A DNA stretch of 64,000 nucleotides from Bacillus sp. PK3_68 (GTDB taxonomy: Bacteria; Bacillota; Bacilli; Bacillales; Domibacillaceae). Positions 1 to 64,000 of the stretch are shown here, piece after piece (the first letter of the stretch is position 1; each line of letters opens with the position of its first letter). Location of the stretch: NCBI RefSeq assembly GCF_003600835.1, contig NZ_NQYC01000001.1, positions 2,250,001 through 2,314,000 on the forward strand. Reading direction: 5' to 3'. Both the position numbers and the translations under genes were made by a program. Below the pieces are notes generated by a model, which had not been told where the DNA came from, made no database searches, and was given only the letters and a program-made list of their open reading frames with translations.

Positions 1-943
1 AAAAGCAGCAGTCCGGCAATAAACGCCACAACTAAATAAATCGCCATCGTTTTATTCGTAAACCCATCGTAGATTGTCAGCACCGGGTACAGCAGATAAG
101 GATAATGAGAGATCCCGTATGCCAGAAAAGCGGTGAAATATTGGAGCATGACCGCTAAAAAAGCAGTGCCGTATGCCTTTCGTTTGTAAAATAAAGCAAG
201 CGCGGTAACGAAAAAGCCGAGCGAAGCAACGAACATCCAGGAAAAATCGACCATCCGGGCGAAGTGCTCAGGGTTATGTGAACGAAGAGCATAGAAGACG
301 ATAATCGCCGCGATGACCGAAGGAGCACTCCAGCCGAGCGTGTAGCGGCGGACAAGCTGTTCAGCCTTGTAATCCTCTGCCTTCCGTGCATAATATGTTA
401 AAAAAGCAGCCGATATAAATAGCACACTTACAAGAGAAATCAACACAACGCTCCATGAGTATGAACTCGTTAACAGCTCTGTCATTTTCAAGTGAACACC
501 GGTGTCCGTAATGTCCAAGAATCCCCCTCGGAAATGGTTAACACTGTCGTCAGCGAAGCTGGAATTAATACACCGGTGATTCCGTATATAAAACTATAAA
601 GCTTATTTTCTTTTGACCCGTACGTACCGAAGGCATAGTAGGAGCCGCGGATCGCCAGCAATATAATTGAAACGCTCGCTGGCACTAACAGGGCGGAACC
701 AAAGTAATAGGCCGTCTTCGGAAAAAAGCCGACGATGCCCACAAAGAAGAAAACGAGAAACACATTCGTCACTTCCCATACCGGGGAAAGATAGCGCTGA
801 ATCATTTTGTGAAGAACATGCTTCTGTCCCGTCCAATCACTGTACAGACTAAAGAAACCAGCTCCAAAATCAACAGAAGCGACGATAACATAACCGAACA
901 AAAAGAGCCACAACACACTGATACCTAACAACTCAAGAGACAT
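1..943 (-). pseudogene. cydB: Cytochrome bd oxidase subunit II, frameshifted and cut by window edge
   Basis: Membrane subunit of a cytochrome bd quinol oxidase of the YthB type; the first residues (MSLELLGISVLW, then VDFGAGFF) and the following hydrophobic helices match that family. Starting at 943, the frame runs 151 codons and stops at 488 just after TISEG. If one G is added to the run of five C (plus strand) at 523-527, the frame continues as TISEGGFLDITDTG and stays open with good membrane helices to base 1. I therefore read it as one gene with a one-base deletion, real or a sequencing error, whose 3' end lies outside the window. The start overlaps the end of cydA by 11 bases, so the two are translationally coupled. 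Family assignment is from recognised sequence; the frameshift is seen directly. Confidence 0.85.
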
Positions 944-2270
944 GTAAATTCCCCCTTGCCTCTAGTTCCTCCTCTGCAGGATTGTTCTTAAACATGTTGC
1001 GCAGGACCACGACTGCCCCTACACCTAGAAGAACATATAAAGCACCGAATGCCATAATCATTGTATCCACATGAGGAGAAGACGTAGCCGCTTCCACTGT
1101 TTTCAAATAGCCACGTAAGATCCATGGCTGACGGCCCACTTCAGCGAAAATCCAGCCGACCTCAATGGCGATCAATGAAAGCGGAGCAGACAGCACAACC
1201 GCTCTCAGCAGCCATTTATTATACATCTTCTTTGGCTTCCATTTTGACAACACAACATAAGTGAAAGAAATCAAGAGCAACACCATGCCTAATGTGACCA
1301 TAACATCGAACAAGTAATGAATATACAACGGCGGACGTTCATCTTCTGGAAACTCATTAAGCCCGACCACCTCCGTGCTTGGCAAGCTCCCTGCTAAAAT
1401 GCTTAAAGCCCATGGAATTTTGACCGCACCGCTCACCTTTTGTTCTTCATCCAATTTCCCGAACAAAATTAGCGGGGCTTCTCCTTCCGTTTCAAAGTGC
1501 CACTCTGCGGCAGCAAGTTTCTCCGGCTGGTATTCTGCCAAGAACTTTCCGGATAAATCGCCGACAAGCGCCGTAGCGATTGAAAAAACTAATGCAGGAA
1601 TTAATGTGATCCGCAACGCTTTTTTATAATAGCTATGCTTTCTGCCGCGAAGCAGATGATAAGCGGCAAGCGCCGCTAATATAAAGGCGGACGTCATGTA
1701 TGCCGATACGAGCACATGCCCTACTTTCGTTGGGACGGCCGGATTAAACATTGCTTTAAGCGGTTCAACGTTCACAAACACTCCGTTGACAAGATCAAAC
1801 CCTTGCGGTGTGTTCATAAACGCATTTACAGCTGTAATGAAAAAAGCGGACATGGAAGAGCCGATTACAACCGGAACAAGCAGCAGCAAGTGAAGTTTCG
1901 GATTCTTAAACCGGTCCCATGTGTATAAGTAAATCCCTAAAAAGATCGCTTCAAAGAAAAAGGCGAACGTTTCCATAAAAAGCGGCAGCGCGATTAACTG
2001 TCCCGCTTGTTCCATAAAGGAAGGCCAGAGCAGACTGAGCTGCAGCCCAATCGCTGTCCCGGTTACAACTCCGACCGCAACGGTAATCGTAAATCCCCGT
2101 GTCCAGCGGCGGGCGAGCAATAAGTAGTGAGCATCATTATGCTTCAATCCCATCCACTGGGCGAGCGCGATCATCACCGGCACGCCGACACCGATCGTAG
2201 CGAACAAAATATGAAAAGCGAGTGTCATCTCGGTTAATATACGACTATATAAAACAGCATCATATGACAT
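933..2270 (-). CDS. cydA: Cytochrome bd quinol oxidase subunit I
   Basis: Heme-bearing subunit of the cytochrome bd oxidase (YthA type), which passes electrons from quinol to oxygen at the cytoplasmic membrane. It is 445 aa with about nine hydrophobic helices. Expected ligands are visible: His20 (FHILFA), Glu100 and Glu107 (METFAFFFE), His185 (KVGHVLVSAY), Met325 (FDVMVTLGM) and the GRQPW motif at 380-384. The quinol loop is short. The ATG has a strong site AGGAGGGGG whose first bases are the stop codon of a 26-codon ORF upstream. In its promoter is a palindrome also present before the sulfide operon (2441-2458). Bd oxidases of this kind resist sulfide and cyanide; whether this one does is inferred. 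Confidence 0.93.
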   Translation of the reverse strand: MSYDAVLYSRILTEMTLAFHILFATIGVGVPVMIALAQWMGLKHNDAHYLLLARRWTRGFTITVAVGVVTGTAIGLQLSLLWPSFMEQAGQLIALPLFMETFAFFFEAIFLGIYLYTWDRFKNPKLHLLLLVPVVIGSSMSAFFITAVNAFMNTPQGFDLVNGVFVNVEPLKAMFNPAVPTKVGHVLVSAYMTSAFILAALAAYHLLRGRKHSYYKKALRITLIPALVFSIATALVGDLSGKFLAEYQPEKLAAAEWHFETEGEAPLILFGKLDEEQKVSGAVKIPWALSILAGSLPSTEVVGLNEFPEDERPPLYIHYLFDVMVTLGMVLLLISFTYVVLSKWKPKKMYNKWLLRAVVLSAPLSLIAIEVGWIFAEVGRQPWILRGYLKTVEAATSSPHVDTMIMAFGALYVLLGVGAVVVLRNMFKNNPAEEELEARGNLHVS

Positions 2271-2281
2271 ATTTCCCCCTC

Positions 2282-2362
2282 CTAGATCATCATCAAGCTG
2301 AGTATACTACCAAGAGCTACCATCATCGCTGTCCAGAAATAAGCTGTTTCTCTTTTTTTCAT
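2282..2362 (-). CDS. 26-aa single-helix membrane peptide before cydA (CydS/CydX-like candidate)
   Basis: A short ORF of 26 codons (begins MKKRETAYFW, ends SLMMI) with a good ribosome site AAGGAAGAG eight bases upstream. Two lysines and an arginine are followed by one hydrophobic stretch, the layout of small single-helix subunits. Its TAG stop is part of the cydA ribosome site, which implies coupled translation. Known bd oxidases carry such small subunits (CydX in proteobacteria, CydS in Geobacillus), so a third oxidase subunit is the likely role. I see no convincing residue match to those families; the assignment rests on size, topology and position. Confidence 0.55.
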   Translation of the reverse strand: MKKRETAYFWTAMMVALGSILSLMMI

Positions 2363-2440
2363 CGTATCTCTTCCTTTCTACTGTGATTGATAAGAAATCG
2401 CCTTTCCCTTTCAGTATAGAAAGAAAGCGAGCACCGAGAC

Positions 2441-2458
2441 ATAGGGGCATCCCCCTAT
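2441..2458. promoter_or_regulatory. G-tract palindrome in cyd promoter region
   Basis: On the minus strand this reads ATAGGGGGATGCCCCTAT, an inverted repeat about 80 bases before the 26-codon ORF that leads the cyd operon. Sixteen of 18 bases match the site before sqr at 7735-7752. The form (AT ends, G-tract, C-tract) resembles operators of CsoR/CstR-type repressors; the binding protein is not encoded in the window, so its identity is inferred. Confidence 0.5.
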
Positions 2459-2508
2459 CCCTCTCGCGTTTTTGACTACTTTATGAAGGTTTGGAGCGAA
2501 AGCATAAA

Positions 2509-2545
2509 AAGAGGATGTTCCTATGTTGCTTTGGAACATCCTCTT
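2509..2545 (-). terminator. Terminator of the two-component operon
   Basis: A 13-bp perfect inverted repeat (2509-2521 and 2533-2545) lies 21 bases past the response-regulator stop. Read on the minus strand it is followed by TTTTTAT, a standard intrinsic terminator that separates the regulator genes from the cyd operon. Confidence 0.85.
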
Positions 2546-2566
2546 GAACACGATAGCCAGCGTTCT

Positions 2567-3202
2567 TTAATGAATATCGGAAAAATAGTTTTTAATGCCA
2601 TATTGAATCATTTCATGTTTTTGCTTCAAATCCAGCTTGTTCATAATATTCGCTTTATGATTTTCGACGGTTTTTGCGCTAATATGCAGCTTTTCAGCGA
2701 TTTCTTTATTCGTATAACCGAGCACCGTCAGCCGCAAAACCTCCTGCTCTCTTAGTGTTAACGGGGAAGACGGCTTTTCTTTTTCTTTCATCATCTTGTC
2801 AATTTGCTCTTCGCTTAAGTCGGTTCGGTAATAACGGTGCCCTTGATGCACATTATAAATTGCTTCATACAAATCACTCCCTTGGCTTTTCTTTAAAATA
2901 TAGCCATGGGCTCCCGACTGGATCGCCTTGCGAATATACGCCTCTTCATCGTGCATCGTTAACAGCACGACTTTCATAGTTGGCTGCTGCTGAAGAAGCT
3001 GTTTCGTTGTTGTAAACCCATCCAGTCCATTCGGCATGGAAATGTCCATCAAGACGACATCCGGCTCTTTCTGCATCGCCAGAACGAGCGCTTCGTGACC
3101 GTCTCCTGCATCAGCCGCCACTTCAATATCCGCATAGCTTTCTAACAGTAAAATGATCCCTTTCCTGATTAAATCATGATCATCAACTACCATGACTTTC
3201 AT
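2567..3202 (-). CDS. NarL/LuxR-family response regulator
   Basis: Two-component response regulator of 211 aa. The N-terminal receiver domain (about 1-120) has the acidic pair DD at 7-8 and the phosphoacceptor Asp53 (VLMDISMP); the C-terminal LuxR-type helix-turn-helix (about 145-205) has LTLREQEVLRLTVLG and KEIAEKLHISAKTVENH. I place the start at 3202, where GGGGAAGAG precedes ATG; an ATG seven codons upstream lacks a ribosome site. It overlaps the sensor kinase gene by 20 bases. Its target is unknown; the bd oxidase operon directly downstream is a natural candidate. Confidence 0.9.
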   Translation of the reverse strand: MKVMVVDDHDLIRKGIILLLESYADIEVAADAGDGHEALVLAMQKEPDVVLMDISMPNGLDGFTTTKQLLQQQPTMKVVLLTMHDEEAYIRKAIQSGAHGYILKKSQGSDLYEAIYNVHQGHRYYRTDLSEEQIDKMMKEKEKPSSPLTLREQEVLRLTVLGYTNKEIAEKLHISAKTVENHKANIMNKLDLKQKHEMIQYGIKNYFSDIH

Positions 3203-4235
3203 CGATCTCTTCCCCGCTTTCATCTAACATCATTTTCGCTAAAATGGTTGTTCCTTTACCCGGTGCGGATTCAATATGAAAATGGCCGTTCAGCTGCTCG
3301 ATCCGCTCACGCATATGTTCTAGCCCGAGCCCGCCTTTGGCCTGTTCTAGATCAAAGCCCTTCCCATCATCATGGACTTCTACAATCAATCGCCCTTGAT
3401 CTTCTACGAGCAATAAATAGACTTTTTTCGCTTCTGCATACTTCACGATATTATGAAGACCCTCTTGTATAACTCGGTAGACATTGATCTCCACTGCCGA
3501 GGGCAACCGGCCGCTAATATTGGTCTTCAGTTCAATCGATAAAGAAGAAGTGGATTGAACTGTATGGATTAACGTTTCCAACGCGGAAACGAGTCCCAGC
3601 CCGTCCAAGCTCGTCGGCCGAAGCTGGTGGGAATACGCTTTAATGTCTGACATCGCGCGCTGGAGCTCTGCCCGCACCTCATTAACATAATCATGAAGCC
3701 GCTCATCAGCCTGAATGGTCGATTCAATCGCCTGCAATGCAACAGAGATAGTGTAGAGCGACTGACTGATTCCATCATGAAGCTCATGAGCCAGCCGCTT
3801 ATGCTCCCGCTCCTGCACCTCGATCAAACGCTTAATCATCATTTTCGACAGCCGGACTTCCTCTTCCTTTTGCCGCAGGGTTTGATCGCGCAATACGAGC
3901 AAATACTCTTTTTCTTGGTGGTCCTGATCCTGGTAAATCAAAGCCGTACTCATCTCGACGTCAAGCTTTTTTCCGTGGTAAACAGGCATTTGCGATAAAA
4001 AATATGGCACTTCATTGCGTGCAATTAAATAACAGCGGTTTTCGCCCGCTTCAGCCTTTCGTTCCTTACAATAAGAGCAAAAAGGAACATGCTCGCCGAC
4101 CGCCCAGCCAGTGAGCCGACCGGCTGCAGGGTTCATCAGCAAGATTTCACGGTTTTGATCCATAACGATAATGCCGTCTTGAATATATTCAAATATTTGA
4201 TTCAAGTATTTTGGGTCTACCGGATACTGTTCCAT
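3183..4235 (-). CDS. Soluble PAS sensor histidine kinase with NreB-like cysteines
   Basis: Cytoplasmic sensor kinase partner of the NarL-type regulator, without membrane segments. I choose ATG at 4235 (MEQYPVDP) because AAAGGA lies eight bases before it; a GTG ten codons upstream has none. The N-terminal PAS domain (about 10-120) is followed by a HisKA_3 dimerisation domain (HELAHELHDG type motif, phosphoacceptor His) and a C-terminal ATPase with N, G1 (DDGKGFD) and G2 (GGLGLEHM) boxes. In the PAS domain three cysteines have the spacing C-x2-C-x11-C. This equals the first three iron-sulfur ligands of the oxygen sensor NreB, but the fourth position is Ile. Oxygen, nitrogen-oxide or sulfur sensing is plausible but not shown. 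Confidence 0.85.
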   Translation of the reverse strand: MEQYPVDPKYLNQIFEYIQDGIIVMDQNREILLMNPAAGRLTGWAVGEHVPFCSYCKERKAEAGENRCYLIARNEVPYFLSQMPVYHGKKLDVEMSTALIYQDQDHQEKEYLLVLRDQTLRQKEEEVRLSKMMIKRLIEVQEREHKRLAHELHDGISQSLYTISVALQAIESTIQADERLHDYVNEVRAELQRAMSDIKAYSHQLRPTSLDGLGLVSALETLIHTVQSTSSLSIELKTNISGRLPSAVEINVYRVIQEGLHNIVKYAEAKKVYLLLVEDQGRLIVEVHDDGKGFDLEQAKGGLGLEHMRERIEQLNGHFHIESAPGKGTTILAKMMLDESGEEIDESHGS

Positions 4236-4279
4236 TGGCCTGATCCTTTCATTTTTCTTTTCCACTATTGTAAGCGAAA

Positions 4280-4310
4280 AACCGCCGGTGATTCACGTCT
4301 GCCGGCGGTT
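4280..4310 (-). terminator. Terminator of the sqr-cstB operon
   Basis: GC-rich hairpin with arms AACCGCCGG (4280-4288) and CCGGCGGTT (4302-4310). On the minus strand it ends in TTTTTCGC. It lies about 115 bases past the cstB stop and before the sensor kinase gene. Confidence 0.75.
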
Positions 4311-4425
4311 TCGTTTATTCTTTTATGTCGGTCCTCCCAAGGAGAAGATTGATTTCCGCTTCTTGATCAACGATATGCTTTCTTAAAACTGATTGAACAA
4401 GCAACTGTCTTGTAGGAAAGAACCG

Positions 4426-5835
4426 TTATTTTACGAGCTGTGGCACGTCTTTCTTCCAGCGTGAAAAGCCCCCTAAAAGGTTTTTTATCTCTTTGAATCC
4501 ATTCGCCTGTAAAATGCTCGCCGCAATCGCAGACCGCACACCTGAACCGCATTGAATAAGAAGCGGCTGATCTTGCGGCACTTCCTCTAAGCGATCCGGC
4601 AGTGTGCCGAGCATCATGTGAACGGCTCCCGGAATATGTCCGGCGTCCCATTCTGATTGATTCCGGACATCCAGTACAGCCACTTCTCCTTTTTCTACTG
4701 CTTCCTGCATTTCCACAGGCTCTACATTCATATAACTTTCTAATTTAGAAGCTTGAACTAAAGCGGTTTTCACATTCATATAGCCTTCTATACGGTCGAT
4801 CCCAATGGAGCGAAGCCCTATTAATATCTCAGAAAGTTGACCTTCCTCAATCAACAGATAAAGCGGGGCTTCATAGTTCACGAGCCAGCCAGCCCAGTTT
4901 GTAAATGATTTATTAAACGGAATATTTACCGTTCCTGGAATATGTTCTTTAGCAAATTCAGCCGCCGAACGCGTATCAATAACCATATCTTGCTTAAGCC
5001 ATTCATGAAGGGCAGAAGCATCCATCTCTTCAACAGGCACCGTCACATTCTTCAGCAAAGCCGGACCAACTTTGTTCACATGCTTCATGATAGCGAAATA
5101 CTTAGGAGGCTCAGGCTGGCCATCGAGCAAAGCTTTCACAAAAGCCGCTTCATCGTTACATTTCATTGCCCAGTTAAACATCTTTTCATAGCCGACTGTC
5201 GAGGAGGGAATCGCCCCTAATGCTTTACCACACGCGCTTCCCGCTCCATGAGCCGGCCATACTTGTAAATAGTCAGGAAGCTGCTTAAAGCGTTGAATAG
5301 AGGTAAACATTTGCTTTGCCCCTTGATCTGCTGTTCCGCTGTACCCTGCTGCTTTTTCCAATAAGTCGGGGCGGCCCACATCACCGACAAACACAAAGTC
5401 GCCGGTAAAAATCCCCATTGGACGATCGGCACCGCCGCCGTGATCTGTCAGGATAAAAGAAATGCTTTCTGGTGTGTGCCCCGGTGTATGCATCACTTCC
5501 AATGTGAGGTTTCCGACTTTAAACGTATCACCATCTTTCAACAGCTGATGATCAATCCTTTCAAGATTTTGGTATTTCCAATTTTCGTCCCCTTCATCGG
5601 ATACATACATTTTTGCCCCAAACCGTTCGGCTATCTCACGAGAACCTGCCACAAAGTCCGCATGGATGTGTGTTTCTGCTGCAGCTGTCAGCTTCAGCCC
5701 TTCTTTGTTAGCCGTCTCGACATATTGTTCAATATTGCGGGATGCATCAATAACAAGTGATTCCCCTGTTTTTTGACAGCCGATTAAATACGAAGCATGA
5801 GCTAGCTTTTCATCATAAAAATAACGCAATAACAT
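4426..5835 (-). CDS. cstB: Persulfide dioxygenase-rhodanese fusion (CstB-like)
   Basis: Multidomain sulfur enzyme of 469 aa. Residues 1-240 are a metallo-beta-lactamase-fold persulfide dioxygenase with metal-binding motifs THIHAD (55-60), HTPGH (116-120), D152 and PAHG (194-197). Residues about 270-365 are a rhodanese-like domain without an active cysteine. Residues about 370-469 are a rhodanese with active-site Cys429 in QCGSGVRS. This is the order in Staphylococcus CstB, which turns persulfides made by sulfide:quinone reductase into thiosulfate or sulfite. I use ATG at 5835, with AGGGAGA nine bases before it, rather than a GTG three codons upstream that would sit on the ribosome site. Last gene of the operon. 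Confidence 0.9.
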   Translation of the reverse strand: MLLRYFYDEKLAHASYLIGCQKTGESLVIDASRNIEQYVETANKEGLKLTAAAETHIHADFVAGSREIAERFGAKMYVSDEGDENWKYQNLERIDHQLLKDGDTFKVGNLTLEVMHTPGHTPESISFILTDHGGGADRPMGIFTGDFVFVGDVGRPDLLEKAAGYSGTADQGAKQMFTSIQRFKQLPDYLQVWPAHGAGSACGKALGAIPSSTVGYEKMFNWAMKCNDEAAFVKALLDGQPEPPKYFAIMKHVNKVGPALLKNVTVPVEEMDASALHEWLKQDMVIDTRSAAEFAKEHIPGTVNIPFNKSFTNWAGWLVNYEAPLYLLIEEGQLSEILIGLRSIGIDRIEGYMNVKTALVQASKLESYMNVEPVEMQEAVEKGEVAVLDVRNQSEWDAGHIPGAVHMMLGTLPDRLEEVPQDQPLLIQCGSGVRSAIAASILQANGFKEIKNLLGGFSRWKKDVPQLVK

Positions 5836-5862
5836 GTCCGTCACTCTCCCTGTTTTCTGCTT

Positions 5863-6414
5863 CTATTGAGTCTTTTTAGGCAATGTTTCAATCAGTGCTT
5901 GCACATAAGATAATACTCGCTGCACCGATGGATCTTTCATCCACTTTAATACGGTAAAGAGAGAAATATGCTGTGCATTCGCCTCTGCTTTTGCTTGTAC
6001 TTCTTCCCATAGAGATTGACCTTTTTCCACTTTCTCACGAATCGGTTCTGTATATTCTTCCACACTATTTTGCAAATAAGCGATGGACTTTTCATCAGCT
6101 AATACATTTTCCACAAATCGAACAACTGTCTCCAGCTTTTCCATCAGTTCTAACAATAGAGGCAGTTTCTCCAGCAAACGAAGGGCAGCTTCCAGTGTGT
6201 TCATATCGATATTTATACCGTCAATCTTCTTTTTCACTTTTTCCATCGTATGTTCATCTTCCAGAACAGATTGTCCAAAGGTTAATAACTGGTCTGCCTG
6301 CTCTATCTTTGCTGTTAAATCGGGCAGTTTTTCAATCAGCTTTTGAAGAGAAGCCTGCACTTCCGGTTTGTTTAACTCATCGACCCAGTCCTGTTTTGAA
6401 ATTGAAACCGTCAT
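5863..6414 (-). CDS. DUF1641 family protein of the sulfide operon
   Basis: A 183-aa mostly helical, acidic protein with heptad-like leucines (LRLLEKLPLLLELMEKLE), resembling DUF1641 proteins, which in Bacillales often sit next to sulfide:quinone or other FAD-dependent oxidoreductases. No catalytic motif is visible; an accessory or partner role to the neighbouring reductase is inferred from position only. The start at 6414 is preceded by GGAGAG; upstream in-frame codons overlap the end of sqr and have no ribosome site. Spacing is 23 bases from sqr and 27 bases to cstB, so the three form one transcript. Confidence 0.8.
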   Translation of the reverse strand: MTVSISKQDWVDELNKPEVQASLQKLIEKLPDLTAKIEQADQLLTFGQSVLEDEHTMEKVKKKIDGINIDMNTLEAALRLLEKLPLLLELMEKLETVVRFVENVLADEKSIAYLQNSVEEYTEPIREKVEKGQSLWEEVQAKAEANAQHISLFTVLKWMKDPSVQRVLSYVQALIETLPKKTQ

Positions 6415-6437
6415 TTCTCTCCACTCCCTTCCCGCTG

Positions 6438-7631
6438 TTACATAATCCCTTTCAACATGCCATCCCAATACATAATGGGCAGCAAATCTTTTTTCATCAT
6501 ATACATACTGCGTCTTTCTTTCGCCTGATTGATCGGAAAAGATTCGCTCGGTATTTTTCCATATTTAAACTCCGCTAATACTAAGCTATTGTAGCCTGTT
6601 ACAAGTGGACAAGAGCTGTACCCATCATATGCTGCCTTCATCGGCTCTTCTTTTATGAGGGCAAGCATATTTTCCGCTACAACTGGAGCCTGCTTACGGA
6701 TCGCTGCGCCGGTTTTGGACGTTGGCAGATCCGCACAATCGCCAAGGGCAAACACATTTTCATACTTATGGTGCTGAAGTGTATTTGGATGAACATCGAC
6801 CCAGCCTGCTTCCCCTGCTAAAGAGCTTTCACGGATAAAGCCAGGCGCGCGCATGGGCGGAGTGACATGGAGCATGTCGTATTTCACTGTTGTTTGCTTT
6901 TTCGTATCTATATTTTCAAATACCGCTTCTTTTTGGGCTGACCGGATTTCAACTAAGTTTTCACGAAAGCGGGCATCAATTTTTTTGCGGGCCACCACTT
7001 TTTCTAATGTTTCACGGTATTTCTGAACATCAAAAATCGCCGGGTTGGCCGAACCAAAAATAACGTTTGTCTGTTCTCTAAACCCCGTGCGGCTAAAATG
7101 ATCTTCCGCCAAATACATAATTTTTTGCGGAGCTCCCCCGCATTTTACTGGTGTGGCCGGATGCGTAAACACGGCATTGCCGCCTTTAAATGTGCGGATC
7201 GCTTCCCACGTATAATCTGTATACTCATACGAATAGTTGCTGCAGACTCCGCCTTTGCCGAGGGCTTCTCTCAAGCCTTTCACGCCCTCCCAGTGGATTT
7301 CGATTCCAGCTGCTACAACTAAATAATCGTAAGAAAGAGACTCCCGATTCGCTAACTGAATCTTATTTTCTTCAGGAGTAAAAGAAGCAACGGCTTGTTG
7401 TATCCAAACGGCTCCTTCCGGAATAACCTCCTCCATGCTGCGTTCTGTATCTTCTTTCTTGGCTGCTCCCCCGCCAACTAACGTCCACAGCGGCTGATAA
7501 TAATGCTTATCTGCTGGATCAATAATGGCTACATCGTTCGCAAGCGATTTTATTCCATTCAACAATCTAGCAGCGGTGCTAATGCCTGCTGAGCCCCCGC
7601 CAACGATGACAATACGATAGTGTTCACTCAT
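6438..7631 (-). CDS. sqr: Sulfide:quinone oxidoreductase
   Basis: FAD-dependent enzyme of 397 aa that oxidises sulfide to persulfide and passes electrons to the quinone pool at the membrane. The N-terminal dinucleotide fold is IVIVGGGSAG (7-16), and the second FAD motif is ALGDCADLP (295-303). Likely redox cysteines are Cys164 (PVKCGG) and Cys341 (SSCPLVTGY); Cys130 is also present. The start has GGGAGGAAG upstream. It leads an operon with a DUF1641 gene and cstB, the set controlled by the persulfide sensor CstR in staphylococci, and a matching palindrome lies in its promoter. Confidence 0.9.
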   Translation of the reverse strand: MSEHYRIVIVGGGSAGISTAARLLNGIKSLANDVAIIDPADKHYYQPLWTLVGGGAAKKEDTERSMEEVIPEGAVWIQQAVASFTPEENKIQLANRESLSYDYLVVAAGIEIHWEGVKGLREALGKGGVCSNYSYEYTDYTWEAIRTFKGGNAVFTHPATPVKCGGAPQKIMYLAEDHFSRTGFREQTNVIFGSANPAIFDVQKYRETLEKVVARKKIDARFRENLVEIRSAQKEAVFENIDTKKQTTVKYDMLHVTPPMRAPGFIRESSLAGEAGWVDVHPNTLQHHKYENVFALGDCADLPTSKTGAAIRKQAPVVAENMLALIKEEPMKAAYDGYSSCPLVTGYNSLVLAEFKYGKIPSESFPINQAKERRSMYMMKKDLLPIMYWDGMLKGIM

Positions 7632-7733
7632 CTTTATCTTCCTCCCAGTTAGAATAATGACAAGTACAAGCTCTGTCCCTGTGAGTAACTCTGTGCTTAT
7701 ATATTCATGATAGAAGATACTTATTCGTGATAC

Positions 7734-7753
7734 TATAGGGGGTTCCCCCTATA
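7734..7753. promoter_or_regulatory. Perfect G-tract operator before sqr
   Basis: A perfect 9-bp inverted repeat, TATAGGGGG and CCCCCTATA, separated by two bases. Read on the minus strand, its right end merges with a possible -10 (TATAGT), and the 17 bases before that hexamer hold nearly the whole palindrome. A protein bound here would block the promoter. The pattern suits a CsoR/CstR-type repressor; no such gene is in the window. Confidence 0.6.
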
Positions 7754-7786
7754 TTTAATAGAGCCAGCTTTTTCTGAAATAAAAAA

Positions 7787-7840
7787 ACTCCTTTGTAGAA
7801 GTTGATTTGTTACTAACAAACAAATCTTCTACAAAGAAGT
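7787..7840 (-). terminator. Terminator after mdh / end of eut operon
   Basis: Arms of 15 bases (7787-7801 and 7826-7840, one mismatch) with a further inner pairing, followed on the minus strand by seven T. It lies 75 bases past the mdh stop and ends the long ethanolamine operon before the sqr promoter. Confidence 0.85.
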
Positions 7841-7914
7841 TTCCACTTTAACTATTAAACTGCAAGAGGGCCTTGATTTTCTGCTCTCCTCAACCATGCT
7901 GCGAATAGTTTCTA

Positions 7915-8856
7915 TCAATTTTCCAGAATAGCCATCACTTGTTTAACGGAATGAACCGATTTATCGAGAGCAGCTTTTTCTTCAGCGGTAAGCGGCAATT
8001 CAATGATGCTTTCAATGCCTTCTCCCCCGATAATCGTCGGCACACCCAGATATAAACCCCGGTAGCCGTATTCTCCCTCCAGATAAGCAATGGATGGAAG
8101 AATTCTTTTTTTATCACGGATGATCGCTTCCGCCATTGTCACAAGAGAAGCAGCCGGAGCATAGTACGCACTTCCGTTTCCAAGCAAGTTGACGATTTCG
8201 CCGCCGCCTTTTCTTGTTCTTTCCACAATGGCTTCCAGCCGATCACTCGGGATAATTTTTTCCAATGGAATGCCTCCCGCGTATGAATAACGGACGAGGG
8301 GAACCATATCATCTCCGTGTCCACCAAGGACAAATCCAGAAATGTCTTCCACAGAGATATTTAATTCTTCGGCAACAAATGTGTTGAATCTCGCTGTATC
8401 GAGTACTCCCGATTGACCAATCACCCTGTTTTTTGGAAAATTAGTTGTTTGGTAACAAACATATGTCATTGCATCGACTGGGTTACTTAACACGAGGATA
8501 AAGCTGTCCGGGGCATATTCCTTCACCTTTTGCGAGATGGAACGCATAATTTTAGCATTCGTCGAAACCAGGTCATCACGGCTCATACCTGGCTTTCTAG
8601 CAATGCCCGCCGTAATGATCACCATGTCTGCGCCTTGAATCTCCTTATAATCAGCTGTCCCTTTAATCTTCGCATTAAACTTTTGTACAGGGCCGGCTTC
8701 CAGCAAATCGAGCGCTTTTCCTTTTGTCGGATTGCTTTGTTCAGGTGTATCAACTAGAATAACGTCTCCCAACTCTTTTTGGGCGATCATTAAAGCAGTT
8801 GTTGCCCCGGTAAAGCCTGCACCGATCACCGCAATCTTTGGACGCTTAAATGCCAT
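7915..8856 (-). CDS. mdh: Malate dehydrogenase
   Basis: NAD-dependent malate dehydrogenase of the LDH-like Bacillus type, 313 aa, interconverting malate and oxaloacetate. Visible are the Rossmann motif VIGAGFTGA (10-18), the substrate-binding loop [10 protein letters not shown] with its arginines, the NPVD motif, and the catalytic [12 protein letters not shown]. It follows the microcompartment shell gene by 20 bases with a strong ribosome site (AAGGAG) and lies before the operon terminator, so it is the last gene of the eut operon. In Bacillus mdh usually sits with citZ and icd. There is no terminal extension like the encapsulation helices of the eut cargo, so it is probably cytosolic. Whether another mdh exists in the genome cannot be seen here. 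Confidence 0.93.
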
Positions 8857-8876
8857 GGCATTTGCTCCTTTCTACC

Positions 8877-9260
8877 TTATTCTTCTTTTTTAGGGGCTGG
8901 GTCAGCTTTCTTCCGATTCGTACGATTAGAAGCAGGAGCCGGCTTAACAGCAGACTTTTCTTCTATTTCAGAAGCTTGATTTAGTTGCTTTCGTCGTTGA
9001 ACCATCCCATATGTTTCTTCATCCATACGGGGGATGACATGGGCAGAAACCAACTCTCCAACACGTGCTGCTGCTTCTTTTCCAGCATCAACTGCTGCCT
9101 GGACAGCGCCTACGTCTCCTTCTACGAGAACGGTAACGAGGGCACCATCAATTTTTTCCTGATTGACTAATTCAACGTTTGCCGCTTTCAACATGGCGTC
9201 TGCCGCCTCAATTGAACCAACTAATCCGCGTGTCTCAATCATTCCAATAGCTTTTGGCAT
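8877..9260 (-). CDS. BMC-H microcompartment shell protein with basic tail
   Basis: A hexameric-type bacterial microcompartment shell protein of 127 aa. The BMC domain (about 1-85) begins [12 protein letters not shown] and contains [14 protein letters not shown]. The C-terminal 40 residues are a low-complexity tail rich in Lys, Ala and Pro, ending APKKEE. The pore loop reads KIDGAL, where the EutM paralog in this operon has HVGGGI, so an acidic residue replaces a glycine. I start at 9260 (ATG nine bases after AAAGGA) rather than at a GTG that abuts the ribosome site. It may play the part of EutK, but I see no clear nucleic-acid-binding domain. Confidence 0.85.
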
Positions 9261-9275
9261 CCATCCCACTCCTTT

Positions 9276-9542
9276 CTACTGTTGTACAATCTCAGTGGAA
9301 TCGACAATTCCAATAACGACAGCGTCAATCGGAAGAGGATTGTCCGGCATAATAAATCGGGCCGATCCTCCTTCTGTAATGATCACCTGATCACCTATGC
9401 CCGCTCCAATTCTATCAGCTGCAATAATTGGTGTATGGATAGATGAACCATCAGGATGGATAGGCTGGACAAACAATAGCTTTAATCCAGTAAGTCCATC
9501 TTCTTTTCTTGTCGCCCATACATTCCCAATAACAGTTCCCAT
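9276..9542 (-). CDS. eutN: EutN/CcmL-type microcompartment vertex protein
   Basis: Pentameric shell vertex protein of 88 aa, BMC-P fold, that caps the corners of the ethanolamine compartment. Motifs include MGTVIGNVWATRK at the N terminus, the LLFVQP strand, GAGIGDQVIITEGGSAR and AVVIGIVDS. I take ATG at 9542, six bases after GAGGAG; an ATG two codons upstream would touch the ribosome site. It lies between pduL and the second BMC-H gene. Confidence 0.92.
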   Translation of the reverse strand: MGTVIGNVWATRKEDGLTGLKLLFVQPIHPDGSSIHTPIIAADRIGAGIGDQVIITEGGSARFIMPDNPLPIDAVVIGIVDSTEIVQQ

Positions 9543-9560
9543 TCTCATCTCCTCACCGCC

Positions 9561-10415
9561 CTACTTGTCGATCACCTGGATTTTTTTTCCTAACTCACGT
9601 GCTGTGTCTTTGGCTAAAGGGGTAACGATTGTTCCTTTTCCAACACGAATCACTTCTTCATTCATTTGTTTGACTTCATGCTGAGATAAGAGCTTGCCTT
9701 CAAAAACAGTGCTTAGCACTGGCTTTTCCTGCAGCACTACAGGAGCAGCTTGGACAGGCTGCCTTTGGCCTTCAACAATTATTTCGCCTACTTGTCCAGA
9801 GCGGATAAAGCCTGCATTGGCTTCATCGGTATCGATATGCATTTCCAAGCGGTAAGAAGGCGATACACGAATAAGTACCTTTTCAAAAGTGACCGGCCGT
9901 TCTGTTTCCGCCCTGACTTGAACGTACTGGCCATCCTGCACTTGAAAGCGCTCCGCATCCTCTGGCGCCATATGAATATGTGCCTGTGCAATAATCAATC
10001 CCTCTGGCAGATAGACACTGCCTTTCGGACCGATAATGGTAATTGGAGAAGATCCTTGAATATCACCAGATTGCCGGATCGGCGGCTTAAGTCCAAGTTT
10101 GAACGCATCTGTTTGACTTATTTCCACTTGGGTAAGATGGCGGGAAGGCCCGAGTACGCGAACCCGTTCGATCGCGCCTTTCGGACCTGATAAAATAACT
10201 GTTTCTTCTGCAGCAAACTGATTCGGCTGTGACAAATCACTTTTTTTCTTCAGTGCATAAGACGGGCCGAATAAAGCAGCCAAGTGCTGTTCAGACAGAT
10301 GAACATGACGGGCCGATACAGCGATTGGAATGTGATTTGGCCTTTGTGCCAGCTCTTTTCTGCCCAACTGTTGGATTACCTCTTCCACAATGGATTGAAT
10401 CCATTCTGAATCCAT
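9561..10415 (-). CDS. pduL: PduL-type phosphotransacylase
   Basis: Converts acetyl-CoA and phosphate to acetyl phosphate and CoA, recycling CoA inside the compartment. At 284 aa it is longer than the usual core of about 210. Zinc-ligand histidines are visible at 37 and 39 (ARHVHLS), 146 and 148 (QAHIHMAP) and 193 (EMHIDTDEANAG). The N terminus (DSEWIQSIVEEVIQQLGRK) is a predicted amphipathic helix followed by a Pro-containing linker, as in encapsulation peptides. The C-terminal 70 residues form an added segment ending in TPLAKDTARELGKKIQVID. It replaces the unrelated EutD enzyme of enteric eut operons. Confidence 0.9.
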   Translation of the reverse strand: MDSEWIQSIVEEVIQQLGRKELAQRPNHIPIAVSARHVHLSEQHLAALFGPSYALKKKSDLSQPNQFAAEETVILSGPKGAIERVRVLGPSRHLTQVEISQTDAFKLGLKPPIRQSGDIQGSSPITIIGPKGSVYLPEGLIIAQAHIHMAPEDAERFQVQDGQYVQVRAETERPVTFEKVLIRVSPSYRLEMHIDTDEANAGFIRSGQVGEIIVEGQRQPVQAAPVVLQEKPVLSTVFEGKLLSQHEVKQMNEEVIRVGKGTIVTPLAKDTARELGKKIQVIDK

Positions 10416-10447
10416 GAGCGTTCACCTCTCCTCTTACACTTCTTTGC

Positions 10448-10744
10448 TTACTCTACGATTTCTGGGGCTTTTGGCAAAATAGACTCCAATTCATTATGCG
10501 GGCGTGGGATAACGTGGACAGAATTCAACTCTCCAACACGCTGAGCAGCAGCTGCTCCTGCATCTGTTGCCGCTTTTACTGCGCCTACATCGCCGCGTAC
10601 TAATACGGTAACGATACCGCCACCAACATGAACTTTTCCAACTAAGTGAACACTTGCTGCTTTCACCATTGCGTCTGCTGCTTCAATTGAAGCAACTAAT
10701 CCTTTTGTTTCGATCATTCCTAATGCTGTCATTTCTCTTGCCAT
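10448..10744 (-). CDS. eutM: EutM/PduA-type BMC-H shell protein
   Basis: Main hexameric shell tile, 98 aa. The BMC domain runs almost the whole length with [18 protein letters not shown] near the start, the glycine pore loop VGGGI and [14 protein letters not shown], ending in VIPRPH plus a short tail. A strong AGGAGG site precedes ATG. It lies between eutE and pduL. Confidence 0.93.
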
Positions 10745-10763
10745 TTTACATTCCTCCTAATTT

Positions 10764-12290
10764 TTATTTGCTGTATTGTTCAATGACTTTATTGACTAGT
10801 TCCGCGACTTCTTCTACATTTACTTTTGCACTTTTTCCCATTGCAGCGATCACACTTTTTACAATCTGCTCGGTATCTGCGTTTCCTGTTGGCAAGCTGG
10901 ATGATGATCCTCTTCCTTTTTTCGGAAGGCTCACCTCTTTAATTCCATAGGCCATCCGCTTAATATTGAGCAAATGACGGGCTGTGATATTGTCAGAGGT
11001 AATATTGCCACCAAATGACCCGCAGCCAAGTGTCATGGACGGGGCAAGCCCGGTCGTGCCGCCGACGGCTCCAACAGAAGATAATGTATTGACTAAAATT
11101 CTGGAGACTGGCATGTCAAGGGCAAATTCTCGTGCCAATGCGTCATCTTCTGTATGAATCGATAAGCTGTGGCCACGGCCACCTAAATCCAGAAGACGGC
11201 TGCATAATTGCTTTGCCTCGGCTTTGTTTTTTGCTGTATATAGCGCAAAAATAGGGGAGAGTTTCTCTAAAGAAAAAGGCACTTCCTTGCCAATTTCGGT
11301 TTCTTCTGCGACGAATAACCGAATGGAATCGTCAATATGAATACCGGCCAGTTCAGCAATGTATTGCGGGCTTCTGCCAACAATTTTCGGGTTGACCTTG
11401 CCAGGCACCGGAGAAATTACCTTTTCCATACGGGCCTTTTCTTCTTTATTCAATAAGTAAGCCCCATTGTTTTTTAACTCGCGCAGTGTCACAGCTAAGA
11501 TGCTTTCGTCCACAATGATTGCCTGCTCTGTTGCACAAATCGTTCCATAATCAAATGATTTGCTGTCTACAATCATAGACACTGACTTTTCAATATTGGC
11601 TGTCTTTTCCAGATAGACCGGCACGTTTCCAGGCCCCACTCCGTAAGCTGGCTTTCCTGAGCTGTAAGCGGCTTTTACAAGCCCTCCGCCGCCTGTCGCC
11701 AAAATTAAGTGAACATCCGGATGCTTCATCAGTGACTGAGTTGCCTCCATCGATGCGTAGGATAGCCAGCCGATCAATCCCTCTGGTGCACCTGCTCCCA
11801 CTGCTGCCTGCTCGCAAACCTTCAGCGCTTCAATCGTGCATTTCACCGCATAAGGATGAGGGCTAACAACGATGGCATTGCGTGTTTTTAGCGCAATTAA
11901 TGTTTTAAAGAAAGCGGTCGATGTCGGATTCGTTGTCGGAATAATAGCGGCCACTACGCCAAACGGTGCAGCAATTTCCACTACTTTCTTTTCCTTGTCT
12001 TCTCTGATGATGCCGACAGTCTTTTCATCTTTAATTGATTCATATACCGCTTTGGACCCTACTTCATTTTTTATCTTTTTATGTTCAGCTACCCCCATGC
12101 CCGTTTCCTCTACAGCCAGCACAGCCAGCTCCTGAGACATGGCGAAAGCCGCATCGGCTACTGCTTTAACAATCTGGTCCACCTGTTCCTGTGAGTAAGA
12201 CATATAACGTAACTGAGCTTCTTTTGCTTTCCTAACCGCTTCCCGCATTTCCTGAATGGCAAGCAAGTCGCGATCGATTGCTACAGACAT
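10764..12290 (-). CDS. eutE: Acetaldehyde dehydrogenase (acylating), EutE
   Basis: Oxidises acetaldehyde from ethanolamine to acetyl-CoA with NAD and CoA inside the compartment. The 508-aa aldehyde dehydrogenase fold has [14 protein letters not shown] (117-130), a glycine-rich loop [15 protein letters not shown] (199-212) and the catalytic Cys252 in YGTICATEQ. After the catalytic domain, a Gly/Ser-rich linker ([14 protein letters not shown]) leads to a final helix [17 protein letters not shown], which looks like a C-terminal encapsulation peptide. ATG at 12290 follows GAAGGAG by nine bases. No alcohol dehydrogenase (EutG) accompanies it. Confidence 0.93.
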
Positions 12291-12328
12291 ACTTTCACAC
12301 TCCTTCAAGGCTTTCCCTACTTAATCTG

Positions 12329-12982
12329 TCAGTAGCGAAGCGGATTTTTTGCCAGTTCGATAATCGTTTCCCGAAACGCATCGGCAGCTGCTCGGCAAGC
12401 TGATTGGCTTCCTGTTAACAAGCCGCCGCCATAATTCGTTTCCGAGGGAGGTTCGAACAGTTCGCAAATATCCACATCCGCTGCCTTCAATGCTGCATCC
12501 AGCCCGTAAATTGCTTCAAGAGGCGGAGCGATTAAATAGGCTAGCGCATCTCCTTCATTAATTCCAGCTAAAGACGATAAATAGCTTCCGGTCCTTGAGA
12601 CGACATGAGCGTATAATAGATGGCTTTCTTCCTCATTTAACGCTTCAAAGAAAGCGCCGGATTCAATTGTCGTCTCCACTGCTTCCAGTCCGCTTCTTAC
12701 TTGCTCCGGCGTCGGTCCAGCCAGAATGCCGATCATTTCTCCAGATAATGGGCCAGACGAATAATTGGCTCCTGCATAAAAAGATTTGGCGTACACGACA
12801 TCGACATCTGCGTACTTCGTCGCCTCGTCCAGTGCCGTGTAGCCAATGTCATCGCTCGTAACCGTAAACATTCCGAGGCTGCGGTGATGGCTTTTCAGCT
12901 TAAACTTTTCCGCCAAGCCTTGATCCACATTCGGAATAACCCGCACAGCGAGAATTTCAGCTTTTACACGAGGTAAGTGCAT
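12329..12982 (-). CDS. eutL: EutL trimeric shell protein
   Basis: Tandem-domain BMC-T shell protein of 217 aa whose trimer forms a large gated pore. Family landmarks include RVIPNVD near the N terminus, the central SFYAGANYSSGPLSGE and the C-terminal PPSETNYGGGLLTGSQSAC. ATG at 12982 is preceded by AGGAGGTG; a GTG four codons upstream overlaps that site. It follows eutC with 15 bases between them and precedes eutE, so all are one transcript. Confidence 0.92.
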   Translation of the reverse strand: MHLPRVKAEILAVRVIPNVDQGLAEKFKLKSHHRSLGMFTVTSDDIGYTALDEATKYADVDVVYAKSFYAGANYSSGPLSGEMIGILAGPTPEQVRSGLEAVETTIESGAFFEALNEEESHLLYAHVVSRTGSYLSSLAGINEGDALAYLIAPPLEAIYGLDAALKAADVDICELFEPPSETNYGGGLLTGSQSACRAAADAFRETIIELAKNPLRY

Positions 12983-12997
12983 AGCTTGTTCCACCTC

Positions 12998-13945
12998 CTA
13001 GCCTTCTTTTTTGACGAGTGATACACCACTAGCTTGGTGTTTTAGGATTTTTTGAACGACGGTTCCGAGATAGGCACCTGCTTCAACCGGCGGAATGCCG
13101 CCTTTGTGAATATTGGAAACGACCATCCGGTCAGCTTCAATGACACCTTTTCTCGGCTTATAACACATGTAAGCACTCAGTGACTCTGCACTCACAAGAC
13201 CTGGTCGTTCACCAATCAGCATAACGACCACATCAGGTGTTAGAATTTCACCGATTTCATCCATTAAAGCAACCCGGCCTTTGTCAACATAGAACGTCGT
13301 TCCTATATCGATCTTCAAGTTACTGAGCGACTGCTGTAAAGACAGGTAGACATCTTCTATATTTGCTTCCACCGCTTTAGCGCTCAATCCGTTAGAAATA
13401 ACAATTTGTACCGTAGGCGAAGCTTGACAGCGTTCTTTAATTATCTCCCTCGCTTCGTCTGACAGCTGGCGGCCATAATCTGGACGACGAATATATTCTT
13501 CCTTATCCTTCACTCTCGTCTGAACAGAAAAAACGCCCAGGTTCTCTAATACATCGGGAGAGACTTCCCCGTATACCGCGTCCACTGCTGCTGCATGATC
13601 GAAACGAAACTGAAGCCATGTGCTCGTTCTTGGACGGCTGCCAGCCCGGCCAACAGCAATCCGCGATGGTGTTTTCTTGCGAAGCTCTTCAAGTTGCTGT
13701 TCCTTTTTTTCTAATTTTGCAGAATCAGAGAGCAGCTGCCTGGATACCGGATTGTCCCGCTTTGCCCGTTCCGCCTGAAGAGGTTTAAACTGAACCTTCT
13801 CCGGCCCTGATTGAACTGCTTCAGCTGGTGCAGGAGCTTTTGGCTTCTTGCTCCATAAAGAGATTTCGGGTTCTTCAGGCGGCTGTTCCTGGCTAAGCTT
13901 CTCTACAACGAGCTTCGTAATCGAAGCAATTAATTCTTCCTTCAT
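12998..13945 (-). CDS. eutC: Ethanolamine ammonia-lyase small subunit
   Basis: Small subunit of the adenosylcobalamin-dependent enzyme that splits ethanolamine into acetaldehyde and ammonia. It is 315 aa. The catalytic region starts near 95 (SRIAVGRAGSRPRTSTWLQFRFDHAAA) and includes SNGLSAKAVEANI, MLIGERPGLVSAESLSAYM and SNIHKGGIPPVEAGA, the cobalamin-contacting part. The first 20 residues (KEELIASITKLVVEKLSQ) form an amphipathic helix followed by a long Pro/Lys-rich linker to about 90, consistent with the N-terminal targeting signal known for EutC. ATG follows a G-rich site close by. Confidence 0.95.
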   Translation of the reverse strand: MKEELIASITKLVVEKLSQEQPPEEPEISLWSKKPKAPAPAEAVQSGPEKVQFKPLQAERAKRDNPVSRQLLSDSAKLEKKEQQLEELRKKTPSRIAVGRAGSRPRTSTWLQFRFDHAAAVDAVYGEVSPDVLENLGVFSVQTRVKDKEEYIRRPDYGRQLSDEAREIIKERCQASPTVQIVISNGLSAKAVEANIEDVYLSLQQSLSNLKIDIGTTFYVDKGRVALMDEIGEILTPDVVVMLIGERPGLVSAESLSAYMCYKPRKGVIEADRMVVSNIHKGGIPPVEAGAYLGTVVQKILKHQASGVSLVKKEG

Positions 13946-13957
13946 TCCCCTCGCCCC

Positions 13958-15322
13958 CTATTTGAAAAATATTGTCGGATCACCTGCATATTTGCTCAGT
14001 CTGCCGTTCTCAAAAATCCCCATTTTCTCAAGCCATTCAGCAAATTCAGGAGAAGGCGATTTGCCGAGCGTCTGTCGCAATGTAGCGATGTCATGATAGC
14101 TCATTGACTGATAGTTCAGCATACAATCATCACCCATTGGAGTAGCAATAATGAAATTTACCCCCGCTGCTGTTAAGAGCACTCCGAGGTCTTCAATGTC
14201 GTTTTGATCGGCACGTATATGATTCGTATAACAAATGTCCACTCCCATTGGCAGGCCGTGCATTTTCCCCATAAAGTGGTCTTCAAGACCCGCGCGGATG
14301 ACCTGCTTGTTGTTGTACAAATATTCTGGGCCAATAAAGCCGACAACCGTGTTTACAATATAAGGATTATAGTGTCTTGCAAATCCATAGTTTCTTGATT
14401 CAAGCGTCATTTGATCAATGCCGTAATGAGCTTCTGCTGATAACTCCGAGCCTTGTCCGGTTTCGAAGTAAAGACGCTCAGGACCCGAACTTGTTCCAAG
14501 TTTTTTGGCCATGTCTGCTGCTTCATGAAGGAGCGGAGCCGAGATGCCGAAGGAGCGGTTTGCCTTTTCCGTCCCAGCGATGCTTTGGAAAATCATATCA
14601 GCCGGGGCTCCTCTTTCGATGGCTTTCATTTGAGTAGTAACATGTGCAAGCACACAATTTTGTGTTGGAATCTTCCATTCCTCAATGAACTCGTGGCTCG
14701 CTTGCAACAGCCTTTTGACGCTTTCAACAGAATCGTCTACCGGGTTAATGCCGATTACCGCATCGCCAACTCCATAAGACAGACCATCCTTCAGCGAAGC
14801 AACCATTCCCTCGATGTTATCTGTTGGATGATTTGGCTGCAGTCTTGAAGCAAGTGTGCCTCGCTGTCCAATAGTAATATTACATGTAGATAAAATCTCC
14901 AATTTGCTTGCCGCATGAACAAGATCCAAATTGGACATTAACTTTGCGACGGCTGCGATCATTTCACTCGTTAGCCCCTGGCTGATACGCTTTAACTCCC
15001 TATCTCCGGTTTCGTCATCTAAAATATATTCACGTAGTTCAGCAACCGACCAGTTCTGCATGTGCTTATAAATGGGTTCATTTATATCTTTTTCAATAAT
15101 GAAAGACACTTCATCTTTTTCTGCTTCAATAAGCGGATTGTTGCGAATATCAGCTAAAGTGATGTCACTTAAAACAGACTTAGCTGCTATCCGCTCTTGT
15201 ACCGTTTCTGCTGCAATGCCTGCCAGCCGATCCCCGGATTTTTCCTCATTTGCTTTTGCGAAAAGATCTTTCAAATCGTTAAATTGAAAGGTCTTCCCGC
15301 CAATCGTTGTTTTAAGCTTCAA
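13958..15322 (-). CDS. eutB: Ethanolamine ammonia-lyase large subunit
   Basis: Catalytic subunit of ethanolamine ammonia-lyase, 454 aa, matching the family length. TIM-barrel landmarks include the early GDRLAGIAAE, ATCNITIGQRG-like strand, DGLSYGVGDAVIGINPVDDSV, YFETGQGSELSAEAHYGIDQ and GVDICYTNHIRADQNDIEDL. The start is TTG at 15322, eight bases after AAGGAGG; no nearby ATG fits better. It is followed by eutC after 12 bases and preceded by the reactivase gene eutA. Confidence 0.96.
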   Translation of the reverse strand: MKLKTTIGGKTFQFNDLKDLFAKANEEKSGDRLAGIAAETVQERIAAKSVLSDITLADIRNNPLIEAEKDEVSFIIEKDINEPIYKHMQNWSVAELREYILDDETGDRELKRISQGLTSEMIAAVAKLMSNLDLVHAASKLEILSTCNITIGQRGTLASRLQPNHPTDNIEGMVASLKDGLSYGVGDAVIGINPVDDSVESVKRLLQASHEFIEEWKIPTQNCVLAHVTTQMKAIERGAPADMIFQSIAGTEKANRSFGISAPLLHEAADMAKKLGTSSGPERLYFETGQGSELSAEAHYGIDQMTLESRNYGFARHYNPYIVNTVVGFIGPEYLYNNKQVIRAGLEDHFMGKMHGLPMGVDICYTNHIRADQNDIEDLGVLLTAAGVNFIIATPMGDDCMLNYQSMSYHDIATLRQTLGKSPSPEFAEWLEKMGIFENGRLSKYAGDPTIFFK

Positions 15323-15340
15323 TTTGCCTGCCTCCTTACT

Positions 15341-16786
15341 TTATGAATGGAAAGTGAGTGTTTTAATGACTACAGGCACTACTCCTGATTCAAGAACCTG
15401 GCCGATGTCCATGTAATCGCCTTGTTCCACCTCAATTTGATCGATGCACAGCACACTTTCATCCGGCTTTAACGCCTGCAATGTCTGTCCAAGAACTTTT
15501 GCATGATCACTCTGCAACGCAATAATGAACGGCTGCAGTGGGTTTGGCTTTAGCCACCGGCACCTGACAAGCTCCTGGGCAATAGACTGAACATCTCTAA
15601 ATTTAAGATGCGGTAAATTAGTTAAGTAGAGGACAAAATTCTGCCCCTCGTTTCTAGGGTCATATATAGAAATGGCTTCTTCCATGCCGCTGCGCAACTT
15701 GGTTACCCCCGTTGAAGCTTCCCCTTCAAATGAAACTTCAAAGACCGGAAGATTTTTTTGAGGAAGCTGACTGCGCTCTACTTGAATGGTAGCTCCGCTA
15801 ATATCAGTCGTTTGCGTCCCTGCTCCAAGAACAGTCGCCCGCACTGTTTCATCTGGCCTTCTCCACTCATAAAGCTTCAGGCTCTCTTCCTTCATCATCG
15901 CTTGGGCAATCTCTATGCCGATATCATCATAAACAGCAGGAGAAGCAGTTGGATCTTCTATTTGATACATGCACTCTGATACGCCGCCAGAAAAAATAAT
16001 CGCGTCAATCTCGCCGGCCCATTGCGGAGGATGGCCTAACAAGAGAACTTCATCCCCGCTTATCATCGACTTGTTCAACACCCTTCCGATGACCGCTGCC
16101 ATGTATTCTGTCACCTTATGAATATCAGGATGGTCTTTATTGTCACCCTCTTGCAGCGACCAGCCTTCCTGTCGGATCAGCCTTTCAACAGGTGGGGAAA
16201 TGCTATGAACCTTTTTATCTTTGAACTCAATAAGTCGACCACCGATGTGAAGTGTGCACGTACCTGCCAGCTTGCCATCTTCATAGACAGCAAGATTGGC
16301 CGTTCCACCTCCAATGTCAATGTTAGCCACTGACTTCCCTGTTCGCTTCGAGTAGTTATAGGCTCCCGAGCCTTTAGCCGCAATGATGCCTTCTAAATCT
16401 GGACCAGCAGTTGCCACTAAAAACTCCCCAGCTACAGCAGACAAGTGATGAACCGTTTCCTCTGCGTTTTGCTTTGTAGCCGTTTCTCCGGTAATAATAA
16501 CAGCGCCTGTTTGAATGTCATCTGGTTTTACACCCGCTTTCTCGTACTCGCTTTTCACGATGCTCTCAACTGCGTCCATATCGATGACTGTGGAGGACAC
16601 TAACGGGGTCCGGAAAATCGGACTGCGGTATAGAACTTCTTTATCGATGATTTCAATTCTTGGCACGTGTGCTCCGCCGGCCATATTCATGAGCGAAAAA
16701 CGGCTGATTACTAGTTTCGTTGTGCTTGTTCCCATATCAATGCCGGCACTTAGCAACGTTTCTACATGGGATGCTTGGCTTTTCAC
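15341..16786 (-). CDS. eutA: Ethanolamine ammonia-lyase reactivating factor EutA
   Basis: Chaperone-like ATPase of 481 aa that exchanges damaged cobalamin out of ammonia-lyase. The actin/Hsp70-type phosphate loops are seen at the start (SAGIDMGTSTTKLVISR) and in the middle (VANIDIGGGTANLAVYEDG), with IIFSGGVSECMY further on. The start codon is GTG at 16786, nine bases after AAGGTGG. It is the first gene after the second antitermination leader and begins the enzyme part of the operon. Confidence 0.93.
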   Translation of the reverse strand: MKSQASHVETLLSAGIDMGTSTTKLVISRFSLMNMAGGAHVPRIEIIDKEVLYRSPIFRTPLVSSTVIDMDAVESIVKSEYEKAGVKPDDIQTGAVIITGETATKQNAEETVHHLSAVAGEFLVATAGPDLEGIIAAKGSGAYNYSKRTGKSVANIDIGGGTANLAVYEDGKLAGTCTLHIGGRLIEFKDKKVHSISPPVERLIRQEGWSLQEGDNKDHPDIHKVTEYMAAVIGRVLNKSMISGDEVLLLGHPPQWAGEIDAIIFSGGVSECMYQIEDPTASPAVYDDIGIEIAQAMMKEESLKLYEWRRPDETVRATVLGAGTQTTDISGATIQVERSQLPQKNLPVFEVSFEGEASTGVTKLRSGMEEAISIYDPRNEGQNFVLYLTNLPHLKFRDVQSIAQELVRCRWLKPNPLQPFIIALQSDHAKVLGQTLQALKPDESVLCIDQIEVEQGDYMDIGQVLESGVVPVVIKTLTFHS

Positions 16787-16815
16787 ACTTTTGCACCACC
16801 TTAAAAAACAAAAAA

Positions 16816-16864
16816 CGCCCCTGAGAATCCGTTTGCAACGAATTCAACAGAGGCGCCTTTGCCT
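16816..16864 (-). promoter_or_regulatory. ANTAR (EutV)-type antiterminator/terminator leader before eutA
   Basis: On the minus strand a terminator hairpin pairs CGCCTCTG (from 16855) with CAGGGGCG (to 16816), followed by TTTTTTGTTTTTT. Overlapping its first arm is a small hairpin AGGC-AAAGGC-GCCT (16864-16851) whose six-base loop has A at position 1 and G at position 4, the signature of RNA hairpins bound by ANTAR proteins. The two structures exclude each other, so binding by EutV should allow read-through into eutA. I could not find a convincing first hairpin of the usual pair. Confidence 0.75.
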
Positions 16865-16929
16865 GTTTCTATACTTTTGTGAATGTAATATGTTAAATAT
16901 AACTAAAAAGTCATCTGTTGTAAAGGTTT

Positions 16930-17424
16930 TCACCTGAAAATGAAATCAAGCTGCTGGTGTGCAGCGGCATACTCCTTCATTTCCTCCAGGGAGCAGCAGG
17001 CAGCAAGATCTCGTAATACATCGATGTTTTTTCCGGAAAGGGCGGATGTCACAATAATCGGCCCTTCCGCTATCGCTTGCTTTAGTTTCTGAATCGTGCT
17101 TTCTATATTAGCAGCAGGATGATCTGCTTTCGTAATCACCCCTACCGGCAACTTAGGAATTCCAGAGCTAAATCCTGGAGGGAACACCATTTTATCTCCT
17201 GTAGCATCCTGAATATAAAAGACGTGTGTCACTTCTAAAGCTGTCGCCATGATATTTTTATAGAATAAAGGATTCTCAGTATATTCACCAGGTGTATCTA
17301 CTACCCAGTCATGGTAAACAAGAGCCTGCGTCTTCACCGCTTTCACTGGTTTATTTAACAAAGCATTGGTTAACGTAGATTTGCCTGCTCCGATGGAACC
17401 GATTAACATGATTCTATTTTTCAT
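16930..17424 (-). CDS. eutP: EutP/PduV family GTPase-like protein
   Basis: Small P-loop protein of 164 aa found in eut and pdu operons; related EutP has been linked to acetate kinase-like or compartment-associated roles, so the exact function is unsettled. Seen are the P-loop IGSIGAGKST (8-17), DTPGEYTE (switch II type) and ITKADHP (base recognition). AGGAGAGG precedes ATG. It follows eutS by 13 bases and is the last gene before the second leader. Confidence 0.88.
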   Translation of the reverse strand: MKNRIMLIGSIGAGKSTLTNALLNKPVKAVKTQALVYHDWVVDTPGEYTENPLFYKNIMATALEVTHVFYIQDATGDKMVFPPGFSSGIPKLPVGVITKADHPAANIESTIQKLKQAIAEGPIIVTSALSGKNIDVLRDLAACCSLEEMKEYAAAHQQLDFIFR

Positions 17425-17437
17425 TCCACACCTCTCC

Positions 17438-17779
17438 TCACGATTTGGTTATTGGTGAAGAAGTGTAACCGAGCTGTTCGGAAAGAAAGCGATTAATTTC
17501 AATCATAGCCATTTCCACTTCCGACACACTGCCAACGATGACTAAACTGCCTGTAAAACGATCGAGAAAGCCAATCGACACACTGGCGGCCTTCGTAGCA
17601 AGGTCACCGGCGATGATGACTGTCTCGCTTGGCGTCAACGTCAGTATCCCTAAGGCGCCCGCTTCCTGGATCCCGAGCTTTGTATACATATCGGGGTCCG
17701 GATTGGCAATTAAGTGGCTGAGTGTTATTTGCTTGCCAGGAACGAATTCCTGGATAAATCGTTGTTTCTCTTCACCCAT
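17438..17779 (-). CDS. eutS: EutS shell protein
   Basis: Hexameric BMC shell protein with a permuted fold, 113 aa, matching EutS length. Landmarks: RFIQEFVPGKQITLSHLIANP near the N terminus, GALGILTLTPSETVIIAGDLATKAA and a final MIEINRFLSEQLGYT. It sits between eutH and eutP with 11- and 13-base gaps. Confidence 0.92.
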   Translation of the reverse strand: MGEEKQRFIQEFVPGKQITLSHLIANPDPDMYTKLGIQEAGALGILTLTPSETVIIAGDLATKAASVSIGFLDRFTGSLVIVGSVSEVEMAMIEINRFLSEQLGYTSSPITKS

Positions 17780-17790
17780 TTGTCTTCCTC

Positions 17791-19074
17791 CTATTGTGCT
17801 GTTTCTTGCGTTTGTGTATTCCCATCTACCACTACTTCTCCCTCTTCTAAATATTCACCCGGGCGGATCGTTCCGTTTGCACGGTCCTCTTCTTCCAGAC
17901 GAAGGGCAGTCGGTACCGATAACCAGTAAGCCAGACCAATAGCAACGACCCCTGCAGAAATCTTCCCGATAAGAACAGGTAAAATTAAATTAGGCTGAAA
18001 GTTAGCTGTGAAAGATAAGTGATCACCTAAAAGAAAGGCTGCACAAACGGCAAAGGAAATGTTGATCACCTTGTCTTTTGGTCTCATGTAACGAACGAGC
18101 TGGAACATGGCCAATATATTGGCAATCGTCGCAAGCAGACCCGCGCTTCCGGTTGAACTAAGCCCAATTTTTCTGCCACCTGCTTCTAACGGCTTAGCTG
18201 CATATTTACGAAGCAAATATACCATTGGGAACGCTCCAGCCAGCATGATGCCAATGTACCCTGCTGTTTCTAAAGCACGGAATTGGTCTTTCTTATCAGC
18301 CATGATTGGATCAAAGCCCCATACGCCGAATAAAGTAGAGAAAAGACCAGTAAAGATTTCGACGATAGAGAAGACTAAGACAAGTTTAATTGCTGCATCC
18401 ATCACTTTCCCAAAAATCATAAAGCCGCGAATCATTGCTTTTGGGAAGAATTTCAGCCCCGCTGCAATGGCCACTACAAAAATGAGCAACGGCAATAAAT
18501 TCACTAATATTTTACCGTAAGATAAAGCAAACTCGTAAGTCGAATTACTAGTTGTATCAATGACATCACGAACTTTCGTATTAAATAAAAGCGTTAAGGC
18601 ACTGGCGATAAATGCTCCAATCGGGATCGTTAATACTCCTGACATCACTCCGAGTGCCATGTATTTATGGTCTCGTTTATCCAGCATGGCAAGCCCCATT
18701 GGAATTGAAAACACAATGGTCGCGCCTGCCATGTAGCCGACGATCATAGCCATGATCCATCCTTCATATGTTTCCTTTAGCACGCTTGCTAATTGGTAGC
18801 CTCCCATGTCCGTTGCCAATATGGCAGTAGCTGCGAGAGCTGGATCCGCTCCGACAGAATTAAAAAGTGGCCCAATCACTGAATCAATAAATCGGGACAA
18901 AAATGGAATAGAGGCCATAATACCTGCAGCCGGGACAAAAATATGGCCGACAGTATGAAGGCCGTTCATAAATTCTTTTCCAAGCCCTTCCTCTGGATTG
19001 CGAATAGCTGCAAAAGCTCCCAGCACGGCACAGGTCATGATAATATACACGACAATATTTCCAATCATGCTCAT
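17791..19074 (-). CDS. eutH: Ethanolamine permease EutH
   Basis: Integral membrane protein of 427 aa with about ten to eleven hydrophobic helices, thought to import ethanolamine at low pH or low concentration. Recognisable are the N-terminal helix VVYIIMTCAVLGAFAAIRNPEEGLG, LATDMGGYQLASVLKETYEGW and FLLGDHLSFTANFQPN. The C terminus is a 30-residue acidic hydrophilic tail. It is the first gene after the leader at 19121-19169. Confidence 0.93.
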   Translation of the reverse strand: MSMIGNIVVYIIMTCAVLGAFAAIRNPEEGLGKEFMNGLHTVGHIFVPAAGIMASIPFLSRFIDSVIGPLFNSVGADPALAATAILATDMGGYQLASVLKETYEGWIMAMIVGYMAGATIVFSIPMGLAMLDKRDHKYMALGVMSGVLTIPIGAFIASALTLLFNTKVRDVIDTTSNSTYEFALSYGKILVNLLPLLIFVVAIAAGLKFFPKAMIRGFMIFGKVMDAAIKLVLVFSIVEIFTGLFSTLFGVWGFDPIMADKKDQFRALETAGYIGIMLAGAFPMVYLLRKYAAKPLEAGGRKIGLSSTGSAGLLATIANILAMFQLVRYMRPKDKVINISFAVCAAFLLGDHLSFTANFQPNLILPVLIGKISAGVVAIGLAYWLSVPTALRLEEEDRANGTIRPGEYLEEGEVVVDGNTQTQETAQ

Positions 19075-19120
19075 ATAACTCGCTCCTTTTTTAATAATTT
19101 AAATAAAATGCAATAAAAAA

Positions 19121-19169
19121 ACAGACCCCTCCCGGTGGTTTCATACCATCGTTAAGCGTCTGTGCTTAA
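19121..19169 (-). promoter_or_regulatory. ANTAR (EutV)-type antiterminator/terminator leader before eutH
   Basis: On the minus strand the hairpin TTAAGC-ACAGAC-GCTTAA (19169-19152) has a perfect 6-bp stem and a six-base loop with A1 and G4, as in EutV targets. The loop ACAGAC is itself the 5' arm of a terminator that pairs with GTCTGT (near 19126-19121) and is followed by a run of T. Binding of EutV would therefore stop terminator formation. The element lies between the eutV stop and eutH. Confidence 0.85.
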
Positions 19170-19187
19170 TTATTTATTCACTTGTCA

Positions 19188-19763
19188 TTAGACCTCTTTA
19201 TATTTAGCAATAATTTTATCAGCTGTCTGGTTCATCGACAACCGGTGTTTCATGCTGAATTTCCTCATTTTCTGGTAGGCCTCTTCTTCGGAAATCACCA
19301 AGTTTTTCATGAGCAGCCCTTTCGCTCTCTCGACAAGCTTGCGTTTTTCCACCTGCTCATTCGCTGCTAAAATTGCTTCCTGCATCGATTTCATCTTAGC
19401 AGCCTGGTTCAGTGCCACTTCAACAGCTGGCAGCAAGTTCATCTCGGATACCGGCTTGACAAGATAGCCAACTACATTTGCCTGCTTGGACTTTTCCACA
19501 AACTCTCTTTGACTATAGGCGGTCACTAAAATAATAGGAACATCCAGCTTGCTGGAAATAATCTTCCCTGCTTTTAATCCATTTAATTTAGGCATTTTAA
19601 TATCCATAATAATCAAATCCGGCTTGAGTGAAAAAGCTAGCTCCACCGCCTTCTCCCCGTCACCTGCTTCTCCGACTACTTCATACCCGTTATCTTGCAA
19701 AATAGAGGAAATATCTAAACGGATAAGCGACTCGTCTTCCACTAGTAAAATCCGTTTACTCAT
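19188..19763 (-). CDS. eutV: ANTAR-domain response regulator EutV
   Basis: RNA-binding response regulator of 191 aa. The receiver domain (1-120) has phosphoacceptor Asp54 (IIMDIKMP) and the switch lysine in YLVKPVSE. The C-terminal ANTAR domain (about 130-190) contains KRKLVERAKGLLMKNLVISEEEAYQKMRKFSM. When phosphorylated by EutW it is expected to bind the hairpin leaders before eutH and eutA and prevent termination. The gene overlaps eutW by eight bases. Confidence 0.95.
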   Translation of the reverse strand: MSKRILLVEDESLIRLDISSILQDNGYEVVGEAGDGEKAVELAFSLKPDLIIMDIKMPKLNGLKAGKIISSKLDVPIILVTAYSQREFVEKSKQANVVGYLVKPVSEMNLLPAVEVALNQAAKMKSMQEAILAANEQVEKRKLVERAKGLLMKNLVISEEEAYQKMRKFSMKHRLSMNQTADKIIAKYKEV

Positions 19764-21192
19764 ACTCTTTTACTCCCTCCTGCTCCAGTGTAAATGACAC
19801 GATGACAGTGGTTCCTTGTGAGGAGGACCCGATATAATATTCTCCGGATAAATCATGCTCAATTAAGTTCTTTACAATATCTAATCCCAGTGACCGCTTT
19901 ACTTCTTTCTTCATCCCCACTCCATTATCGGCTACCGTTAACGTGATCTTGCCATTCTGTTCAGTAAAGTTCACATCAATTGTTCCGGAAGTACGGTTTT
20001 TAAATGCATGTTTAATAGAATTTTGTACTAGCTCATTCACAACAAGTGCAATCGAGACAGCTTTTTTAGAATCAGCTAAGATCGGCTCTCCGCGACAATT
20101 CAACTGAAAATCCGCTTGGTCACAGCCGCCGTTTTGAATGATCATTTGGGCAATTTTGTTTGACAAGCCGACAATGTCTACTTCATCATCGTCCACGTTA
20201 TCATTTGCCAAAATAATTTCATAAACAGAAGCAATGCTTAGCACGCGGTTCAAGCTATCCGTTAAATAGCCTCGACTTTCTTCGGATACGCCTTTCCTGA
20301 TTTGCAGTCGCAGCAAGCTCGCTACTGCCTGCAAGTTGTTTTTGACCCGATGGTGAATTTCTCTAATGACGACGGATTTAACAACGAGCTCTCTTTCTTT
20401 CATGCGCAAGTCTGTTACATCACGAATAAGGATCAACATGCCCGTCACGTTGTCATCCTTGTAGATGTCTACTTTTTTTACCTCTAAAAAGAATTTAGAT
20501 ACTTGAATTTCCTTAATTACAAGGTCCTTATTAGAATGAATGACGGGTTGAATAAAAGGCAGGACCTGCTCTGCCGGTTCTCCTTCACACTTATCTAAGT
20601 TATAGACCTCAGTAATGAAACTTTTGGCCGATGGATTTGCATAGACTATTTTCATAGAAGAATCCACAAGGATAAAGTGCTCCTTCATAATATCTGACAA
20701 GGCAGGACGCTCATGATCCGTGCCGAAGAACAGCTCCCATAACATCTCGGTTGCATGAGAAAGCGATTTCATCTCCTGCACTTCCTTAGGATCATGCTCC
20801 TCTTTAATAAGCATGCCAATCACTTGGTTATCGTCATTTTTAATAGGGGCCACACTTTGTTTTACAAAAATCCCCCTTTGTGTCACGGCTTTATTAAAGA
20901 GAATGCTTTTTCCTGCTCTCATAGCCAAAAATACACTAGGCTCAAATTGCTCATAGACCACTGTACCAACATACGGCTCATGATAGAGCGTTTCACCAGT
21001 AGAAGGAGAAGCTTCCGCTACAACAATCGCATTAGTGGGTTCTTTCATCTGACAATCTATGAAGACATTCGTTCCTGTTAAATCGGCAATCAATTGAAGC
21101 TGCCGTGAAACTTCCTCAATCTTTTCGATATCCCTCTTGCCTAACAAAGTATGCTCGCGGCACAGCCTGCCAACTTGAGAACAATTTAACAA
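19756..21192 (-). CDS. eutW: Ethanolamine-sensing histidine kinase EutW
   Basis: Soluble sensor kinase of 478 aa that signals to EutV. An N-terminal GAF/PocR-like sensor (about 30-160) is followed by a PAS domain (about 170-265) and a HisKA_2 domain with phosphoacceptor His280 in REIHHRVKNNLQAV, then the ATPase with VNELVQNSIKHAF and DNGVGM boxes. No membrane helices are seen. The start is TTG at 21192, preceded by GAGGG at ten bases. A SigA-like promoter lies about 50 bases upstream. The N-terminal half should bind ethanolamine, by analogy with the Enterococcus protein. Confidence 0.93.
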   Translation of the reverse strand: MLNCSQVGRLCREHTLLGKRDIEKIEEVSRQLQLIADLTGTNVFIDCQMKEPTNAIVVAEASPSTGETLYHEPYVGTVVYEQFEPSVFLAMRAGKSILFNKAVTQRGIFVKQSVAPIKNDDNQVIGMLIKEEHDPKEVQEMKSLSHATEMLWELFFGTDHERPALSDIMKEHFILVDSSMKIVYANPSAKSFITEVYNLDKCEGEPAEQVLPFIQPVIHSNKDLVIKEIQVSKFFLEVKKVDIYKDDNVTGMLILIRDVTDLRMKERELVVKSVVIREIHHRVKNNLQAVASLLRLQIRKGVSEESRGYLTDSLNRVLSIASVYEIILANDNVDDDEVDIVGLSNKIAQMIIQNGGCDQADFQLNCRGEPILADSKKAVSIALVVNELVQNSIKHAFKNRTSGTIDVNFTEQNGKITLTVADNGVGMKKEVKRSLGLDIVKNLIEHDLSGEYYIGSSSQGTTVIVSFTLEQEGVKEYE

Positions 21193-21247
21193 TAGGACAC
21201 AACCCTCTATTCCACCAATATTTATAAAATTCCAAATAATTATCCAC

Positions 21248-21277
21248 AGTATAATTTAAAAATTAAGCAAGTGTCAA
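21248..21277 (-). promoter_or_regulatory. SigA-type promoter of eutWV
   Basis: On the minus strand TTGACA (21277-21272) and TATACT (21253-21248) are separated by 18 bases, close to the vegetative consensus. Transcription would start near 21240, about 50 bases before the TTG start of eutW. Confidence 0.7.
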
Positions 21278-21814
21278 TCATCCATTTTTAAAAAACTGAC
21301 AAAATATGATGGGCTGTTTTTTTGAATTTCTTCCTTATAAAAAGAAGATCCCCCTTCTCTCTTCTTTGCTGATAGTCATTCAAGCCTATAGAAACCTCTC
21401 CATCTGCGCCATAAATTCGCAAATACTCCAAAAAACAACAAAATATTATAAAACTATTTTATTACAAAAAATCATATATTTCCAGTTTTTTCGTACAGAA
21501 GACACCAAATGGCCATTCCTGTCGATTATGTAATTATTAGCATCCGCTATAAAAATATACCTTTATAAAAATACTTATGGAAAAGGAGAGAGCAATGAGA
21601 TTTGAAAAAAATCGCCGTTATTTAAAATAGTTTTTCATTGTCAGATACTCTCTTAAAAACCGGCGCCAATATCTTCCGTGTATGTGATCTTTCTTAAACG
21701 GCCAGCACAATATTTGTGAGGAACTATGTTATTAGAGGACTTTTCTCCACTTCACATCACTTCGTTAACTTGCCATCATTAAAATCCCCATATCTCCCCA
21801 CGAATCTTACTATT

Positions 21815-21921
21815 GCTGATTGGAAACAACAGGTTAGCCGGGTCGATCTTAAAATATGATCCCGGCTATGCTTGTCTTGACCCGGGAATACGAGGATGCG
21901 CGCTTCCTAAAAGGAAGATTC
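21815..21921 (+). promoter_or_regulatory. Structured 5' leader of the sigma-like gene
   Basis: GC-richer island in AT-rich DNA. A hairpin pairs AGCCGGG (21835-21841) with CCCGGCT (21860-21866); then follow a second CCCGGG block, a four-codon ORF (MRAS) at 21896-21910 and a small TTCC-TAAA-GGAA hairpin that includes the ribosome site. It matches no riboswitch class that I know. Control of translation by alternative pairing of the three G/C blocks is possible. Confidence 0.4.
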
Positions 21922-21922
21922 A

Positions 21923-22417
21923 ATGCCAAATTTTAATGAAACAGTGGCTCAGTTTACTCCCATGATTCATCATGTTATGAACACTCTGCACATCTATAAG
22001 GATAGAGATGAATTTATCCAAATCGGAAAAATTGCTCTTTGGCAAGCACAACAAAAATTCGATGAAAGCAAAGGCTTGTTTTCTAATTATGCTTATGCCT
22101 ATATGAAAGGCGAGATGAAGAAGGCGATGACAAAAACCAACCAAATAGAAGAACGGCACGTGTATCCCGATGATCTTTTTTGGGAAGCAAGAGTAGATGA
22201 ACAAGAGGAGAAATCACTTGAATTAGAATTATTGCTTTCTTATACAGAAGGCTTGAGCACAAAAGAAAAAAACTGGATTATCTATACTTTTTATTACCAT
22301 TTGACTGCAAAAGAAATAGCTGCCCAAGAGAACGTATCTCTGTCCGCCGTCAAAAAGTGGCGCAAGCAAGCCATCGCAAAACTAAAAAGCAAAGGCTCCA
22401 GCCTGCTCACTGATTAA
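21923..22417 (+). CDS. Small sigma-70-like factor
   Basis: A 164-aa protein with the layout of alternative sigma factors. Region 2 (about 10-75) contains YKDRDEFIQIGKIALWQAQQKFD and FSNYAYAYMKGEMKKAM; region 4 (about 110-155) is a helix-turn-helix with LTAKEIAAQENVSLSAVKKWRKQAI. Regions 1 and 3 are absent, as in ComX/SigH-like competence sigma factors and small ECF-type proteins. No anti-sigma gene lies nearby. Ribosome site AAGGAAG is five to six bases from ATG. The regulon is unknown. Confidence 0.8.
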   Translation: MPNFNETVAQFTPMIHHVMNTLHIYKDRDEFIQIGKIALWQAQQKFDESKGLFSNYAYAYMKGEMKKAMTKTNQIEERHVYPDDLFWEARVDEQEEKSLELELLLSYTEGLSTKEKNWIIYTFYYHLTAKEIAAQENVSLSAVKKWRKQAIAKLKSKGSSLLTD

Positions 22418-22424
22418 ATAGCAA

Positions 22425-22452
22425 AAAGCTGGAGAGCAAGCTCTCCAGCTTT
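22425..22452 (+). terminator. Terminator of sigma-like gene
   Basis: A perfect 12-bp hairpin, AAAGCTGGAGAG and CTCTCCAGCTTT with a four-base loop, begins eight bases after the stop codon and ends in TTTCTT. Confidence 0.8.
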
Positions 22453-22456
22453 CTTC

Positions 22457-23020
22457 ATGCGCCTGGTCTTTATTTTGCAACCGAATCCTTTATTTCTTGA
22501 ATTGCAGTTTATTGCTGACAGCACCGAACAGCTTGGAAAAATCATCGGCGAGCTCAAATTTTCTTCTGACAAGATTACAAATATTATTGCCATAGTCAAA
22601 CAAATGGCCGAGCAAACCAACTTGCTTGCTCTCAATGCTTCCATCGAGGCAGCACACGCTGGCATACATGGCAATGGCTTTGCCGTAGCGGCTCAAGAAG
22701 TCCGCAAGCTAGCTCAGCAATCCAAACAATCTGTCGAACAGATCACTACACTCGTTTACAATTCGGCTTCATTCACAAATCAGGCCGTTAGTACGACGGC
22801 CGACGTTAAACAAAAAGTTTCTCTCGGTTTAGAGAACTCGGCCCAAACCCAAAAGAAGTTTCGGCAGATTCTTTCGGCAATCGATCAAAATGACAAACAC
22901 ATTAATCGAGTGGAAGCAGATGTAACAGAGCTTATCCAAATTATTCATGCAATCAGCGGCGATACCCGCAAAGTAGCCGTAACTGCTGAAAGCCTATACC
23001 AAACGGCCAGTACCCTGTAA
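22457..23020 (+). pseudogene. Remnant of a methyl-accepting chemotaxis protein
   Basis: Encodes only the C-terminal signalling part of a chemoreceptor, about 170 residues. The hairpin tip is recognisable ([36 protein letters not shown]) and the helices run to the stop at 23020. There is no sensor, no membrane segment and no HAMP domain. The codons before [12 protein letters not shown] have no ribosome site and abut the upstream terminator. It resembles the end of a soluble YfmS/HemAT-like receptor. The tip differs at usually fixed sites ([10 protein letters not shown] for [10 protein letters not shown]), which fits decay. Probably a 5'-deleted pseudogene. Confidence 0.7.
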
Positions 23021-23024
23021 AATC

Positions 23025-23059
23025 AAAATCCTTCAAATGTTAGACACTTGAAGGATTTT
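23025..23059. terminator. Bidirectional terminator
   Basis: Perfect 12-bp inverted repeat AAAATCCTTCAA and TTGAAGGATTTT with T tracts on both strands, placed between the chemoreceptor remnant and the convergent LysR gene. Confidence 0.85.
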
Positions 23060-23063
23060 CGTA

Positions 23064-23933
23064 TTACCTGCTTATCGAATTCCACGTTTCCTTCACTAAA
23101 CTGGAGAAGGTTTGAATGGGCCATTCCTTTTCCCGGCTTTTACGGTAAACGATAGACGTGTTGAGCTCTCTTGAAAAACGATGAAGAACCGTTAATGTTC
23201 CATCTTTTATTTCTTTTTCAACAGTGGCTGAGCCTAAAAGGCACACACCTATTTGATTGAGGACAGATCGTTTGATCGTCTCTTCACTGCTGCATTCAAT
23301 AAGGGAAGGAGGAGAATAATTCATCTCCTCAAATAGTTTTTCTGATATGGCTTCCAGATTTTTATCGATTAAGATGGGGGAATGCTCAAGCACATGAGAC
23401 ACTCCCAACTTTTTCAATAATTCTGTTGAGGCAACAAATAAGAGAGCCTCTTTATCAATAATGACTGATTCAATGCCAGGAAGCTGATACTCAACCCCGA
23501 CAATACCAATGTCCGCCTTCTTGTCATGAACCATCTTGATGGCTTCAACACTATTACAGGAAACCAGCTTAATATTGACCTGAGGATACCGGCTGACATA
23601 GTCTCTCATAATCAAATATAAATAGTGAGCACAATAAAATTCCGGGCTGGCGATAACAAGATTTCCCTGGAACTTATCTAGTTTGTTTAAATCCTCTTTC
23701 ATCTCTTGCAGTTGAGTAAAAATCCTTTCTCCATGTTTCTTGAGCAGCTTTCCCGCTGGAGTTAGAAATGTTTTATTCCCTGAACGAGAGATTAAGGAGT
23801 GGCCAAGCTCTTCTTCTAATGCCTTGATTTGAATAGTAACAGTGGGCTGTGTATAGCCCAACTGTTCAGCTGCCTTCGAAAGATTCAATTGTTCAGAAAC
23901 CACCATGAATGTTCTTAAATTTCTTAATTCCAT
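23064..23933 (-). CDS. LysR-family transcriptional regulator
   Basis: A 289-aa LysR-type regulator. The N-terminal winged helix (1-65) reads MELRNLRTFMVVSEQLNLSKAAEQLGYTQPTVT in the standard pattern; the rest is a periplasmic-binding-like effector domain. The ligand is unknown. It is convergent with the sigma/chemoreceptor region and lies upstream, on the same strand, of the amidohydrolase operon's 3' end, with a 170-base gap, so no target is obvious from context. Confidence 0.92.
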   Translation of the reverse strand: MELRNLRTFMVVSEQLNLSKAAEQLGYTQPTVTIQIKALEEELGHSLISRSGNKTFLTPAGKLLKKHGERIFTQLQEMKEDLNKLDKFQGNLVIASPEFYCAHYLYLIMRDYVSRYPQVNIKLVSCNSVEAIKMVHDKKADIGIVGVEYQLPGIESVIIDKEALLFVASTELLKKLGVSHVLEHSPILIDKNLEAISEKLFEEMNYSPPSLIECSSEETIKRSVLNQIGVCLLGSATVEKEIKDGTLTVLHRFSRELNTSIVYRKSREKEWPIQTFSSLVKETWNSISR

Positions 23934-24102
23934 CCTTCAGCACTCACTTTTCCTATCATAATGATTCATTTTACATGAGAAAAGGGAATAGCCAAACTTT
24001 TATTAACCGGCGCCCATACTGTAGGAAATTCGCTCACAAAGCTAAAAGGCCACACAGCTGGCTTTTTCCTTCTGTATGGCCTTTCTTTATTATTTACATT
24101 TT

Positions 24103-25292
24103 TTACGGACGGATGCGGCCATCAGATAAATAATTCAGCGCAGCCGCGATAAATACTTTCCCAATCATTAGCATCGCTCTTTCATCTACATCAAACTTCG
24201 GATGATGGTGCGGAAATGTGGCGTTAATTTCCGGATTTTCTCCACCTGTAAAAAAGTAAGTGCCCGGGACTTCTTTTTGATAGTAGGCAAAATCTTCACT
24301 CCCCATCATTGGCGAAATCTTCTCTACTTTCTCTTCACCAAATAGCAGTGCAGCCATTTCTTCTACTCGGCTCGTTTCAGCAGGATCATTCCACATAGAC
24401 GGCGCATCCCTATAATAAGTATACTCACAATCAGCCCCCGTTCCGTCACAAGTTGACCGAGCCACTTGACCGATTGTTTCTTCAATTAATGTGCGCGTCT
24501 CTTCGTCAAATGTGCGCACAGTTCCTTTGATAGTTGCCGCATCAGGGATTATATTGGGCGCACTTCCACAATTAATCGCGCCAACTGTTAGGACAGCCGA
24601 CTTCAGCGGATCGACACGCCGGCTGATGATTTGCTGCAAATTCAGCACAAGCTGGCAGGCGGTAACGAGAGGGTCAACGGTTAAATGCGGCTGTGAGCCA
24701 TGACCGCCTTTTCCTTGCACGATGATCTCAAACTCGTCTGCGGCAGTCGATGCATATCCTTCACACACCCCTACCTGTCCTACTGGGACGTCAGACATGA
24801 CATGGGCTCCGTAAATCACATCCACTCCATCTAAACAACCGTCTTCAATCATTGGCTTTGCTCCGCCCGGTGTAAGTTCCTCGGCAAATTGATGAATGAA
24901 AACAATGGTCCCGCTAATTTCTTCTTTTACTTCACTTAATACTTTTGCGACTCCAAGAAGGGCTGCCGTATGGAGGTCATGTCCGCAAGCATGCATCGCT
25001 CCCGGGATACGTGACTTGTATTCAACTTCCTTTTCGTCCTGAATGGGCAGCGCATCAAAATCTGCCCGCAAAGCGACCGTTTTCCCCGGCTTTCCGCCTC
25101 GCAACAAACCGACGACTCCTCTGCCGCCTACCTCCGTGCGAACTTCCAACCCTAACCCCTTTAAATAATCGCTAATTTTTTTAGGGTCATTTCCTCTTGA
25201 AAAGAAATTTCAGGATACATATGGAGATCCCTTCGAAAAGTGACCATCTCAGGGTATATTTCATCTAATTTGGCTGATAATTGACCGATCAT
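24103..25292 (-). pseudogene. M20-family amidohydrolase, frameshifted
   Basis: Metal-dependent amidohydrolase or aminoacylase of the M20 family (IAL/HipO type). Seen are the metal-binding GAMHACGHDLHTA, EELTPGGAKPM and the C-terminal MMGSEDFAYYQ and HHHPKFDVDE. The gene should start at ATG 25292 (MIGQLSAKLDEIYPEM, with AAAGGAG eight bases before it). After RRDLHMYPEISFQEEMT the frame breaks in a run of seven A (plus-strand T, 25176-25182); with eight A it continues KKISDYLKGLGLEVRTEV. This makes a product of about 396 aa. The start overlaps the symporter stop as ATGA, so the products likely act together: uptake, then hydrolysis of an N-acyl compound. Confidence 0.88.
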
Positions 25293-26770
25293 GACAAAGA
25301 CTCCTTTCTGTCTGTTGCTTCTTTAGCGACAAAACCTTGCACTATAACACTAACAATAATCGTCACTAACGTATTTAATGCCAAGGCAACAATTCCGATA
25401 TCCAAATCCTTAATAACTTGTGGCAGGGATGGGAAGAGTGTACCGAAAGACGAGTTGTTAAATGTTGTATACATAACAGCTGCTACACCGACGACCATTC
25501 CGGCAAATGCTCCGTATTTGTTCACAAAATTATGTTTCAAAAAGCTGAAAAGCAGAGCTGGAAGCAGCTGGGCAATAAATCCATAACCGAGCAAAAGCAG
25601 TGTAACGATTGTGTTGCCGCCATTCACAGTAAAATATGTGGCAGCTAGCGCAACGACCGGCACTAAATATTTCGCCACTTTTGTTACTTGCTTGCCTGTT
25701 GCAGATGGCACCATTGCCTTATATACGTTCAATGAAAGAGATGTACTCGTTGCCATGAGCAGCATCGACCCTGGAACAAGTGCTGTTAATAATCCGGCTG
25801 CGCCAATTAAGCCGATAAACCATGGATCAAATGTTTGAATCGATAACTTCAATAGGGCAAAATCGGTATCAGCTCCTGTTAATCCTGGTACTTGTCCGAT
25901 AGCAGTAAATCCTACAAAAAAGACAAACAGCAGCATTAAAGAATAAATCGGTTGCATAATCGTATTTTTTCGTATCGCTCTGGAACTTTCAGAAGAATAG
26001 ATGGCATTAAACAAATGCGGCCATACCATCCCCCCAATTGCACTCAATAACGTAGCAGAAATGAACCAGGAAATGCTCAGTCCCTCATCAGGCAAGTGAA
26101 AAAAGCCCGGCTTTATTTTTTCTACCGCCTCAAACATCGGCTGAACCCCGCCGTAATAATGAAGAGGTAAATAAATACCTAGAAAAAGAACAATAAAGAA
26201 AATCATAAAGTCCTTCAAAACAGCGGTCCAGGCAGAACCGTGGATCCCTGATACCATTACATAAACGGTAAGGGCTGCTGCTCCAATCACAACGGCAACG
26301 GAGGGTGAAATCGCTCCATAAGAAGCAGCCGAAACGATAATCCCGAGGCCCTTCAGCTGTAAAATGAGGTAGGGTACCATAGCAATGACACCGATTATAG
26401 CGACTAACACCCCTAAAAATGGACTATTATATTTGCTCGCAAAGAAATCTGGCTGAGATACTAATTTTTGAGACTTTGCATATTTCCAAATCGCTGGAGC
26501 AATCCAATACATCATAATAATGGAAAGCGGTAAATAAACGATCATATAAGCAGCAGGTGCCCCTTTGTCATATGCCCAGCCGCTTCCGCCGAGAAAAGTA
26601 AACGTCGTATTCATCTCACCAGCGAGCAAAATGAAAATAAGAAAAGCTCCAAAGCCCCGACCTCCAACCGCCCACTCGTCAAGATCCATCTGCTTGCCCT
26701 TTTTCGCTTTAATTCCTAAAAAGATGGACAGCACTAAAAATAATAAAATAACAATTAATGCACTATTCAT
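25289..26770 (-). CDS. Sodium:solute symporter family transporter
   Basis: Membrane transporter of 493 aa with about 13 hydrophobic helices, of the SSS family (pantothenate/proline/sialate type). Typical features are the N-terminal KKGKQMDLDEWAVGGRGFGAF and LAGEMNTTFTFLGGSGWAYDKGA segments. The substrate is not evident. It is preceded by a DUF3311 gene (4-base overlap) and followed by the amidohydrolase (4-base overlap). DUF3311/SSS pairs are common in Bacillales, and the small protein is probably an accessory subunit. Confidence 0.9.
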   Translation of the reverse strand: MNSALIVILLFLVLSIFLGIKAKKGKQMDLDEWAVGGRGFGAFLIFILLAGEMNTTFTFLGGSGWAYDKGAPAAYMIVYLPLSIIMMYWIAPAIWKYAKSQKLVSQPDFFASKYNSPFLGVLVAIIGVIAMVPYLILQLKGLGIIVSAASYGAISPSVAVVIGAAALTVYVMVSGIHGSAWTAVLKDFMIFFIVLFLGIYLPLHYYGGVQPMFEAVEKIKPGFFHLPDEGLSISWFISATLLSAIGGMVWPHLFNAIYSSESSRAIRKNTIMQPIYSLMLLFVFFVGFTAIGQVPGLTGADTDFALLKLSIQTFDPWFIGLIGAAGLLTALVPGSMLLMATSTSLSLNVYKAMVPSATGKQVTKVAKYLVPVVALAATYFTVNGGNTIVTLLLLGYGFIAQLLPALLFSFLKHNFVNKYGAFAGMVVGVAAVMYTTFNNSSFGTLFPSLPQVIKDLDIGIVALALNTLVTIIVSVIVQGFVAKEATDRKESLS

Positions 26771-26967
26771 TCGTCCACATCCTCCAGATTCCTAGGATCG
26801 AAGTGATAAATCAACCATAGAAACCCACTAATTAATACCGTCCATAGCACAACCCAAAAGAAAATAAACGGCATGCCAAGAATATACAAATCAACTTTGT
26901 TTACAAATGGCAATCCCCCTAATGATCCGATGAAAGGAATAATTGATAACAGGATAATTCGCTTCAT
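26767..26967 (-). CDS. DUF3311 small membrane protein
   Basis: A 66-aa protein with two hydrophobic helices and an acidic end (FDPRNLEDVDE). It begins MKRIILLSIIPFIG at ATG 26967, seven bases after GAGGAG; longer in-frame readings have no ribosome site. Proteins of this type precede SSS transporters and are thought to be their small partner. It overlaps the symporter start by four bases. Confidence 0.82.
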   Translation of the reverse strand: MKRIILLSIIPFIGSLGGLPFVNKVDLYILGMPFIFFWVVLWTVLISGFLWLIYHFDPRNLEDVDE

Positions 26968-27427
26968 ACATGCGCTCCTCACGAAGTAATAAATTGATTG
27001 TTCCCTCACTCACATTATGCATAGAAATTGTATAAACCAAACTTCAGATAAATACCACTAACAGTTGTGAAGATTCAGTAAAGTCTGCTTATAGCCTACC
27101 GATGTAGCCGCTTACAACTATTGCGCAATAGCTTTCTGCTGTACAAGCTTTTACTCTGTAATCCTATCACAGTTTCTCAGGCTCCATCATTGAAGGTTTA
27201 TATACTTGCTATAAAAAAAATTAATACTTGCATAAACTTATTTTGAATCTATGAGAAAAATAGAGAGTTTTATCTGAATTTTAAATAAACAAACGAAAAA
27301 TCTGACTCCCCTGAACGAATAATCATTCTATAAAAATGTATATTTTTTCATTCAATCCTCCAAAGAAATGACACTCATCATTAACAAAAGAATGCTTAGA
27401 AGCTCAACAAGTCTTTTAAAATAAAAA
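26968..27427. other. Gene-free AT-rich intergenic region
   Basis: About 460 bases of AT-rich DNA upstream of the DUF3311 operon. It should hold that operon's promoter, but I see no promoter or structure clear enough to name and no ORF with a ribosome site. Confidence 0.5.
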
Positions 27428-27455
27428 AGAGTTCCAAACAAACGTTTGGAACTCT
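27428..27455 (-). terminator. Terminator of marR-MFS operon
   Basis: Arms AGAGTTCCAAA (27428-27438) and TTTGGAACTCT (27445-27455) with a six-base loop, six bases past the MFS stop codon. The minus strand continues with TTTTTTATTTT. Confidence 0.88.
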
Positions 27456-27461
27456 CCTTTA

Positions 27462-28670
27462 TTACATTGCGGTCGATGCGCTCATTTCCTCTCTTAACTC
27501 CTTTTCCTTTCTGCCATATAGGAAGTAATAAAGAACAGAAAATGCAAGAACAGCAATGCCTAGAATCGTATAAAGTGCACTATAACCAGTATGCGGGATA
27601 ACCAGCCCGAGCACATAAGGACCAAACCCAAGGCCAGCATCAAGAAAGATAAAGAAAGTCGATGTTGCCAGCCCCATCCGGTGAGGAGGTGTCAATTTTA
27701 CGGCGATTGCCTGCGTGCTGGACTGCATGTTTCCAAAACCAAGCCCGATTAAGAAGCCTGCTGCCAGCAGAGCGAAGCCGTGTGCTGCGGTACTGAGCAG
27801 AAGCATTCCTGCCCCAAATAGCAAAAATGCAGGATACATGACAAAGTTAGCCCCTCTCACATCCATTAACCGGCCGGTAAATGGACGGGAGACTAAAACG
27901 GCTGCCGCATACACGATAAAGAAAAAGCTGGCCGCGTCCACCAGGTTGATCTCAATCGCATAAAAGTTAATGAACGAAAGAACGCTTGAGTAACAGAAAG
28001 CTACAGCCAGCGTGACGAAGGCAATGGGCAAAGCTCTTGGTTCAACAAAGCTCGAAAGCTTCAGACCTTTGGTTTCCGCTGCTTTTACAGCTGATTCTAA
28101 CGGTGGAACCTTCACTAAAAAAGCAACGGCCAGGCTAATTAATCCAAGGACGAGACAAAAAGAGAAAATGATCGGAAAGCTTGTATGCTGGCTCATGAAC
28201 AATCCGATAAAAGGACCGATCGCTGTGGCGAGCGTCGCACTCATCGTATAGTACCCGATCCCTTCTCCTTTTCGCGTTGCCGGTATAATTTGAGCTACAA
28301 TTGTACCGGTAGCTGTACTTGCTATACCGAGTGTCAGACCGTGGACAAAGCGGTTAAACAACAGAAAAGTAATGCCTAAATCTACAAAATATAGAGCTGT
28401 TGCTAAAATGAAGAAAATTAGGCCAATAAATAATGTTCTCTTGCGGCCGATAGAATCAATCATCCGGCCGATAAATAAACGCCCGATCAACGTCCCGATA
28501 ATGAAAATCCCTGTTACAAGCCCCGCCTGGCTGGTTGATGCCTCGAATTCATTGACGGCATAAACTGCGATAGTCACCATTAATAAATAAAAAATCAGCG
28601 TTAGGACAAAGTTAATAGAAGAAACAACAATAAAATCCTTGGTCCATAATTTTGGTTCTGATTGACTCAC
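27462..28670 (-). CDS. MFS efflux transporter
   Basis: Major facilitator of 402 aa with 12 hydrophobic helices. The loop between helices 2 and 3 has the motif GRLFIGRMIDSIGRKRT, and the corresponding C-terminal repeat has RPFTGRLMDVRGAN. The pattern fits drug or metabolite exporters of the YfkF/YwoG kind; the substrate is unknown. It follows a MarR regulator by 11 bases, the usual arrangement for an autoregulated export operon. Confidence 0.88.
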   Translation of the reverse strand: MSQSEPKLWTKDFIVVSSINFVLTLIFYLLMVTIAVYAVNEFEASTSQAGLVTGIFIIGTLIGRLFIGRMIDSIGRKRTLFIGLIFFILATALYFVDLGITFLLFNRFVHGLTLGIASTATGTIVAQIIPATRKGEGIGYYTMSATLATAIGPFIGLFMSQHTSFPIIFSFCLVLGLISLAVAFLVKVPPLESAVKAAETKGLKLSSFVEPRALPIAFVTLAVAFCYSSVLSFINFYAIEINLVDAASFFFIVYAAAVLVSRPFTGRLMDVRGANFVMYPAFLLFGAGMLLLSTAAHGFALLAAGFLIGLGFGNMQSSTQAIAVKLTPPHRMGLATSTFFIFLDAGLGFGPYVLGLVIPHTGYSALYTILGIAVLAFSVLYYFLYGRKEKELREEMSASTAM

Positions 28671-28681
28671 ACTTTCATCCC

Positions 28682-29110
28682 CTATTTTAAAATGTTATGT
28701 TGAATGTCTTTCATCATGCGAATGGCTGTTAACTGCTCTTCTTCAGAAATTCCCTCTAAAATCTCTTGTTCGAATGCATCTACAGTTGCCCGTACCTCCT
28801 TATACACCTCGTTGCCGAGCTCCGTCAGCTGCATTCTCTTTTCCCGTTTATCCTTTGTCGGCACAGCTTCTAAATATCCGAGCTCTTTTAAGCGATGAAC
28901 CGTTCGGGTCATAGTCGGCTTCTCCACACTCTGATAGTTCGCTAGTTCCACAAGTGTGGCAGATCCAAAATTAAACAGATAATACAACACCGTCCATTGC
29001 GCCCTATAGAGCCCATGCTGGCCAAGAAGTGTGTTCAGCCGATTTTCAAACGGGCGGTATAGCATTAACAATTGATAAAAGAACTTTTGAAAAGTTTGAA
29101 TTGAAATCAC
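28682..29110 (-). CDS. MarR-family regulator
   Basis: A 142-aa winged-helix repressor. The recognition region reads ATLVELANYQSVEKPTMTRTVHRLKELGYLEAVPTKDKREKRMQLTELG, including the conserved DKRE wing (quoted in parts: EKPTMTRTVHRLKELGYLE, DKREKRMQLTE). It leads the operon with the MFS gene and most likely represses it. An inverted repeat that could be its operator lies directly upstream at 29124-29142. Confidence 0.9.
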   Translation of the reverse strand: MISIQTFQKFFYQLLMLYRPFENRLNTLLGQHGLYRAQWTVLYYLFNFGSATLVELANYQSVEKPTMTRTVHRLKELGYLEAVPTKDKREKRMQLTELGNEVYKEVRATVDAFEQEILEGISEEEQLTAIRMMKDIQHNILK

Positions 29111-29123
29111 TTCCTACAAAAAA

Positions 29124-29142
29124 TAGTTAGCTTAGGTAACTA
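29124..29142. promoter_or_regulatory. Inverted repeat, likely MarR operator
   Basis: TAGTTA and TAACTA separated by seven bases, 14 bases upstream of the marR start codon, in the place expected for an autoregulatory site. Confidence 0.5.
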
Positions 29143-29225
29143 ATTTAATATAACAAATAGCCAAATCTTTGTCCAGTCCTCCATAAATATTTATAATAAG
29201 GATAAAAAAGGAAGGAAGATCAGAA

Positions 29226-29381
29226 GTGCCCTTCAGTGAAAAGAAAAAAAATCACCGTTATTCCCTGTCTAACCTTTTTCTCGATTTGCTCCTCGCCATT
29301 CCGGAATTGCTGCTGCTGGCTGTCCGCTCGCTCCTTATTGGATGTAGATATGCCGTGCGCTGGGTGGTAGAAATCCTCTAG
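29226..29381 (+). CDS. Small hydrophobic 51-aa protein
   Basis: GTG-started ORF of 51 codons with a site GGAAGGAAG nine to ten bases upstream. The first 15 residues are basic (FSEKKKNHRY); the rest is a Leu-rich amphipathic or membrane segment (LFLDLLLAIPELLLLAVRS) ending with basic and aromatic residues. The base use looks coding. I do not recognise the family. It lies 93 bases before the Pro/Gly-rich gene on the same strand and may be cotranscribed with it. Confidence 0.45.
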   Translation: MPFSEKKKNHRYSLSNLFLDLLLAIPELLLLAVRSLLIGCRYAVRWVVEIL

Positions 29382-29474
29382 TCCTCACTCTACTCCTTTT
29401 CATGGGCAGCAATCACAAAAAAACAAGGGATTGCATACTGTAAATGGAAGTTACTATGAAAGGAGATCAGATAG

Positions 29475-29969
29475 ATGGATTATAGAGATTACTCTGATTA
29501 CTATTCTTCCTTTCCTTTTGGAGGAGAAGATCAATTACTGGAAAGTGAAGCTTTATATGATTTTCCAGAAGACCGTCAATTTCTATTTCCAGGGTTTCCG
29601 GGAGTTTCCGGACCGACCGGCCAGCAGCCGACCTTCGGATTACCGGGAATGCCACCTGGTCCTCCTCCAGGAATTCCAGGAGGAGGGCCGGGTGGAGGAG
29701 CCCAGCCGGGTGGCCCGCCAACTTCACCGCCTCCCGCCTTTACCCCTCAGCTTCAACAAGGGGGCATTTCCCCCCTCGCCATTGATCCCGGCGCCATAAG
29801 AGGATGCTTGTTCCGCTACACTTATGTTTGGCTGACAAACGGTCAGAGTTTCTGGTACTATCCAACCTTTGTAGGAAGAAACTCTATAGCCGGATGGCGC
29901 TGGAGAAATTGGCGCTGGGTATATTTTGGCACAGACTTGCGAAGAATCCGTTCCTTCCAATGCTTTTGA
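29475..29969 (+). CDS. Pro/Gly-rich protein with conserved aromatic C-terminal domain
   Basis: A 164-aa protein in three parts: an acidic, Tyr-rich N terminus (MDYRDYSDYYSS), a Pro/Gly-rich central segment of about 60 residues (PGFPGVSGPTGQQP; PPGPPPGIPGGGPGGG) and a C-terminal domain with Trp, Tyr and Arg (YVWLTNGQSFWYYPTFVGR, RWVYFGTDLRRIRSF) and two cysteines. I recall such C-terminal domains from Bacillus proteins of unknown function that may be on the spore surface. No signal peptide is visible. GGAG lies about ten bases before ATG. Confidence 0.75.
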   Translation: MDYRDYSDYYSSFPFGGEDQLLESEALYDFPEDRQFLFPGFPGVSGPTGQQPTFGLPGMPPGPPPGIPGGGPGGGAQPGGPPTSPPPAFTPQLQQGGISPLAIDPGAIRGCLFRYTYVWLTNGQSFWYYPTFVGRNSIAGWRWRNWRWVYFGTDLRRIRSFQCF

Positions 29970-29988
29970 GGATTCATATAGCCCAGAG

Positions 29989-30010
29989 CAGGCTGCCTTT
30001 AGGCAGTCTG
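29989..30010 (+). terminator. Terminator after Pro/Gly-rich gene
   Basis: Ten-base arms CAGGCTGCCT and AGGCAGTCTG (one G-T pair) with a two-base loop, followed by TTTCTCCTGTTT, 20 bases after the stop. Confidence 0.6.
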
Positions 30011-30073
30011 TTTCTCCTGTTTGCAGCATCATACAACTCATTGGCTGCTATTCTCTTTTATGGAATATATACA

Positions 30074-30106
30074 AAAGGGTCAGTCTCTCTAAGAGACTGA
30101 CCCTTT
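30074..30106. terminator. Bidirectional terminator
   Basis: Perfect 15-bp inverted repeat AAAGGGTCAGTCTCT and its complement around a three-base loop, with T-rich flanks on both strands, between the Pro/Gly-rich gene and the convergent BI-1 gene. Confidence 0.88.
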
Positions 30107-30110
30107 CTTT

Positions 30111-30758
30111 TTAATCTTCACTTAAAATTCCAATCACACGCAGTAGATTGATGAATAAGTTAACAAAGTCTAAATACAAGTTAAGTGCCAAGAGCGGAAC
30201 CATATCTGCAGTAATAGTCATACGCTTCATTTGGTTAAAGTCATACATAACGTAAAGAGAAAAAAGGACGGTTCCAATGATAGAATAAACAAACATGGCA
30301 GTTGAAGAAAATGGCCAAAATAAGTTCATAATCGATAACGTAAGGAGTGCTAATAAAACCGTGAGCAACAAACCGCTTAAAAAGGATAAGTCTTTTTTTG
30401 TCTTCACGCCAGCAACGGCCATTCCCAAAAACACAACAAACGTAGAGGCTAAAGCCCCCAATACGACTTGTGCTCCGGAAGTCATTAAATAGTAAGCAAC
30501 AATTGGATAAGTGGTGATTCCGGAAAGGAAAGTGAATACATATAAGAACGTATAACCTACCGCTTTTCTTTTACGCAGAAAAAAAGCACCAACCAACAAA
30601 AGAATTTCTAATACAGCCAAAGGTAAAAACAGCGCTGGCGGAACAACCGTACCGACGCTCATTCCAAAAAGCGCCACACCAAGAGACAGCACAAACGCCC
30701 GTAGAACAGCATTCATATGGTTATGATTCGACGCTTCAGGTATCGTATAAGACGACAT
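30111..30758 (-). CDS. Bax inhibitor-1/YccA family membrane protein
   Basis: A 215-aa protein with seven hydrophobic helices, of the BI-1 family (B. subtilis YetJ is a pH-sensitive calcium leak channel). The C-terminal part VMYDFNQMKR and LNLYLDFVNLFINLLRVIG is characteristic. GGAGGGG precedes ATG. It stands alone between two terminators. Confidence 0.9.
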   Translation of the reverse strand: MSSYTIPEASNHNHMNAVLRAFVLSLGVALFGMSVGTVVPPALFLPLAVLEILLLVGAFFLRKRKAVGYTFLYVFTFLSGITTYPIVAYYLMTSGAQVVLGALASTFVVFLGMAVAGVKTKKDLSFLSGLLLTVLLALLTLSIMNLFWPFSSTAMFVYSIIGTVLFSLYVMYDFNQMKRMTITADMVPLLALNLYLDFVNLFINLLRVIGILSED

Positions 30759-30902
30759 TTCATGACCCCTCCATTAATTTTTACTAACCTATACGGCTTT
30801 TTTGCCAAAAAGTTTCAAAAAAGCAGGTAAAAAATAAAAATCATTTAGATTGCCTGAGGAATCATCTTCTCTTACGTCCAGAAGGAGTTGTATGATCCTG
30901 TC

Positions 30903-31415
30903 TCAGGCGCTTTTAGAAAGCGTGCCTGTCTCCGATTTTTTGGCAAATGCCTTTTTTGCATAAGGATAGATCCAGTGGTCAAAGCCTATTCTTCCAGCAT
31001 TGATTCCAGCAGCCAAAATAAGCAACCCAATAATAACCATTTGCGGATTTGTACTTGTCGTGCCAGAAAGCATGTAAGAGAAATTCATAACAAGCCCCAT
31101 CAATACTGCATAGGAAGTGAAGGCTCCTAAAATCAAACCGAGACCGACCAGAAATTCTCCCCAGGGCACCAGCACATTAAAAATTCCGATGTTCGGCAAG
31201 GCCACTTCTCTTAAAAACTCGCCCCACCACGGCTGTACAGCCGGGTGATCGCCGGACATTTGTCCAATTGCCCCGCTTAGGAAGCCTCCTGCATCAAACT
31301 GTCCGCCGCTGATTTTCTCCCAGCCGGCATGCAGCCACTGCCATCCAAGATATAAACGCAAAAAGAACAGTAAACCGGCCGCATAACGATTCTCTTTCAA
31401 AAAATGAATAAACAT
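30903..31415 (-). CDS. DoxX-family membrane protein
   Basis: A 170-aa protein with four hydrophobic helices. It begins with RLYLGWQWLHAGWEKISGG and has VPWGEFLVGLGLILG in the middle, as in DoxX-like proteins. These occur with respiratory or oxidative-stress functions, but the reaction of this one is unknown. AGGAGG precedes ATG closely. A perfect Fur box lies 24 bases upstream, so the gene should respond to iron. Confidence 0.88.
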   Translation of the reverse strand: MFIHFLKENRYAAGLLFFLRLYLGWQWLHAGWEKISGGQFDAGGFLSGAIGQMSGDHPAVQPWWGEFLREVALPNIGIFNVLVPWGEFLVGLGLILGAFTSYAVLMGLVMNFSYMLSGTTSTNPQMVIIGLLILAAGINAGRIGFDHWIYPYAKKAFAKKSETGTLSKSA

Positions 31416-31438
31416 AAAAATCCTCCTAAACTATTAAT

Positions 31439-31453
31439 TGATAATGATTATCA
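31439..31453. promoter_or_regulatory. Fur box
   Basis: TGATAATGATTATCA, identical to the 7-1-7 Fur consensus of Bacillus, and extended to a 19-base GATAATGATTATCATTATC that contains overlapping repeats. PerR and Zur consensus boxes differ at the outer bases. It lies just before the DoxX gene. Confidence 0.85.
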
Positions 31454-31683
31454 TTATCTTTTAAAGGGACAGTATCGTCAATATGAAAATGGTAGCAAAA
31501 ACAATACGTGACTATTTGACGAAATATTTAGAATAAACAGAAACAATGTAATATAATAGAAGAAGACAACTTGTTTTACATATCTGGATACATATAGGGA
31601 AGGGGGTGCTGTTTAATTAGTAAAGTAATTCCAGTTCATTACCTCGTGTACGACTCTGTTAAATTTTGATTGGAGGGGAACGA

Positions 31684-33129
31684 ATGAGTGAACAAAAATT
31701 TCTGAAGACGCTAGGAAACAGAGATGTGCTTTCTTTGGCATTCGGGGCGATGATTGGCTGGGGATGGGTCGTGACAACCGGGCTGTGGATCTCCGAAGCG
31801 GGTTCGTTAGGTGCCATTCTTGCTTTCGTCATTGGCGGAATCGTTGTGACGTTCGTCGGCTTAACTTACGCGGAGCTGGCCTCCTCTCTCCCGCTAGCCG
31901 GCGGCGAACATGTGTATAGCTATAAAGCGATGGGAAGAGTACCGAGCTTTATTACTACCTGGGCGATCGTACTCGGCTATGTATCCGTTGTTGCTTTTGA
32001 GGCGGTTGCTCTTCCAACTGTCTTTGAATATTTAATTCCAAACTACAGCAAAGGTTACTTATATACAATTGCGGGCTGGGATGTAACAATCACCTGGGCG
32101 GGTGTCGGCATTCTTGGATCGATTATTATCGCCTGGATTAATTACCGCGGCATTAAGTTCTCTATGGCCATTACCTTTATTCTCACACTCGTTATTGCCA
32201 TTGCCGGAATCCTGTTAATCACTGGCAGCTCCATTTCAGGCAGCACTGCCAACATGCAGCCGTTTTTCGAAAAAGGGACGGCCGGATTATTAACCGTTAT
32301 TATTATGACTCCTTTTATGTTTGTTGGATTTGATGTTATTCCGCAAGCTTCCGAAGAAATTAATCTCCCGCAAAAGCAAATTGGTAAATTGTTAATTTTT
32401 TCCGTTATGCTCGCTGTCGTTTGGTATGTTGCCGTTATATTCGGTGTTTCCCGCATATTAACCCCGGCTGAAATGGCCGAATCGAATCTCGTTACGGCTG
32501 ATGCGATGGCAAAAGCGTTCGGAAACAGTCCAATGATGGGCAACATTCTTGTGCTTGGAGGAATCGGCGGCATTTTAACAAGCTGGATTGGATTTTATGT
32601 AGGCGGAAGCCGGGCCATTTATGCACTCGCCAAATCTGGCATGCTTCCGAAATCTCTCGGAGAACTGCATCCCAAGTATAATACGCCGCATAAAGCGATC
32701 CTCTTAATCGCTGTTTTGTCTACTGCCGCTCCGCTGCTCGGACGCCCGGCTTTAGTCTGGCTCGTTGACGCCGGCGGATTGGGATTAGTCGTCGCCTGGT
32801 TTATGGTTGCTGTGTCCTTTATTATCCTGCGTAAAAAGCTACCGACGATGCACCGGCCATTTAAGCTGCCCGGCGGCACCACACTCGGCTGGATTGCCGC
32901 TCTCATGGCGCTTGGAGTCTCGGTTCTCTATATGCCTGGCATGCCTTCTGCCCTTGTCTGGCCGTATGAATGGATCATCGTCTTCGCCTGGGTCATCATG
33001 GGCTTTGTGTTCTATAAAGTATCGATGTCTAAATACGGGACAGCTAACTCCGACAAGCATATGGACGAGGAAATTGACCGGGTGATTCAATATGAGGATG
33101 ATCCTGAATTAGAAAAAAAGAGTCTTTAG
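31684..33129 (+). CDS. APC-family amino acid/amine permease
   Basis: Membrane transporter of 481 aa with 12 hydrophobic helices. It shows the APC motif GAMIGWGWVVTTGLWISEAG in helix 1 and YAELASSLPLAGGEHVYSYKA after it. The C-terminal tail is acidic. I choose ATG at 31684 with GGAGGGG upstream rather than six codons earlier. The substrate is unknown; relatives carry amino acids or ethanolamine, and nothing in the context decides. Confidence 0.88.
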   Translation: MSEQKFLKTLGNRDVLSLAFGAMIGWGWVVTTGLWISEAGSLGAILAFVIGGIVVTFVGLTYAELASSLPLAGGEHVYSYKAMGRVPSFITTWAIVLGYVSVVAFEAVALPTVFEYLIPNYSKGYLYTIAGWDVTITWAGVGILGSIIIAWINYRGIKFSMAITFILTLVIAIAGILLITGSSISGSTANMQPFFEKGTAGLLTVIIMTPFMFVGFDVIPQASEEINLPQKQIGKLLIFSVMLAVVWYVAVIFGVSRILTPAEMAESNLVTADAMAKAFGNSPMMGNILVLGGIGGILTSWIGFYVGGSRAIYALAKSGMLPKSLGELHPKYNTPHKAILLIAVLSTAAPLLGRPALVWLVDAGGLGLVVAWFMVAVSFIILRKKLPTMHRPFKLPGGTTLGWIAALMALGVSVLYMPGMPSALVWPYEWIIVFAWVIMGFVFYKVSMSKYGTANSDKHMDEEIDRVIQYEDDPELEKKSL

Positions 33130-33137
33130 ACTGTCTG

Positions 33138-33162
33138 GGAGCTGCCCAAACCGGGCAGCTCC
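33138..33162 (+). terminator. Terminator of APC permease gene
   Basis: GC-rich arms GGAGCTGCCC and GGGCAGCTCC with a five-base loop, eight bases after the stop; the following T tract is short (TCTT). Confidence 0.65.
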
Positions 33163-33203
33163 TCTTGGTGATCATGCAGCGGACAGATAAAGAGGGAGTT
33201 TCC

Positions 33204-34133
33204 CTACGATTCAAAAATGACCTTCCCTGTAAGACGAGTGTCGTAACCGTTTAACTGCTCTAGCTGAGATCGGTATTCAGGCGAAGAAACGGCTGCCTTT
33301 ATGACTTTGATCAATTCTGCATTTTCTTTTGTTTTTAAAATCACTACATCATATTGCTCTGTAATGAGAGGAATAAAGTCAACATTGACCATTTTAGCGG
33401 CGCTTTCAATGCCTACGCCAGCATCAGCCTGCCCGCTGGCTACTGCGGAAGCAACGGAAAAGTGGCTCGTTACTTCTGTTTCATAGCCTTCGATTGACCT
33501 GGCAGAGAGGCCGTTTATTCGCAGCTGTTCATCGAGCAGCACTCTTGCCCCGGCTCCTTTTTCCCGATTGACAATCTTAACAGGCAGATGGGCCAGATCA
33601 CTCCATGTGTTAATAGTTTTCGGGTTTCCTGGCTGTACATAAATCCCAGCCGTTCTGCAAACCAAATTAATAAGAATAAACGGCTGGCTGACTAATATGC
33701 GCTTTACATATGGGAGATTGTACTCGCCTGTGTCGCCATCATACAAATGCACACTTACGACATCACATTCTCCTTTATACATAGACATGAGGCTGTTTAA
33801 GCTGCCATTATACAGTCTTAAAGGCGTCAAAGAAGCATGAGATTCAATATATTTGCTCAGCATGTCCAGTACGATGTCCTGACCGCTGATGACTATTTGG
33901 CTTCTCGCTGGCCTAGCTTCCTGCCGCTCTGCAGAAGTCTCTCTTTCTTCACGGGCTGTACCTGTCCTTGTTTTCAATTTATACTCTTCAAGATCTTGTT
34001 CTTCTACCCTCATTTGCCGGCCAACCCGATAGGCAGGCAGCTCCTCTTTTTTGATTAAATCATAAACAGTCAGCTTTGATACTTTTAATAGCTTTGCCAC
34101 TTCTTCAATTGTATATGATGAGTCAGAATTCAT
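33204..34133 (-). CDS. HTH plus periplasmic-binding-like regulator (YvgK-like)
   Basis: A 309-aa protein with an N-terminal excisionase/MerR-type helix-turn-helix (YTIEEVAKLLKVSKLTVYDLIKKEE, about 7-55) and a C-terminal type-2 periplasmic-binding-like domain (about 80-300; ILVSQPFILINLVCRTAGIYV, REKGAGARVLLDEQL). This is the arrangement of B. subtilis YvgK, which lies next to modA-like yvgL. ATG at 34133 follows GGGGGTG. It is divergent from the transport genes and likely senses molybdate and controls them. Confidence 0.85.
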   Translation of the reverse strand: MNSDSSYTIEEVAKLLKVSKLTVYDLIKKEELPAYRVGRQMRVEEQDLEEYKLKTRTGTAREERETSAERQEARPARSQIVISGQDIVLDMLSKYIESHASLTPLRLYNGSLNSLMSMYKGECDVVSVHLYDGDTGEYNLPYVKRILVSQPFILINLVCRTAGIYVQPGNPKTINTWSDLAHLPVKIVNREKGAGARVLLDEQLRINGLSARSIEGYETEVTSHFSVASAVASGQADAGVGIESAAKMVNVDFIPLITEQYDVVILKTKENAELIKVIKAAVSSPEYRSQLEQLNGYDTRLTGKVIFES

Positions 34134-34221
34134 GCGCTCACCCCCTCTTTCTTCTAGTGACATGTTATTATAATAAGACATAAAGAGTAATAATTCATAT
34201 AATTTAATATTCGAAAGGATT

Positions 34222-35319
34222 ATGATGGTGGCTGAATTAAAATTACAACACATCTATAAAAACTACAATAGAAAGGTTACGGCTATAGAAGACTTTAACC
34301 TTGATATTAAAGAGAAAGAATTTATTGTATTCGTTGGCCCTTCAGGCTGCGGCAAATCGACTATTTTGCGAATGATTGCCGGACTTGAAACAATCTCACA
34401 AGGTGATTTGCTGTTAGATGGCAAACGAATGAACGATGTGCCCTCGAAAGAGCGCGACATTGCCTTGGTCTTCCAAAACTATGCACTCTACCCTCATATG
34501 AACGTCTATCAAAACATGGCATTTGGGCTAAAGCTTCGTAAATATGCAAAGGAGGAAATTGACCGCCGGGTGAAAGAAACAGCGTTCCTCCTTGGTCTTG
34601 AATCCTGCCTGGACCGCAAACCAAGTGCGCTCTCCGGGGGGCAATGCCAGCGGGTCGCACTCGGCCGTGCCATCGTTCGTGATGCTAAAGTTTTTTTAAT
34701 GGACGAGCCTTTATCGAATCTTGATGCTAAGCTTCGCGTTCAGATGCGCGCAGAGATTATAAAGCTTCATGAACGCCTGCAAACAACGACCATTTATGTT
34801 ACACACGACCAGACAGAGGCCATGACAATGGCTACCCGTCTCGTTGTTATGAAAGAGGGAACCATTCAACAGATTGGCTCCCCGAAAGAAGTATACGATA
34901 ATCCAGTCAATACATTCGTCGGAGGTTTCATTGGTTCACCGGCCATGAACTTTTTTGCCGGTACTCTTTCAGAGCACGCCTTTCAGCTCGGAACGGTGTC
35001 CATTCCAATTCCTGAAAGAAAGCTGGCCTGCTTGCGAACGCAAGGATACGTAAATAAACCGATCATTCTTGGCGTCCGCCCGGAAGACTTTTATACAGAG
35101 CCTCACGGCGATGCGATGATTCAAGTAAAAGCGGAAGCCGTTGAATGGCTGGGAGCAGAAGCCGTGGTGCACGGAAAAATCTCCTCCCATTCCTTTGCTA
35201 TCCGGTTTAATCCAAGAGCTGACTTTCAATCTGGCCAGACTTTGTCACTGTCAATCGATATGAACAAAGCTCATTTCTTCGACTCAAGTACAGAAACACG
35301 CATTCTCCTTGGCGAATAG
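34222..35319 (+). CDS. MsmX/UgpC-type ABC transporter ATPase
   Basis: ABC ATPase of 365 aa with Walker A GPSGCGKST (about 38-46), Q-loop, signature LSGGQCQRVALGRA, Walker B KVFLMDEPLSNLDAKL, H-loop VTHDQTE and a C-terminal OB-fold/TOBE domain. The sequence is close to MsmX, the multi-purpose ATPase for sugar importers, including the stretch FQNYALYPHMNVYQN. Position before modA and modB, with no modC present, suggests that it energises molybdate uptake. The signature has Cys where Arg or Gln is usual. ATG may be at codon 1 or 2. Confidence 0.88.
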   Translation: MMVAELKLQHIYKNYNRKVTAIEDFNLDIKEKEFIVFVGPSGCGKSTILRMIAGLETISQGDLLLDGKRMNDVPSKERDIALVFQNYALYPHMNVYQNMAFGLKLRKYAKEEIDRRVKETAFLLGLESCLDRKPSALSGGQCQRVALGRAIVRDAKVFLMDEPLSNLDAKLRVQMRAEIIKLHERLQTTTIYVTHDQTEAMTMATRLVVMKEGTIQQIGSPKEVYDNPVNTFVGGFIGSPAMNFFAGTLSEHAFQLGTVSIPIPERKLACLRTQGYVNKPIILGVRPEDFYTEPHGDAMIQVKAEAVEWLGAEAVVHGKISSHSFAIRFNPRADFQSGQTLSLSIDMNKAHFFDSSTETRILLGE

Positions 35320-35360
35320 AAAAAGCAATTTTTTAAAAAGTACGAAAAAACTATTTCCGT

Positions 35361-35394
35361 TTAGTTATAATTAGATATAATCTTTTATAACTAA
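35361..35394. promoter_or_regulatory. Inverted repeat before modA
   Basis: TTAGTTATAA (35361-35370) and TTATAACTAA (35385-35394), a perfect 10-bp inverted repeat with a 14-base spacer, about 20 bases before the modA ribosome site. The halves resemble the TTATA-rich halves of ModE sites. It is a likely operator for the divergent HTH-binding-protein regulator. Confidence 0.5.
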
Positions 35395-35415
35395 TTATAA
35401 AATAGGGGTGTGAGG

Positions 35416-36222
35416 ATGAAAAAACATTTTAAGCTAACGGGCATTTTATTGTTTGTATTGATGCTAATGGCGGCATGCTCAAACAATAAGAGCGCTGAAT
35501 CAGCGGACAAGAACGCTGTCACTGGAAAACAGAAAGAAGTAGAATTAACGATTTCCGCAGCTGCCAGTCTGAAGGATGCGATGGATGATATGCAGGCAGC
35601 CTATGAAAAGGAGCATCCCAATATCAAGCTGAAATTCAACTTCGGCAGCTCTGGTTCCCTCCAGCAGCAAATCTCTCAAGGAGCGCCAGTGGACTTGTTT
35701 TTTTCCGCAGCAGAAGAGAAGTTTGACGCATTAGTGAAAAAAGGAAAGATCCGTAAGGAGGACGGACTGGATCTTCTCGGCAATGACCTTGTATTAATTG
35801 CTCCAAAACAAGAAAAGGCTCCTATTAAGAGCTTTAAAGATTTAGGAAAAGCCGGCAAGATTTCGATTGGTATGCCAGAATCCGTACCGGCTGGAGAGTA
35901 TGCAAAGGAAACATTGGAAAAGATGAATCTGTGGAATACAGTGGAATCCAACATCGTTTACGCGAAGGATGTACGCCAGGTTCTCTCTTACGTTGAAACT
36001 GGAAATGTAGATGCAGGGATTGTCTATAAAACCGATGCCCTTGTTTCAAGCAAAGTAAAAATCGCGGCTACAGCTGATCCAAAAATGCATGGACCGATTA
36101 TTTATCCGGTGGGGGTTATTAAAGACTCCAAACATTATAAAGAAGCCAAGAACTTCTATCATTATTTGCAAAGCGATGAAGCGCTAAAGGTGTTTAAAGA
36201 CTATGGCTTCACTTCTCAATGA
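35416..36222 (+). CDS. modA: Molybdate-binding lipoprotein
   Basis: Substrate-binding protein of a molybdate ABC importer, 268 aa. The signal peptide ends in a lipobox-like LMAAC near residue 21. The mature part has ISAAASLKDAMDDMQAAYEK, FGSSGSLQQQISQGAPVDLFFSA and the later GMPESVPAGEYAKE, all typical of ModA. ATG at 35416 is seven bases after AGGGG; a GTG two codons upstream overlaps that site. The end overlaps modB by 20 bases. Confidence 0.92.
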   Translation: MKKHFKLTGILLFVLMLMAACSNNKSAESADKNAVTGKQKEVELTISAAASLKDAMDDMQAAYEKEHPNIKLKFNFGSSGSLQQQISQGAPVDLFFSAAEEKFDALVKKGKIRKEDGLDLLGNDLVLIAPKQEKAPIKSFKDLGKAGKISIGMPESVPAGEYAKETLEKMNLWNTVESNIVYAKDVRQVLSYVETGNVDAGIVYKTDALVSSKVKIAATADPKMHGPIIYPVGVIKDSKHYKEAKNFYHYLQSDEALKVFKDYGFTSQ

Positions 36223-36880
36223 AGCATCCATCGAAGAATTCCTAAGTCCGATTTGGCTTTCTTTAAAAATAGCCATTACAGCCGGTGTTGTAGTGATCAT
36301 AGCAGGAACATTAGCGGGACGGCTGTTAGCAAGAAAGAACTTTAAAGGACAAGCCGTTTTGGAAACCGTACTTATGCTGCCGATGGTGCTTCCTCCGACA
36401 GTGGTCGGCTTTTTTCTCATCGTTGTCTTTGGAAAAAACAGCCCAGCTGGAAGGGCCATTGAATGGCTCTTTCATCAACCGATTATTTTCACCTGGTGGG
36501 CCGGTGTGATGGCTTCGGCTATTGTCGCCTTTCCACTCATGTACCAATCCGCCAAATCTGGTTTTCAAGCTGTTAGCCGCGATATCGAAGATGCAGCAAG
36601 AGTCGACGGAGCGAGTGAATGGAAAGTCCTTCTATTCATTTCCATACCGCTCGCTTCTAAAGCCCTCATTTCTGGAAGCATCTTAAGTTTTGCCCGGGCT
36701 TTAGGAGAGTTTGGCGCTACCTTAATGTTCGCTGGCAACATACCCGGGGAAACCCAAACCATTCCGACAGCTATCTACATAGCCATCGATTCTGGCAATA
36801 TGACCATGGCCTGGCTATGGGTGCTCTCCATCGTCCTCCTCTCTTTCGTTATGCTGCTCATCGTGCGGATGAGACAATAA
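36203..36880 (+). CDS. modB: Molybdate ABC transporter permease
   Basis: Membrane permease of 225 aa with five hydrophobic helices. It contains MLPMVLPPTVVGFFLIVVFGKNSP and the EAA loop DIEDAARVDGASEWKVLLFISIPLA, characteristic of ModB. It overlaps modA, so it is translated in a coupled way. No modC follows; a terminator comes 15 bases later. Confidence 0.93.
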   Translation: MASLLNEASIEEFLSPIWLSLKIAITAGVVVIIAGTLAGRLLARKNFKGQAVLETVLMLPMVLPPTVVGFFLIVVFGKNSPAGRAIEWLFHQPIIFTWWAGVMASAIVAFPLMYQSAKSGFQAVSRDIEDAARVDGASEWKVLLFISIPLASKALISGSILSFARALGEFGATLMFAGNIPGETQTIPTAIYIAIDSGNMTMAWLWVLSIVLLSFVMLLIVRMRQ

Positions 36881-36894
36881 GAAAATAGATCAAT

Positions 36895-36927
36895 AGAGAG
36901 CTGTCTTACGAAAGTGGACAGCTCTCT
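36895..36927 (+). terminator. Terminator of mod operon
   Basis: Perfect 11-bp arms AGAGAGCTGTC and GACAGCTCTCT with an 11-base loop, followed on the plus strand by TTTTCAC. Confidence 0.78.
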
Positions 36928-36946
36928 TTTCACATCGCTTTCCTTA

Positions 36947-38279
36947 CTACTCAAATCTCAATGCTTGGCTCGGATTCATTCTTGCCGCTTTCAATGCCGG
37001 ATAAATGCCAAATAAAATACCAACGGCAAACGAAGAAGTCAAGGCCAGCTTCACAGCCCAGAGCGGCAGAACGAGCGAAAAGATAGAAATGGTGTCATTC
37101 CAGAGTTCAATAAATAAATAGCCGATCCCCAAACCAATCAGCCCGCCAAGAAAACAAAGAAGAAGCGTTTCAAAGAGAAACTGCACCATCACTTGAAATG
37201 TCGTCGCTCCCAGTGCTTTGCGAATGCCAATTTCCCGTGTCCTCTCCCTGACCGACATGACCATGACATTCATAATTCCTGTTCCACTAATAATGAGAGC
37301 TGTCACGGTAATCCCAGCGAGCATTGCTTGCAAAATCGCTGTGACTTTATTAAGTGCCTCCAACATCTGCTCTTGCTTCACGACGCTGAAGTCAATCTCC
37401 TTATGATTTTTTTTATAGCCGCAAATACGTCACCGTCGACCCGGTCAATGACCGCGGTGCTATCCGCTTCCACGATCATTTTGTTTAAATTTTTCATATT
37501 TGTTTCCTGTAAAGCCGTTTCAATCGGCATCACGACATTGTTGTCAGTACTTGAACCAAGTGAGGCATTTGGCGCCATAACACCGATAACCTTGTAATTC
37601 GTCCCGTTCATCACGACTTCTTTGCCGATAAGTGAAGCTTCCTGCTTCTCGGCCGCTGCACTCTGTGGCGCAAGCGAAGAAAATAGCCGCTGCCACCATG
37701 GCTTGGTCGCTGCGTCTGCCGGTTCCCTTGTTTCTTCCGGCCTACTTTCTTTTCCAAGCAGCCCTTCATAAATATTGCTACCTAAGACGACAACTCTCGC
37801 TTTCGCTTTTTGCTCTTCCTTCGTAAAAAAGCGCCCTTCAGCAAGCTTGGCATGCTGCACTCTGCTGTATTGATCCGTGCTGCCGACGAGGACTGCCTGC
37901 AGCTTTTTTATATTCCTCCCTTCTCCCGTCTGTACGGTTGATACAGTTTCCAAGTGAGGTGTGACTGAGCGGACACGTTCCACTTTTTCTATCTCTTTCG
38001 CATCCTCATACGTCAGCGTGCTCGGCACGCTCGTTAATCCGCTCAAAAGATCTTTTTGCCCGCTCACGGTATCGAGCACTCGGCCGGGAATAACTAAAAT
38101 TTGCTCCGCGCCAAGTCCCCCATCTGCTTAAGTAGCGTATCTTTCACACCAATAGAAATCGAAGCCAGCACAATGACCGCAAACATTCCAATGACGACAC
38201 CAGCCATTGAAAATAGCACCCGAAAACGATTCGCCCATAGCCCCAAACATGCCAGCTTAAATCCTGTAAGCAGCTTCAT
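36947..38279 (-). pseudogene. MacB-like ABC exporter permease with two frameshifts
   Basis: Permease with the FtsX/MacB fold: N-terminal helix (FRVLFSMAGVVIGMFAVIVLASISIG), a large extracellular domain, and three C-terminal helices with SVRERTREIGIRKALGATTFQVM. It is broken into three reading frames. The first break is near 38111-38112, where one G is missing (minus strand TTGGCGCGG; with GGG it reads KQMGDLGAEQILVIPGR). The second is in a run of eight A on the minus strand (37407-37414; nine would give FAAIKKNHKEIDFSVV). Repaired, it encodes about 440 aa. Either a double mutant or two sequencing errors. It overlaps its ATPase gene by 23 bases. Confidence 0.88.
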
Positions 38280-38946
38280 TGGCCGACTCCTTCAATATGC
38301 CGTTCTTCAATAAAAAAATACGTTCTGCCCGTTTGGCTACTTCTAAATCATGCGTAATCATCACGATGGTCGCCCCGTCTTTATGTACGTGTTCCATTAA
38401 TTGCAATACTTCATCGGTGGTTTCTTCATCCAAGCTTCCCGTTGGTTCGTCTGCCAAAATCAAGCCTGGCTCATTAACAAGTGCCCTTGCAATCGCCACT
38501 CGCTGTTTTTCCCCGCCGGATAGCCGGTTCGGCTTTTGATTCTTTTTATGCAATAGCCCGACTGCGTCGAGCATTTGAAGCACCTTGGCTTTCTTTCCAT
38601 TCCTTCTTTTCTCCCCATACGTAAGCGGCAAAAGCACATTTTGATAAACAGACAGATTGGGGATAAGGTGGAAGTGCTGAAAGATAAATCCAATCTCCTC
38701 ATTGCGCAAAGCGGTCCGTCTGCGTGCACTCATTTGATGAACACCCTGCCCTGCCAACTCATATTCTCCACCATCAAGCACATCTAGCGTCCCTAACAAA
38801 TTTAACAATGTACTCTTCCCCGATCCGGATTTGCCCATAATCGCCACATATTCACCTTTTTCAATATGCAGATTTACTCCTCGCAAGACGGGCAGCTTCT
38901 CTCCGCCGGAGCGGTAAACTTTTTGTCCGTTCCGCATTTCAATCAT
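38257..38946 (-). CDS. MacB/LolD-type ABC ATPase
   Basis: ABC ATPase of 229 aa with Walker A GKSGSGKSTLLNLL (38-51), signature LSGGEKQRVAIARA, Walker B ILADEPTGSLDEET and H-loop MITHD. It is the partner of the downstream FtsX-type permease. Such pairs export peptides, antimicrobials or lipoproteins; the substrate is unknown. No membrane-fusion protein gene is beside it. Confidence 0.92.
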   Translation of the reverse strand: MIEMRNGQKVYRSGGEKLPVLRGVNLHIEKGEYVAIMGKSGSGKSTLLNLLGTLDVLDGGEYELAGQGVHQMSARRRTALRNEEIGFIFQHFHLIPNLSVYQNVLLPLTYGEKRRNGKKAKVLQMLDAVGLLHKKNQKPNRLSGGEKQRVAIARALVNEPGLILADEPTGSLDEETTDEVLQLMEHVHKDGATIVMITHDLEVAKRAERIFLLKNGILKESANEAAYRI

Positions 38947-38980
38947 GACATAACCTCCTCTTCCTTTACTAAATATAAAA

Positions 38981-39022
38981 ACCCCGTGATTATCCGGAGC
39001 TTATCCAGCATAATCACGGGGT
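38981..39022. terminator. Bidirectional terminator ending the eps operon
   Basis: Perfect 13-bp arms ACCCCGTGATTAT and ATAATCACGGGGT, with T tracts on both strands. On the minus strand it lies past the VanZ gene and should end the polysaccharide transcript. Confidence 0.85.
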
Positions 39023-39064
39023 TTTTTATTCGTCTCGATCATTGGCATTTGAAAAACTGTTCAA

Positions 39065-39571
39065 TTACACGTTTATCTTGGGCAACAGTCTGTTTGGCCT
39101 TCTTATGTATAGAAATACATAAAGAGTGAGCGCTAACACTGCTCCAATCATATCCAAAAACACATCATTAAGAAGTGGTGTCCGCCCTCCTGTATAGAGC
39201 TGGTGCCATTCATCCATCCCGGCATACAGGAAGGTGCCAGCTAAAGCCACCAGTATGCCTTTCCTCACCCGATTCGGCTCCCATACTACGTATACCCGAA
39301 ATAAGGCGACAGCTAATAAACCGAATAAAAACAGATGAGCAAACTTACGGATGAAAAACTCAAGAAAATAGTAGTATCCTTGCGTCTCAATAGATATCTC
39401 TTTTCCCCAATAGGTTACTCTGCAGGCGGACAGCACGCCGGAAAAAGGTTCTCCGGGAAGCACCTGCTCCAGAAAGGGCACAAGCGATTGCTCCTCATAG
39501 GTTTGTGAAGAAAAAGAATAAATGATCCCCGCCACAATCAGCAGCATCGCCATCCTTACTAAATACTTCAT
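39065..39571 (-). CDS. VanZ-family membrane protein
   Basis: A 168-aa protein with four hydrophobic helices and the VanZ motifs RKFAHLFLFGLLA and LYAGMDEWHQLYTGGRTPLLNDVFLDMIGA. Members occur in glycopeptide-resistance and polysaccharide loci; the molecular role is unknown. ATG at 39571 follows AAGGAG by seven bases. It is the last gene of the polysaccharide operon. Confidence 0.88.
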   Translation of the reverse strand: MKYLVRMAMLLIVAGIIYSFSSQTYEEQSLVPFLEQVLPGEPFSGVLSACRVTYWGKEISIETQGYYYFLEFFIRKFAHLFLFGLLAVALFRVYVVWEPNRVRKGILVALAGTFLYAGMDEWHQLYTGGRTPLLNDVFLDMIGAVLALTLYVFLYIRRPNRLLPKINV

Positions 39572-39642
39572 GAAAAACTCCTTCGGTATCATTGAGTATC
39601 CCATATCCTTCTATCATCTGCTGGACAACAATCAGTTGGCCA

Positions 39643-40935
39643 TTATTTCATTTTTGAAGCCAGGACAGCTAAAATTTCCTTAAAGCCATTGTTATAAGTA
39701 TTAGAAGCGGCAGCAGAGAAATGATTCGCCTTTGTCTTGGCAGGACCTGAATACAAGTCTACTGCCTCGTAAGGCAGTGGAAATTGTTTTGCCAAATCAG
39801 CGTATACGTATTTTATTCTGTCGGAGCCGAGAAATACCCACCAGCCCATCGTAAAAGTTCCTGACAGCTCGTATGGTCCGTATCCATTGTTCCGCGTAGT
39901 CGCATAATTCCATCTGTACAGCCCGTTACGGCCATCCATGAAATTATTTAACTTGTAATAAGGCTTCTTGTCATCGGGATCAACAAGAACCTTATCAAAA
40001 AACTGCTTTTCGAGCCCTTGGCGAACGTTCAGAAATAACTCTCTTTGGGATGAGCCTTTCGGATAGGCCTTAATAAAACTTGTGATCCATAGCGGGAAAC
40101 GGTGGAAATGGGATGAATCAGCCGCTATCCCCTCTACTGGCTTTGCTGCCTGAATATTTTTTTTGTTATGGTACCCAGCATATAAGTAATCCGGATGGTC
40201 ACTCCATACGCCCGGCTGGAATAACCACCGTCCATCTGCGTAAAAATGACTCTCTTGCTGAAATACCTGATAGTTTATTTTTAAAATATCTTTAAGCACC
40301 GGATCATTTTGGAAGTGTCGGCTTAAATCAGCAGCAATCGCAAATGTAAAAAACTCTTCATCCACGAATGCCCGATAATAGTGACGGTCTACCTTTTCAT
40401 TTTCAAGCTTCCATAATACCCGTTGTCTCATCCCGCCCCGAAAATCTTTTTCTCCCCATTGCCACGCGGGCACTTCCAGCCATAGCTGCTGGATTTCACT
40501 TAATAAGTAATCCGCCAAATCATTAATGTGCTGCTTGTCGGCACCTTTATTCTCTGCTAATACGATATATTGGCTGATTAAATAATAATACTGCAGGGTG
40601 GACAACCGCTCCCCTTCCGCATGAATATTCAGCTCTTTGTGCTCGGCTGGGTTAAAATGCTGGAAATATTCTTTAAAATCACTTGTAAGCTCCTCATTAG
40701 AAGAAGAGTAAGCATAATGAAGAGGAACCATGAGCAAGTGCCCTGCATCATAAAAATCACGGCCGGATTGCAAGTCCTTTTGTAAATACACACGGATTGT
40801 GCTGTTCCACAAACTCTGTTCCTTCTCATTTAGCTTGCGGTTCACATCTTCATCCTCATGCCTGTTAGTAAAGATCGTTATACAGGTGACTGCGAAAGTA
40901 ACCAGTAAAATAAAAACTATTAACTTCTTATTCAC
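39643..40935 (-). CDS. Membrane-anchored exported protein of eps operon, unknown
   Basis: A 430-aa protein with an N-terminal uncleaved-type signal anchor (KKLIVFILLVTFAVTCITIF) and an extracellular, largely helical domain rich in Trp and Tyr (WNYATTRNNGYGPYELSG; WLFQPGVWSDHPDYLYAGYH). The repeated helix pairs and aromatic loops suggest an alpha/alpha toroid as in some glycoside hydrolases and lyases, but I cannot identify a family or catalytic residues. Position after epsN suggests a role in modifying or trimming the polymer. Confidence 0.75.
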   Translation of the reverse strand: MNKKLIVFILLVTFAVTCITIFTNRHEDEDVNRKLNEKEQSLWNSTIRVYLQKDLQSGRDFYDAGHLLMVPLHYAYSSSNEELTSDFKEYFQHFNPAEHKELNIHAEGERLSTLQYYYLISQYIVLAENKGADKQHINDLADYLLSEIQQLWLEVPAWQWGEKDFRGGMRQRVLWKLENEKVDRHYYRAFVDEEFFTFAIAADLSRHFQNDPVLKDILKINYQVFQQESHFYADGRWLFQPGVWSDHPDYLYAGYHNKKNIQAAKPVEGIAADSSHFHRFPLWITSFIKAYPKGSSQRELFLNVRQGLEKQFFDKVLVDPDDKKPYYKLNNFMDGRNGLYRWNYATTRNNGYGPYELSGTFTMGWWVFLGSDRIKYVYADLAKQFPLPYEAVDLYSGPAKTKANHFSAAASNTYNNGFKEILAVLASKMK

Positions 40936-41014
40936 GGTATTTAGTCCTTTTTATTTGGATCTATTACAGACGGAAACTGTTTCTGCTTTGATTCTCGTGA
41001 AAAGTATGCACTCG

Positions 41015-42175
41015 TCAGATGCTTATTTTTCCTTTTACTGTTTTCTTAATTGTATCAATCACTTTCTGTTGCTGGTCTTCAGTCATACTTGACCCTGAAG
41101 GCAGACATACACCCTTTTCAAATAGCTCATCTGAAACGCTTCTTCCTTTTTCGTGGGGATAATAAGCTGCTCCTGCAAATACCGGCTGCAGGTGGAGCGG
41201 TTTCCAAACAGGGCGCGCTTCAATATTCTCCGCCGCTAACGCTTCTATTAGCTGTGAAGGAGACACTCCAAGCTGGTCCTCGTCCATTGTGAATGTTGTG
41301 AGCCAGCGGTTATGCACGGTTCCTTCAAGCTCAGGCATAAATTCCACCCCATTCACATGGCTAAGTTCTTGTACATACCGGTTGAAAATAGCTCTTCTTG
41401 CTGCTACACGTTCATCAAGCACCTCCAGCTGCGCTCTGCCGACCCCGGCTAAAATATTGCTTAGGCGGTAATTATGGCCTGTTTCGCTATGCTGGTAATG
41501 AGGCGCCGGGTCGCGGGCCTGCGTCGCCAGAAAGCGGGCTCTGTGCAGTGCTTCCTCATCGTTTGATATAAGCATCCCCCCGCCGGACGTTGTAATAATT
41601 TTATTGCCGTTAAAAGAAAACACGCCGAATTTGCCGAACGTCCCGCTTTTTCTGCCTTTATATTCAGCTCCAAGCGATTCTGCCGCATCTTCAATGACCG
41701 GCACGTGATAGTAATCACAAATCGCTAACAGCTCATCCATTTTTGCACTTTGGCCGTATAAGTTGACGATAACAACTGCTTTTGGCAAGCATCCGGCTTT
41801 CTCAGCATCCACAAAAGCACGCTTTAAAGCAGCCGGAGACATATTCCAGCTATCGGGCTCCGAATCAATAAATACCGGTTTTGCCCCTTCATATACAATC
41901 GGGTTTGCACTTGCTATAAAGGTCAGTGATGAGCAGAATACGATATCCCCTTTTTTCACATCAAGCAGGCGGAGAGCCAGATGAATCGCTGCTGTGCCTG
42001 AACTAAGCGCTACCGCTCCTCGCATACGCACATAATCCGCCAGCTCCTTTTCAAAGTTATCCACATTCGGACCAAGCGGAGCAATCCAGTTTGTTTCAAA
42101 TGCTTCATTTATATACTTCTTCTCTCTTCCGCTCATGTGAGGCGGAGACAGAAGAATTTTCGATGACTGTACCAA
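41015..42175 (-). CDS. epsN: EpsN-type sugar aminotransferase
   Basis: PLP-dependent aminotransferase of the DegT/DnrJ/EryC1 family, 386 aa. It begins ILLSPPHMSGREKKYI as in B. subtilis EpsN, and has the PLP lysine in SFNGNKIITTSGGGM and VIEDAAESLG. It should aminate the 4-keto sugar made by the EpsC dehydratase, giving the 4-amino precursor of diacetylbacillosamine. The start is TTG at 42175, after AGGAGGGAG. It follows epsM by about 30 bases. Confidence 0.9.
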   Translation of the reverse strand: MVQSSKILLSPPHMSGREKKYINEAFETNWIAPLGPNVDNFEKELADYVRMRGAVALSSGTAAIHLALRLLDVKKGDIVFCSSLTFIASANPIVYEGAKPVFIDSEPDSWNMSPAALKRAFVDAEKAGCLPKAVVIVNLYGQSAKMDELLAICDYYHVPVIEDAAESLGAEYKGRKSGTFGKFGVFSFNGNKIITTSGGGMLISNDEEALHRARFLATQARDPAPHYQHSETGHNYRLSNILAGVGRAQLEVLDERVAARRAIFNRYVQELSHVNGVEFMPELEGTVHNRWLTTFTMDEDQLGVSPSQLIEALAAENIEARPVWKPLHLQPVFAGAAYYPHEKGRSVSDELFEKGVCLPSGSSMTEDQQQKVIDTIKKTVKGKISI

Positions 42176-42207
42176 CGTTCTCCCTCCTTCTCTTATGTGT
42201 AAAACTT

Positions 42208-42855
42208 TTAATCAAGTGACTCATGTATATATTGAATAATCTTTGCCGGTGTACCGACTGCGGTTACTTCTTCTGGTATATCATTGATGACAGCGGCACC
42301 AGCCCCGACGACTGACCACGCCCCGATCCTTTTCCCCGGAATGACAACAGCCCCTGCCCCAATATGAACGCCTTCCTCGACATGCACACTCCCGGTAAGA
42401 GCGGCATTGGGAGAAATGTGGGCAAAATCTTCAATCTTGTTGTCATGCTCAATAACAGCCGCCGTATTAATGATGGCATGCCGGCCAACGAAAGTATCCG
42501 CATTTATGACGGCATAAGGCATGACAACTGTTCCTGCTTCTACAACAGCCGAGGGACTGATCACTGCCGAGGGGTGAATGAGTACGGCAAATTGCGCGTC
42601 TATAGATGCTAACCGTTCGGCCATTTTCTTTCTTACCCGGTTATCTCCAATTGCTATAACAAACCTCACCTCTTCTCCCGCTTGCTTGAGCTGTGATGCA
42701 TACGAAACAGGAGCGAAAATCAATTCGCCCCTTTTCTCGGGAGACGGATATTTATCATCTAATAAAGCAACTATTTCATATTCTGCTCCCGCTCGAATAA
42801 TATCCTGGATAACCTTGCTGTGCCCGCCTCCACCGACAATCGCAATTTTCTTCAT
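42208..42855 (-). CDS. epsM: EpsM-type acetyltransferase
   Basis: A 215-aa sialic-acid O-acetyltransferase NeuD/PglD-family enzyme. A Rossmann-like N terminus ([18 protein letters not shown]) is followed by left-handed beta-helix hexapeptide repeats ([34 protein letters not shown]). It should N-acetylate the 4-amino sugar to UDP-diacetylbacillosamine. The start overlaps the epsL stop as ATGA. Confidence 0.9.
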
Positions 42856-43454
42856 TTCTCCACGCCTTTCGAACCTGTAAACTTCTCCATCGTCACATGC
42901 CCCGTCTGACTGATTCCTTCCGATTTAAATACTTTTAACACGGTCATGCCTAATATTTTCATATCCAGCCAGAAAGAACGATTGTCAACGTACCACACGT
43001 CCAGCAGGAATTTCTCTTCCCACGAAAGCGCGTTGCGGCCATTCACCTGCGCCCAACCGGTAATGCCGGGACGCACCTCGTGCCTCCTCGCTTGCTCCGG
43101 TGTGTAAAATTCTAAATACTCCATCAGTAATGGACGCGGACCGACCAGGCTGAGGTCACCTTTTAACACATTAAATAACTGCGGCAATTCATCGAGACTC
43201 AGCTTCCGAAGCAGCTGTCCAAAAGATGTCAGCCTCATATGATCAGGAAGCAACTGTCCGTTTTCATCATTCTCATCAGTCATTGTCCGAAATTTATAAA
43301 CAAAAAAAGGCTTGCCATGCAAGCCGGGACGCTGTTGTTTAAAAAGGACGGGCGAACCCAGTTTTAAGCGGATCAAAAAAGCGGTCACCAAGAGAACCGG
43401 CGACAAGAACATTAGACCAAGGAAAGAACAAATAATATCAAACGATCTTTTCAT
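42852..43454 (-). CDS. epsL: EpsL-type initiating sugar transferase
   Basis: A 200-aa monotopic phosphoglycosyl transferase that moves the first sugar phosphate onto undecaprenyl phosphate. It has the N-terminal membrane hairpin ([20 protein letters not shown]), [35 protein letters not shown] and [12 protein letters not shown], all diagnostic for the PglC/EpsL family. With EpsC, N and M nearby the first sugar is likely diacetylbacillosamine. Confidence 0.93.
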
Positions 43455-44694
43455 TGATTTCTACTCCCTCTGTGTCTTGCAGCATGACAGCCTCGAGCTG
43501 ACCGCCTAGCACTTCCCATGAATAATGCTCTTTCACGTATTCTCTCAGAAATCTGCCCTCTTCCTGGAGCTTCTTGGCAGAGTGGAAAGCGTCGACAATT
43601 ACTTGCTTCAGCTTTTCTAAATCATCCTGTGCATGAACCCCTTTCACTCCGCTCAACGAACCTGAGAGATCCGGGTTAGCGACCATGACAATCGGAAGGC
43701 CAGCAGCCATATAATCATAAATCTTATTCATGCTGAACCCCCATTTGTAAAGCGGGGTATCCAATATTGAAATAATGCCCATCTGAACCTTGCTCAATAA
43801 ATAAGGAATATGAGATTTCGGCACCGGGTCTTTGAAAGTGATATTGCGAAGGTTTTCTTTTTGCACCCGTTCCATTAATTCTTGCTTTTTTGCGCCTCCC
43901 CCGACTAACAGCAAATGAATTTCCGGATGATCTTGCAGCATGGAAAATAAATCAATAACAGGTTCTAAATGATTAGCGATTCCATGTGAACCGATATAGG
44001 CGACCACAAACTTGTTTTCCAGTCCCTTGAACATTTCATCGACATGAAGCGTCTTCTCTACTTGTTCATATGGAGACAAGTTCACTCCGTTAGGAAGATA
44101 GATGACCTTGTTCGGATCGACTCCCCTCGACTCTACGTAGTTTTTCGCCTTATCAAACAGCACGATAATCCGCTCGGCTTTTTCGTATAAAAAACTTTCT
44201 AACTTATATAAAACGATGGCTAAAGGGTGAGTGGAAGAAATTTTTCCAAAGTCAACAAATGTTTGCGGCCATAAATCGCGCTCTTCAAAATAAAATTTAC
44301 AATTCGCTTTTTTGGCTGTTAAATACCCGACAATGGCTGCTAAAGGATGAACGCTTGAACCGATCACGATATCAGGCGACTCTTCTGCACAGCTAGCTAT
44401 AGCGATTTTATAGCTTTTTAACGTGTAGCTTAAAATGTTTTTCACTCGTCCTAGCGAATGGCGATAAGCCGGGGTGTTAATCCAGACATACTTTATTCCA
44501 TTGATCCATTCCACTTCACTCGGCTTTTCTTTACTGTGGAAGACCATCTCCTTTTTGGAAAAGTGATTGAACGAAGATGCAAATATTGTGACCTGATGCC
44601 CTCTGTCAGATAAATGCTTCGCCAAATCAAAATGCCTCGTTCCGCCAACATGCGCCGGAGTGGTTGCGTAATGATTAAAGATCCATATGTTCAC
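43438..44694 (-). CDS. Family 4 glycosyltransferase (WbuB-like)
   Basis: A GT-B fold glycosyltransferase of 418 aa. The N-terminal acceptor domain begins [23 protein letters not shown] as in WbuB-type fucosamine transferases; the donor domain has [20 protein letters not shown] and [15 protein letters not shown]. The acceptor and donor sugars are unknown. It overlaps epsL by 17 bases. Confidence 0.88.
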
Positions 44695-44703
44695 TTTATA
44701 CCC

Positions 44704-45423
44704 TCACTCTTGATTTCTTAATAATTGCCCGGCTGGCACTTCCCTTAATTTTTTGGCCGGTGAACCGACAACAAGCTCTTCCTTTTGTATATCCTTCGTT
44801 ACGACGCTTGCCGCAGCCGCTGCCCCATCCTCATGAATAACTTTTCCCGGAAGAATGGTCGAATTTGCTCCGATGCGGCCGCCATCTTTAATCGTGACTC
44901 CCTTAAATTTATCGAATCTTTCCTTGCTTCTGCCCATATAGTTATCATTGGTTGTTACGACACAAGGAGCAACAAACACATCATCACCGAGTTCAGAATA
45001 AGCAGTAATATAACAATTGGTTTCCAGCTTGCATCGCTTCCCTACTTTACAGTCATTTTCCACTGCGACTCCGCGGCCAATAATCGTCCGCTCGCCAATC
45101 ATCACTCGCTCACGAACAGTGGCTAAGTCAGCGATAAATACATCATTACTAATTTCTGCGTTCGCATAAATAATTGCCGATGTTCCAATCGTGACACCTG
45201 ATCCAATGACAGCAGGCGGAAGCTGTGTCGTTTCCGGTAAGATCGAGGATTTTGCTCTCGTTGGCTGTTTTCCAATGACGGCATTATCCTGGATAATTAC
45301 GTTGTTTCCAATCTGTGTTCCTTCATATATAACGACGTTATTGCCAAGCACTACATTGTCCCCAAAAGATACGTTCTTTCCAATAACAGAATTATGGCCT
45401 CTGCTTACGGACACATTCATCAT
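44704..45423 (-). CDS. Hexapeptide-repeat N-acetyltransferase (WbpD-like)
   Basis: A 239-aa acyltransferase made almost wholly of left-handed beta-helix hexapeptide repeats (VIGKNVSFGDNVVLGNNVVI; IGANSTILPGKVI), with APCVVTTNDNYMGRS as in WbpD/WlbB enzymes that acetylate the 3-amino group of UDP-amino-glucuronic acid. ATG at 45423 follows AAGGAGAG. A hairpin terminator lies between it and the aminotransferase gene upstream. Confidence 0.85.
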   Translation of the reverse strand: MMNVSVSRGHNSVIGKNVSFGDNVVLGNNVVIYEGTQIGNNVIIQDNAVIGKQPTRAKSSILPETTQLPPAVIGSGVTIGTSAIIYANAEISNDVFIADLATVRERVMIGERTIIGRGVAVENDCKVGKRCKLETNCYITAYSELGDDVFVAPCVVTTNDNYMGRSKERFDKFKGVTIKDGGRIGANSTILPGKVIHEDGAAAAASVVTKDIQKEELVVGSPAKKLREVPAGQLLRNQE

Positions 45424-45439
45424 TGATCTCTCCTTAGAA

Positions 45440-45466
45440 AAAACCGCCTGGTAAACAGGCGGTTTT
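45440..45466 (-). terminator. Internal terminator-like hairpin in eps operon
   Basis: Perfect 11-bp arms AAAACCGCCTG and CAGGCGGTTTT with a five-base loop begin seven bases after the stop of the aminotransferase gene; on the minus strand TTTTTTC follows, then the ribosome site of the next gene. As an intrinsic terminator within the operon, it would need read-through for downstream genes to be expressed. Confidence 0.75.
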
Positions 45467-45472
45467 GATAGT

Positions 45473-46636
45473 CTATTTTGTAAGTTCTTTTGTTGCTTCC
45501 ACTGATTTCTGTTCCTTCTCAAAAGCATTCTCATAAAATGCCACTATCTTTTCAATGATATAATCTTGGTCGTCCTGCTTTAACTCGGGATACATCGGAA
45601 GCGAAAGGGCTTCTTTAGCCGCTTTCTCCGTTTCTGGCAAGTCCCCCTCCTCGTAGCCAAGCTCTTTAAATACCGGCTGAACATGAAGCGGCTGCGGATA
45701 ATATACCATGGTAGCAACTCCCTGTTCCTTCAAGTATTGCTGCAATTCATCACGTTTCGGCACACGCAATGTGTACTGGTGGAACACATGGTAGTTCCCT
45801 TGTTTCTGGACTGGCGTTTGGACAATTCCTTCCAGTTTGGTCTCCAGCTGATCTGTATAATAAGCAGCGCGTTCGCGACGGCTATGAGACCACTTATCCA
45901 AATAAGGGAACTTTACATTCAAAATAGCAGCCTGCATCTCATCGAGACGGCTATTATAGCCTAAAACATGATGATAATATTTCGGCTTGCTGCCGTGTAC
46001 TCGGATAACCCGGGCCTTTTCTGCAAGCTCTTCATCATTTGTGACAATCATTCCGCCGTCCCCGTAGCCTCCCAGGTTTTTTGTCGGAAAAAAACTGTAC
46101 GTTGCGGCTGTGCCAAGCTCTCCGACGCTCTTGCCGTTTTGTTTGGCGCCAATAGCCTGGGCAGCATCCTCAATCACAACTAGATTATATTCATCAGCGA
46201 TGTGCCTGATCGCTTCCATATCTGCCATTTGGCCGTATAAGTGAACAGGGATGATAGCTTTTGTCTTCTCTGTAATGGCTGCTTCGATTTTGGCCGGATC
46301 AATATTAAAGGTGACCGGATCAATATCGACATACACAGGTACTGCGCCAGCGCGCGCGATAGCTCCCCCTGTTGCAAAAAATGTAAAAGCTGTGGTAATG
46401 ACTTCATCGCCTGCTTCCACTCCTGCAGCCTGTAAGGCAATGTGAATTGCGTCACTGCCGTTACCGACACCCACTCCATAATTCACTCCGCTATACTTGG
46501 CTACATCGGCTTCGAGCTGTTTGACATTATCCCCTAAAATAAATTGAGAAGAGGACATCACTTCATCCAGCTTGGCCATAACTTCTTTTTTCATTGATTG
46601 ATATTGTTCAGATAAATCGAGCATTTTAATCTTCAT
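45473..46636 (-). CDS. Sugar aminotransferase (WbpE-like)
   Basis: PLP-dependent DegT/DnrJ/EryC1-family aminotransferase of 387 aa, distinct from the EpsN paralog. It has MLDLSEQYQSMKKEVMAKLD near the start, VGVGNGSDAIHIALQAAGV, VIEDAAQAIGA and PLP lysine in SFFPTKNLGGYGDGGM. This pattern fits WbpE/WlbC, which aminates the 3-keto-glucuronate sugar made by the WbpB-like oxidase. AAGGAG precedes ATG. Confidence 0.88.
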   Translation of the reverse strand: MKIKMLDLSEQYQSMKKEVMAKLDEVMSSSQFILGDNVKQLEADVAKYSGVNYGVGVGNGSDAIHIALQAAGVEAGDEVITTAFTFFATGGAIARAGAVPVYVDIDPVTFNIDPAKIEAAITEKTKAIIPVHLYGQMADMEAIRHIADEYNLVVIEDAAQAIGAKQNGKSVGELGTAATYSFFPTKNLGGYGDGGMIVTNDEELAEKARVIRVHGSKPKYYHHVLGYNSRLDEMQAAILNVKFPYLDKWSHSRRERAAYYTDQLETKLEGIVQTPVQKQGNYHVFHQYTLRVPKRDELQQYLKEQGVATMVYYPQPLHVQPVFKELGYEEGDLPETEKAAKEALSLPMYPELKQDDQDYIIEKIVAFYENAFEKEQKSVEATKELTK

Positions 46637-46663
46637 AACAAACTCCTTATGTATCTAAATTTA

Positions 46664-47767
46664 TTAAGCGAGACTCTCATAAACCGCTAGCAGCTTCTCA
46701 TTTTCCCTTTCCCAGTTATATTCTGTTTCCACCGCCTTGCGGCCATTTTCCCCCATTCGCTCTGCTTCCTCCGGATGATCTACTAACCATTGGATCGCAG
46801 AAGCAATTTGCCGCGGATTTAACGGGTCGACGCAAAGGCCGCATTTCCCTTTTTCCACGATAATCCCTTCCCATAGCGGGAAATTGGAGGCGATTACTGG
46901 CAAACCTGCTGCCATATACTCAAACATTTTTACTGGAAGGGCATCAATGTAGTTTATCGTCGGGTGCAAGACGACGAGTCCTGCCTTTGACTTCCGGTAT
47001 ATTTCTTTCACACCTTCCCGATTTACATAGCCCAACTCATCTACTTTTGCCCAGCCTGGCAGCGCAGCGACCATGTCTCTTTCCGAAGCAGTCACAAATT
47101 TTCCACCAAGCAGCAGGGAGACACTTTCTGTAAATTGAAGAGCCTCCACCATTTCACGAATCCCTCGGATAGCGGTGATGCCGCCAACATAGCAGGCCGC
47201 ATTTTCTTTTTCCGCCCAGGAAACATTATCAATCTTCAACTCTTCCAGTATGGGATAGTTATTAACATCACGCGCTTGGCAGCCCAATGTTAGAAAACGG
47301 TCCCGAATATGAGGAGTAGCAGCTAAAATGGCATCAAATTTCCGTGCCGCCCTATTTTCAAATTGTTCAAAGGCAGCAGAGATCCCTTTTCGCAGATAAC
47401 TCGGCAGCCATTTCTTTGATAAAATTTGCCGCGGCACATCTTCATGGACATCATAAATCACTTTTTTGCCAGCTTTTTTCAGCTTTAAGCCGGCAGGGAT
47501 TAGTTCAGGGTCATGGAAGTGATAGACATCCGCATCTATTTCGAATCCCTTTTTCAACACACGGTCAACTGTTTTAGTCATCCGCCTTAAACGATTTCCA
47601 TTTTCCTTGGATACGCCGTGCAGCTGTACTCCATCAATAACGGAGTCAGGCGCTCCCGGTACAACAAGATGCACCTCATATCCCGATACAGCAAGAGAGC
47701 GGCACTCTTTAATAAATATTCTTGTATCGTTATGAGGATGGACTGACGTTAAGTGACATATCTTCAT
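46664..47767 (-). CDS. Family 4 glycosyltransferase
   Basis: A 367-aa GT-B glycosyltransferase beginning KICHLTSVHPHNDTRIFIKEC, with DVYHFHDPELIPAGLKLKKAGK and the donor-site FEYMAAGLPVIASNFPLWEGI. Its linkage is unknown. Its ATG overlaps the stop of the polymerase gene (ATGA). Confidence 0.88.
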   Translation of the reverse strand: MKICHLTSVHPHNDTRIFIKECRSLAVSGYEVHLVVPGAPDSVIDGVQLHGVSKENGNRLRRMTKTVDRVLKKGFEIDADVYHFHDPELIPAGLKLKKAGKKVIYDVHEDVPRQILSKKWLPSYLRKGISAAFEQFENRAARKFDAILAATPHIRDRFLTLGCQARDVNNYPILEELKIDNVSWAEKENAACYVGGITAIRGIREMVEALQFTESVSLLLGGKFVTASERDMVAALPGWAKVDELGYVNREGVKEIYRKSKAGLVVLHPTINYIDALPVKMFEYMAAGLPVIASNFPLWEGIIVEKGKCGLCVDPLNPRQIASAIQWLVDHPEEAERMGENGRKAVETEYNWERENEKLLAVYESLA

Positions 47768-49056
47768 TTTTTACTCCCTATCGTATTTATTTCATTTGTA
47801 AACAGACTGTTGGCAAGCCAAAGCATTAAAATGGCAAATAAAATTCCATGCGTCAGCAAGGAGGTGAAAAATGCCGCATTAATCAATGACATGGCAGGGA
47901 TCACGAGAATAGACATGGCCAGAAAAGAAGGCACCGAAACAGATGCTGTATCGATAAGCTTTAATAAGAATGCAAGCAGCAATGAAAATCCTAGCACCCC
48001 TAACACTCCAAAATTCAAATAAGCGTCTCCAAAAAACCCGACGTTAGGGGCAAAGTTTTCCCTGTTGTAGTATGAGAGCGCCACTAATTGCACAGGCGTC
48101 ATATGATAGATGTTGTCATTGATAAAGCTTAAAAAAGAATGGGAAAGCTTGTACTTCTCTATCGGCTGAAAAAAGTGGTAATAGACATAATGCAAGTTGC
48201 TCGGTACGAAAAACAAACGTCGGATAAAAATGGATGCCATGTAAAACGAACCAAAAAAGTGATAAATCCCAATGCATATCGAGAGCAACAGTGAAGAGCC
48301 TAAAGACATAACGAGCAGCAAATTATCTCTTAGCTTCGTTTTCTCAAACAGTTGGAATCCAACCAAGACTAACGGCGCAAAAAGAAAGCTTTTAAAGTTA
48401 GTCATCGAAAAAAGAAATACTTGCAATAAGATAAATATCCCGGCAATCTTAAAATTCCGCTTGTACATCGCAACGGCGATAACCAGCATATTGACGACAT
48501 GAGCCTGCCATGGCAGCAAATAGGCCAACACCTTGTTATTCGTATTGGCGTATGCCTCTCGCACTTGATAAATTTCCATTAAATTCAAATTAATTCGACC
48601 GAGGCCGCCTTGTGCAATTAACAGCCCATAAACGATAAGCGACATGCCGCCAATGATTATGAAAGTTAAGCTTTTTCCTTCCTTAAGCTTCACCAAGCGC
48701 ACTTTTGAAAACGTGCTGACGATCAAAATGATGAGAGATAAGGAAACAGTAATTGAATAAATAAACGGCCGAGGCTGGTTTTGCAGCCAAAACAAGGCCG
48801 TTAAAGGAATATACAGCAGCACAATGATTAAATAGATAACAATTTTGCTCGGTGCTTTTTTGCTTTCCAGCAAAGAGATAGCAACTAGGAAAATTATTGA
48901 AGCCAGTATGTAGGACTCAACCATTTTCGGAAAAGATTCATATAGAATGAAGCCCTCATAAGAGAAAATGGGATTAATAATCGTTGTATAGCTGTATTCC
49001 AAAAGAATTTTTAAAGCAAGTAAAGAAATGAATGTGACTGTCTTTGTTTTTATCAT
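47764..49056 (-). CDS. Wzy-like polysaccharide polymerase
   Basis: A 430-aa membrane protein with about 11 to 12 hydrophobic helices and a large extracellular loop (about 270-330). There is little sequence conservation, but size, topology and position between Wzx and glycosyltransferase genes fit the polymerase that joins repeat units. ATG at 49056 follows GGAGAG; four codons upstream a TTG overlaps that site. Confidence 0.75.
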   Translation of the reverse strand: MIKTKTVTFISLLALKILLEYSYTTIINPIFSYEGFILYESFPKMVESYILASIIFLVAISLLESKKAPSKIVIYLIIVLLYIPLTALFWLQNQPRPFIYSITVSLSLIILIVSTFSKVRLVKLKEGKSLTFIIIGGMSLIVYGLLIAQGGLGRINLNLMEIYQVREAYANTNNKVLAYLLPWQAHVVNMLVIAVAMYKRNFKIAGIFILLQVFLFSMTNFKSFLFAPLVLVGFQLFEKTKLRDNLLLVMSLGSSLLLSICIGIYHFFGSFYMASIFIRRLFFVPSNLHYVYYHFFQPIEKYKLSHSFLSFINDNIYHMTPVQLVALSYYNRENFAPNVGFFGDAYLNFGVLGVLGFSLLLAFLLKLIDTASVSVPSFLAMSILVIPAMSLINAAFFTSLLTHGILFAILMLWLANSLFTNEINTIGSKK

Positions 49057-49085
49057 GTATCTCTCCAAACAACGAATATATTCAT

Positions 49086-50366
49086 TTAGTCGCGCGTATG
49101 ACCGGGATCCCGGCTAATGTTAAAAATGAAAAATAAATATAAGCTATAAAAAAGCAGTTCGTGAATGGAATATACGAAGACCACTCCTTTTATATTCAAG
49201 TAGACCGAGCTGATCCAAAGCACCGAAAGGGTAGAAACTGCCCTTATTCCTTGAATGAGAGAAAGCAGCTTCACTTTTTGTTTCACAAAAAATACGACAC
49301 TGAGCGGAGAGACAACAAACTTGGCGTAATAGCCAAAGGCTAAGATTTGCGACAGCTCTCCTGCCATCCGCCATTTTTCACCGAATACAAGCGCAAATCC
49401 CCACGGCCCCGCAACAACAAGCAGAATGACAGGAAGAACGCCAATACCTGCAAGCAGCATGAGAACTTTTTTTAACACATGCAAAAAAGATTTTCCTTCA
49501 GCGTGCAACTCAGCTACTTCACTTAAAAACACTTGCGCCACCGAAGCGGAGATAAGGGAAATCGGCATGGCCGCTACCCGTATCGTTAAACTGTAAAATC
49601 CAACAATGGCTTCGGAAAAAAAACGCATTAAAATAAACACCGGAGCCTGGACAGCCAGGTTGTCAAAAAAAGCAGATGAGCTGTTGTACAACGGATAATG
49701 CTTATGCTTTGCCGCCGTCTTCCATAATAATGGAAAGTCGTATTGGCGAAAATCAAATAAAGAACCGATCTTTTTTATTCTCGTCTGATACATATTGGAA
49801 ACGACGTAACCGAGTACATTTCCTAAAATCAGCCCAACCGATTGAAGGCCTGTCCAGCCGAACAAGATGGAGGCCCCGCTGGTGACAGAGCTCCGGAGCA
49901 CCTTCCCTTTAGAAAGCACTCCGAATTCCTTGTGCTTGTTCAAATAATAATTTAGCCCCTGAGAAATCCCCATGACGAGAAGTGTGAGCGGGATATATAA
50001 CAGGAGCGACGAGGCTTTCTCCAGCTTAAATAAGCGAAGTACCGGATCATGAAAGAGCTGTTCCACTGCCAACAGAAGAACAGTAAAAAGTATAGAAGAA
50101 ACGAAGACTACCTTGAACAGCTGTTGGCTTTCTTCCTCTGATTTCACCGTATTGATGGCAAACTCATATCTGCCTGTTGTATATACAATCAATAAAGCGC
50201 AGACAGACAAATAAAAGCTAAAATAACCGAACTCCTCCGGGCTGTATATTCTTGTCAGCACCGGTGAAGCCACAATATTAATCAATTGAGCAAACAAGGT
50301 AGCGGAAAATAAAGCTGCAAAATTTTTAAGAAAACGATTGGCATTTAACCTTTCCATTGCTATCAT
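49086..50366 (-). CDS. Wzx-type polysaccharide flippase
   Basis: Membrane protein of about 427 aa with 12 or so helices, MOP superfamily. It begins NRFLKNFAALFSATLFAQLINIVASPVLTRIYSPEEFGYF in parts (FAALFSATLFAQ; RIYSPEEFGYFSFYLS), the family signature. It moves lipid-linked repeat units across the membrane. I choose ATG at 50366, nine bases after GGGGAA. Confidence 0.88.
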   Translation of the reverse strand: MIAMERLNANRFLKNFAALFSATLFAQLINIVASPVLTRIYSPEEFGYFSFYLSVCALLIVYTTGRYEFAINTVKSEEESQQLFKVVFVSSILFTVLLLAVEQLFHDPVLRLFKLEKASSLLLYIPLTLLVMGISQGLNYYLNKHKEFGVLSKGKVLRSSVTSGASILFGWTGLQSVGLILGNVLGYVVSNMYQTRIKKIGSLFDFRQYDFPLLWKTAAKHKHYPLYNSSSAFFDNLAVQAPVFILMRFFSEAIVGFYSLTIRVAAMPISLISASVAQVFLSEVAELHAEGKSFLHVLKKVLMLLAGIGVLPVILLVVAGPWGFALVFGEKWRMAGELSQILAFGYYAKFVVSPLSVVFFVKQKVKLLSLIQGIRAVSTLSVLWISSVYLNIKGVVFVYSIHELLFYSLYLFFIFNISRDPGHTRD

Positions 50367-50387
50367 TACAGGCACTTCCCCGGCTAT

Positions 50388-51716
50388 TTACAATTTTAAA
50401 TATTTGCTCTGTTCCTTATTTCTATAAGTGTTGCGCGTATCAAATATAGCCTGTGATTTTCTCATAATCGTCTGATAATCAAACAAGCTATGGTTCGTGG
50501 CAATGACTGTCAAGTCAGCTTGTTCAAGCAACTCGTCCGTCAAATGCGCCGTGGTATGTAACTTTCCTTTTAGCTTAAATTCCCGGACATGCGGATCGAC
50601 AGCAGTCCAGTTAGCCTCAGCCTGGGTCATTTTCTCAAGAATAGGCAGGACCGGTGATTCCCGGTAATCATCAATATCTTTCTTATAAGCCACACCTAAC
50701 ACAAGAATATTAGAGCCTTTTAAAGCTTTTCCGCGCTCGTTCAAAATTTCCATACAGCGCTGAATAACAAATTCCGGCATGCTGTCATTAATTTCACCGG
50801 CTGTCTCAATTAGCTTTGTATGATAGTTATATTCGCGCGCCTTCCAAGTGAGGTACCACGGATCAATCGGGATGCAGTGGCCGCCAAGCCCCGGTCCCGG
50901 ATAAAATGGCATAAAGCCGTATGGTTTCGTTGCCGCAGCATCGATGACTTCCCAAACATCTATGCCCATCTTATTGCACAGGATCGCCATTTCATTTGCC
51001 AAAGCAATGTTAATGTTGCGGAACGTATTCTCAAGCAGTTTTTCCATTTCAGCCACAGCCGGACTGGACACTTCATGCACATCACCTTCCAATACAGAGC
51101 GGTACATCGTAGCCGCTACTTTTGTACAGGTCTCTGTCATGCCGCCAACGACTTTCGGTGTGTTTTTCGTGTTAAAGTCTTTATTGCCGGGATCGACCCG
51201 CTCCGGAGAATAAGCAAGAAAAAAGTCTTCGCCGCACACTAATCCGTTCTCTTCAAGAATTGGCTTAATTAATTCCTCTGTCGTGCCCGGATAAGTCGTG
51301 CTTTCCAACACAACGAGCATTCCTTTTTTCATATGCTTGGCAATAGCTGTGGCAGAGCTTTGGACATACTCCATGTTCGGCTGTTTATAAACGTCCAGCG
51401 GCGTCGGCACACAAATGGCCAAAGCATCTACTTCTTCAATAAATGAATAATTAGAAGTAGCTTTTAGCTTGCCGGAGTGAACAAGTTCCTCCAGATCCGC
51501 GGCGACTACATCGCCAATGTAGTTCTCCCCTTGATTTACCTTCTTTACTTTCTCTTGCTGCACATCAAATCCGATAACATCGTAGCCGGCTTTTGCCTTC
51601 TCTACCGCCAGCGGCAGCCCTACATATCCAAGACCGACAACCCCAATGACGGCTGTCTTGTTTTTCAATTTGGTGATGAGCTGTTCGGCTGTATTAGTGA
51701 TCGTTTGTGTTGTCAT
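50388..51716 (-). CDS. UDP-sugar 6-dehydrogenase (WbpA-like)
   Basis: NAD-dependent nucleotide-sugar dehydrogenase of 442 aa that oxidises UDP-GlcNAc (or a related sugar) to the uronic acid. Seen are GVVGLGYVGLPLAVEKAKAG (Rossmann, about 25-45), ESTTYPGTTEEL, EKLLENTFRNINIALANE and the catalytic cysteine in GPGLGGHCIPIDP. Length and motifs match WbpA/WecC enzymes more than TuaD. AGGGGAG precedes ATG. Confidence 0.9.
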   Translation of the reverse strand: MTTQTITNTAEQLITKLKNKTAVIGVVGLGYVGLPLAVEKAKAGYDVIGFDVQQEKVKKVNQGENYIGDVVAADLEELVHSGKLKATSNYSFIEEVDALAICVPTPLDVYKQPNMEYVQSSATAIAKHMKKGMLVVLESTTYPGTTEELIKPILEENGLVCGEDFFLAYSPERVDPGNKDFNTKNTPKVVGGMTETCTKVAATMYRSVLEGDVHEVSSPAVAEMEKLLENTFRNINIALANEMAILCNKMGIDVWEVIDAAATKPYGFMPFYPGPGLGGHCIPIDPWYLTWKAREYNYHTKLIETAGEINDSMPEFVIQRCMEILNERGKALKGSNILVLGVAYKKDIDDYRESPVLPILEKMTQAEANWTAVDPHVREFKLKGKLHTTAHLTDELLEQADLTVIATNHSLFDYQTIMRKSQAIFDTRNTYRNKEQSKYLKL

Positions 51717-51728
51717 AATTACTCCCCT

Positions 51729-52760
51729 TTACATACATACTTTGACAGGCTTCATATAAATTGGTTCATTTCTCGCAGCTGATTCGTAAAAAGCAAGAAC
51801 AAGCTCCAAGGCTCCCCTGCCGTCTTCTCCTGTAACAGCCGGTTCTTTATTCTCTTTTACCGATTCCATCATGTCCTCAATAATGCACTGATGTCCCGGT
51901 GTTCCCCACGGATCAGATTTAACTTTATTTAATATCTCTTCGGTTTCTTCCTCGGACATGCCCTCAATTGTTAAGCATTCAAAGTAGAGGGCATTCGGTC
52001 CGCCAATTTTCACTGTGCCTTTCTCGCCAAAGATCGTAATCGATTCTTCAAAATTGCTTTGATACACCGTTGTAGAAGCTTCCACTGTGCCAAGGGCTCC
52101 TGATTCAAAACGGATCAATCCGGTTGACACATCTTCCGCTTCGATGTTCCGCAAGCGCGTCGCTTCCATGCTGAAGATTTGTTCAGGCTGTCCCATGAAC
52201 CAAAGCAATAAATCGAGAGTGTGAATCGCTTGATTCATCAACACGCCGCCGTCATACTGTTTCGTGCCGCGCCACGGAGCCTGGTCATAATATTCCTGAT
52301 TTCGGTTCCAGTTGACGGTAGCATTAGCATGGCTGATTTTCCCCAGCAGCCCCTTGTTCAAAATATGTTTCAGCTCTTGCACAGCTGGACGAAATCGGTT
52401 TGGGTGAACAACCGCCAGCTTGACGTTATGCTTCCTACAGGCATAAATGATTTGATCCGTCTCCCTTAAATTCATCGCCATCGGTTTTTCCAAAATAATA
52501 TGCTTCCGTGCTCTCGCCGCCTCTTCAGCTAATGGCGCATGGAGGCCGCTCGGTGTGCAAATGCAGACAATATCTATGTCCTCTCTTTGCAGCATCTCCG
52601 CAAATTCGCTAAATGGCTCTGCCCCGTACGTGTCTGTATAATATTCCATAGCTTCTGGCACCTTATCGCACACAGCGACAAGCTTTGCCCCTTGTATGTT
52701 TTCAATAGCTCTAGCATGTTTTTTCGCAATAAAGCCACAGCCTGCAATAGCAAAATTCAT
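51729..52760 (-). CDS. Gfo/Idh/MocA oxidoreductase (WbpB-like)
   Basis: A 343-aa NAD-dependent oxidoreductase. It has the Rossmann motif AIAGCGFIAKKHARAI (4-19), ICTPSGLHAPLAEEAARARK and the EKPMA loop with the conserved Lys-Pro. Together with WbpA-like, WbpE-like and WbpD-like genes in the operon it should oxidise C3 of UDP-GlcNAc-uronic acid. AAGGAG precedes ATG. Confidence 0.85.
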   Translation of the reverse strand: MNFAIAGCGFIAKKHARAIENIQGAKLVAVCDKVPEAMEYYTDTYGAEPFSEFAEMLQREDIDIVCICTPSGLHAPLAEEAARARKHIILEKPMAMNLRETDQIIYACRKHNVKLAVVHPNRFRPAVQELKHILNKGLLGKISHANATVNWNRNQEYYDQAPWRGTKQYDGGVLMNQAIHTLDLLLWFMGQPEQIFSMEATRLRNIEAEDVSTGLIRFESGALGTVEASTTVYQSNFEESITIFGEKGTVKIGGPNALYFECLTIEGMSEEETEEILNKVKSDPWGTPGHQCIIEDMMESVKENKEPAVTGEDGRGALELVLAFYESAARNEPIYMKPVKVCM

Positions 52761-52777
52761 GACTAAACTCCTTCTTT

Positions 52778-54622
52778 CTATATTAGTAATCCGCTAACTT
52801 CCTTCATTAACTGCTGCAGCCCGTCTTTCGCATTCGCGATATCTATTAACTCTTTTTTCAGCATCCGGCTGTTTTTTGAAGGAAGAGTATCAATAAATTC
52901 CCACAGCACTTCCGGTTCCACCTGAGCTGCCTTGCCGACATGGATTTTCGGGAAGACCTGTTCGGGATGAATTTCATTTTTGTTCAGCAATTCCTCGTAC
53001 ATTTTTTCACCTGGGCGTATCCCGGAAAACTTAATGCCTACCTCTTCCACGCTGAATCCTGATAGTTTAATAAGATTCTTGGCAAGATCCACGATTTTGA
53101 CAGGCTCTCCCATATCAAGAACGAAAATTTCGCCCCCTTTAGCAAGCGCACCCGCTTGAATCACAAGCCTGGATGCTTCTGGAATGGTCATGAAGTAACG
53201 TGTCATTTCGGGATGGGTAACGGTGACCGGTCCCCCTGCCTGAATTTGTTTTTTGAACAGTGGAATGACGCTTCCTCTTGAACCGAGCACGTTGCCAAAC
53301 CGGACAGCGACAAAGCATGTGTTGCTTTGTTTATCAAGCTGCTGAATGATCATTTCAGCAAGACGCTTCGTTGCCCCCATCACATTTGTCGGGTTTACCG
53401 CCTTATCGGAAGAGATGAGGACAAACTTATTTACACCAGCAGCACAGGCCGCTTCTGCTAAATTTTTTGTGCCGAAGATATTATTTTTAACAGCTTCCTC
53501 CGGATTGTGTTCCATGAGTGGCACATGCTTATGGGCAGCGGCATGATAGACAACATCTGGACGGTAGTCCTCCATGACCCGGAACATGCGCTCACGATCC
53601 TGAATGTCGCCAATGATGGGGATAATTTCAATCGTTTCCTTGTAGCGAGTGCGCAATTCCAAATCAATTTGATAAATGCTGTTTTCTCCATGCCCGACAA
53701 GGATGATCTTCCGCGGCCGGAACGTGCTGATCTGGCGGCAAATCTCCGAACCGATCGACCCGCCTGCCCCTGTGACAAGCACGGTTCGGCCGGTTACATA
53801 TTCTGCGATGCTTTCAATATTAAGCTCTACTGGGTCCCGACCAAGCAAATCTTCCACTTGCACTTCGCGAAACTGGCTAACCGGCACCCTGCCAGTGATG
53901 ACATCTTCAATGAGCGGCATAATCTGGACCTTCGCGCTCGTCTTAGCGCATTGTTTGTAAATATGTTGAATTTCGGAGCGTTTCAATGAAGGAATCGCAA
54001 TAATAATGTGGTCTATTTTCCACTGCTTCACCAATCTCGGTATATCCGCTGTTTTCCCTGCTACAGTGAGTCCATGAATTTGCAGCCGTTGTTTGTTGGT
54101 ATCATCATCTACAAGCACAACCGGATGGAAATCAGCATCGTTATGATTAAGCAGCTGCCGGACGACCATGGAACCACCGGAGCCTGCTCCCACAATTAAC
54201 GCTCTCTTTTTTCCCTTACCCCTTGCCATAAAATGATTGCGGTACAAGCGCCAGGAAAAACGGGAACCGCCGATTAATAAAATATGCAGCATCCACGTAA
54301 TTAAAAGCACGCGCACATAAATATCCTGAAAAGCAACGAGTTGAATAACAGCTGTCGTTATAACGGATAAGGTGACCGCTTGTACAATAGCTATCAATTC
54401 ATGGACACTCGCATATTCCCAAGCTTTCTGGTAGAGCCTGTAAAGAGCGGCAAACAAATGATGGCTCGCTAAAAGTGAAATCGAACTAATAGCTAAGGTG
54501 CCTACATTATAGATGTTCATGTAAGGATGCAGCAGGAAATAGCCGATATAGATGGAGAATAAAACGATAGCTGAATCAAGCGCAGCTAACAGCGACAGCC
54601 TTTTTTGATACGTCAATGCCAT
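52778..54622 (-). CDS. epsC: EpsC/CapD-type UDP-sugar 4,6-dehydratase
   Basis: Membrane-bound dehydratase of 614 aa. Four N-terminal helices (about 1-110) lead to a CoA-binding-like domain (RALIVGAGSGGSMVV) and a C-terminal SDR dehydratase with TGAGGSIGSEICRQ, ISSDKAVNPTNVMGATKRLAE and YFMTIPEASRLV. It converts UDP-GlcNAc to the 4-keto-6-deoxy sugar, the first step to bacillosamine. GAGAGAGG precedes ATG. It follows the structured RNA element at 54725-54890. Confidence 0.93.
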   Translation of the reverse strand: MALTYQKRLSLLAALDSAIVLFSIYIGYFLLHPYMNIYNVGTLAISSISLLASHHLFAALYRLYQKAWEYASVHELIAIVQAVTLSVITTAVIQLVAFQDIYVRVLLITWMLHILLIGGSRFSWRLYRNHFMARGKGKKRALIVGAGSGGSMVVRQLLNHNDADFHPVVLVDDDTNKQRLQIHGLTVAGKTADIPRLVKQWKIDHIIIAIPSLKRSEIQHIYKQCAKTSAKVQIMPLIEDVITGRVPVSQFREVQVEDLLGRDPVELNIESIAEYVTGRTVLVTGAGGSIGSEICRQISTFRPRKIILVGHGENSIYQIDLELRTRYKETIEIIPIIGDIQDRERMFRVMEDYRPDVVYHAAAHKHVPLMEHNPEEAVKNNIFGTKNLAEAACAAGVNKFVLISSDKAVNPTNVMGATKRLAEMIIQQLDKQSNTCFVAVRFGNVLGSRGSVIPLFKKQIQAGGPVTVTHPEMTRYFMTIPEASRLVIQAGALAKGGEIFVLDMGEPVKIVDLAKNLIKLSGFSVEEVGIKFSGIRPGEKMYEELLNKNEIHPEQVFPKIHVGKAAQVEPEVLWEFIDTLPSKNSRMLKKELIDIANAKDGLQQLMKEVSGLLI

Positions 54623-54724
54623 TCACCTCTCTCAATTTTCAAAAGTCATAGTGTTATGCAAAACAACTAATAGAAAACCACTCTCCAAATGGGCTTTTAT
54701 TAATTGTCTTTCCAAATGCTGATC

Positions 54725-54890
54725 GCCAAGCTGAATAGATGAAGCTTGTAAAGAAAATTGGGCATCTAACCCACCCTCACGCTGCACTATTGACGACTCG
54801 CGTCTAAGGTCCCGGATATTCCAAACCCACAGTACAGCCGAGTGCCTCCATTGATAACGGTTAGGAGGCATCACCAGTTTTAAACACAAA
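54725..54890 (-). ncRNA. Candidate EAR antitermination RNA
   Basis: In the 342-base gap between the phosphatase gene and epsC, the minus strand is clearly structured. It has a hairpin TGCCTCC/GGAGGCA with a 14-base loop (near 54873-54846), then a G/C-rich stretch with GGGACCTTAGACGCG and a final block GGGTGGGTTAGATGCCC that pairs GGGT-type ends. In B. subtilis the eps-associated RNA (EAR) lies in the same place, just before epsC, and makes RNA polymerase ignore terminators. Boundaries are approximate; the identification is from position, structure and partial memory of the motif. Confidence 0.55.
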
Positions 54891-54973
54891 TACATTTTTA
54901 CTGCTTTTTTTGGATATTTATCCAATCGTTTCAGTGAAAAAAATAAGCTGGATGAAATCCTGCTATTTAAAAG

Positions 54974-55744
54974 TTAGAAAATGCCTAAAAGCTTCTTCTT
55001 TTTATAAATTTTCTCCGGTGGATTTTTATGAAGATGTTCCCCATTTACGAGCAGCTCAGCATTTTCCTGAAAATAAGCTGCATAGTCGCTTCCCAGCTTG
55101 CCCGCTAGCCGTGTATAGGCCTCCGTCATTTTAAATGTGCGCGCAGTTGTATTGTGAGCGTCTGAAGCGAGCAAATGTGTTAAATTAGCTGTGATAAGCT
55201 GCTCGGTGAATTGTTGGACTTTCCTCCCAAACTTACCGATATAAGAAGCGGCAGTAATCTGTGTAGCTGCTCCGCTTTTCACGAGATCGTACAGCCGGTC
55301 TGGCTTCTGGATAAACTCAAAGTTGCGCTCCGGATGAACAATGATAGGAAGCAAGCCCTTCATTTGAATATCGTAGAATAGCTGTTCGGTGTAATGCGGG
55401 ACGGTGCTGGCAGGGAATTCAATAAAAAGATAAGCAGAATTTCCCGAAGCAGTCAGAAGCTCCCCCTTTTCATAGTCCTCCAGCAATTCTCCGTAAATCC
55501 TGATTTCCTGTCCCGGCAGTATGTTCACGTTCACGCCGGCTTTCTTCAACTCCTCATTTAAGTGATCAACACTCGCCAATATGTGGGCCCTTGTATTGTC
55601 GTATGCGCCATTCTTATGATGAGGCGTAGCGATAATAGAGGTAATTCCTTCTCTTTCTGCCTCTTTTGCCATAGCAATACTTTCTGCAAGCGTGGAGGCT
55701 CCGTCATCAATACCGGGCAATATGTGACAATGGAGGTCAAACAT
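54974..55744 (-). CDS. ywqE: Tyrosine-protein phosphatase, PHP family (YwqE-like)
   Basis: Manganese-dependent phosphatase of 256 aa, CpsB/CapC type, that dephosphorylates the BY-kinase. It has the PHP motifs DLHCHILPGIDDG at the start, TPHHKNGAYDN, VHPERNFEF and SDAHNT near the end. ATG at 55744 follows AAGGGAA; longer readings have no better site. Confidence 0.92.
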   Translation of the reverse strand: MFDLHCHILPGIDDGASTLAESIAMAKEAEREGITSIIATPHHKNGAYDNTRAHILASVDHLNEELKKAGVNVNILPGQEIRIYGELLEDYEKGELLTASGNSAYLFIEFPASTVPHYTEQLFYDIQMKGLLPIIVHPERNFEFIQKPDRLYDLVKSGAATQITAASYIGKFGRKVQQFTEQLITANLTHLLASDAHNTTARTFKMTEAYTRLAGKLGSDYAAYFQENAELLVNGEHLHKNPPEKIYKKKKLLGIF

Positions 55745-55856
55745 ATGCTCATTCCCTTCTTTTCTACTTGACAAACAATGAAAAAAATCACATAATTATC
55801 CTATTAGGACAGGTGTCTATTTGCTTAGTTTTTAGTTGGTTACCAATTTTAAAGGT

Positions 55857-56570
55857 TCACTTGTTCCCATAATAATAGTAGTAGTTGGTTTCCTTTAATT
55901 TCCGGTTGTTTAACACGACCCCAAGCGGCTTCGCTTTTGCAGCCTGAAGCAGCTCTTTCGCTTTAATAGCGCCATCTGCTTCTGTTTTGCCGCTATTAAT
56001 GACGAGCAACGTCCCATCGCATTGGTTTGCCAATACCTGGGCGTCAGTTACCGCAAGCACTGGCGGTGTATCAAAGATAATCGTTTCATAGGAACGATAA
56101 GCTTCTTTAAGAAACTCTGCCATCATGCGGGAACCTAGCAGTTCGGCCGGATTAGGCGGAATGGGACCTGACAGCAGAACAGCAAGATCTTGCACAGTAG
56201 TTTCTTTTACTGCGGCAGCCAAACTCTTTTGTTTGGCAAGAACATTTGTTAATCCGACTGTATTCATAAAGTTAAATGTATAGTGCATAGTCGGCTTCCT
56301 CATATCTGCGTCGACAAGCAATACCTTCTTTCCTTGCTGGGCAAATACAATGGCCAGATTGGCCGCTGTTGTTGATTTTCCTTCACCGGGGCCAGCGGAA
56401 GTAACGAGCAGTGAACGGATTTCTTGATCAACTGCCGAAAATAAGATGTTTGTACGGATTGTTCGGTATTGTTCAGAAATCGGCGATCTCGGATCCATTT
56501 CAGTAATTAGGTTCCGTCTCGTCTGACCAGGAGTCTCATTTTTCTTTCTTTTAAGAACCAATGCTTTCAC
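55857..56570 (-). CDS. epsB: BY-kinase, cytoplasmic part (EpsB/YwqD-like)
   Basis: Bacterial tyrosine kinase of 237 aa. Walker A SAGPGEGKSTTAANLA, Walker A' LLVDADMRKP and Walker B IIFDTPPVLAVTDA are visible, and the C terminus is a tyrosine cluster (TNYYYYYGNK) for autophosphorylation. With the adjacent membrane modulator it controls polymer synthesis and length. It overlaps the modulator gene by 20 bases. Confidence 0.93.
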   Translation of the reverse strand: MKALVLKRKKNETPGQTRRNLITEMDPRSPISEQYRTIRTNILFSAVDQEIRSLLVTSAGPGEGKSTTAANLAIVFAQQGKKVLLVDADMRKPTMHYTFNFMNTVGLTNVLAKQKSLAAAVKETTVQDLAVLLSGPIPPNPAELLGSRMMAEFLKEAYRSYETIIFDTPPVLAVTDAQVLANQCDGTLLVINSGKTEADGAIKAKELLQAAKAKPLGVVLNNRKLKETNYYYYYGNK

Positions 56571-57297
56571 TCCTCACAACTGCTTTTTTCTCTATGGAAG
56601 CATGACCTTTTTCTTTTTTCGCTGCGTGAATTACGGTCACACTTCCAAGCACAGGAAGCTCAAGAAGCTTTTCAACATCCTGCTCGGTTTTTACAGTGTT
56701 ATCCATGTACTCAAGCAAAAATGCAAGACCGATTCCCACCATTAATCCAACGACCAAAGCGATAACGATATTCAAAAGAGGTTTAGGTTTGACAGGCGAT
56801 AAGCTGTCGCTCGCTTCTGCTTCAGCAAGAATGCTCACATTATCGACATTCATAATCTTAACGATCTCATTTTGAAATACACGAGCCGTTTCATTTGCGA
56901 TATCGGCCGCGATAGTTGGATCTTCATCCTGTACAGCTACATTCACCACTTGTGAATCCTTTTCACTTTGAACGTTAATCTTCCCGTTTATTTCTGCTGC
57001 TGTCATATCCAAATCAAGATTTCGAACGACTTTATCCAAAATAGCCGGACTTTTAATAATGACATTATATGTATTAATTAACTGCAGATTTGTTTGAACC
57101 TCAGCCGGATTGTATAGCTGCTGCTCTGATTTCGCCTGGTTCACAAGCAACTGAGTAGATGCCTGATAAACAGGGCTAAGAACGAAATAACTGATGACTC
57201 CACTAATCAAAGCTGCCGCAAATGTAATAAGCAATATCAGCTTGAATCGCTTCTTTAACGTACCTACTAGTTCTCGCAAGCTAATGGTTTCTTCCAT
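56551..57297 (-). CDS. epsA: Chain-length/kinase modulator (EpsA/YwqC-like)
   Basis: A 248-aa Wzz-family membrane protein with two transmembrane helices (FKLILLITFAAALISGVISY at about 18-38; LLNIVIALVVGLMVGIGLAF near 180-200) around an extracellular domain, and a cytoplasmic tail that activates the BY-kinase. It starts the polysaccharide operon; AGGAGG precedes ATG. Confidence 0.92.
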   Translation of the reverse strand: MEETISLRELVGTLKKRFKLILLITFAAALISGVISYFVLSPVYQASTQLLVNQAKSEQQLYNPAEVQTNLQLINTYNVIIKSPAILDKVVRNLDLDMTAAEINGKINVQSEKDSQVVNVAVQDEDPTIAADIANETARVFQNEIVKIMNVDNVSILAEAEASDSLSPVKPKPLLNIVIALVVGLMVGIGLAFLLEYMDNTVKTEQDVEKLLELPVLGSVTVIHAAKKEKGHASIEKKAVVRSESIGS

Positions 57298-57917
57298 AAA
57301 ATCCTCCTAAGTAATTGTCGAAAAAGGAATTAATTATCGAAATTGTAGCACATGAAGAATAAATTTCCATAAGTTATTATCTGAAGTTACGGAAAATTAA
57401 TATTATTGTAATGTTTCTTGTAAATATTACATATACGGAAATTACGAGGGTACTGGTAAAAAAGATATTTTACTTAGAAATGAATCGCTCCACTTCCTTC
57501 TGTTAGCCTCTGAATGACTTGCTCTTCATCCTTAATCTGCGATGTTACCCACTAACAATTGTCCTTCTCTTCACAGCCCACAATCTTCGACAACACTTTT
57601 TCTCTTTCTCTTATCCGCTTTCTTGTTTAAGGATTTTTCTATATTACTGCCAAAAAGTCTCTCCCCCTCTCCTTCTTTCTTGCTCCTGCATGATTTACTA
57701 ATTTGTTTATAATCAAATAAAGAATAATTGGAATGAAACCCGATTATTCCCATAAAAAACTATAGACATCGTATCTCATATTTTTATGAAATTCAAATAT
57801 TAATAAATAAATAGTTATATACTACCAACTTTATGTATATATTACTTTTTGAACTATTATTTGCTAATAGCCATGCTATACTATGTTAAAAATTAATTGG
57901 CGGAGGCTGGTAATTGT
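57298..57917. other. 620-bp divergent region between eps operon and 57.9-kb gene
   Basis: Strongly AT-rich, no convincing gene. On the minus strand an extended -10 (TGC TACAAT, 57350-57342) may serve the eps operon; on the plus strand TGCTATACT at 57874-57882 may serve the downstream gene. No clear regulator site is recognised. Confidence 0.45.
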
Positions 57918-58598
57918 ATGAGGAAGTTTGTCAAACTCGCTTTAGCAGCTTTTCTGATACTGGCTATTGGCGCCGGAGCTGCAATCTATTACTTTATGAA
58001 GGTAAAACAGTACGATGTAGCGGATCGAAAAGTAGACGAAATTACTGAAAAACAGTATAGCATTCAACTGCCGAATGGGACCCCACTCCCGGAAGGAATC
58101 AAAACAGATGAGGATGGTAGTGTTTGGATCGATAAAAACGGTCATTATATACTAGAGGACGGCAGCACGGTGGATCCGCAATCATGGATGACAAAAGATC
58201 GTCCTGCAAATAATGGAAAAAGACCCAATGAAACAGTTAAAAAAGCAACAGTCGAAGAAATTAAAAAACGCTATGCACCTACGTTCAGCCACTTAGAAAG
58301 GCAGGCAAAACAGCAACTAGGTGCTTTAGTCGGGCAAGCTAAAAATGAGTATTCGGAAAAGGCTGCTAAAGGGGAAAAAATTAACCCTGCTTATTTTTAT
58401 CAAAAATATACCGGTGCAGCAGACACGGTCGAAGCTAAAACAGATGCAGCATTTAATACTGTATATCTTACACTGGAAAATGAATTAAAAAGCAATCACT
58501 ATAGCGCTTCTCATGCCAAGTCATTTAAAATAAGCTATGAAAATGCCAAAAAACAACAGAAGGAGGCATTGTTGTCGAAGGTTGCTGGCCAGTCATGA
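57918..58598 (+). CDS. Membrane-anchored extracellular protein, unknown
   Basis: A 226-aa protein with an N-terminal signal anchor (KLALAAFLILAIGAGAAIYYF) and a hydrophilic Lys/Glu-rich exterior. Residues about 45-90 have an NG-turn-rich beta part (IDKNGHYILEDGSTVDPQSW); about 100-225 is helical with Gln and Lys (HLERQAKQQLGALVGQAKN). I do not recognise it. It is divergent from the eps operon. ATG follows GGAGG by 11 bases; a TTG seven codons upstream is the alternative. Confidence 0.75.
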   Translation: MRKFVKLALAAFLILAIGAGAAIYYFMKVKQYDVADRKVDEITEKQYSIQLPNGTPLPEGIKTDEDGSVWIDKNGHYILEDGSTVDPQSWMTKDRPANNGKRPNETVKKATVEEIKKRYAPTFSHLERQAKQQLGALVGQAKNEYSEKAAKGEKINPAYFYQKYTGAADTVEAKTDAAFNTVYLTLENELKSNHYSASHAKSFKISYENAKKQQKEALLSKVAGQS

Positions 58599-58602
58599 GA
58601 AT

Positions 58603-58646
58603 AGAGAAGGGAGCGTATCTCTATACAGAGATACGCTCCCTTCTCT
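58603..58646 (+). terminator. Strong terminator hairpin
   Basis: Perfect 20-bp inverted repeat around a four-base loop (ATAC), five bases after the stop codon, ending in TTCTCTTC. It can act in both directions. Confidence 0.75.
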
Positions 58647-58713
58647 TCATCGTTCTCTCACTTCAAAATAAAAATATAAAAATCAGGTAATTATATGTAT
58701 TTTTATATACAGA

Positions 58714-58740
58714 AAAAAGCCCCATAAAATGGGACTTTTT
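58714..58740. terminator. Terminator of the LCP gene
   Basis: Hairpin with A-tract and T-tract arms (AAAAAGCCCCAT and ATGGGACTTTTT, one mismatch), 33 bases past the LCP stop on the minus strand. Confidence 0.78.
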
Positions 58741-58773
58741 AAATAAAGACAAACATCTACAAAATAATTAGGT

Positions 58774-59703
58774 TTATTGCAGATTTAAGTGCTCTTTAAA
58801 TATAGTAGACACTCTTTCTTTTTCTTCATCAGGCACAATATAATAGTAGATACCGTCTATTTTCTTTCCGGTTCCTTCTATCTGCTCCTGCTTAATGTTA
58901 TTCCGGGCACCGGCATAGTTCTTTTGAATGGCTCTCATTTCATCTACGGACAAATTCGTTTCCATATTCGTTTTCAACGCATCTAATATGTCGTTATACT
59001 TCCAAATTGAATTGATGCTTGCCCCTTTATTAAGGATACCTTGTATCACCTGGCGCTGACGGGCTTGTCGACCAAAATCGCCTTGCGGGTCTTCTTTACG
59101 CATTCTTGTGTACTCCAAAGCCTGCTGGCCGGTTAAATGGATCGTTCCCTTGTCAAAGCTCTCGCCCCCATAAGAGAAGGCAAATGAATTTTCGACATCT
59201 ACACCGCCGACGGCATCTACCATTTCCTTAAATCCGTCCATATTCATTTCTACATAGTAGTCTACTGGAATATCCAGAAACTCTTCCACTGTTTTTGCAG
59301 ACATGTCTACTCCGCCAAAGGCATAAGCATGGTTAATCTTATCCTCTTTTCCTTTACCTGCAATATTTACGCGTGTGTCCCGAGGGATACTTAACATTTC
59401 CACAGAGTTTTTCTCACCATTTACGGACATTAAAAGCATCGTATCCGAGCGTCCCTTATCTCCTTCACGTTCGTCTACGCCAAGCAGCAAGACCGTAAAG
59501 GCATCTTTATTTTTCAAGGACACGTCCTTCTCACGCTTCTCCGATTTTTCCAGCGCTGATTTATTTACGATATTTTTAAGAGCACTGTTAAACGAAGAAT
59601 ATACATTAAATGCGAAAACCGCTCCAATGACTAATATGATCAATAATATAAGGCTAACAAACTTTCTCTTTTTTCGTTTCTGTCTGGTCCTTCTTCTTTC
59701 CAT
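58774..59703 (-). CDS. LytR-CpsA-Psr (LCP) family ligase
   Basis: A 309-aa membrane-anchored phosphotransferase that attaches teichoic acids or capsular polymers to peptidoglycan. A basic N terminus and one helix (FVSLILLIILVIGAVFAF) precede the LCP domain with LLLGVDEREGDKGRSDTMLL, IPRDTRVNI, HAYAFGG and YTRMRKEDPQGDFGRQARQRQVI. ATG at 59703 follows AAAGGAG. Position beside the eps operon fits polymer attachment, though the substrate is inferred. Confidence 0.93.
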   Translation of the reverse strand: MERRRTRQKRKKRKFVSLILLIILVIGAVFAFNVYSSFNSALKNIVNKSALEKSEKREKDVSLKNKDAFTVLLLGVDEREGDKGRSDTMLLMSVNGEKNSVEMLSIPRDTRVNIAGKGKEDKINHAYAFGGVDMSAKTVEEFLDIPVDYYVEMNMDGFKEMVDAVGGVDVENSFAFSYGGESFDKGTIHLTGQQALEYTRMRKEDPQGDFGRQARQRQVIQGILNKGASINSIWKYNDILDALKTNMETNLSVDEMRAIQKNYAGARNNIKQEQIEGTGKKIDGIYYYIVPDEEKERVSTIFKEHLNLQ

Positions 59704-59877
59704 TTTTCCATTCTCCTTTTTAGTTTCCCCTATGCACAATTTACTACTTTTCTAGATTATCACGGAATTATGATTTAGCAAGAAAAAAGGACAGGAATCT
59801 TCTAAATAAAACAAAAAGACGCAGGCAAACGTTTGTCAACAACTCAGTTCCTTATGCCTATTCTTTTGGATAAGAAA

Positions 59878-59905
59878 AAGCAGAGACTGCCTATTTTCTC
59901 TGCTT
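59878..59905 (-). terminator. Terminator of the chemoreceptor gene
   Basis: Eight-base arms AAGCAGAG and CTCTGCTT with a 12-base loop; TTTTTC follows on the minus strand, 50 bases past the stop. Confidence 0.7.
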
Positions 59906-59954
59906 ATGAACATGGCCGTTTTTGAAAAACTCCCTCTCTCTCCAGAAAATTCTC

Positions 59955-62024
59955 CTAAATCTTAAATTGATGAATCGCTTCCTGTAACTGTTCGGTATGC
60001 TGGGCTAATTGAGCCGCATGCTGGGCCAACTCATTAGAGGAAGCTGCTTGTTCTTCCATAGAAGCAGCAATCTCTTCTGACGTAGCGGCGGTTTCTTGGG
60101 AAACGGCGGATATTCTTTCGATCGCTTTCACAATATGATCTTTTTGCACTTGCAGCTTATCGATGGAGTTTGTTTCCTTCTGAATGATCTGAATCATATT
60201 TTGCATAAATGCCATTAGTTGTTCATTAGATTGGGTAACTGATTGGACCGCCTTTTTTTGCTCATCACTAATCCGGTTTGTCTCAGCCATGACTTGAACC
60301 AGTTCCTCTGTTTCTACGAGCACGCGGTTGATCGTTTGCTGAATGTCTTCCGCCGAACTCTTAGACTGTTCCGCGAGGCTGCGAACTTCATGTGCGACAA
60401 CCGCAAAGCCTTTCCCGTGTTCACCGGCTCTTGCCGCTTCAATCGAAGCATTTAGAGAAAGCAAATTGGTTTGCTCAGAAATTTGCGAGATAGCAGAAGT
60501 CACTTCCGATATCGACTTTGACTTTTCGTTTAAAGCTGCCACAAGTCTTGTTACCTTCTGAAATGCCTGTTCGAGAAGATTGGAAGAATCGCTTAATTGT
60601 CTTACCTTCCCACTGGCATTTTCCAGCTGTCCCGACGCAGCATCCAAAGCTCTTTCTGTTGATTGCGCTTGTTCCAGCAATTGGTCAATCTCCCAATTCA
60701 ACGACTGAACAGTGCCAACGCCCCGTTCGATTTCCTCCGTTTGATGACCGGCTCCATTGGCAATTTCCTCAACAGAGCGGGAGGCGTTAGCAATAGCCGA
60801 ACTGTTCTCAGCCGCAATCGTGTTCAGTCCAACGGTCGATTCATTGACACGCTGTACGTTCCGCTCGACTTGTTGAATAAGGCCTCTCATCTTATCAATC
60901 ATCTGATTATAGCTAACGGACAAATCACCAATTTCATCATTGGATTGTACGATAAATTGTTCCTGTAAATTGCCTTCCGCCGTTTTATTTAACGTGCGTC
61001 TTAAGTTAGAAATAATTTGAACTAACTTTCTAGCTAAGAACATTGCAAAGAGGATGCCAATCAGCAAACCGACAGCCATGCTCAGCATACCCGTTTGTTG
61101 AATGTCCTTCATCTTGCTGGCAAATACACTCTGAGGAGTAAAAGAAATCACTTTCCAATTCAGCTCTGGAATAGTGGAGGTGTGTGCTTTGTATTCCTTT
61201 CCTTTCCATGTGAAAGTGCGGGGCCTGTCTTCTTTTTTATAAAGATCCGTAATCCAGCTGAATTGGGAATGGAAATCCGCTGAGTCTTTCATTACATCTT
61301 CTACACCCGCTATCTCGCCGCTTTTGGCAGGATTCATGTTCTTCCCTTCGGACCCCTCGATAAAAGAAGAAACAATTACCCCCTGGGCATCGAGAATCGC
61401 CAGTTTATTTCCTGTCGACTTTTCAATCTTCTCTCGAGCTTCCCCAATTGTAGACAGGTCTACATCATAGCCGAGACCGCCCACCATTTTGCCGTTAGAC
61501 ATAACGGGCGTAATAATAGATGTCATGACCTTATTAGACCCTTCTTCTCTGTATACATCCATCCATAGCGTTTTCTTATGCTTGGATAATTGTTTATACG
61601 TTCTTGTTTCACGCACATCTTTATTGAAGTCGGCGTACGGTGAAATATGAATCTTGCCTGTCTTCCAATCCATGAAATAAGCGGACATGATCAGCTCATT
61701 ATTTTCCTCTACCGTCTTCATAAGAGCCTCAATGGCAGGAATGGCATTTTTCTCTTTTAATTGATTGGAAACGATAGCAGAAAGTTCTTCAGCTGATTGC
61801 TCAAATGTTTGAAGATTCATTCTTACCTGATCCGCAGTCATACCCGCATTGCTCTTGTTTGATTGGTTATCGTCTTTTTCTAGCATATCGCCAACCGTTT
61901 TGTACATAAACAAAATAGTCGCTGCAAGCGATAAAAAAACAGCCAAACAAATAGCGAAACTCCATTTTACACGGAGAGGGATTCTTTTCTTTCTTTTCTT
62001 CTCTGATGTAGCTCGTGTGCGCAT
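59955..62024 (-). CDS. Methyl-accepting chemotaxis protein with Cache domain
   Basis: Membrane chemoreceptor of 689 aa. It has a basic N terminus, a first helix (about 18-45), an extracellular dCache domain (about 50-300; [34 protein letters not shown]), a second helix (about 310-335), HAMP, and a long cytoplasmic signalling domain with [22 protein letters not shown] at its tip. It should bind a small metabolite such as an amino or organic acid. A SigD-type promoter lies upstream. Confidence 0.93.
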
Positions 62025-62080
62025 CTGTTCTTAAGCTCCTTGATGAAATTTCCTGCATGTTGTTACTTAGGATAAATGTT

Positions 62081-62105
62081 TTATCGGCCTGTCTCCTCAC
62101 ATTTA
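62081..62105 (-). promoter_or_regulatory. SigD-type promoter of chemoreceptor gene
   Basis: On the minus strand TAAA (62105-62102) and GCCGATAA (62088-62081), which has seven of eight bases of the motility sigma -10 consensus, are separated by 13 bases (usual spacing 14-16). Location about 57 bases before the chemoreceptor start supports the call. Confidence 0.6.
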
Positions 62106-62169
62106 AAGTAGTTTTATCAAGGAATGAAAAATAAGAATTTTCTATACAAGGCAAAGAATCTTTCTTGCC

Positions 62170-64000
62170 TTAATTATTTTTTTTAAAGGACTTTTTAAAT
62201 TCCAAATATTGATCTTTGTATTCTTCATATGTGTCCCAGCTGTGAAACTTCAGCCCTACGATTACTTGTGAGCCGTCGGGATATACTGTTCGCTCATAGA
62301 CACGCGTGTATGATTGGTCGTTTGCATCTATTCGATACCACTGAACGTGAGCCTTTTCCGTTTTTTCATTCTTTACATCACTTAATGTCTCCAGTGATGG
62401 ATTTAACGCTATTTCCTCGGGATCTTTTTCTGCTGATCCTGCGAAAGCGAAGAAGGAAACCGGTGAATGTTCTGCCACAAACGTAACCATTTCAAAACCC
62501 GAGCCTTCGTCATTTTCATACGGATAAGAAGGCTCTGCTTGGAAATGTTCAGGACAGTCAATCGAAAAATAACCGGCATCAAATTGTGTGCCTCCTTCTG
62601 AGGTAACGACTCTTGAATCGGTATCGCCCCTCTCTACTGCTGACTCCTCTTCCCTATCCATAATGTTTTGATACTCTCCTGTATAAGGATTAAAATCAAA
62701 GAAGCCGTACGTCGCAGTATGTCCTTCTCCTGTTTTTGAATCGTCAATAACAAACTCATGAACCCAAAAGCGGTAGTTTCCCTTTTCTGTCATTCCTTCA
62801 AAATAAACTTTATATTTAGACTCAGCTAATCTAAACTCTTGATAAAGCCGTGTTGCCGCTTCTTCTTTGCTGATCGGTTCTTGCTCCTTTGTCTTTTCTG
62901 ACGGCAAGTCGCTTAGTTTAATTACATATTTCCCTTTAGAATTAATGTAACCTGTGTTTTGTCCGACTGTTACTTCTGCCAATCCTCCTCGAAAGGGCTC
63001 AGCACTTGTAAATTGAGGAGAGATCACCATTTCTCCTGCCTCATTTGCATACCCCCATCTTCCGTCTATCTTTACTGCTGCTAACCCATCCGAGAAAGTG
63101 GAGGCTGATTCAAATGCCGGCTCTTTAATCCACTCGCCTTTTTTGTTGATGATCCCCCAGGAACCGCCTGATTGAGCAAGGCTCGCCTGATTGCCAAATT
63201 CAAGTGCATCATCATACTGAAAAGGTATCGCTTTTTCTCCTTGCTTATCAATATAGCCCCAGTGCTCCTCACCTGTAGCTTCATCTAGAATCATCGCTGG
63301 AGCTAAGCCGTTGTGGAATGATTGAATGACTTGGTAGGTGTCTTGGGAAAGGATTTTCCCCTCTTTATCTATTAAATAAGCGTGGGCATACTGGCTTGGA
63401 AGAATAACGGCCCGCCCTTCACTAAAAGGCAAAACAGTCGTTGTATTTCCTGCAGACAGGTTCGGCAGCTTTTTCATATTTCCATTCGTATCAATCAAAT
63501 GGACCTCCCACTCTTCCTCGGCATCATTAGGATACACTCCAAGAGCGAGCCCTTCCGAAAAAGAGGAAGCAGTAAAGTATACTGGATGAATCTGAAGATT
63601 CCCCTTCTTATCTATATATCCATAACGGGGCATCGTCTCATCTTTACCGGCATTTGCTGAAATGAGCGCATAGCCATTAGAAAAAGGTTCAACTGCCTCA
63701 TACTTGGACGTGAAAACTTCATCTCCTTTCTTATTAATAAAGTACGTATCTCCCCCTTTCGATACTTGAGCCAGTCCGTTCGAAAACGGAGCGGCAGAGT
63801 CAAATGGCCCCGATATGGCGATTTTGCCGTTTCCATTCACATAATGATTTCCTGTATCTAATTGCACGGGAACAGGCAGCCGTTCTGCTCCCGCTCTGTC
63901 CTGTTCACCTTTCACTTGACTGCCTGAATGAGAAGCGCTCGATCCCTCTTCTCCACATCCTCCCAGTAGCAGAAAAGCTCCTAATGCTACATACAACCGT
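62170..64000 (-). CDS. WG-repeat lipoprotein, N terminus cut by window edge
   Basis: A surface lipoprotein of at least 608 aa. Near the N terminus is a signal sequence with lipobox LLGGC; its first residues probably lie beyond base 64000, since the only in-window start is TTG and an Arg codon precedes it. From about 45 to 360 there are about nine WG-type beta repeats (GYIDKKGNLQIHPVY; WGYIDKQGEKAIPFQYDDA; WGIINKKGEWIKEPAFESA; WGYANEAGEMVISPQFTSA). A different C-terminal domain (about 380-608) follows. WG-repeat proteins are thought to bind other proteins; the function is unknown. Confidence 0.85.
   Translation of the reverse strand, partial: RLYVALGAFLLLGGCGEEGSSASHSGSQVKGEQDRAGAERLPVPVQLDTGNHYVNGNGKIAISGPFDSAAPFSNGLAQVSKGGDTYFINKKGDEVFTSKYEAVEPFSNGYALISANAGKDETMPRYGYIDKKGNLQIHPVYFTASSFSEGLALGVYPNDAEEEWEVHLIDTNGNMKKLPNLSAGNTTTVLPFSEGRAVILPSQYAHAYLIDKEGKILSQDTYQVIQSFHNGLAPAMILDEATGEEHWGYIDKQGEKAIPFQYDDALEFGNQASLAQSGGSWGIINKKGEWIKEPAFESASTFSDGLAAVKIDGRWGYANEAGEMVISPQFTSAEPFRGGLAEVTVGQNTGYINSKGKYVIKLSDLPSEKTKEQEPISKEEAATRLYQEFRLAESKYKVYFEGMTEKGNYRFWVHEFVIDDSKTGEGHTATYGFFDFNPYTGEYQNIMDREEESAVERGDTDSRVVTSEGGTQFDAGYFSIDCPEHFQAEPSYPYENDEGSGFEMVTFVAEHSPVSFFAFAGSAEKDPEEIALNPSLETLSDVKNEKTEKAHVQWYRIDANDQSYTRVYERTVYPDGSQVIVGLKFHSWDTYEEYKDQYLEFKKSFKKNN

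Follow-up and report, generated by a model that had tools for sequence, protein, structure and literature searches.

A predicted NreC-type operator shared by sulfide oxidation and cytochrome bd genes in Bacillus sp. PK3_68

Genes of the locus

The window, a stretch of 64,000 nucleotides from the genome of Bacillus sp. PK3_68, which is related to Bacillus badius, contains at its beginning two minus-strand units, sqr–DUF1641-like–cstB–nreB–nreC and cydA–cydB–tauE, each probably transcribed as an operon. The first opens with sqr (6438–7631, PF07992), which encodes a sulfide:quinone reductase-like protein; its top NCBIfam model is type III SQR, with a score under the cut-off of that model. The following gene (5863–6468), designated DUF1641 in a preliminary description of this DNA, does match PF07849, at an E value of 0.0055 that is below threshold, and is referred to here as DUF1641-like. 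It is succeeded by a cstB/PDO-like gene for a metallo-beta-lactamase and rhodanese protein (4426–5844; PF00753, PF00581), by an nreB-like histidine kinase gene (3183–4265) whose product combines a PAS domain carrying Cys63, Cys66 and Cys78 with HisKA_3 and HATPase domains, and by an nreC-like response regulator gene (2567–3223) encoding a receiver and a LuxR-type helix-turn-helix (PF00072, PF00196). The sqr-pdo genes are thereby adjoined by a PAS-HisKA_3 kinase and a LuxR-type regulator, the latter 55% identical to a B. paralicheniformis protein. These two genes (2567–4265) lie between the two sites described below and were unmentioned in the preliminary description. A hairpin with a T-run after nreC (2505–2545, minus strand), recognized by eye and absent from the mechanical terminator list, is likely a terminator separating nreC from the cyd unit.

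The cyd unit starts with a small ORF of 26 residues (2282–2362, minus strand; MKKRETAYFWTAMMVALGSILSLMMI), hydrophobic by eye, which is a candidate CydS/CydX-like subunit; of 17 loci inspected, 12 have a short ORF ahead of cydA, with a purine-rich stretch before it. The cydA gene for cytochrome bd subunit I (933–2270; PF01654, E 1.9e-135) is one of three copies in the genome. The cydB frame is interrupted within about 488–545, leaving a 5' part (488–943; PF02322, E 9.5e-25) and, in a different frame, a 3' part (1–518) that continues beyond the window edge. The next gene after cydB, immediately outside the window, encodes a TauE/SafE protein (PF01925, E 1.2e-45). Because cydB is frame-interrupted in the assembly, the oxidase may be inactive in Bacillus sp. 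PK3_68. The Pfam matches PF01654, PF02322, PF07992 and those to the metallo-beta-lactamase and rhodanese families bear out the earlier cyd, sqr and cstB gene calls.

Predicted operator sites and promoter geometry

Each unit is headed by a predicted NreC-type operator on the minus strand, ATAGGGGGATGCCCCTAT at 2458–2441 for the cyd unit and ATAGGGGGAACCCCCTAT at 7752–7735 for the sqr operon, both in promoter regions as the preliminary description had placed them. A genome scan of the kind it proposed found no general scatter of the motif: across the 4,832,247 bp of the genome, perfect ATAGGGGN4CCCCTAT occurs at two places only, the two window sites, 5.3 kb apart. With up to two mismatches the genome holds 15 places versus 5 for a reversed control pattern, and at none of the remaining 13 was TAnnnT found at +22, both directions being checked. 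The two window sites are beyond chance.

The −10-like hexamers TATACT of the cyd promoter (2413–2418, minus strand) and TATCAT of the sqr promoter (7707–7712, minus strand) each lie 22 nt past the operator. The site ahead of sqr had been thought to overlap a possible −10; 22 nt separate its end from TATCAT, the likely −10. This spacing is fixed among relatives. When promoters were collected in which a site with at most one mismatch lies 20–450 bp before sqr, cydA, tauE or cstB, TAnnnT was present at +22 in 85% of 79, and in 19/19 of those of cydA or tauE. No conservation of a −35 hexamer was observed across the NreB-locus promoters with sites. Transcript starts are predicted about 7 nt past the −10 hexamers. 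The operators would occupy about −52 to −35, and such a fixed place without a −35 hexamer would fit an activator better than a repressor.

Distribution of the motif and NreBC

Within the family, the motif, NreB and sqr co-occur in the identical 7 of 24 genomes. Presence and absence at this level therefore cannot separate sqr from NreB, and the search was extended to the order for sqr without NreB. Among 397 order-level genomes, in which NreB presence was defined by E ≤ 1e-60 with 4–5 candidates scored per genome, the strict motif occurs in 14 of 21 with NreB versus 24 of the 376 lacking it (Fisher p 3e-11, no correction for relatedness). Of the seven NreB genomes without a strict site, four have a one-mismatch site and three (G290, G368, G386) have none. 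In 15 genomes without NreB by the same threshold, the site was found at 0 of 18 sqr genes in the examined stretches, allowing two mismatches; at the edge of two of these stretches (L205, L207) a kinase is matched in part, with 35–39% identity. Five of the 24 motif-bearing genomes without NreB belong to another genus; their motif is at cydA, next to an orphan gene for a LuxR-type regulator, and no NreB was found. The other 19 have no common promoter architecture.

The 80 NreB loci compared were the best 80 of 285 relatives, several of them from metagenome assemblies, and since they are related the following counts are not independent. They contain 58 perfect and 32 one-mismatch sites, where the reversed pattern gives 0 and 1. 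With up to two mismatches, the palindrome TAGGGG-N4-CCCCTA accompanies 62 of 70 sqr genes, directly upstream in 58 (40 perfect, 13 with one and 5 with two mismatches) and ahead of cstB in four that have a cstB-first order. For 8 of 70 it is absent both at the gene and at cstB. Among these best 80 loci, cydA above 50% identity lies in site-headed units in 17/17 cases, 10 directly and 7 via a tauE-cydA pair, and the sites are perfect in 5, with one mismatch in 8 and with two in 4. Loci with any cydA number 18, and the cut-off leaves out L130, whose cydA has 30% identity and a two-mismatch site 88 bp upstream.

The site was less regular in 33 class-level loci, at least 7 of which apparently repeat members of the 80-locus set. 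There, with up to two mismatches, 6 of 15 sqr genes (above 50% identity) lack the site, and cydA has it in 2 of 7 cases and lacks it in 5; neither the motif nor the cyd link is thus universal among NreB relatives. In two nar-type NreB genomes (G590, G454), TAGGG-N2..9-CCCTA was not found in the examined stretches. Extra perfect sites were noted in G098, one within an sbcD-like gene and one before a peroxiredoxin-like gene (both genes identified by eye), and in G070, downstream of a PDO-like gene; they follow no clear pattern.

The proposed regulon and its sensor

The regulator of both sites is likely NreC, encoded between them, and it is highly probable that a sulfide-responsive NreC regulon joins sulfide oxidation, bd oxidase and sulfite export. 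The PAS-domain kinase NreB would sense sulfide, as reported for its B. licheniformis relative, and phosphorylate NreC. NreC~P would then bind TAGGGG-N4-CCCCTA adjoining the −35 region and activate two promoters that have a −10 and no recognisable −35. The first would drive sqr-(DUF1641-like)-cstB-nreB-nreC, and the place of nreB-nreC within the sqr operon would make the system self-amplifying. The second would drive the small ORF, cydA, cydB and tauE, yielding a bd-type quinol oxidase and a sulfite exporter. SQR would deliver electrons from sulfide to the quinone pool, from where the bd oxidase would hand them on to oxygen at a time when heme-copper oxidases are inhibited by sulfide; CstB/PDO would produce sulfite for export by TauE.

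The four-cysteine spacing of staphylococcal NreB was used for comparison with the NreB sequences. Three PAS cysteines, corresponding to Cys63, Cys66 and Cys78, are invariant in 81/81 NreB, and the fourth position is I, L, M or V in all 81; the full set of the oxygen-sensing Fe-S NreB is not present. CX2CX11CX2C occurs in 4 of 33 class-level loci. A tentative and rather unlikely model holds that NreB is an Fe-S or other-metal PAS sensor lacking one ligand, which takes sulfide at the open coordination site and, via NreC, runs a regulon with a dedicated bd oxidase, perhaps with its own small subunit, as terminal oxidase for SQR electrons. The invariant cysteines and the gene neighbourhood agree with this model; a thiol-based or heme-based sensor may be the alternative. 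The three cysteines offer a sequence lead on sulfide sensing by NreB, a point that PMC9918477 leaves open.

Alternative explanations

NreC might bind the same sites with oxygen or redox as the signal, so that cyd and sqr would be turned on at low oxygen and not by sulfide, and bd oxidases are indeed often low-oxygen enzymes. Staphylococcal NreB is reported to be an Fe-S oxygen sensor (PMC4601167, PMC8774646), the window NreB retains three of the four cysteine positions, and L259, one of the four-cysteine loci, carries a one-mismatch site roughly 60 bp upstream of the kinase ORF. However, cysteine never occupies the fourth position in the 81 NreB, a sqr-like gene lies within the stretch in 75 of the 80 NreB loci (best 80 of 285), and a sulfide response is reported for B. 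licheniformis NreBC (PMC9918477), which together make oxygen an improbable signal.

A joint regulon had been proposed in the preliminary description with CstR/CsoR as regulator; the shared operator at the bd oxidase and sulfide oxidation units, recurring in relatives, has held, and the regulator has not. CstR/CsoR operators have a C-tract and then a G-tract, TACCC...GGGTA. The CsoR- and CstR-linked elements of the same genome (TACCCTACAGGGGTA, TACCCTACAGGGTA, TACCCTATGGGGTA) conform to this pattern, whereas the window sites, with a G-tract and then a C-tract, have the opposite polarity. That a persulfide-inactivated repressor derepresses sqr-cstB and cyd jointly is thus very improbable, although S. 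aureus sqr/cstB genes are reported to be under CstR control (PMC8148161), most CsoR-RcnR homologues are said to bind sites with runs of at least 4 G or C (PMC10318464), and the search suggested earlier did find four CsoR-family genes, one of them CstR-like and beside a second CstB-like gene. This CstR-like gene belongs to its own operon about 227 kb from the window sites, preceded by two elements whose polarity is reversed (TACCCTACAGGGTA, TACCCTATGGGGTA), and a 15-kb stretch there lacks TAGGG-N4..8-CCCTA. Flanks of up to 9 kb contain a cstR homologue in 5 of the 80 NreB loci (best 80 of 285). The window motif is absent at the 18 sqr genes that have no NreB nearby, and 4 of these loci have a TACCC...GGGTA element instead. 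The position of the sites without a −35 hexamer would also suit an activator better. A CstR/CsoR operator was rejected on polarity, the distant cstR operon and the missing motif at NreB-less sqr.

That the palindromes are terminators or RNA hairpins of upstream genes is hardly credible and was rejected, although 7738–7750 (plus strand) is listed as terminator-like by the mechanical scan, since other T-run hairpins were recognized by eye ahead of both sites, the minus strand has no T-run after either site, and terminators would not be expected to keep a 22-nt spacing to a −10 or to recur in front of sqr, cydA, tauE and cstB. Control by Rex was rejected, as TTGTGAAN4TTCACAA had no match with up to three mismatches at the cyd and sqr promoters, below window position 16918. 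An RNA element was likewise rejected, the sole Rfam match in the window being an epsC RNA at 54759–54876.

Comparison with known systems

The staphylococcal NreC site is TAGGG-N4-CCCTA, relative to which the window spacing would be two bases wider. NreABC of Staphylococcus carnosus and S. aureus, which responds to oxygen and nitrate, resembles the window system in its PAS kinase and in a regulator recognizing a GC-rich palindrome (PMC8139620, PMC5694512), as is predicted for the window NreC. It differs in having four PAS cysteines and not three and nar/nir in place of sulfur genes; no nreA was seen at the window locus. The S. aureus CstR/cst operon also governs sqr and cstB-type genes (PMC8148161), but CstR is a repressor acting on C-tract/G-tract elements, and the CstR-like gene of the window genome is elsewhere, unlinked to the window locus.

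A close counterpart is NreBC of B. licheniformis MW3, whose kinase and regulator are homologous and likewise adjoin sqr and pdo, and which is reported to respond to sulfide (Tang et al. 2023, PMC9918477). NreC~P bound the nreC-sqr intergenic region containing the sqr promoter, the Kd being no better than 9.8 uM, and binding was lost on mutation of the predicted site. Sulfide induction via NreBC was seen in a yrkD deletion; with yrkD present NaHS had little or no effect (PMC9918477). The motif was read at the sqr promoter region of three close relatives, B. paralicheniformis, B. glycinifermentans and B. swezeyi (GTAGGGGAGTTCCCCTAT). In the window, by comparison, nreBC come last in the sqr operon, the cluster has no CstR/YrkD gene, and a second site heads the bd oxidase-tauE unit. 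The preliminary description took the joint regulon to be undescribed in Bacillaceae; sulfide is already on record as controlling sqr-pdo through NreBC in B. licheniformis (PMC9918477), whereas the cyd branch was not found in the literature, searched mainly via abstracts and passages, and 'cyda' and 'bd oxidase' have no mention in the main text of PMC9918477. Nor did the same search find a single regulator acting on sqr and cyd through one operator.

A sulfide-induced or sulfide-protective bd oxidase, as proposed for the window, is reported in A. baumannii, where cydAB is sulfide-induced and an SQR-CydAB link through the quinone pool has already been proposed (PMC7315123), and under the control of CydE (PMC6096048) and CioR (PMC11837568). 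Sulfide-resistant bd oxidases and sulfide induction of cydAB are thus already known in some Gram-negative bacteria; the window locus predicts a joint regulator, its operator, the promoter geometry and the targets in several Bacillales genera.

Two promoters with one palindrome

Two 18-bp palindromes of the form ATAGGGGN4CCCCTAT, regarded here as NreC-type operators, were found on the minus strand at the coordinates assigned to them in the preliminary description. The first (7752-7735) lies 22 nt before TATCAT and precedes sqr (7631-6438), a DUF1641-like gene (sub-threshold domain match), a cstB/PDO-like gene, an nreB-like kinase gene (4265-3183) and, as the last gene of the unit, an nreC-like regulator gene (3223-2567), after which a hairpin and T-run were noted by eye. 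The second (2458-2441) lies 22 nt before TATACT and precedes a 26-codon hydrophobic ORF (2282-2362), cydA, cydB and, just beyond the window edge, a TauE/SafE gene (PF01925). Every gene named is encoded on the minus strand and, judged by gene order and strand, each set is probably one transcript.

The 26-residue ORF is a candidate CydS/CydX-like subunit, and similar short ORFs precede cydA in 12 of the 17 NreB loci examined. In this assembly cydB is divided at 488-545 into two overlapping frames encoding 151 and 195 residues; the region is a single open frame in both relatives checked (genomes G021, 343 codons, and G005, 345 codons). NreB of G021 and that of Bacillus badius NBRC 15713 (locus L115), a member of the same genus as the window species, each share 86% identity with the window protein. 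The window also contains an epsC RNA (RF01735; 54759-54876, minus strand, 121.5 bits).

A scan of the whole 4.83 Mb genome located the perfect palindrome only at the two window places, so the motif is not common genome-wide, a point the preliminary description had proposed checking. Up to two mismatches, 15 places were found versus 5 for a reversed control pattern, and at none of the 13 remaining places does TAnnnT stand at +22, whichever direction is read. Three cydA matches exist in the genome; a site (up to two mismatches) at the promoter was found for the window copy alone. The third match (L199, G000:C1:2560848-2562092) carries one in-frame TAG inside the matched stretch.

The motif follows NreBC

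The distribution of the motif follows NreBC, as seen at the family and order levels, at sqr genes lacking NreB and in a sample of 80 loci. Within the family, 7 of 24 genomes have the perfect motif, and exactly these 7 also have NreB and sqr of the window type. Among 397 genomes of the order, TAGGGGN4CCCCTA is present in 14 of 21 with NreB (E <= 1e-60) versus 24 of 376 without NreB at that threshold (Fisher p 3e-11, relatedness ignored); four of the seven NreB genomes lacking the strict site have a one-mismatch site and three have none. Window-type sqr occurs in 32 genomes, 15 of which (18 genes) are without NreB at E <= 1e-60, and stretches covering 2 kb upstream of each of these 18 genes contain no site with up to two mismatches. 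A partial, distant kinase match is located at the edge of two of the 18 stretches.

The sample consisted of Bacillales loci surrounding NreB whose records carry titles, the best 80 of 285 (1.40 Mb). It yielded 58 perfect and 32 one-mismatch sites, compared with 0 and 1 in the control with the reversed pattern. Within 450 bp upstream of the 70 sqr genes in these best 80 loci (>40% identity), the site is perfect for 40 genes, has one mismatch for 13 and two for 5. Four of the other 12 lie behind a site-bearing cstB (three with one mismatch, one with two), leaving 8 of 70 without a site of up to two mismatches at either gene. The reversed control at up to two mismatches gave 1/70 for sqr, 0/17 for cydA and 1/44 for tauE.

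Promoter geometry and the regulator

The promoter set combined 80 sites from the best 80 of 285 loci with the window pair (82 in total, 79 unique). TAnnnT is found at +22 from the site end in 85% of the 79, no other offset from 10 to 39 exceeding 13%, and in 19 of 19 cydA/tauE promoters. The -35 element is not conserved (mean of 2.0 of 6 matches to TTGACA over 78 unique sequences). With the -10 element taken as -12 to -7, the site spans about -52 to -35, a position that would suit an activator in contact with RNA polymerase. According to the accessible text on B. licheniformis MW3, NreC~P binds the nreC-sqr intergenic region, binding is lost when the predicted site is mutated, and NreBC responds to sulfide in a yrkD deletion, with little or no induction by NaHS when yrkD is present (PMC9918477). 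The sequence GTAGGGGAGTTCCCCTAT lies between nreC and sqr in B. paralicheniformis, B. glycinifermentans and B. swezeyi.

The preliminary description had attributed the two sites to a CstR/CsoR-type regulator. Four CsoR-family genes were indeed found in the genome, one of them CstR-like and in its own operon (L195 6196-9583, near 2.024-2.028 Mb of G000:C1). In this additional sulfur operon it accompanies a second CstB-like gene and glutaredoxin-like, rhodanese-like and TauE-like genes, all read by eye from translations. Two tandem CstR-type elements, TACCCTACAGGGTA and TACCCTATGGGGTA, lie just 5' of the likely CstB start, and a CsoR-like gene stands 0.8 kb ahead of a copA-like gene with TACCCTACAGGGGTA between. 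Elements at both genes run from C-tract to G-tract, opposite in order to the window sites, and the flanking sequence fetched for the best 80 of 285 NreB loci includes a cstR homologue in 5 cases. Element polarity, the separate operon and the rare linkage make CstR an unlikely regulator of the window sites, and the earlier attribution was not supported.

In NreB, Cys63, Cys66 and Cys78 are invariant in all 81 sequences (window plus best 80 of 285) and position 81 is always I, L, M or V. A class-level search gave 33 further loci, some on contigs already among the 80, with three-cysteine NreB in 29 and CX2CX11CX2C kinases in 4. Two of the latter (L258, L261) adjoin genes identified by eye as narH, narJ and narI, and a third (L259) has a one-mismatch site ~60 bp 5' of the kinase ORF. 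The accessible text of PMC9918477 suggests heme for NreB sensing, calls the sensing mode open and contains no discussion of NreB cysteines.

Reach of the bd oxidase link

The best 80 of 285 loci, which come from related genomes, contain 17 cydA genes that exceed 50% identity and share the strand of the kinase gene. A site lies no more than 300 bp from ten of them (4 perfect, 4 one-mismatch, 2 two-mismatch); the remaining seven follow tauE in a tauE-cydA pair, with the site at tauE (1, 4 and 2, respectively). At the same distance limit, 14 of the 44 tauE genes have a site and the other 30 lack one. The order cydA-cydB-tauE characterizes the window group and tauE-cydA occurs in Lysinibacillus, Siminovitchia and Bacillus sp. 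HF117_J1_D; in Brevibacillus invocatus (L163), cydA lies ahead of nreB and has a one-mismatch site to itself, and the second site is followed by tauE alone in Bacillus sp. FJAT-42315 and B. ectoiniformans. In G098, a genome with an NreB locus, a perfect site (L103 4949-4964) lies ~65 bp ahead of a gene read by eye as peroxiredoxin-like.

At the class level, 8 of 33 loci have any site with up to one mismatch. When two mismatches are allowed, the 15 sqr genes (>50% identity) divide into 8 with a direct site, 1 with a site via cstB and 6 with none, and a site precedes 2 of 7 cydA genes: L257 (one mismatch, TAAAGT at +22) and L263 (two mismatches, -10-like hexamer off by one position). The other five cydA genes have none. 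Both the motif and its tie to cyd are thus kept among nearer relatives, and with growing distance they weaken or take another form. This narrows the cyd claim and leaves its likelihood for the window as before. Distant NreB-type kinase genes with three cysteines in L256 (G668) and L252 (G660) are divergent from cydAB of another type, with an SQR-like gene between kinase gene and cydAB in L256; no site with up to two mismatches precedes either cydA.

In five genomes of another genus (L276 in G091, L277 in G175, L278 in G225, L279 in G329 and L110 in G150), where NreB was not found, the motif separates cydA from an orphan gene for a LuxR-type regulator, transcribed divergently (one of the five was tested for the GerE domain). 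TAnnnT is at +22 on the cydA side in four of the five; a sixth genome of the genus (G269) is without the strict motif.

Comparison with known systems

The literature searched, which covered few subscription papers, yielded no description of a bd oxidase regulated by NreC in connection with sulfide. In the accessible portions of the sources, NreBC control of sqr-pdo is already known from B. licheniformis (PMC9918477), bd oxidases are described under the control of CydE (PMC6096048) and CioR (PMC11837568), and in A. baumannii cydAB is induced by sulfide, with a proposed link through the quinone pool (PMC7315123).
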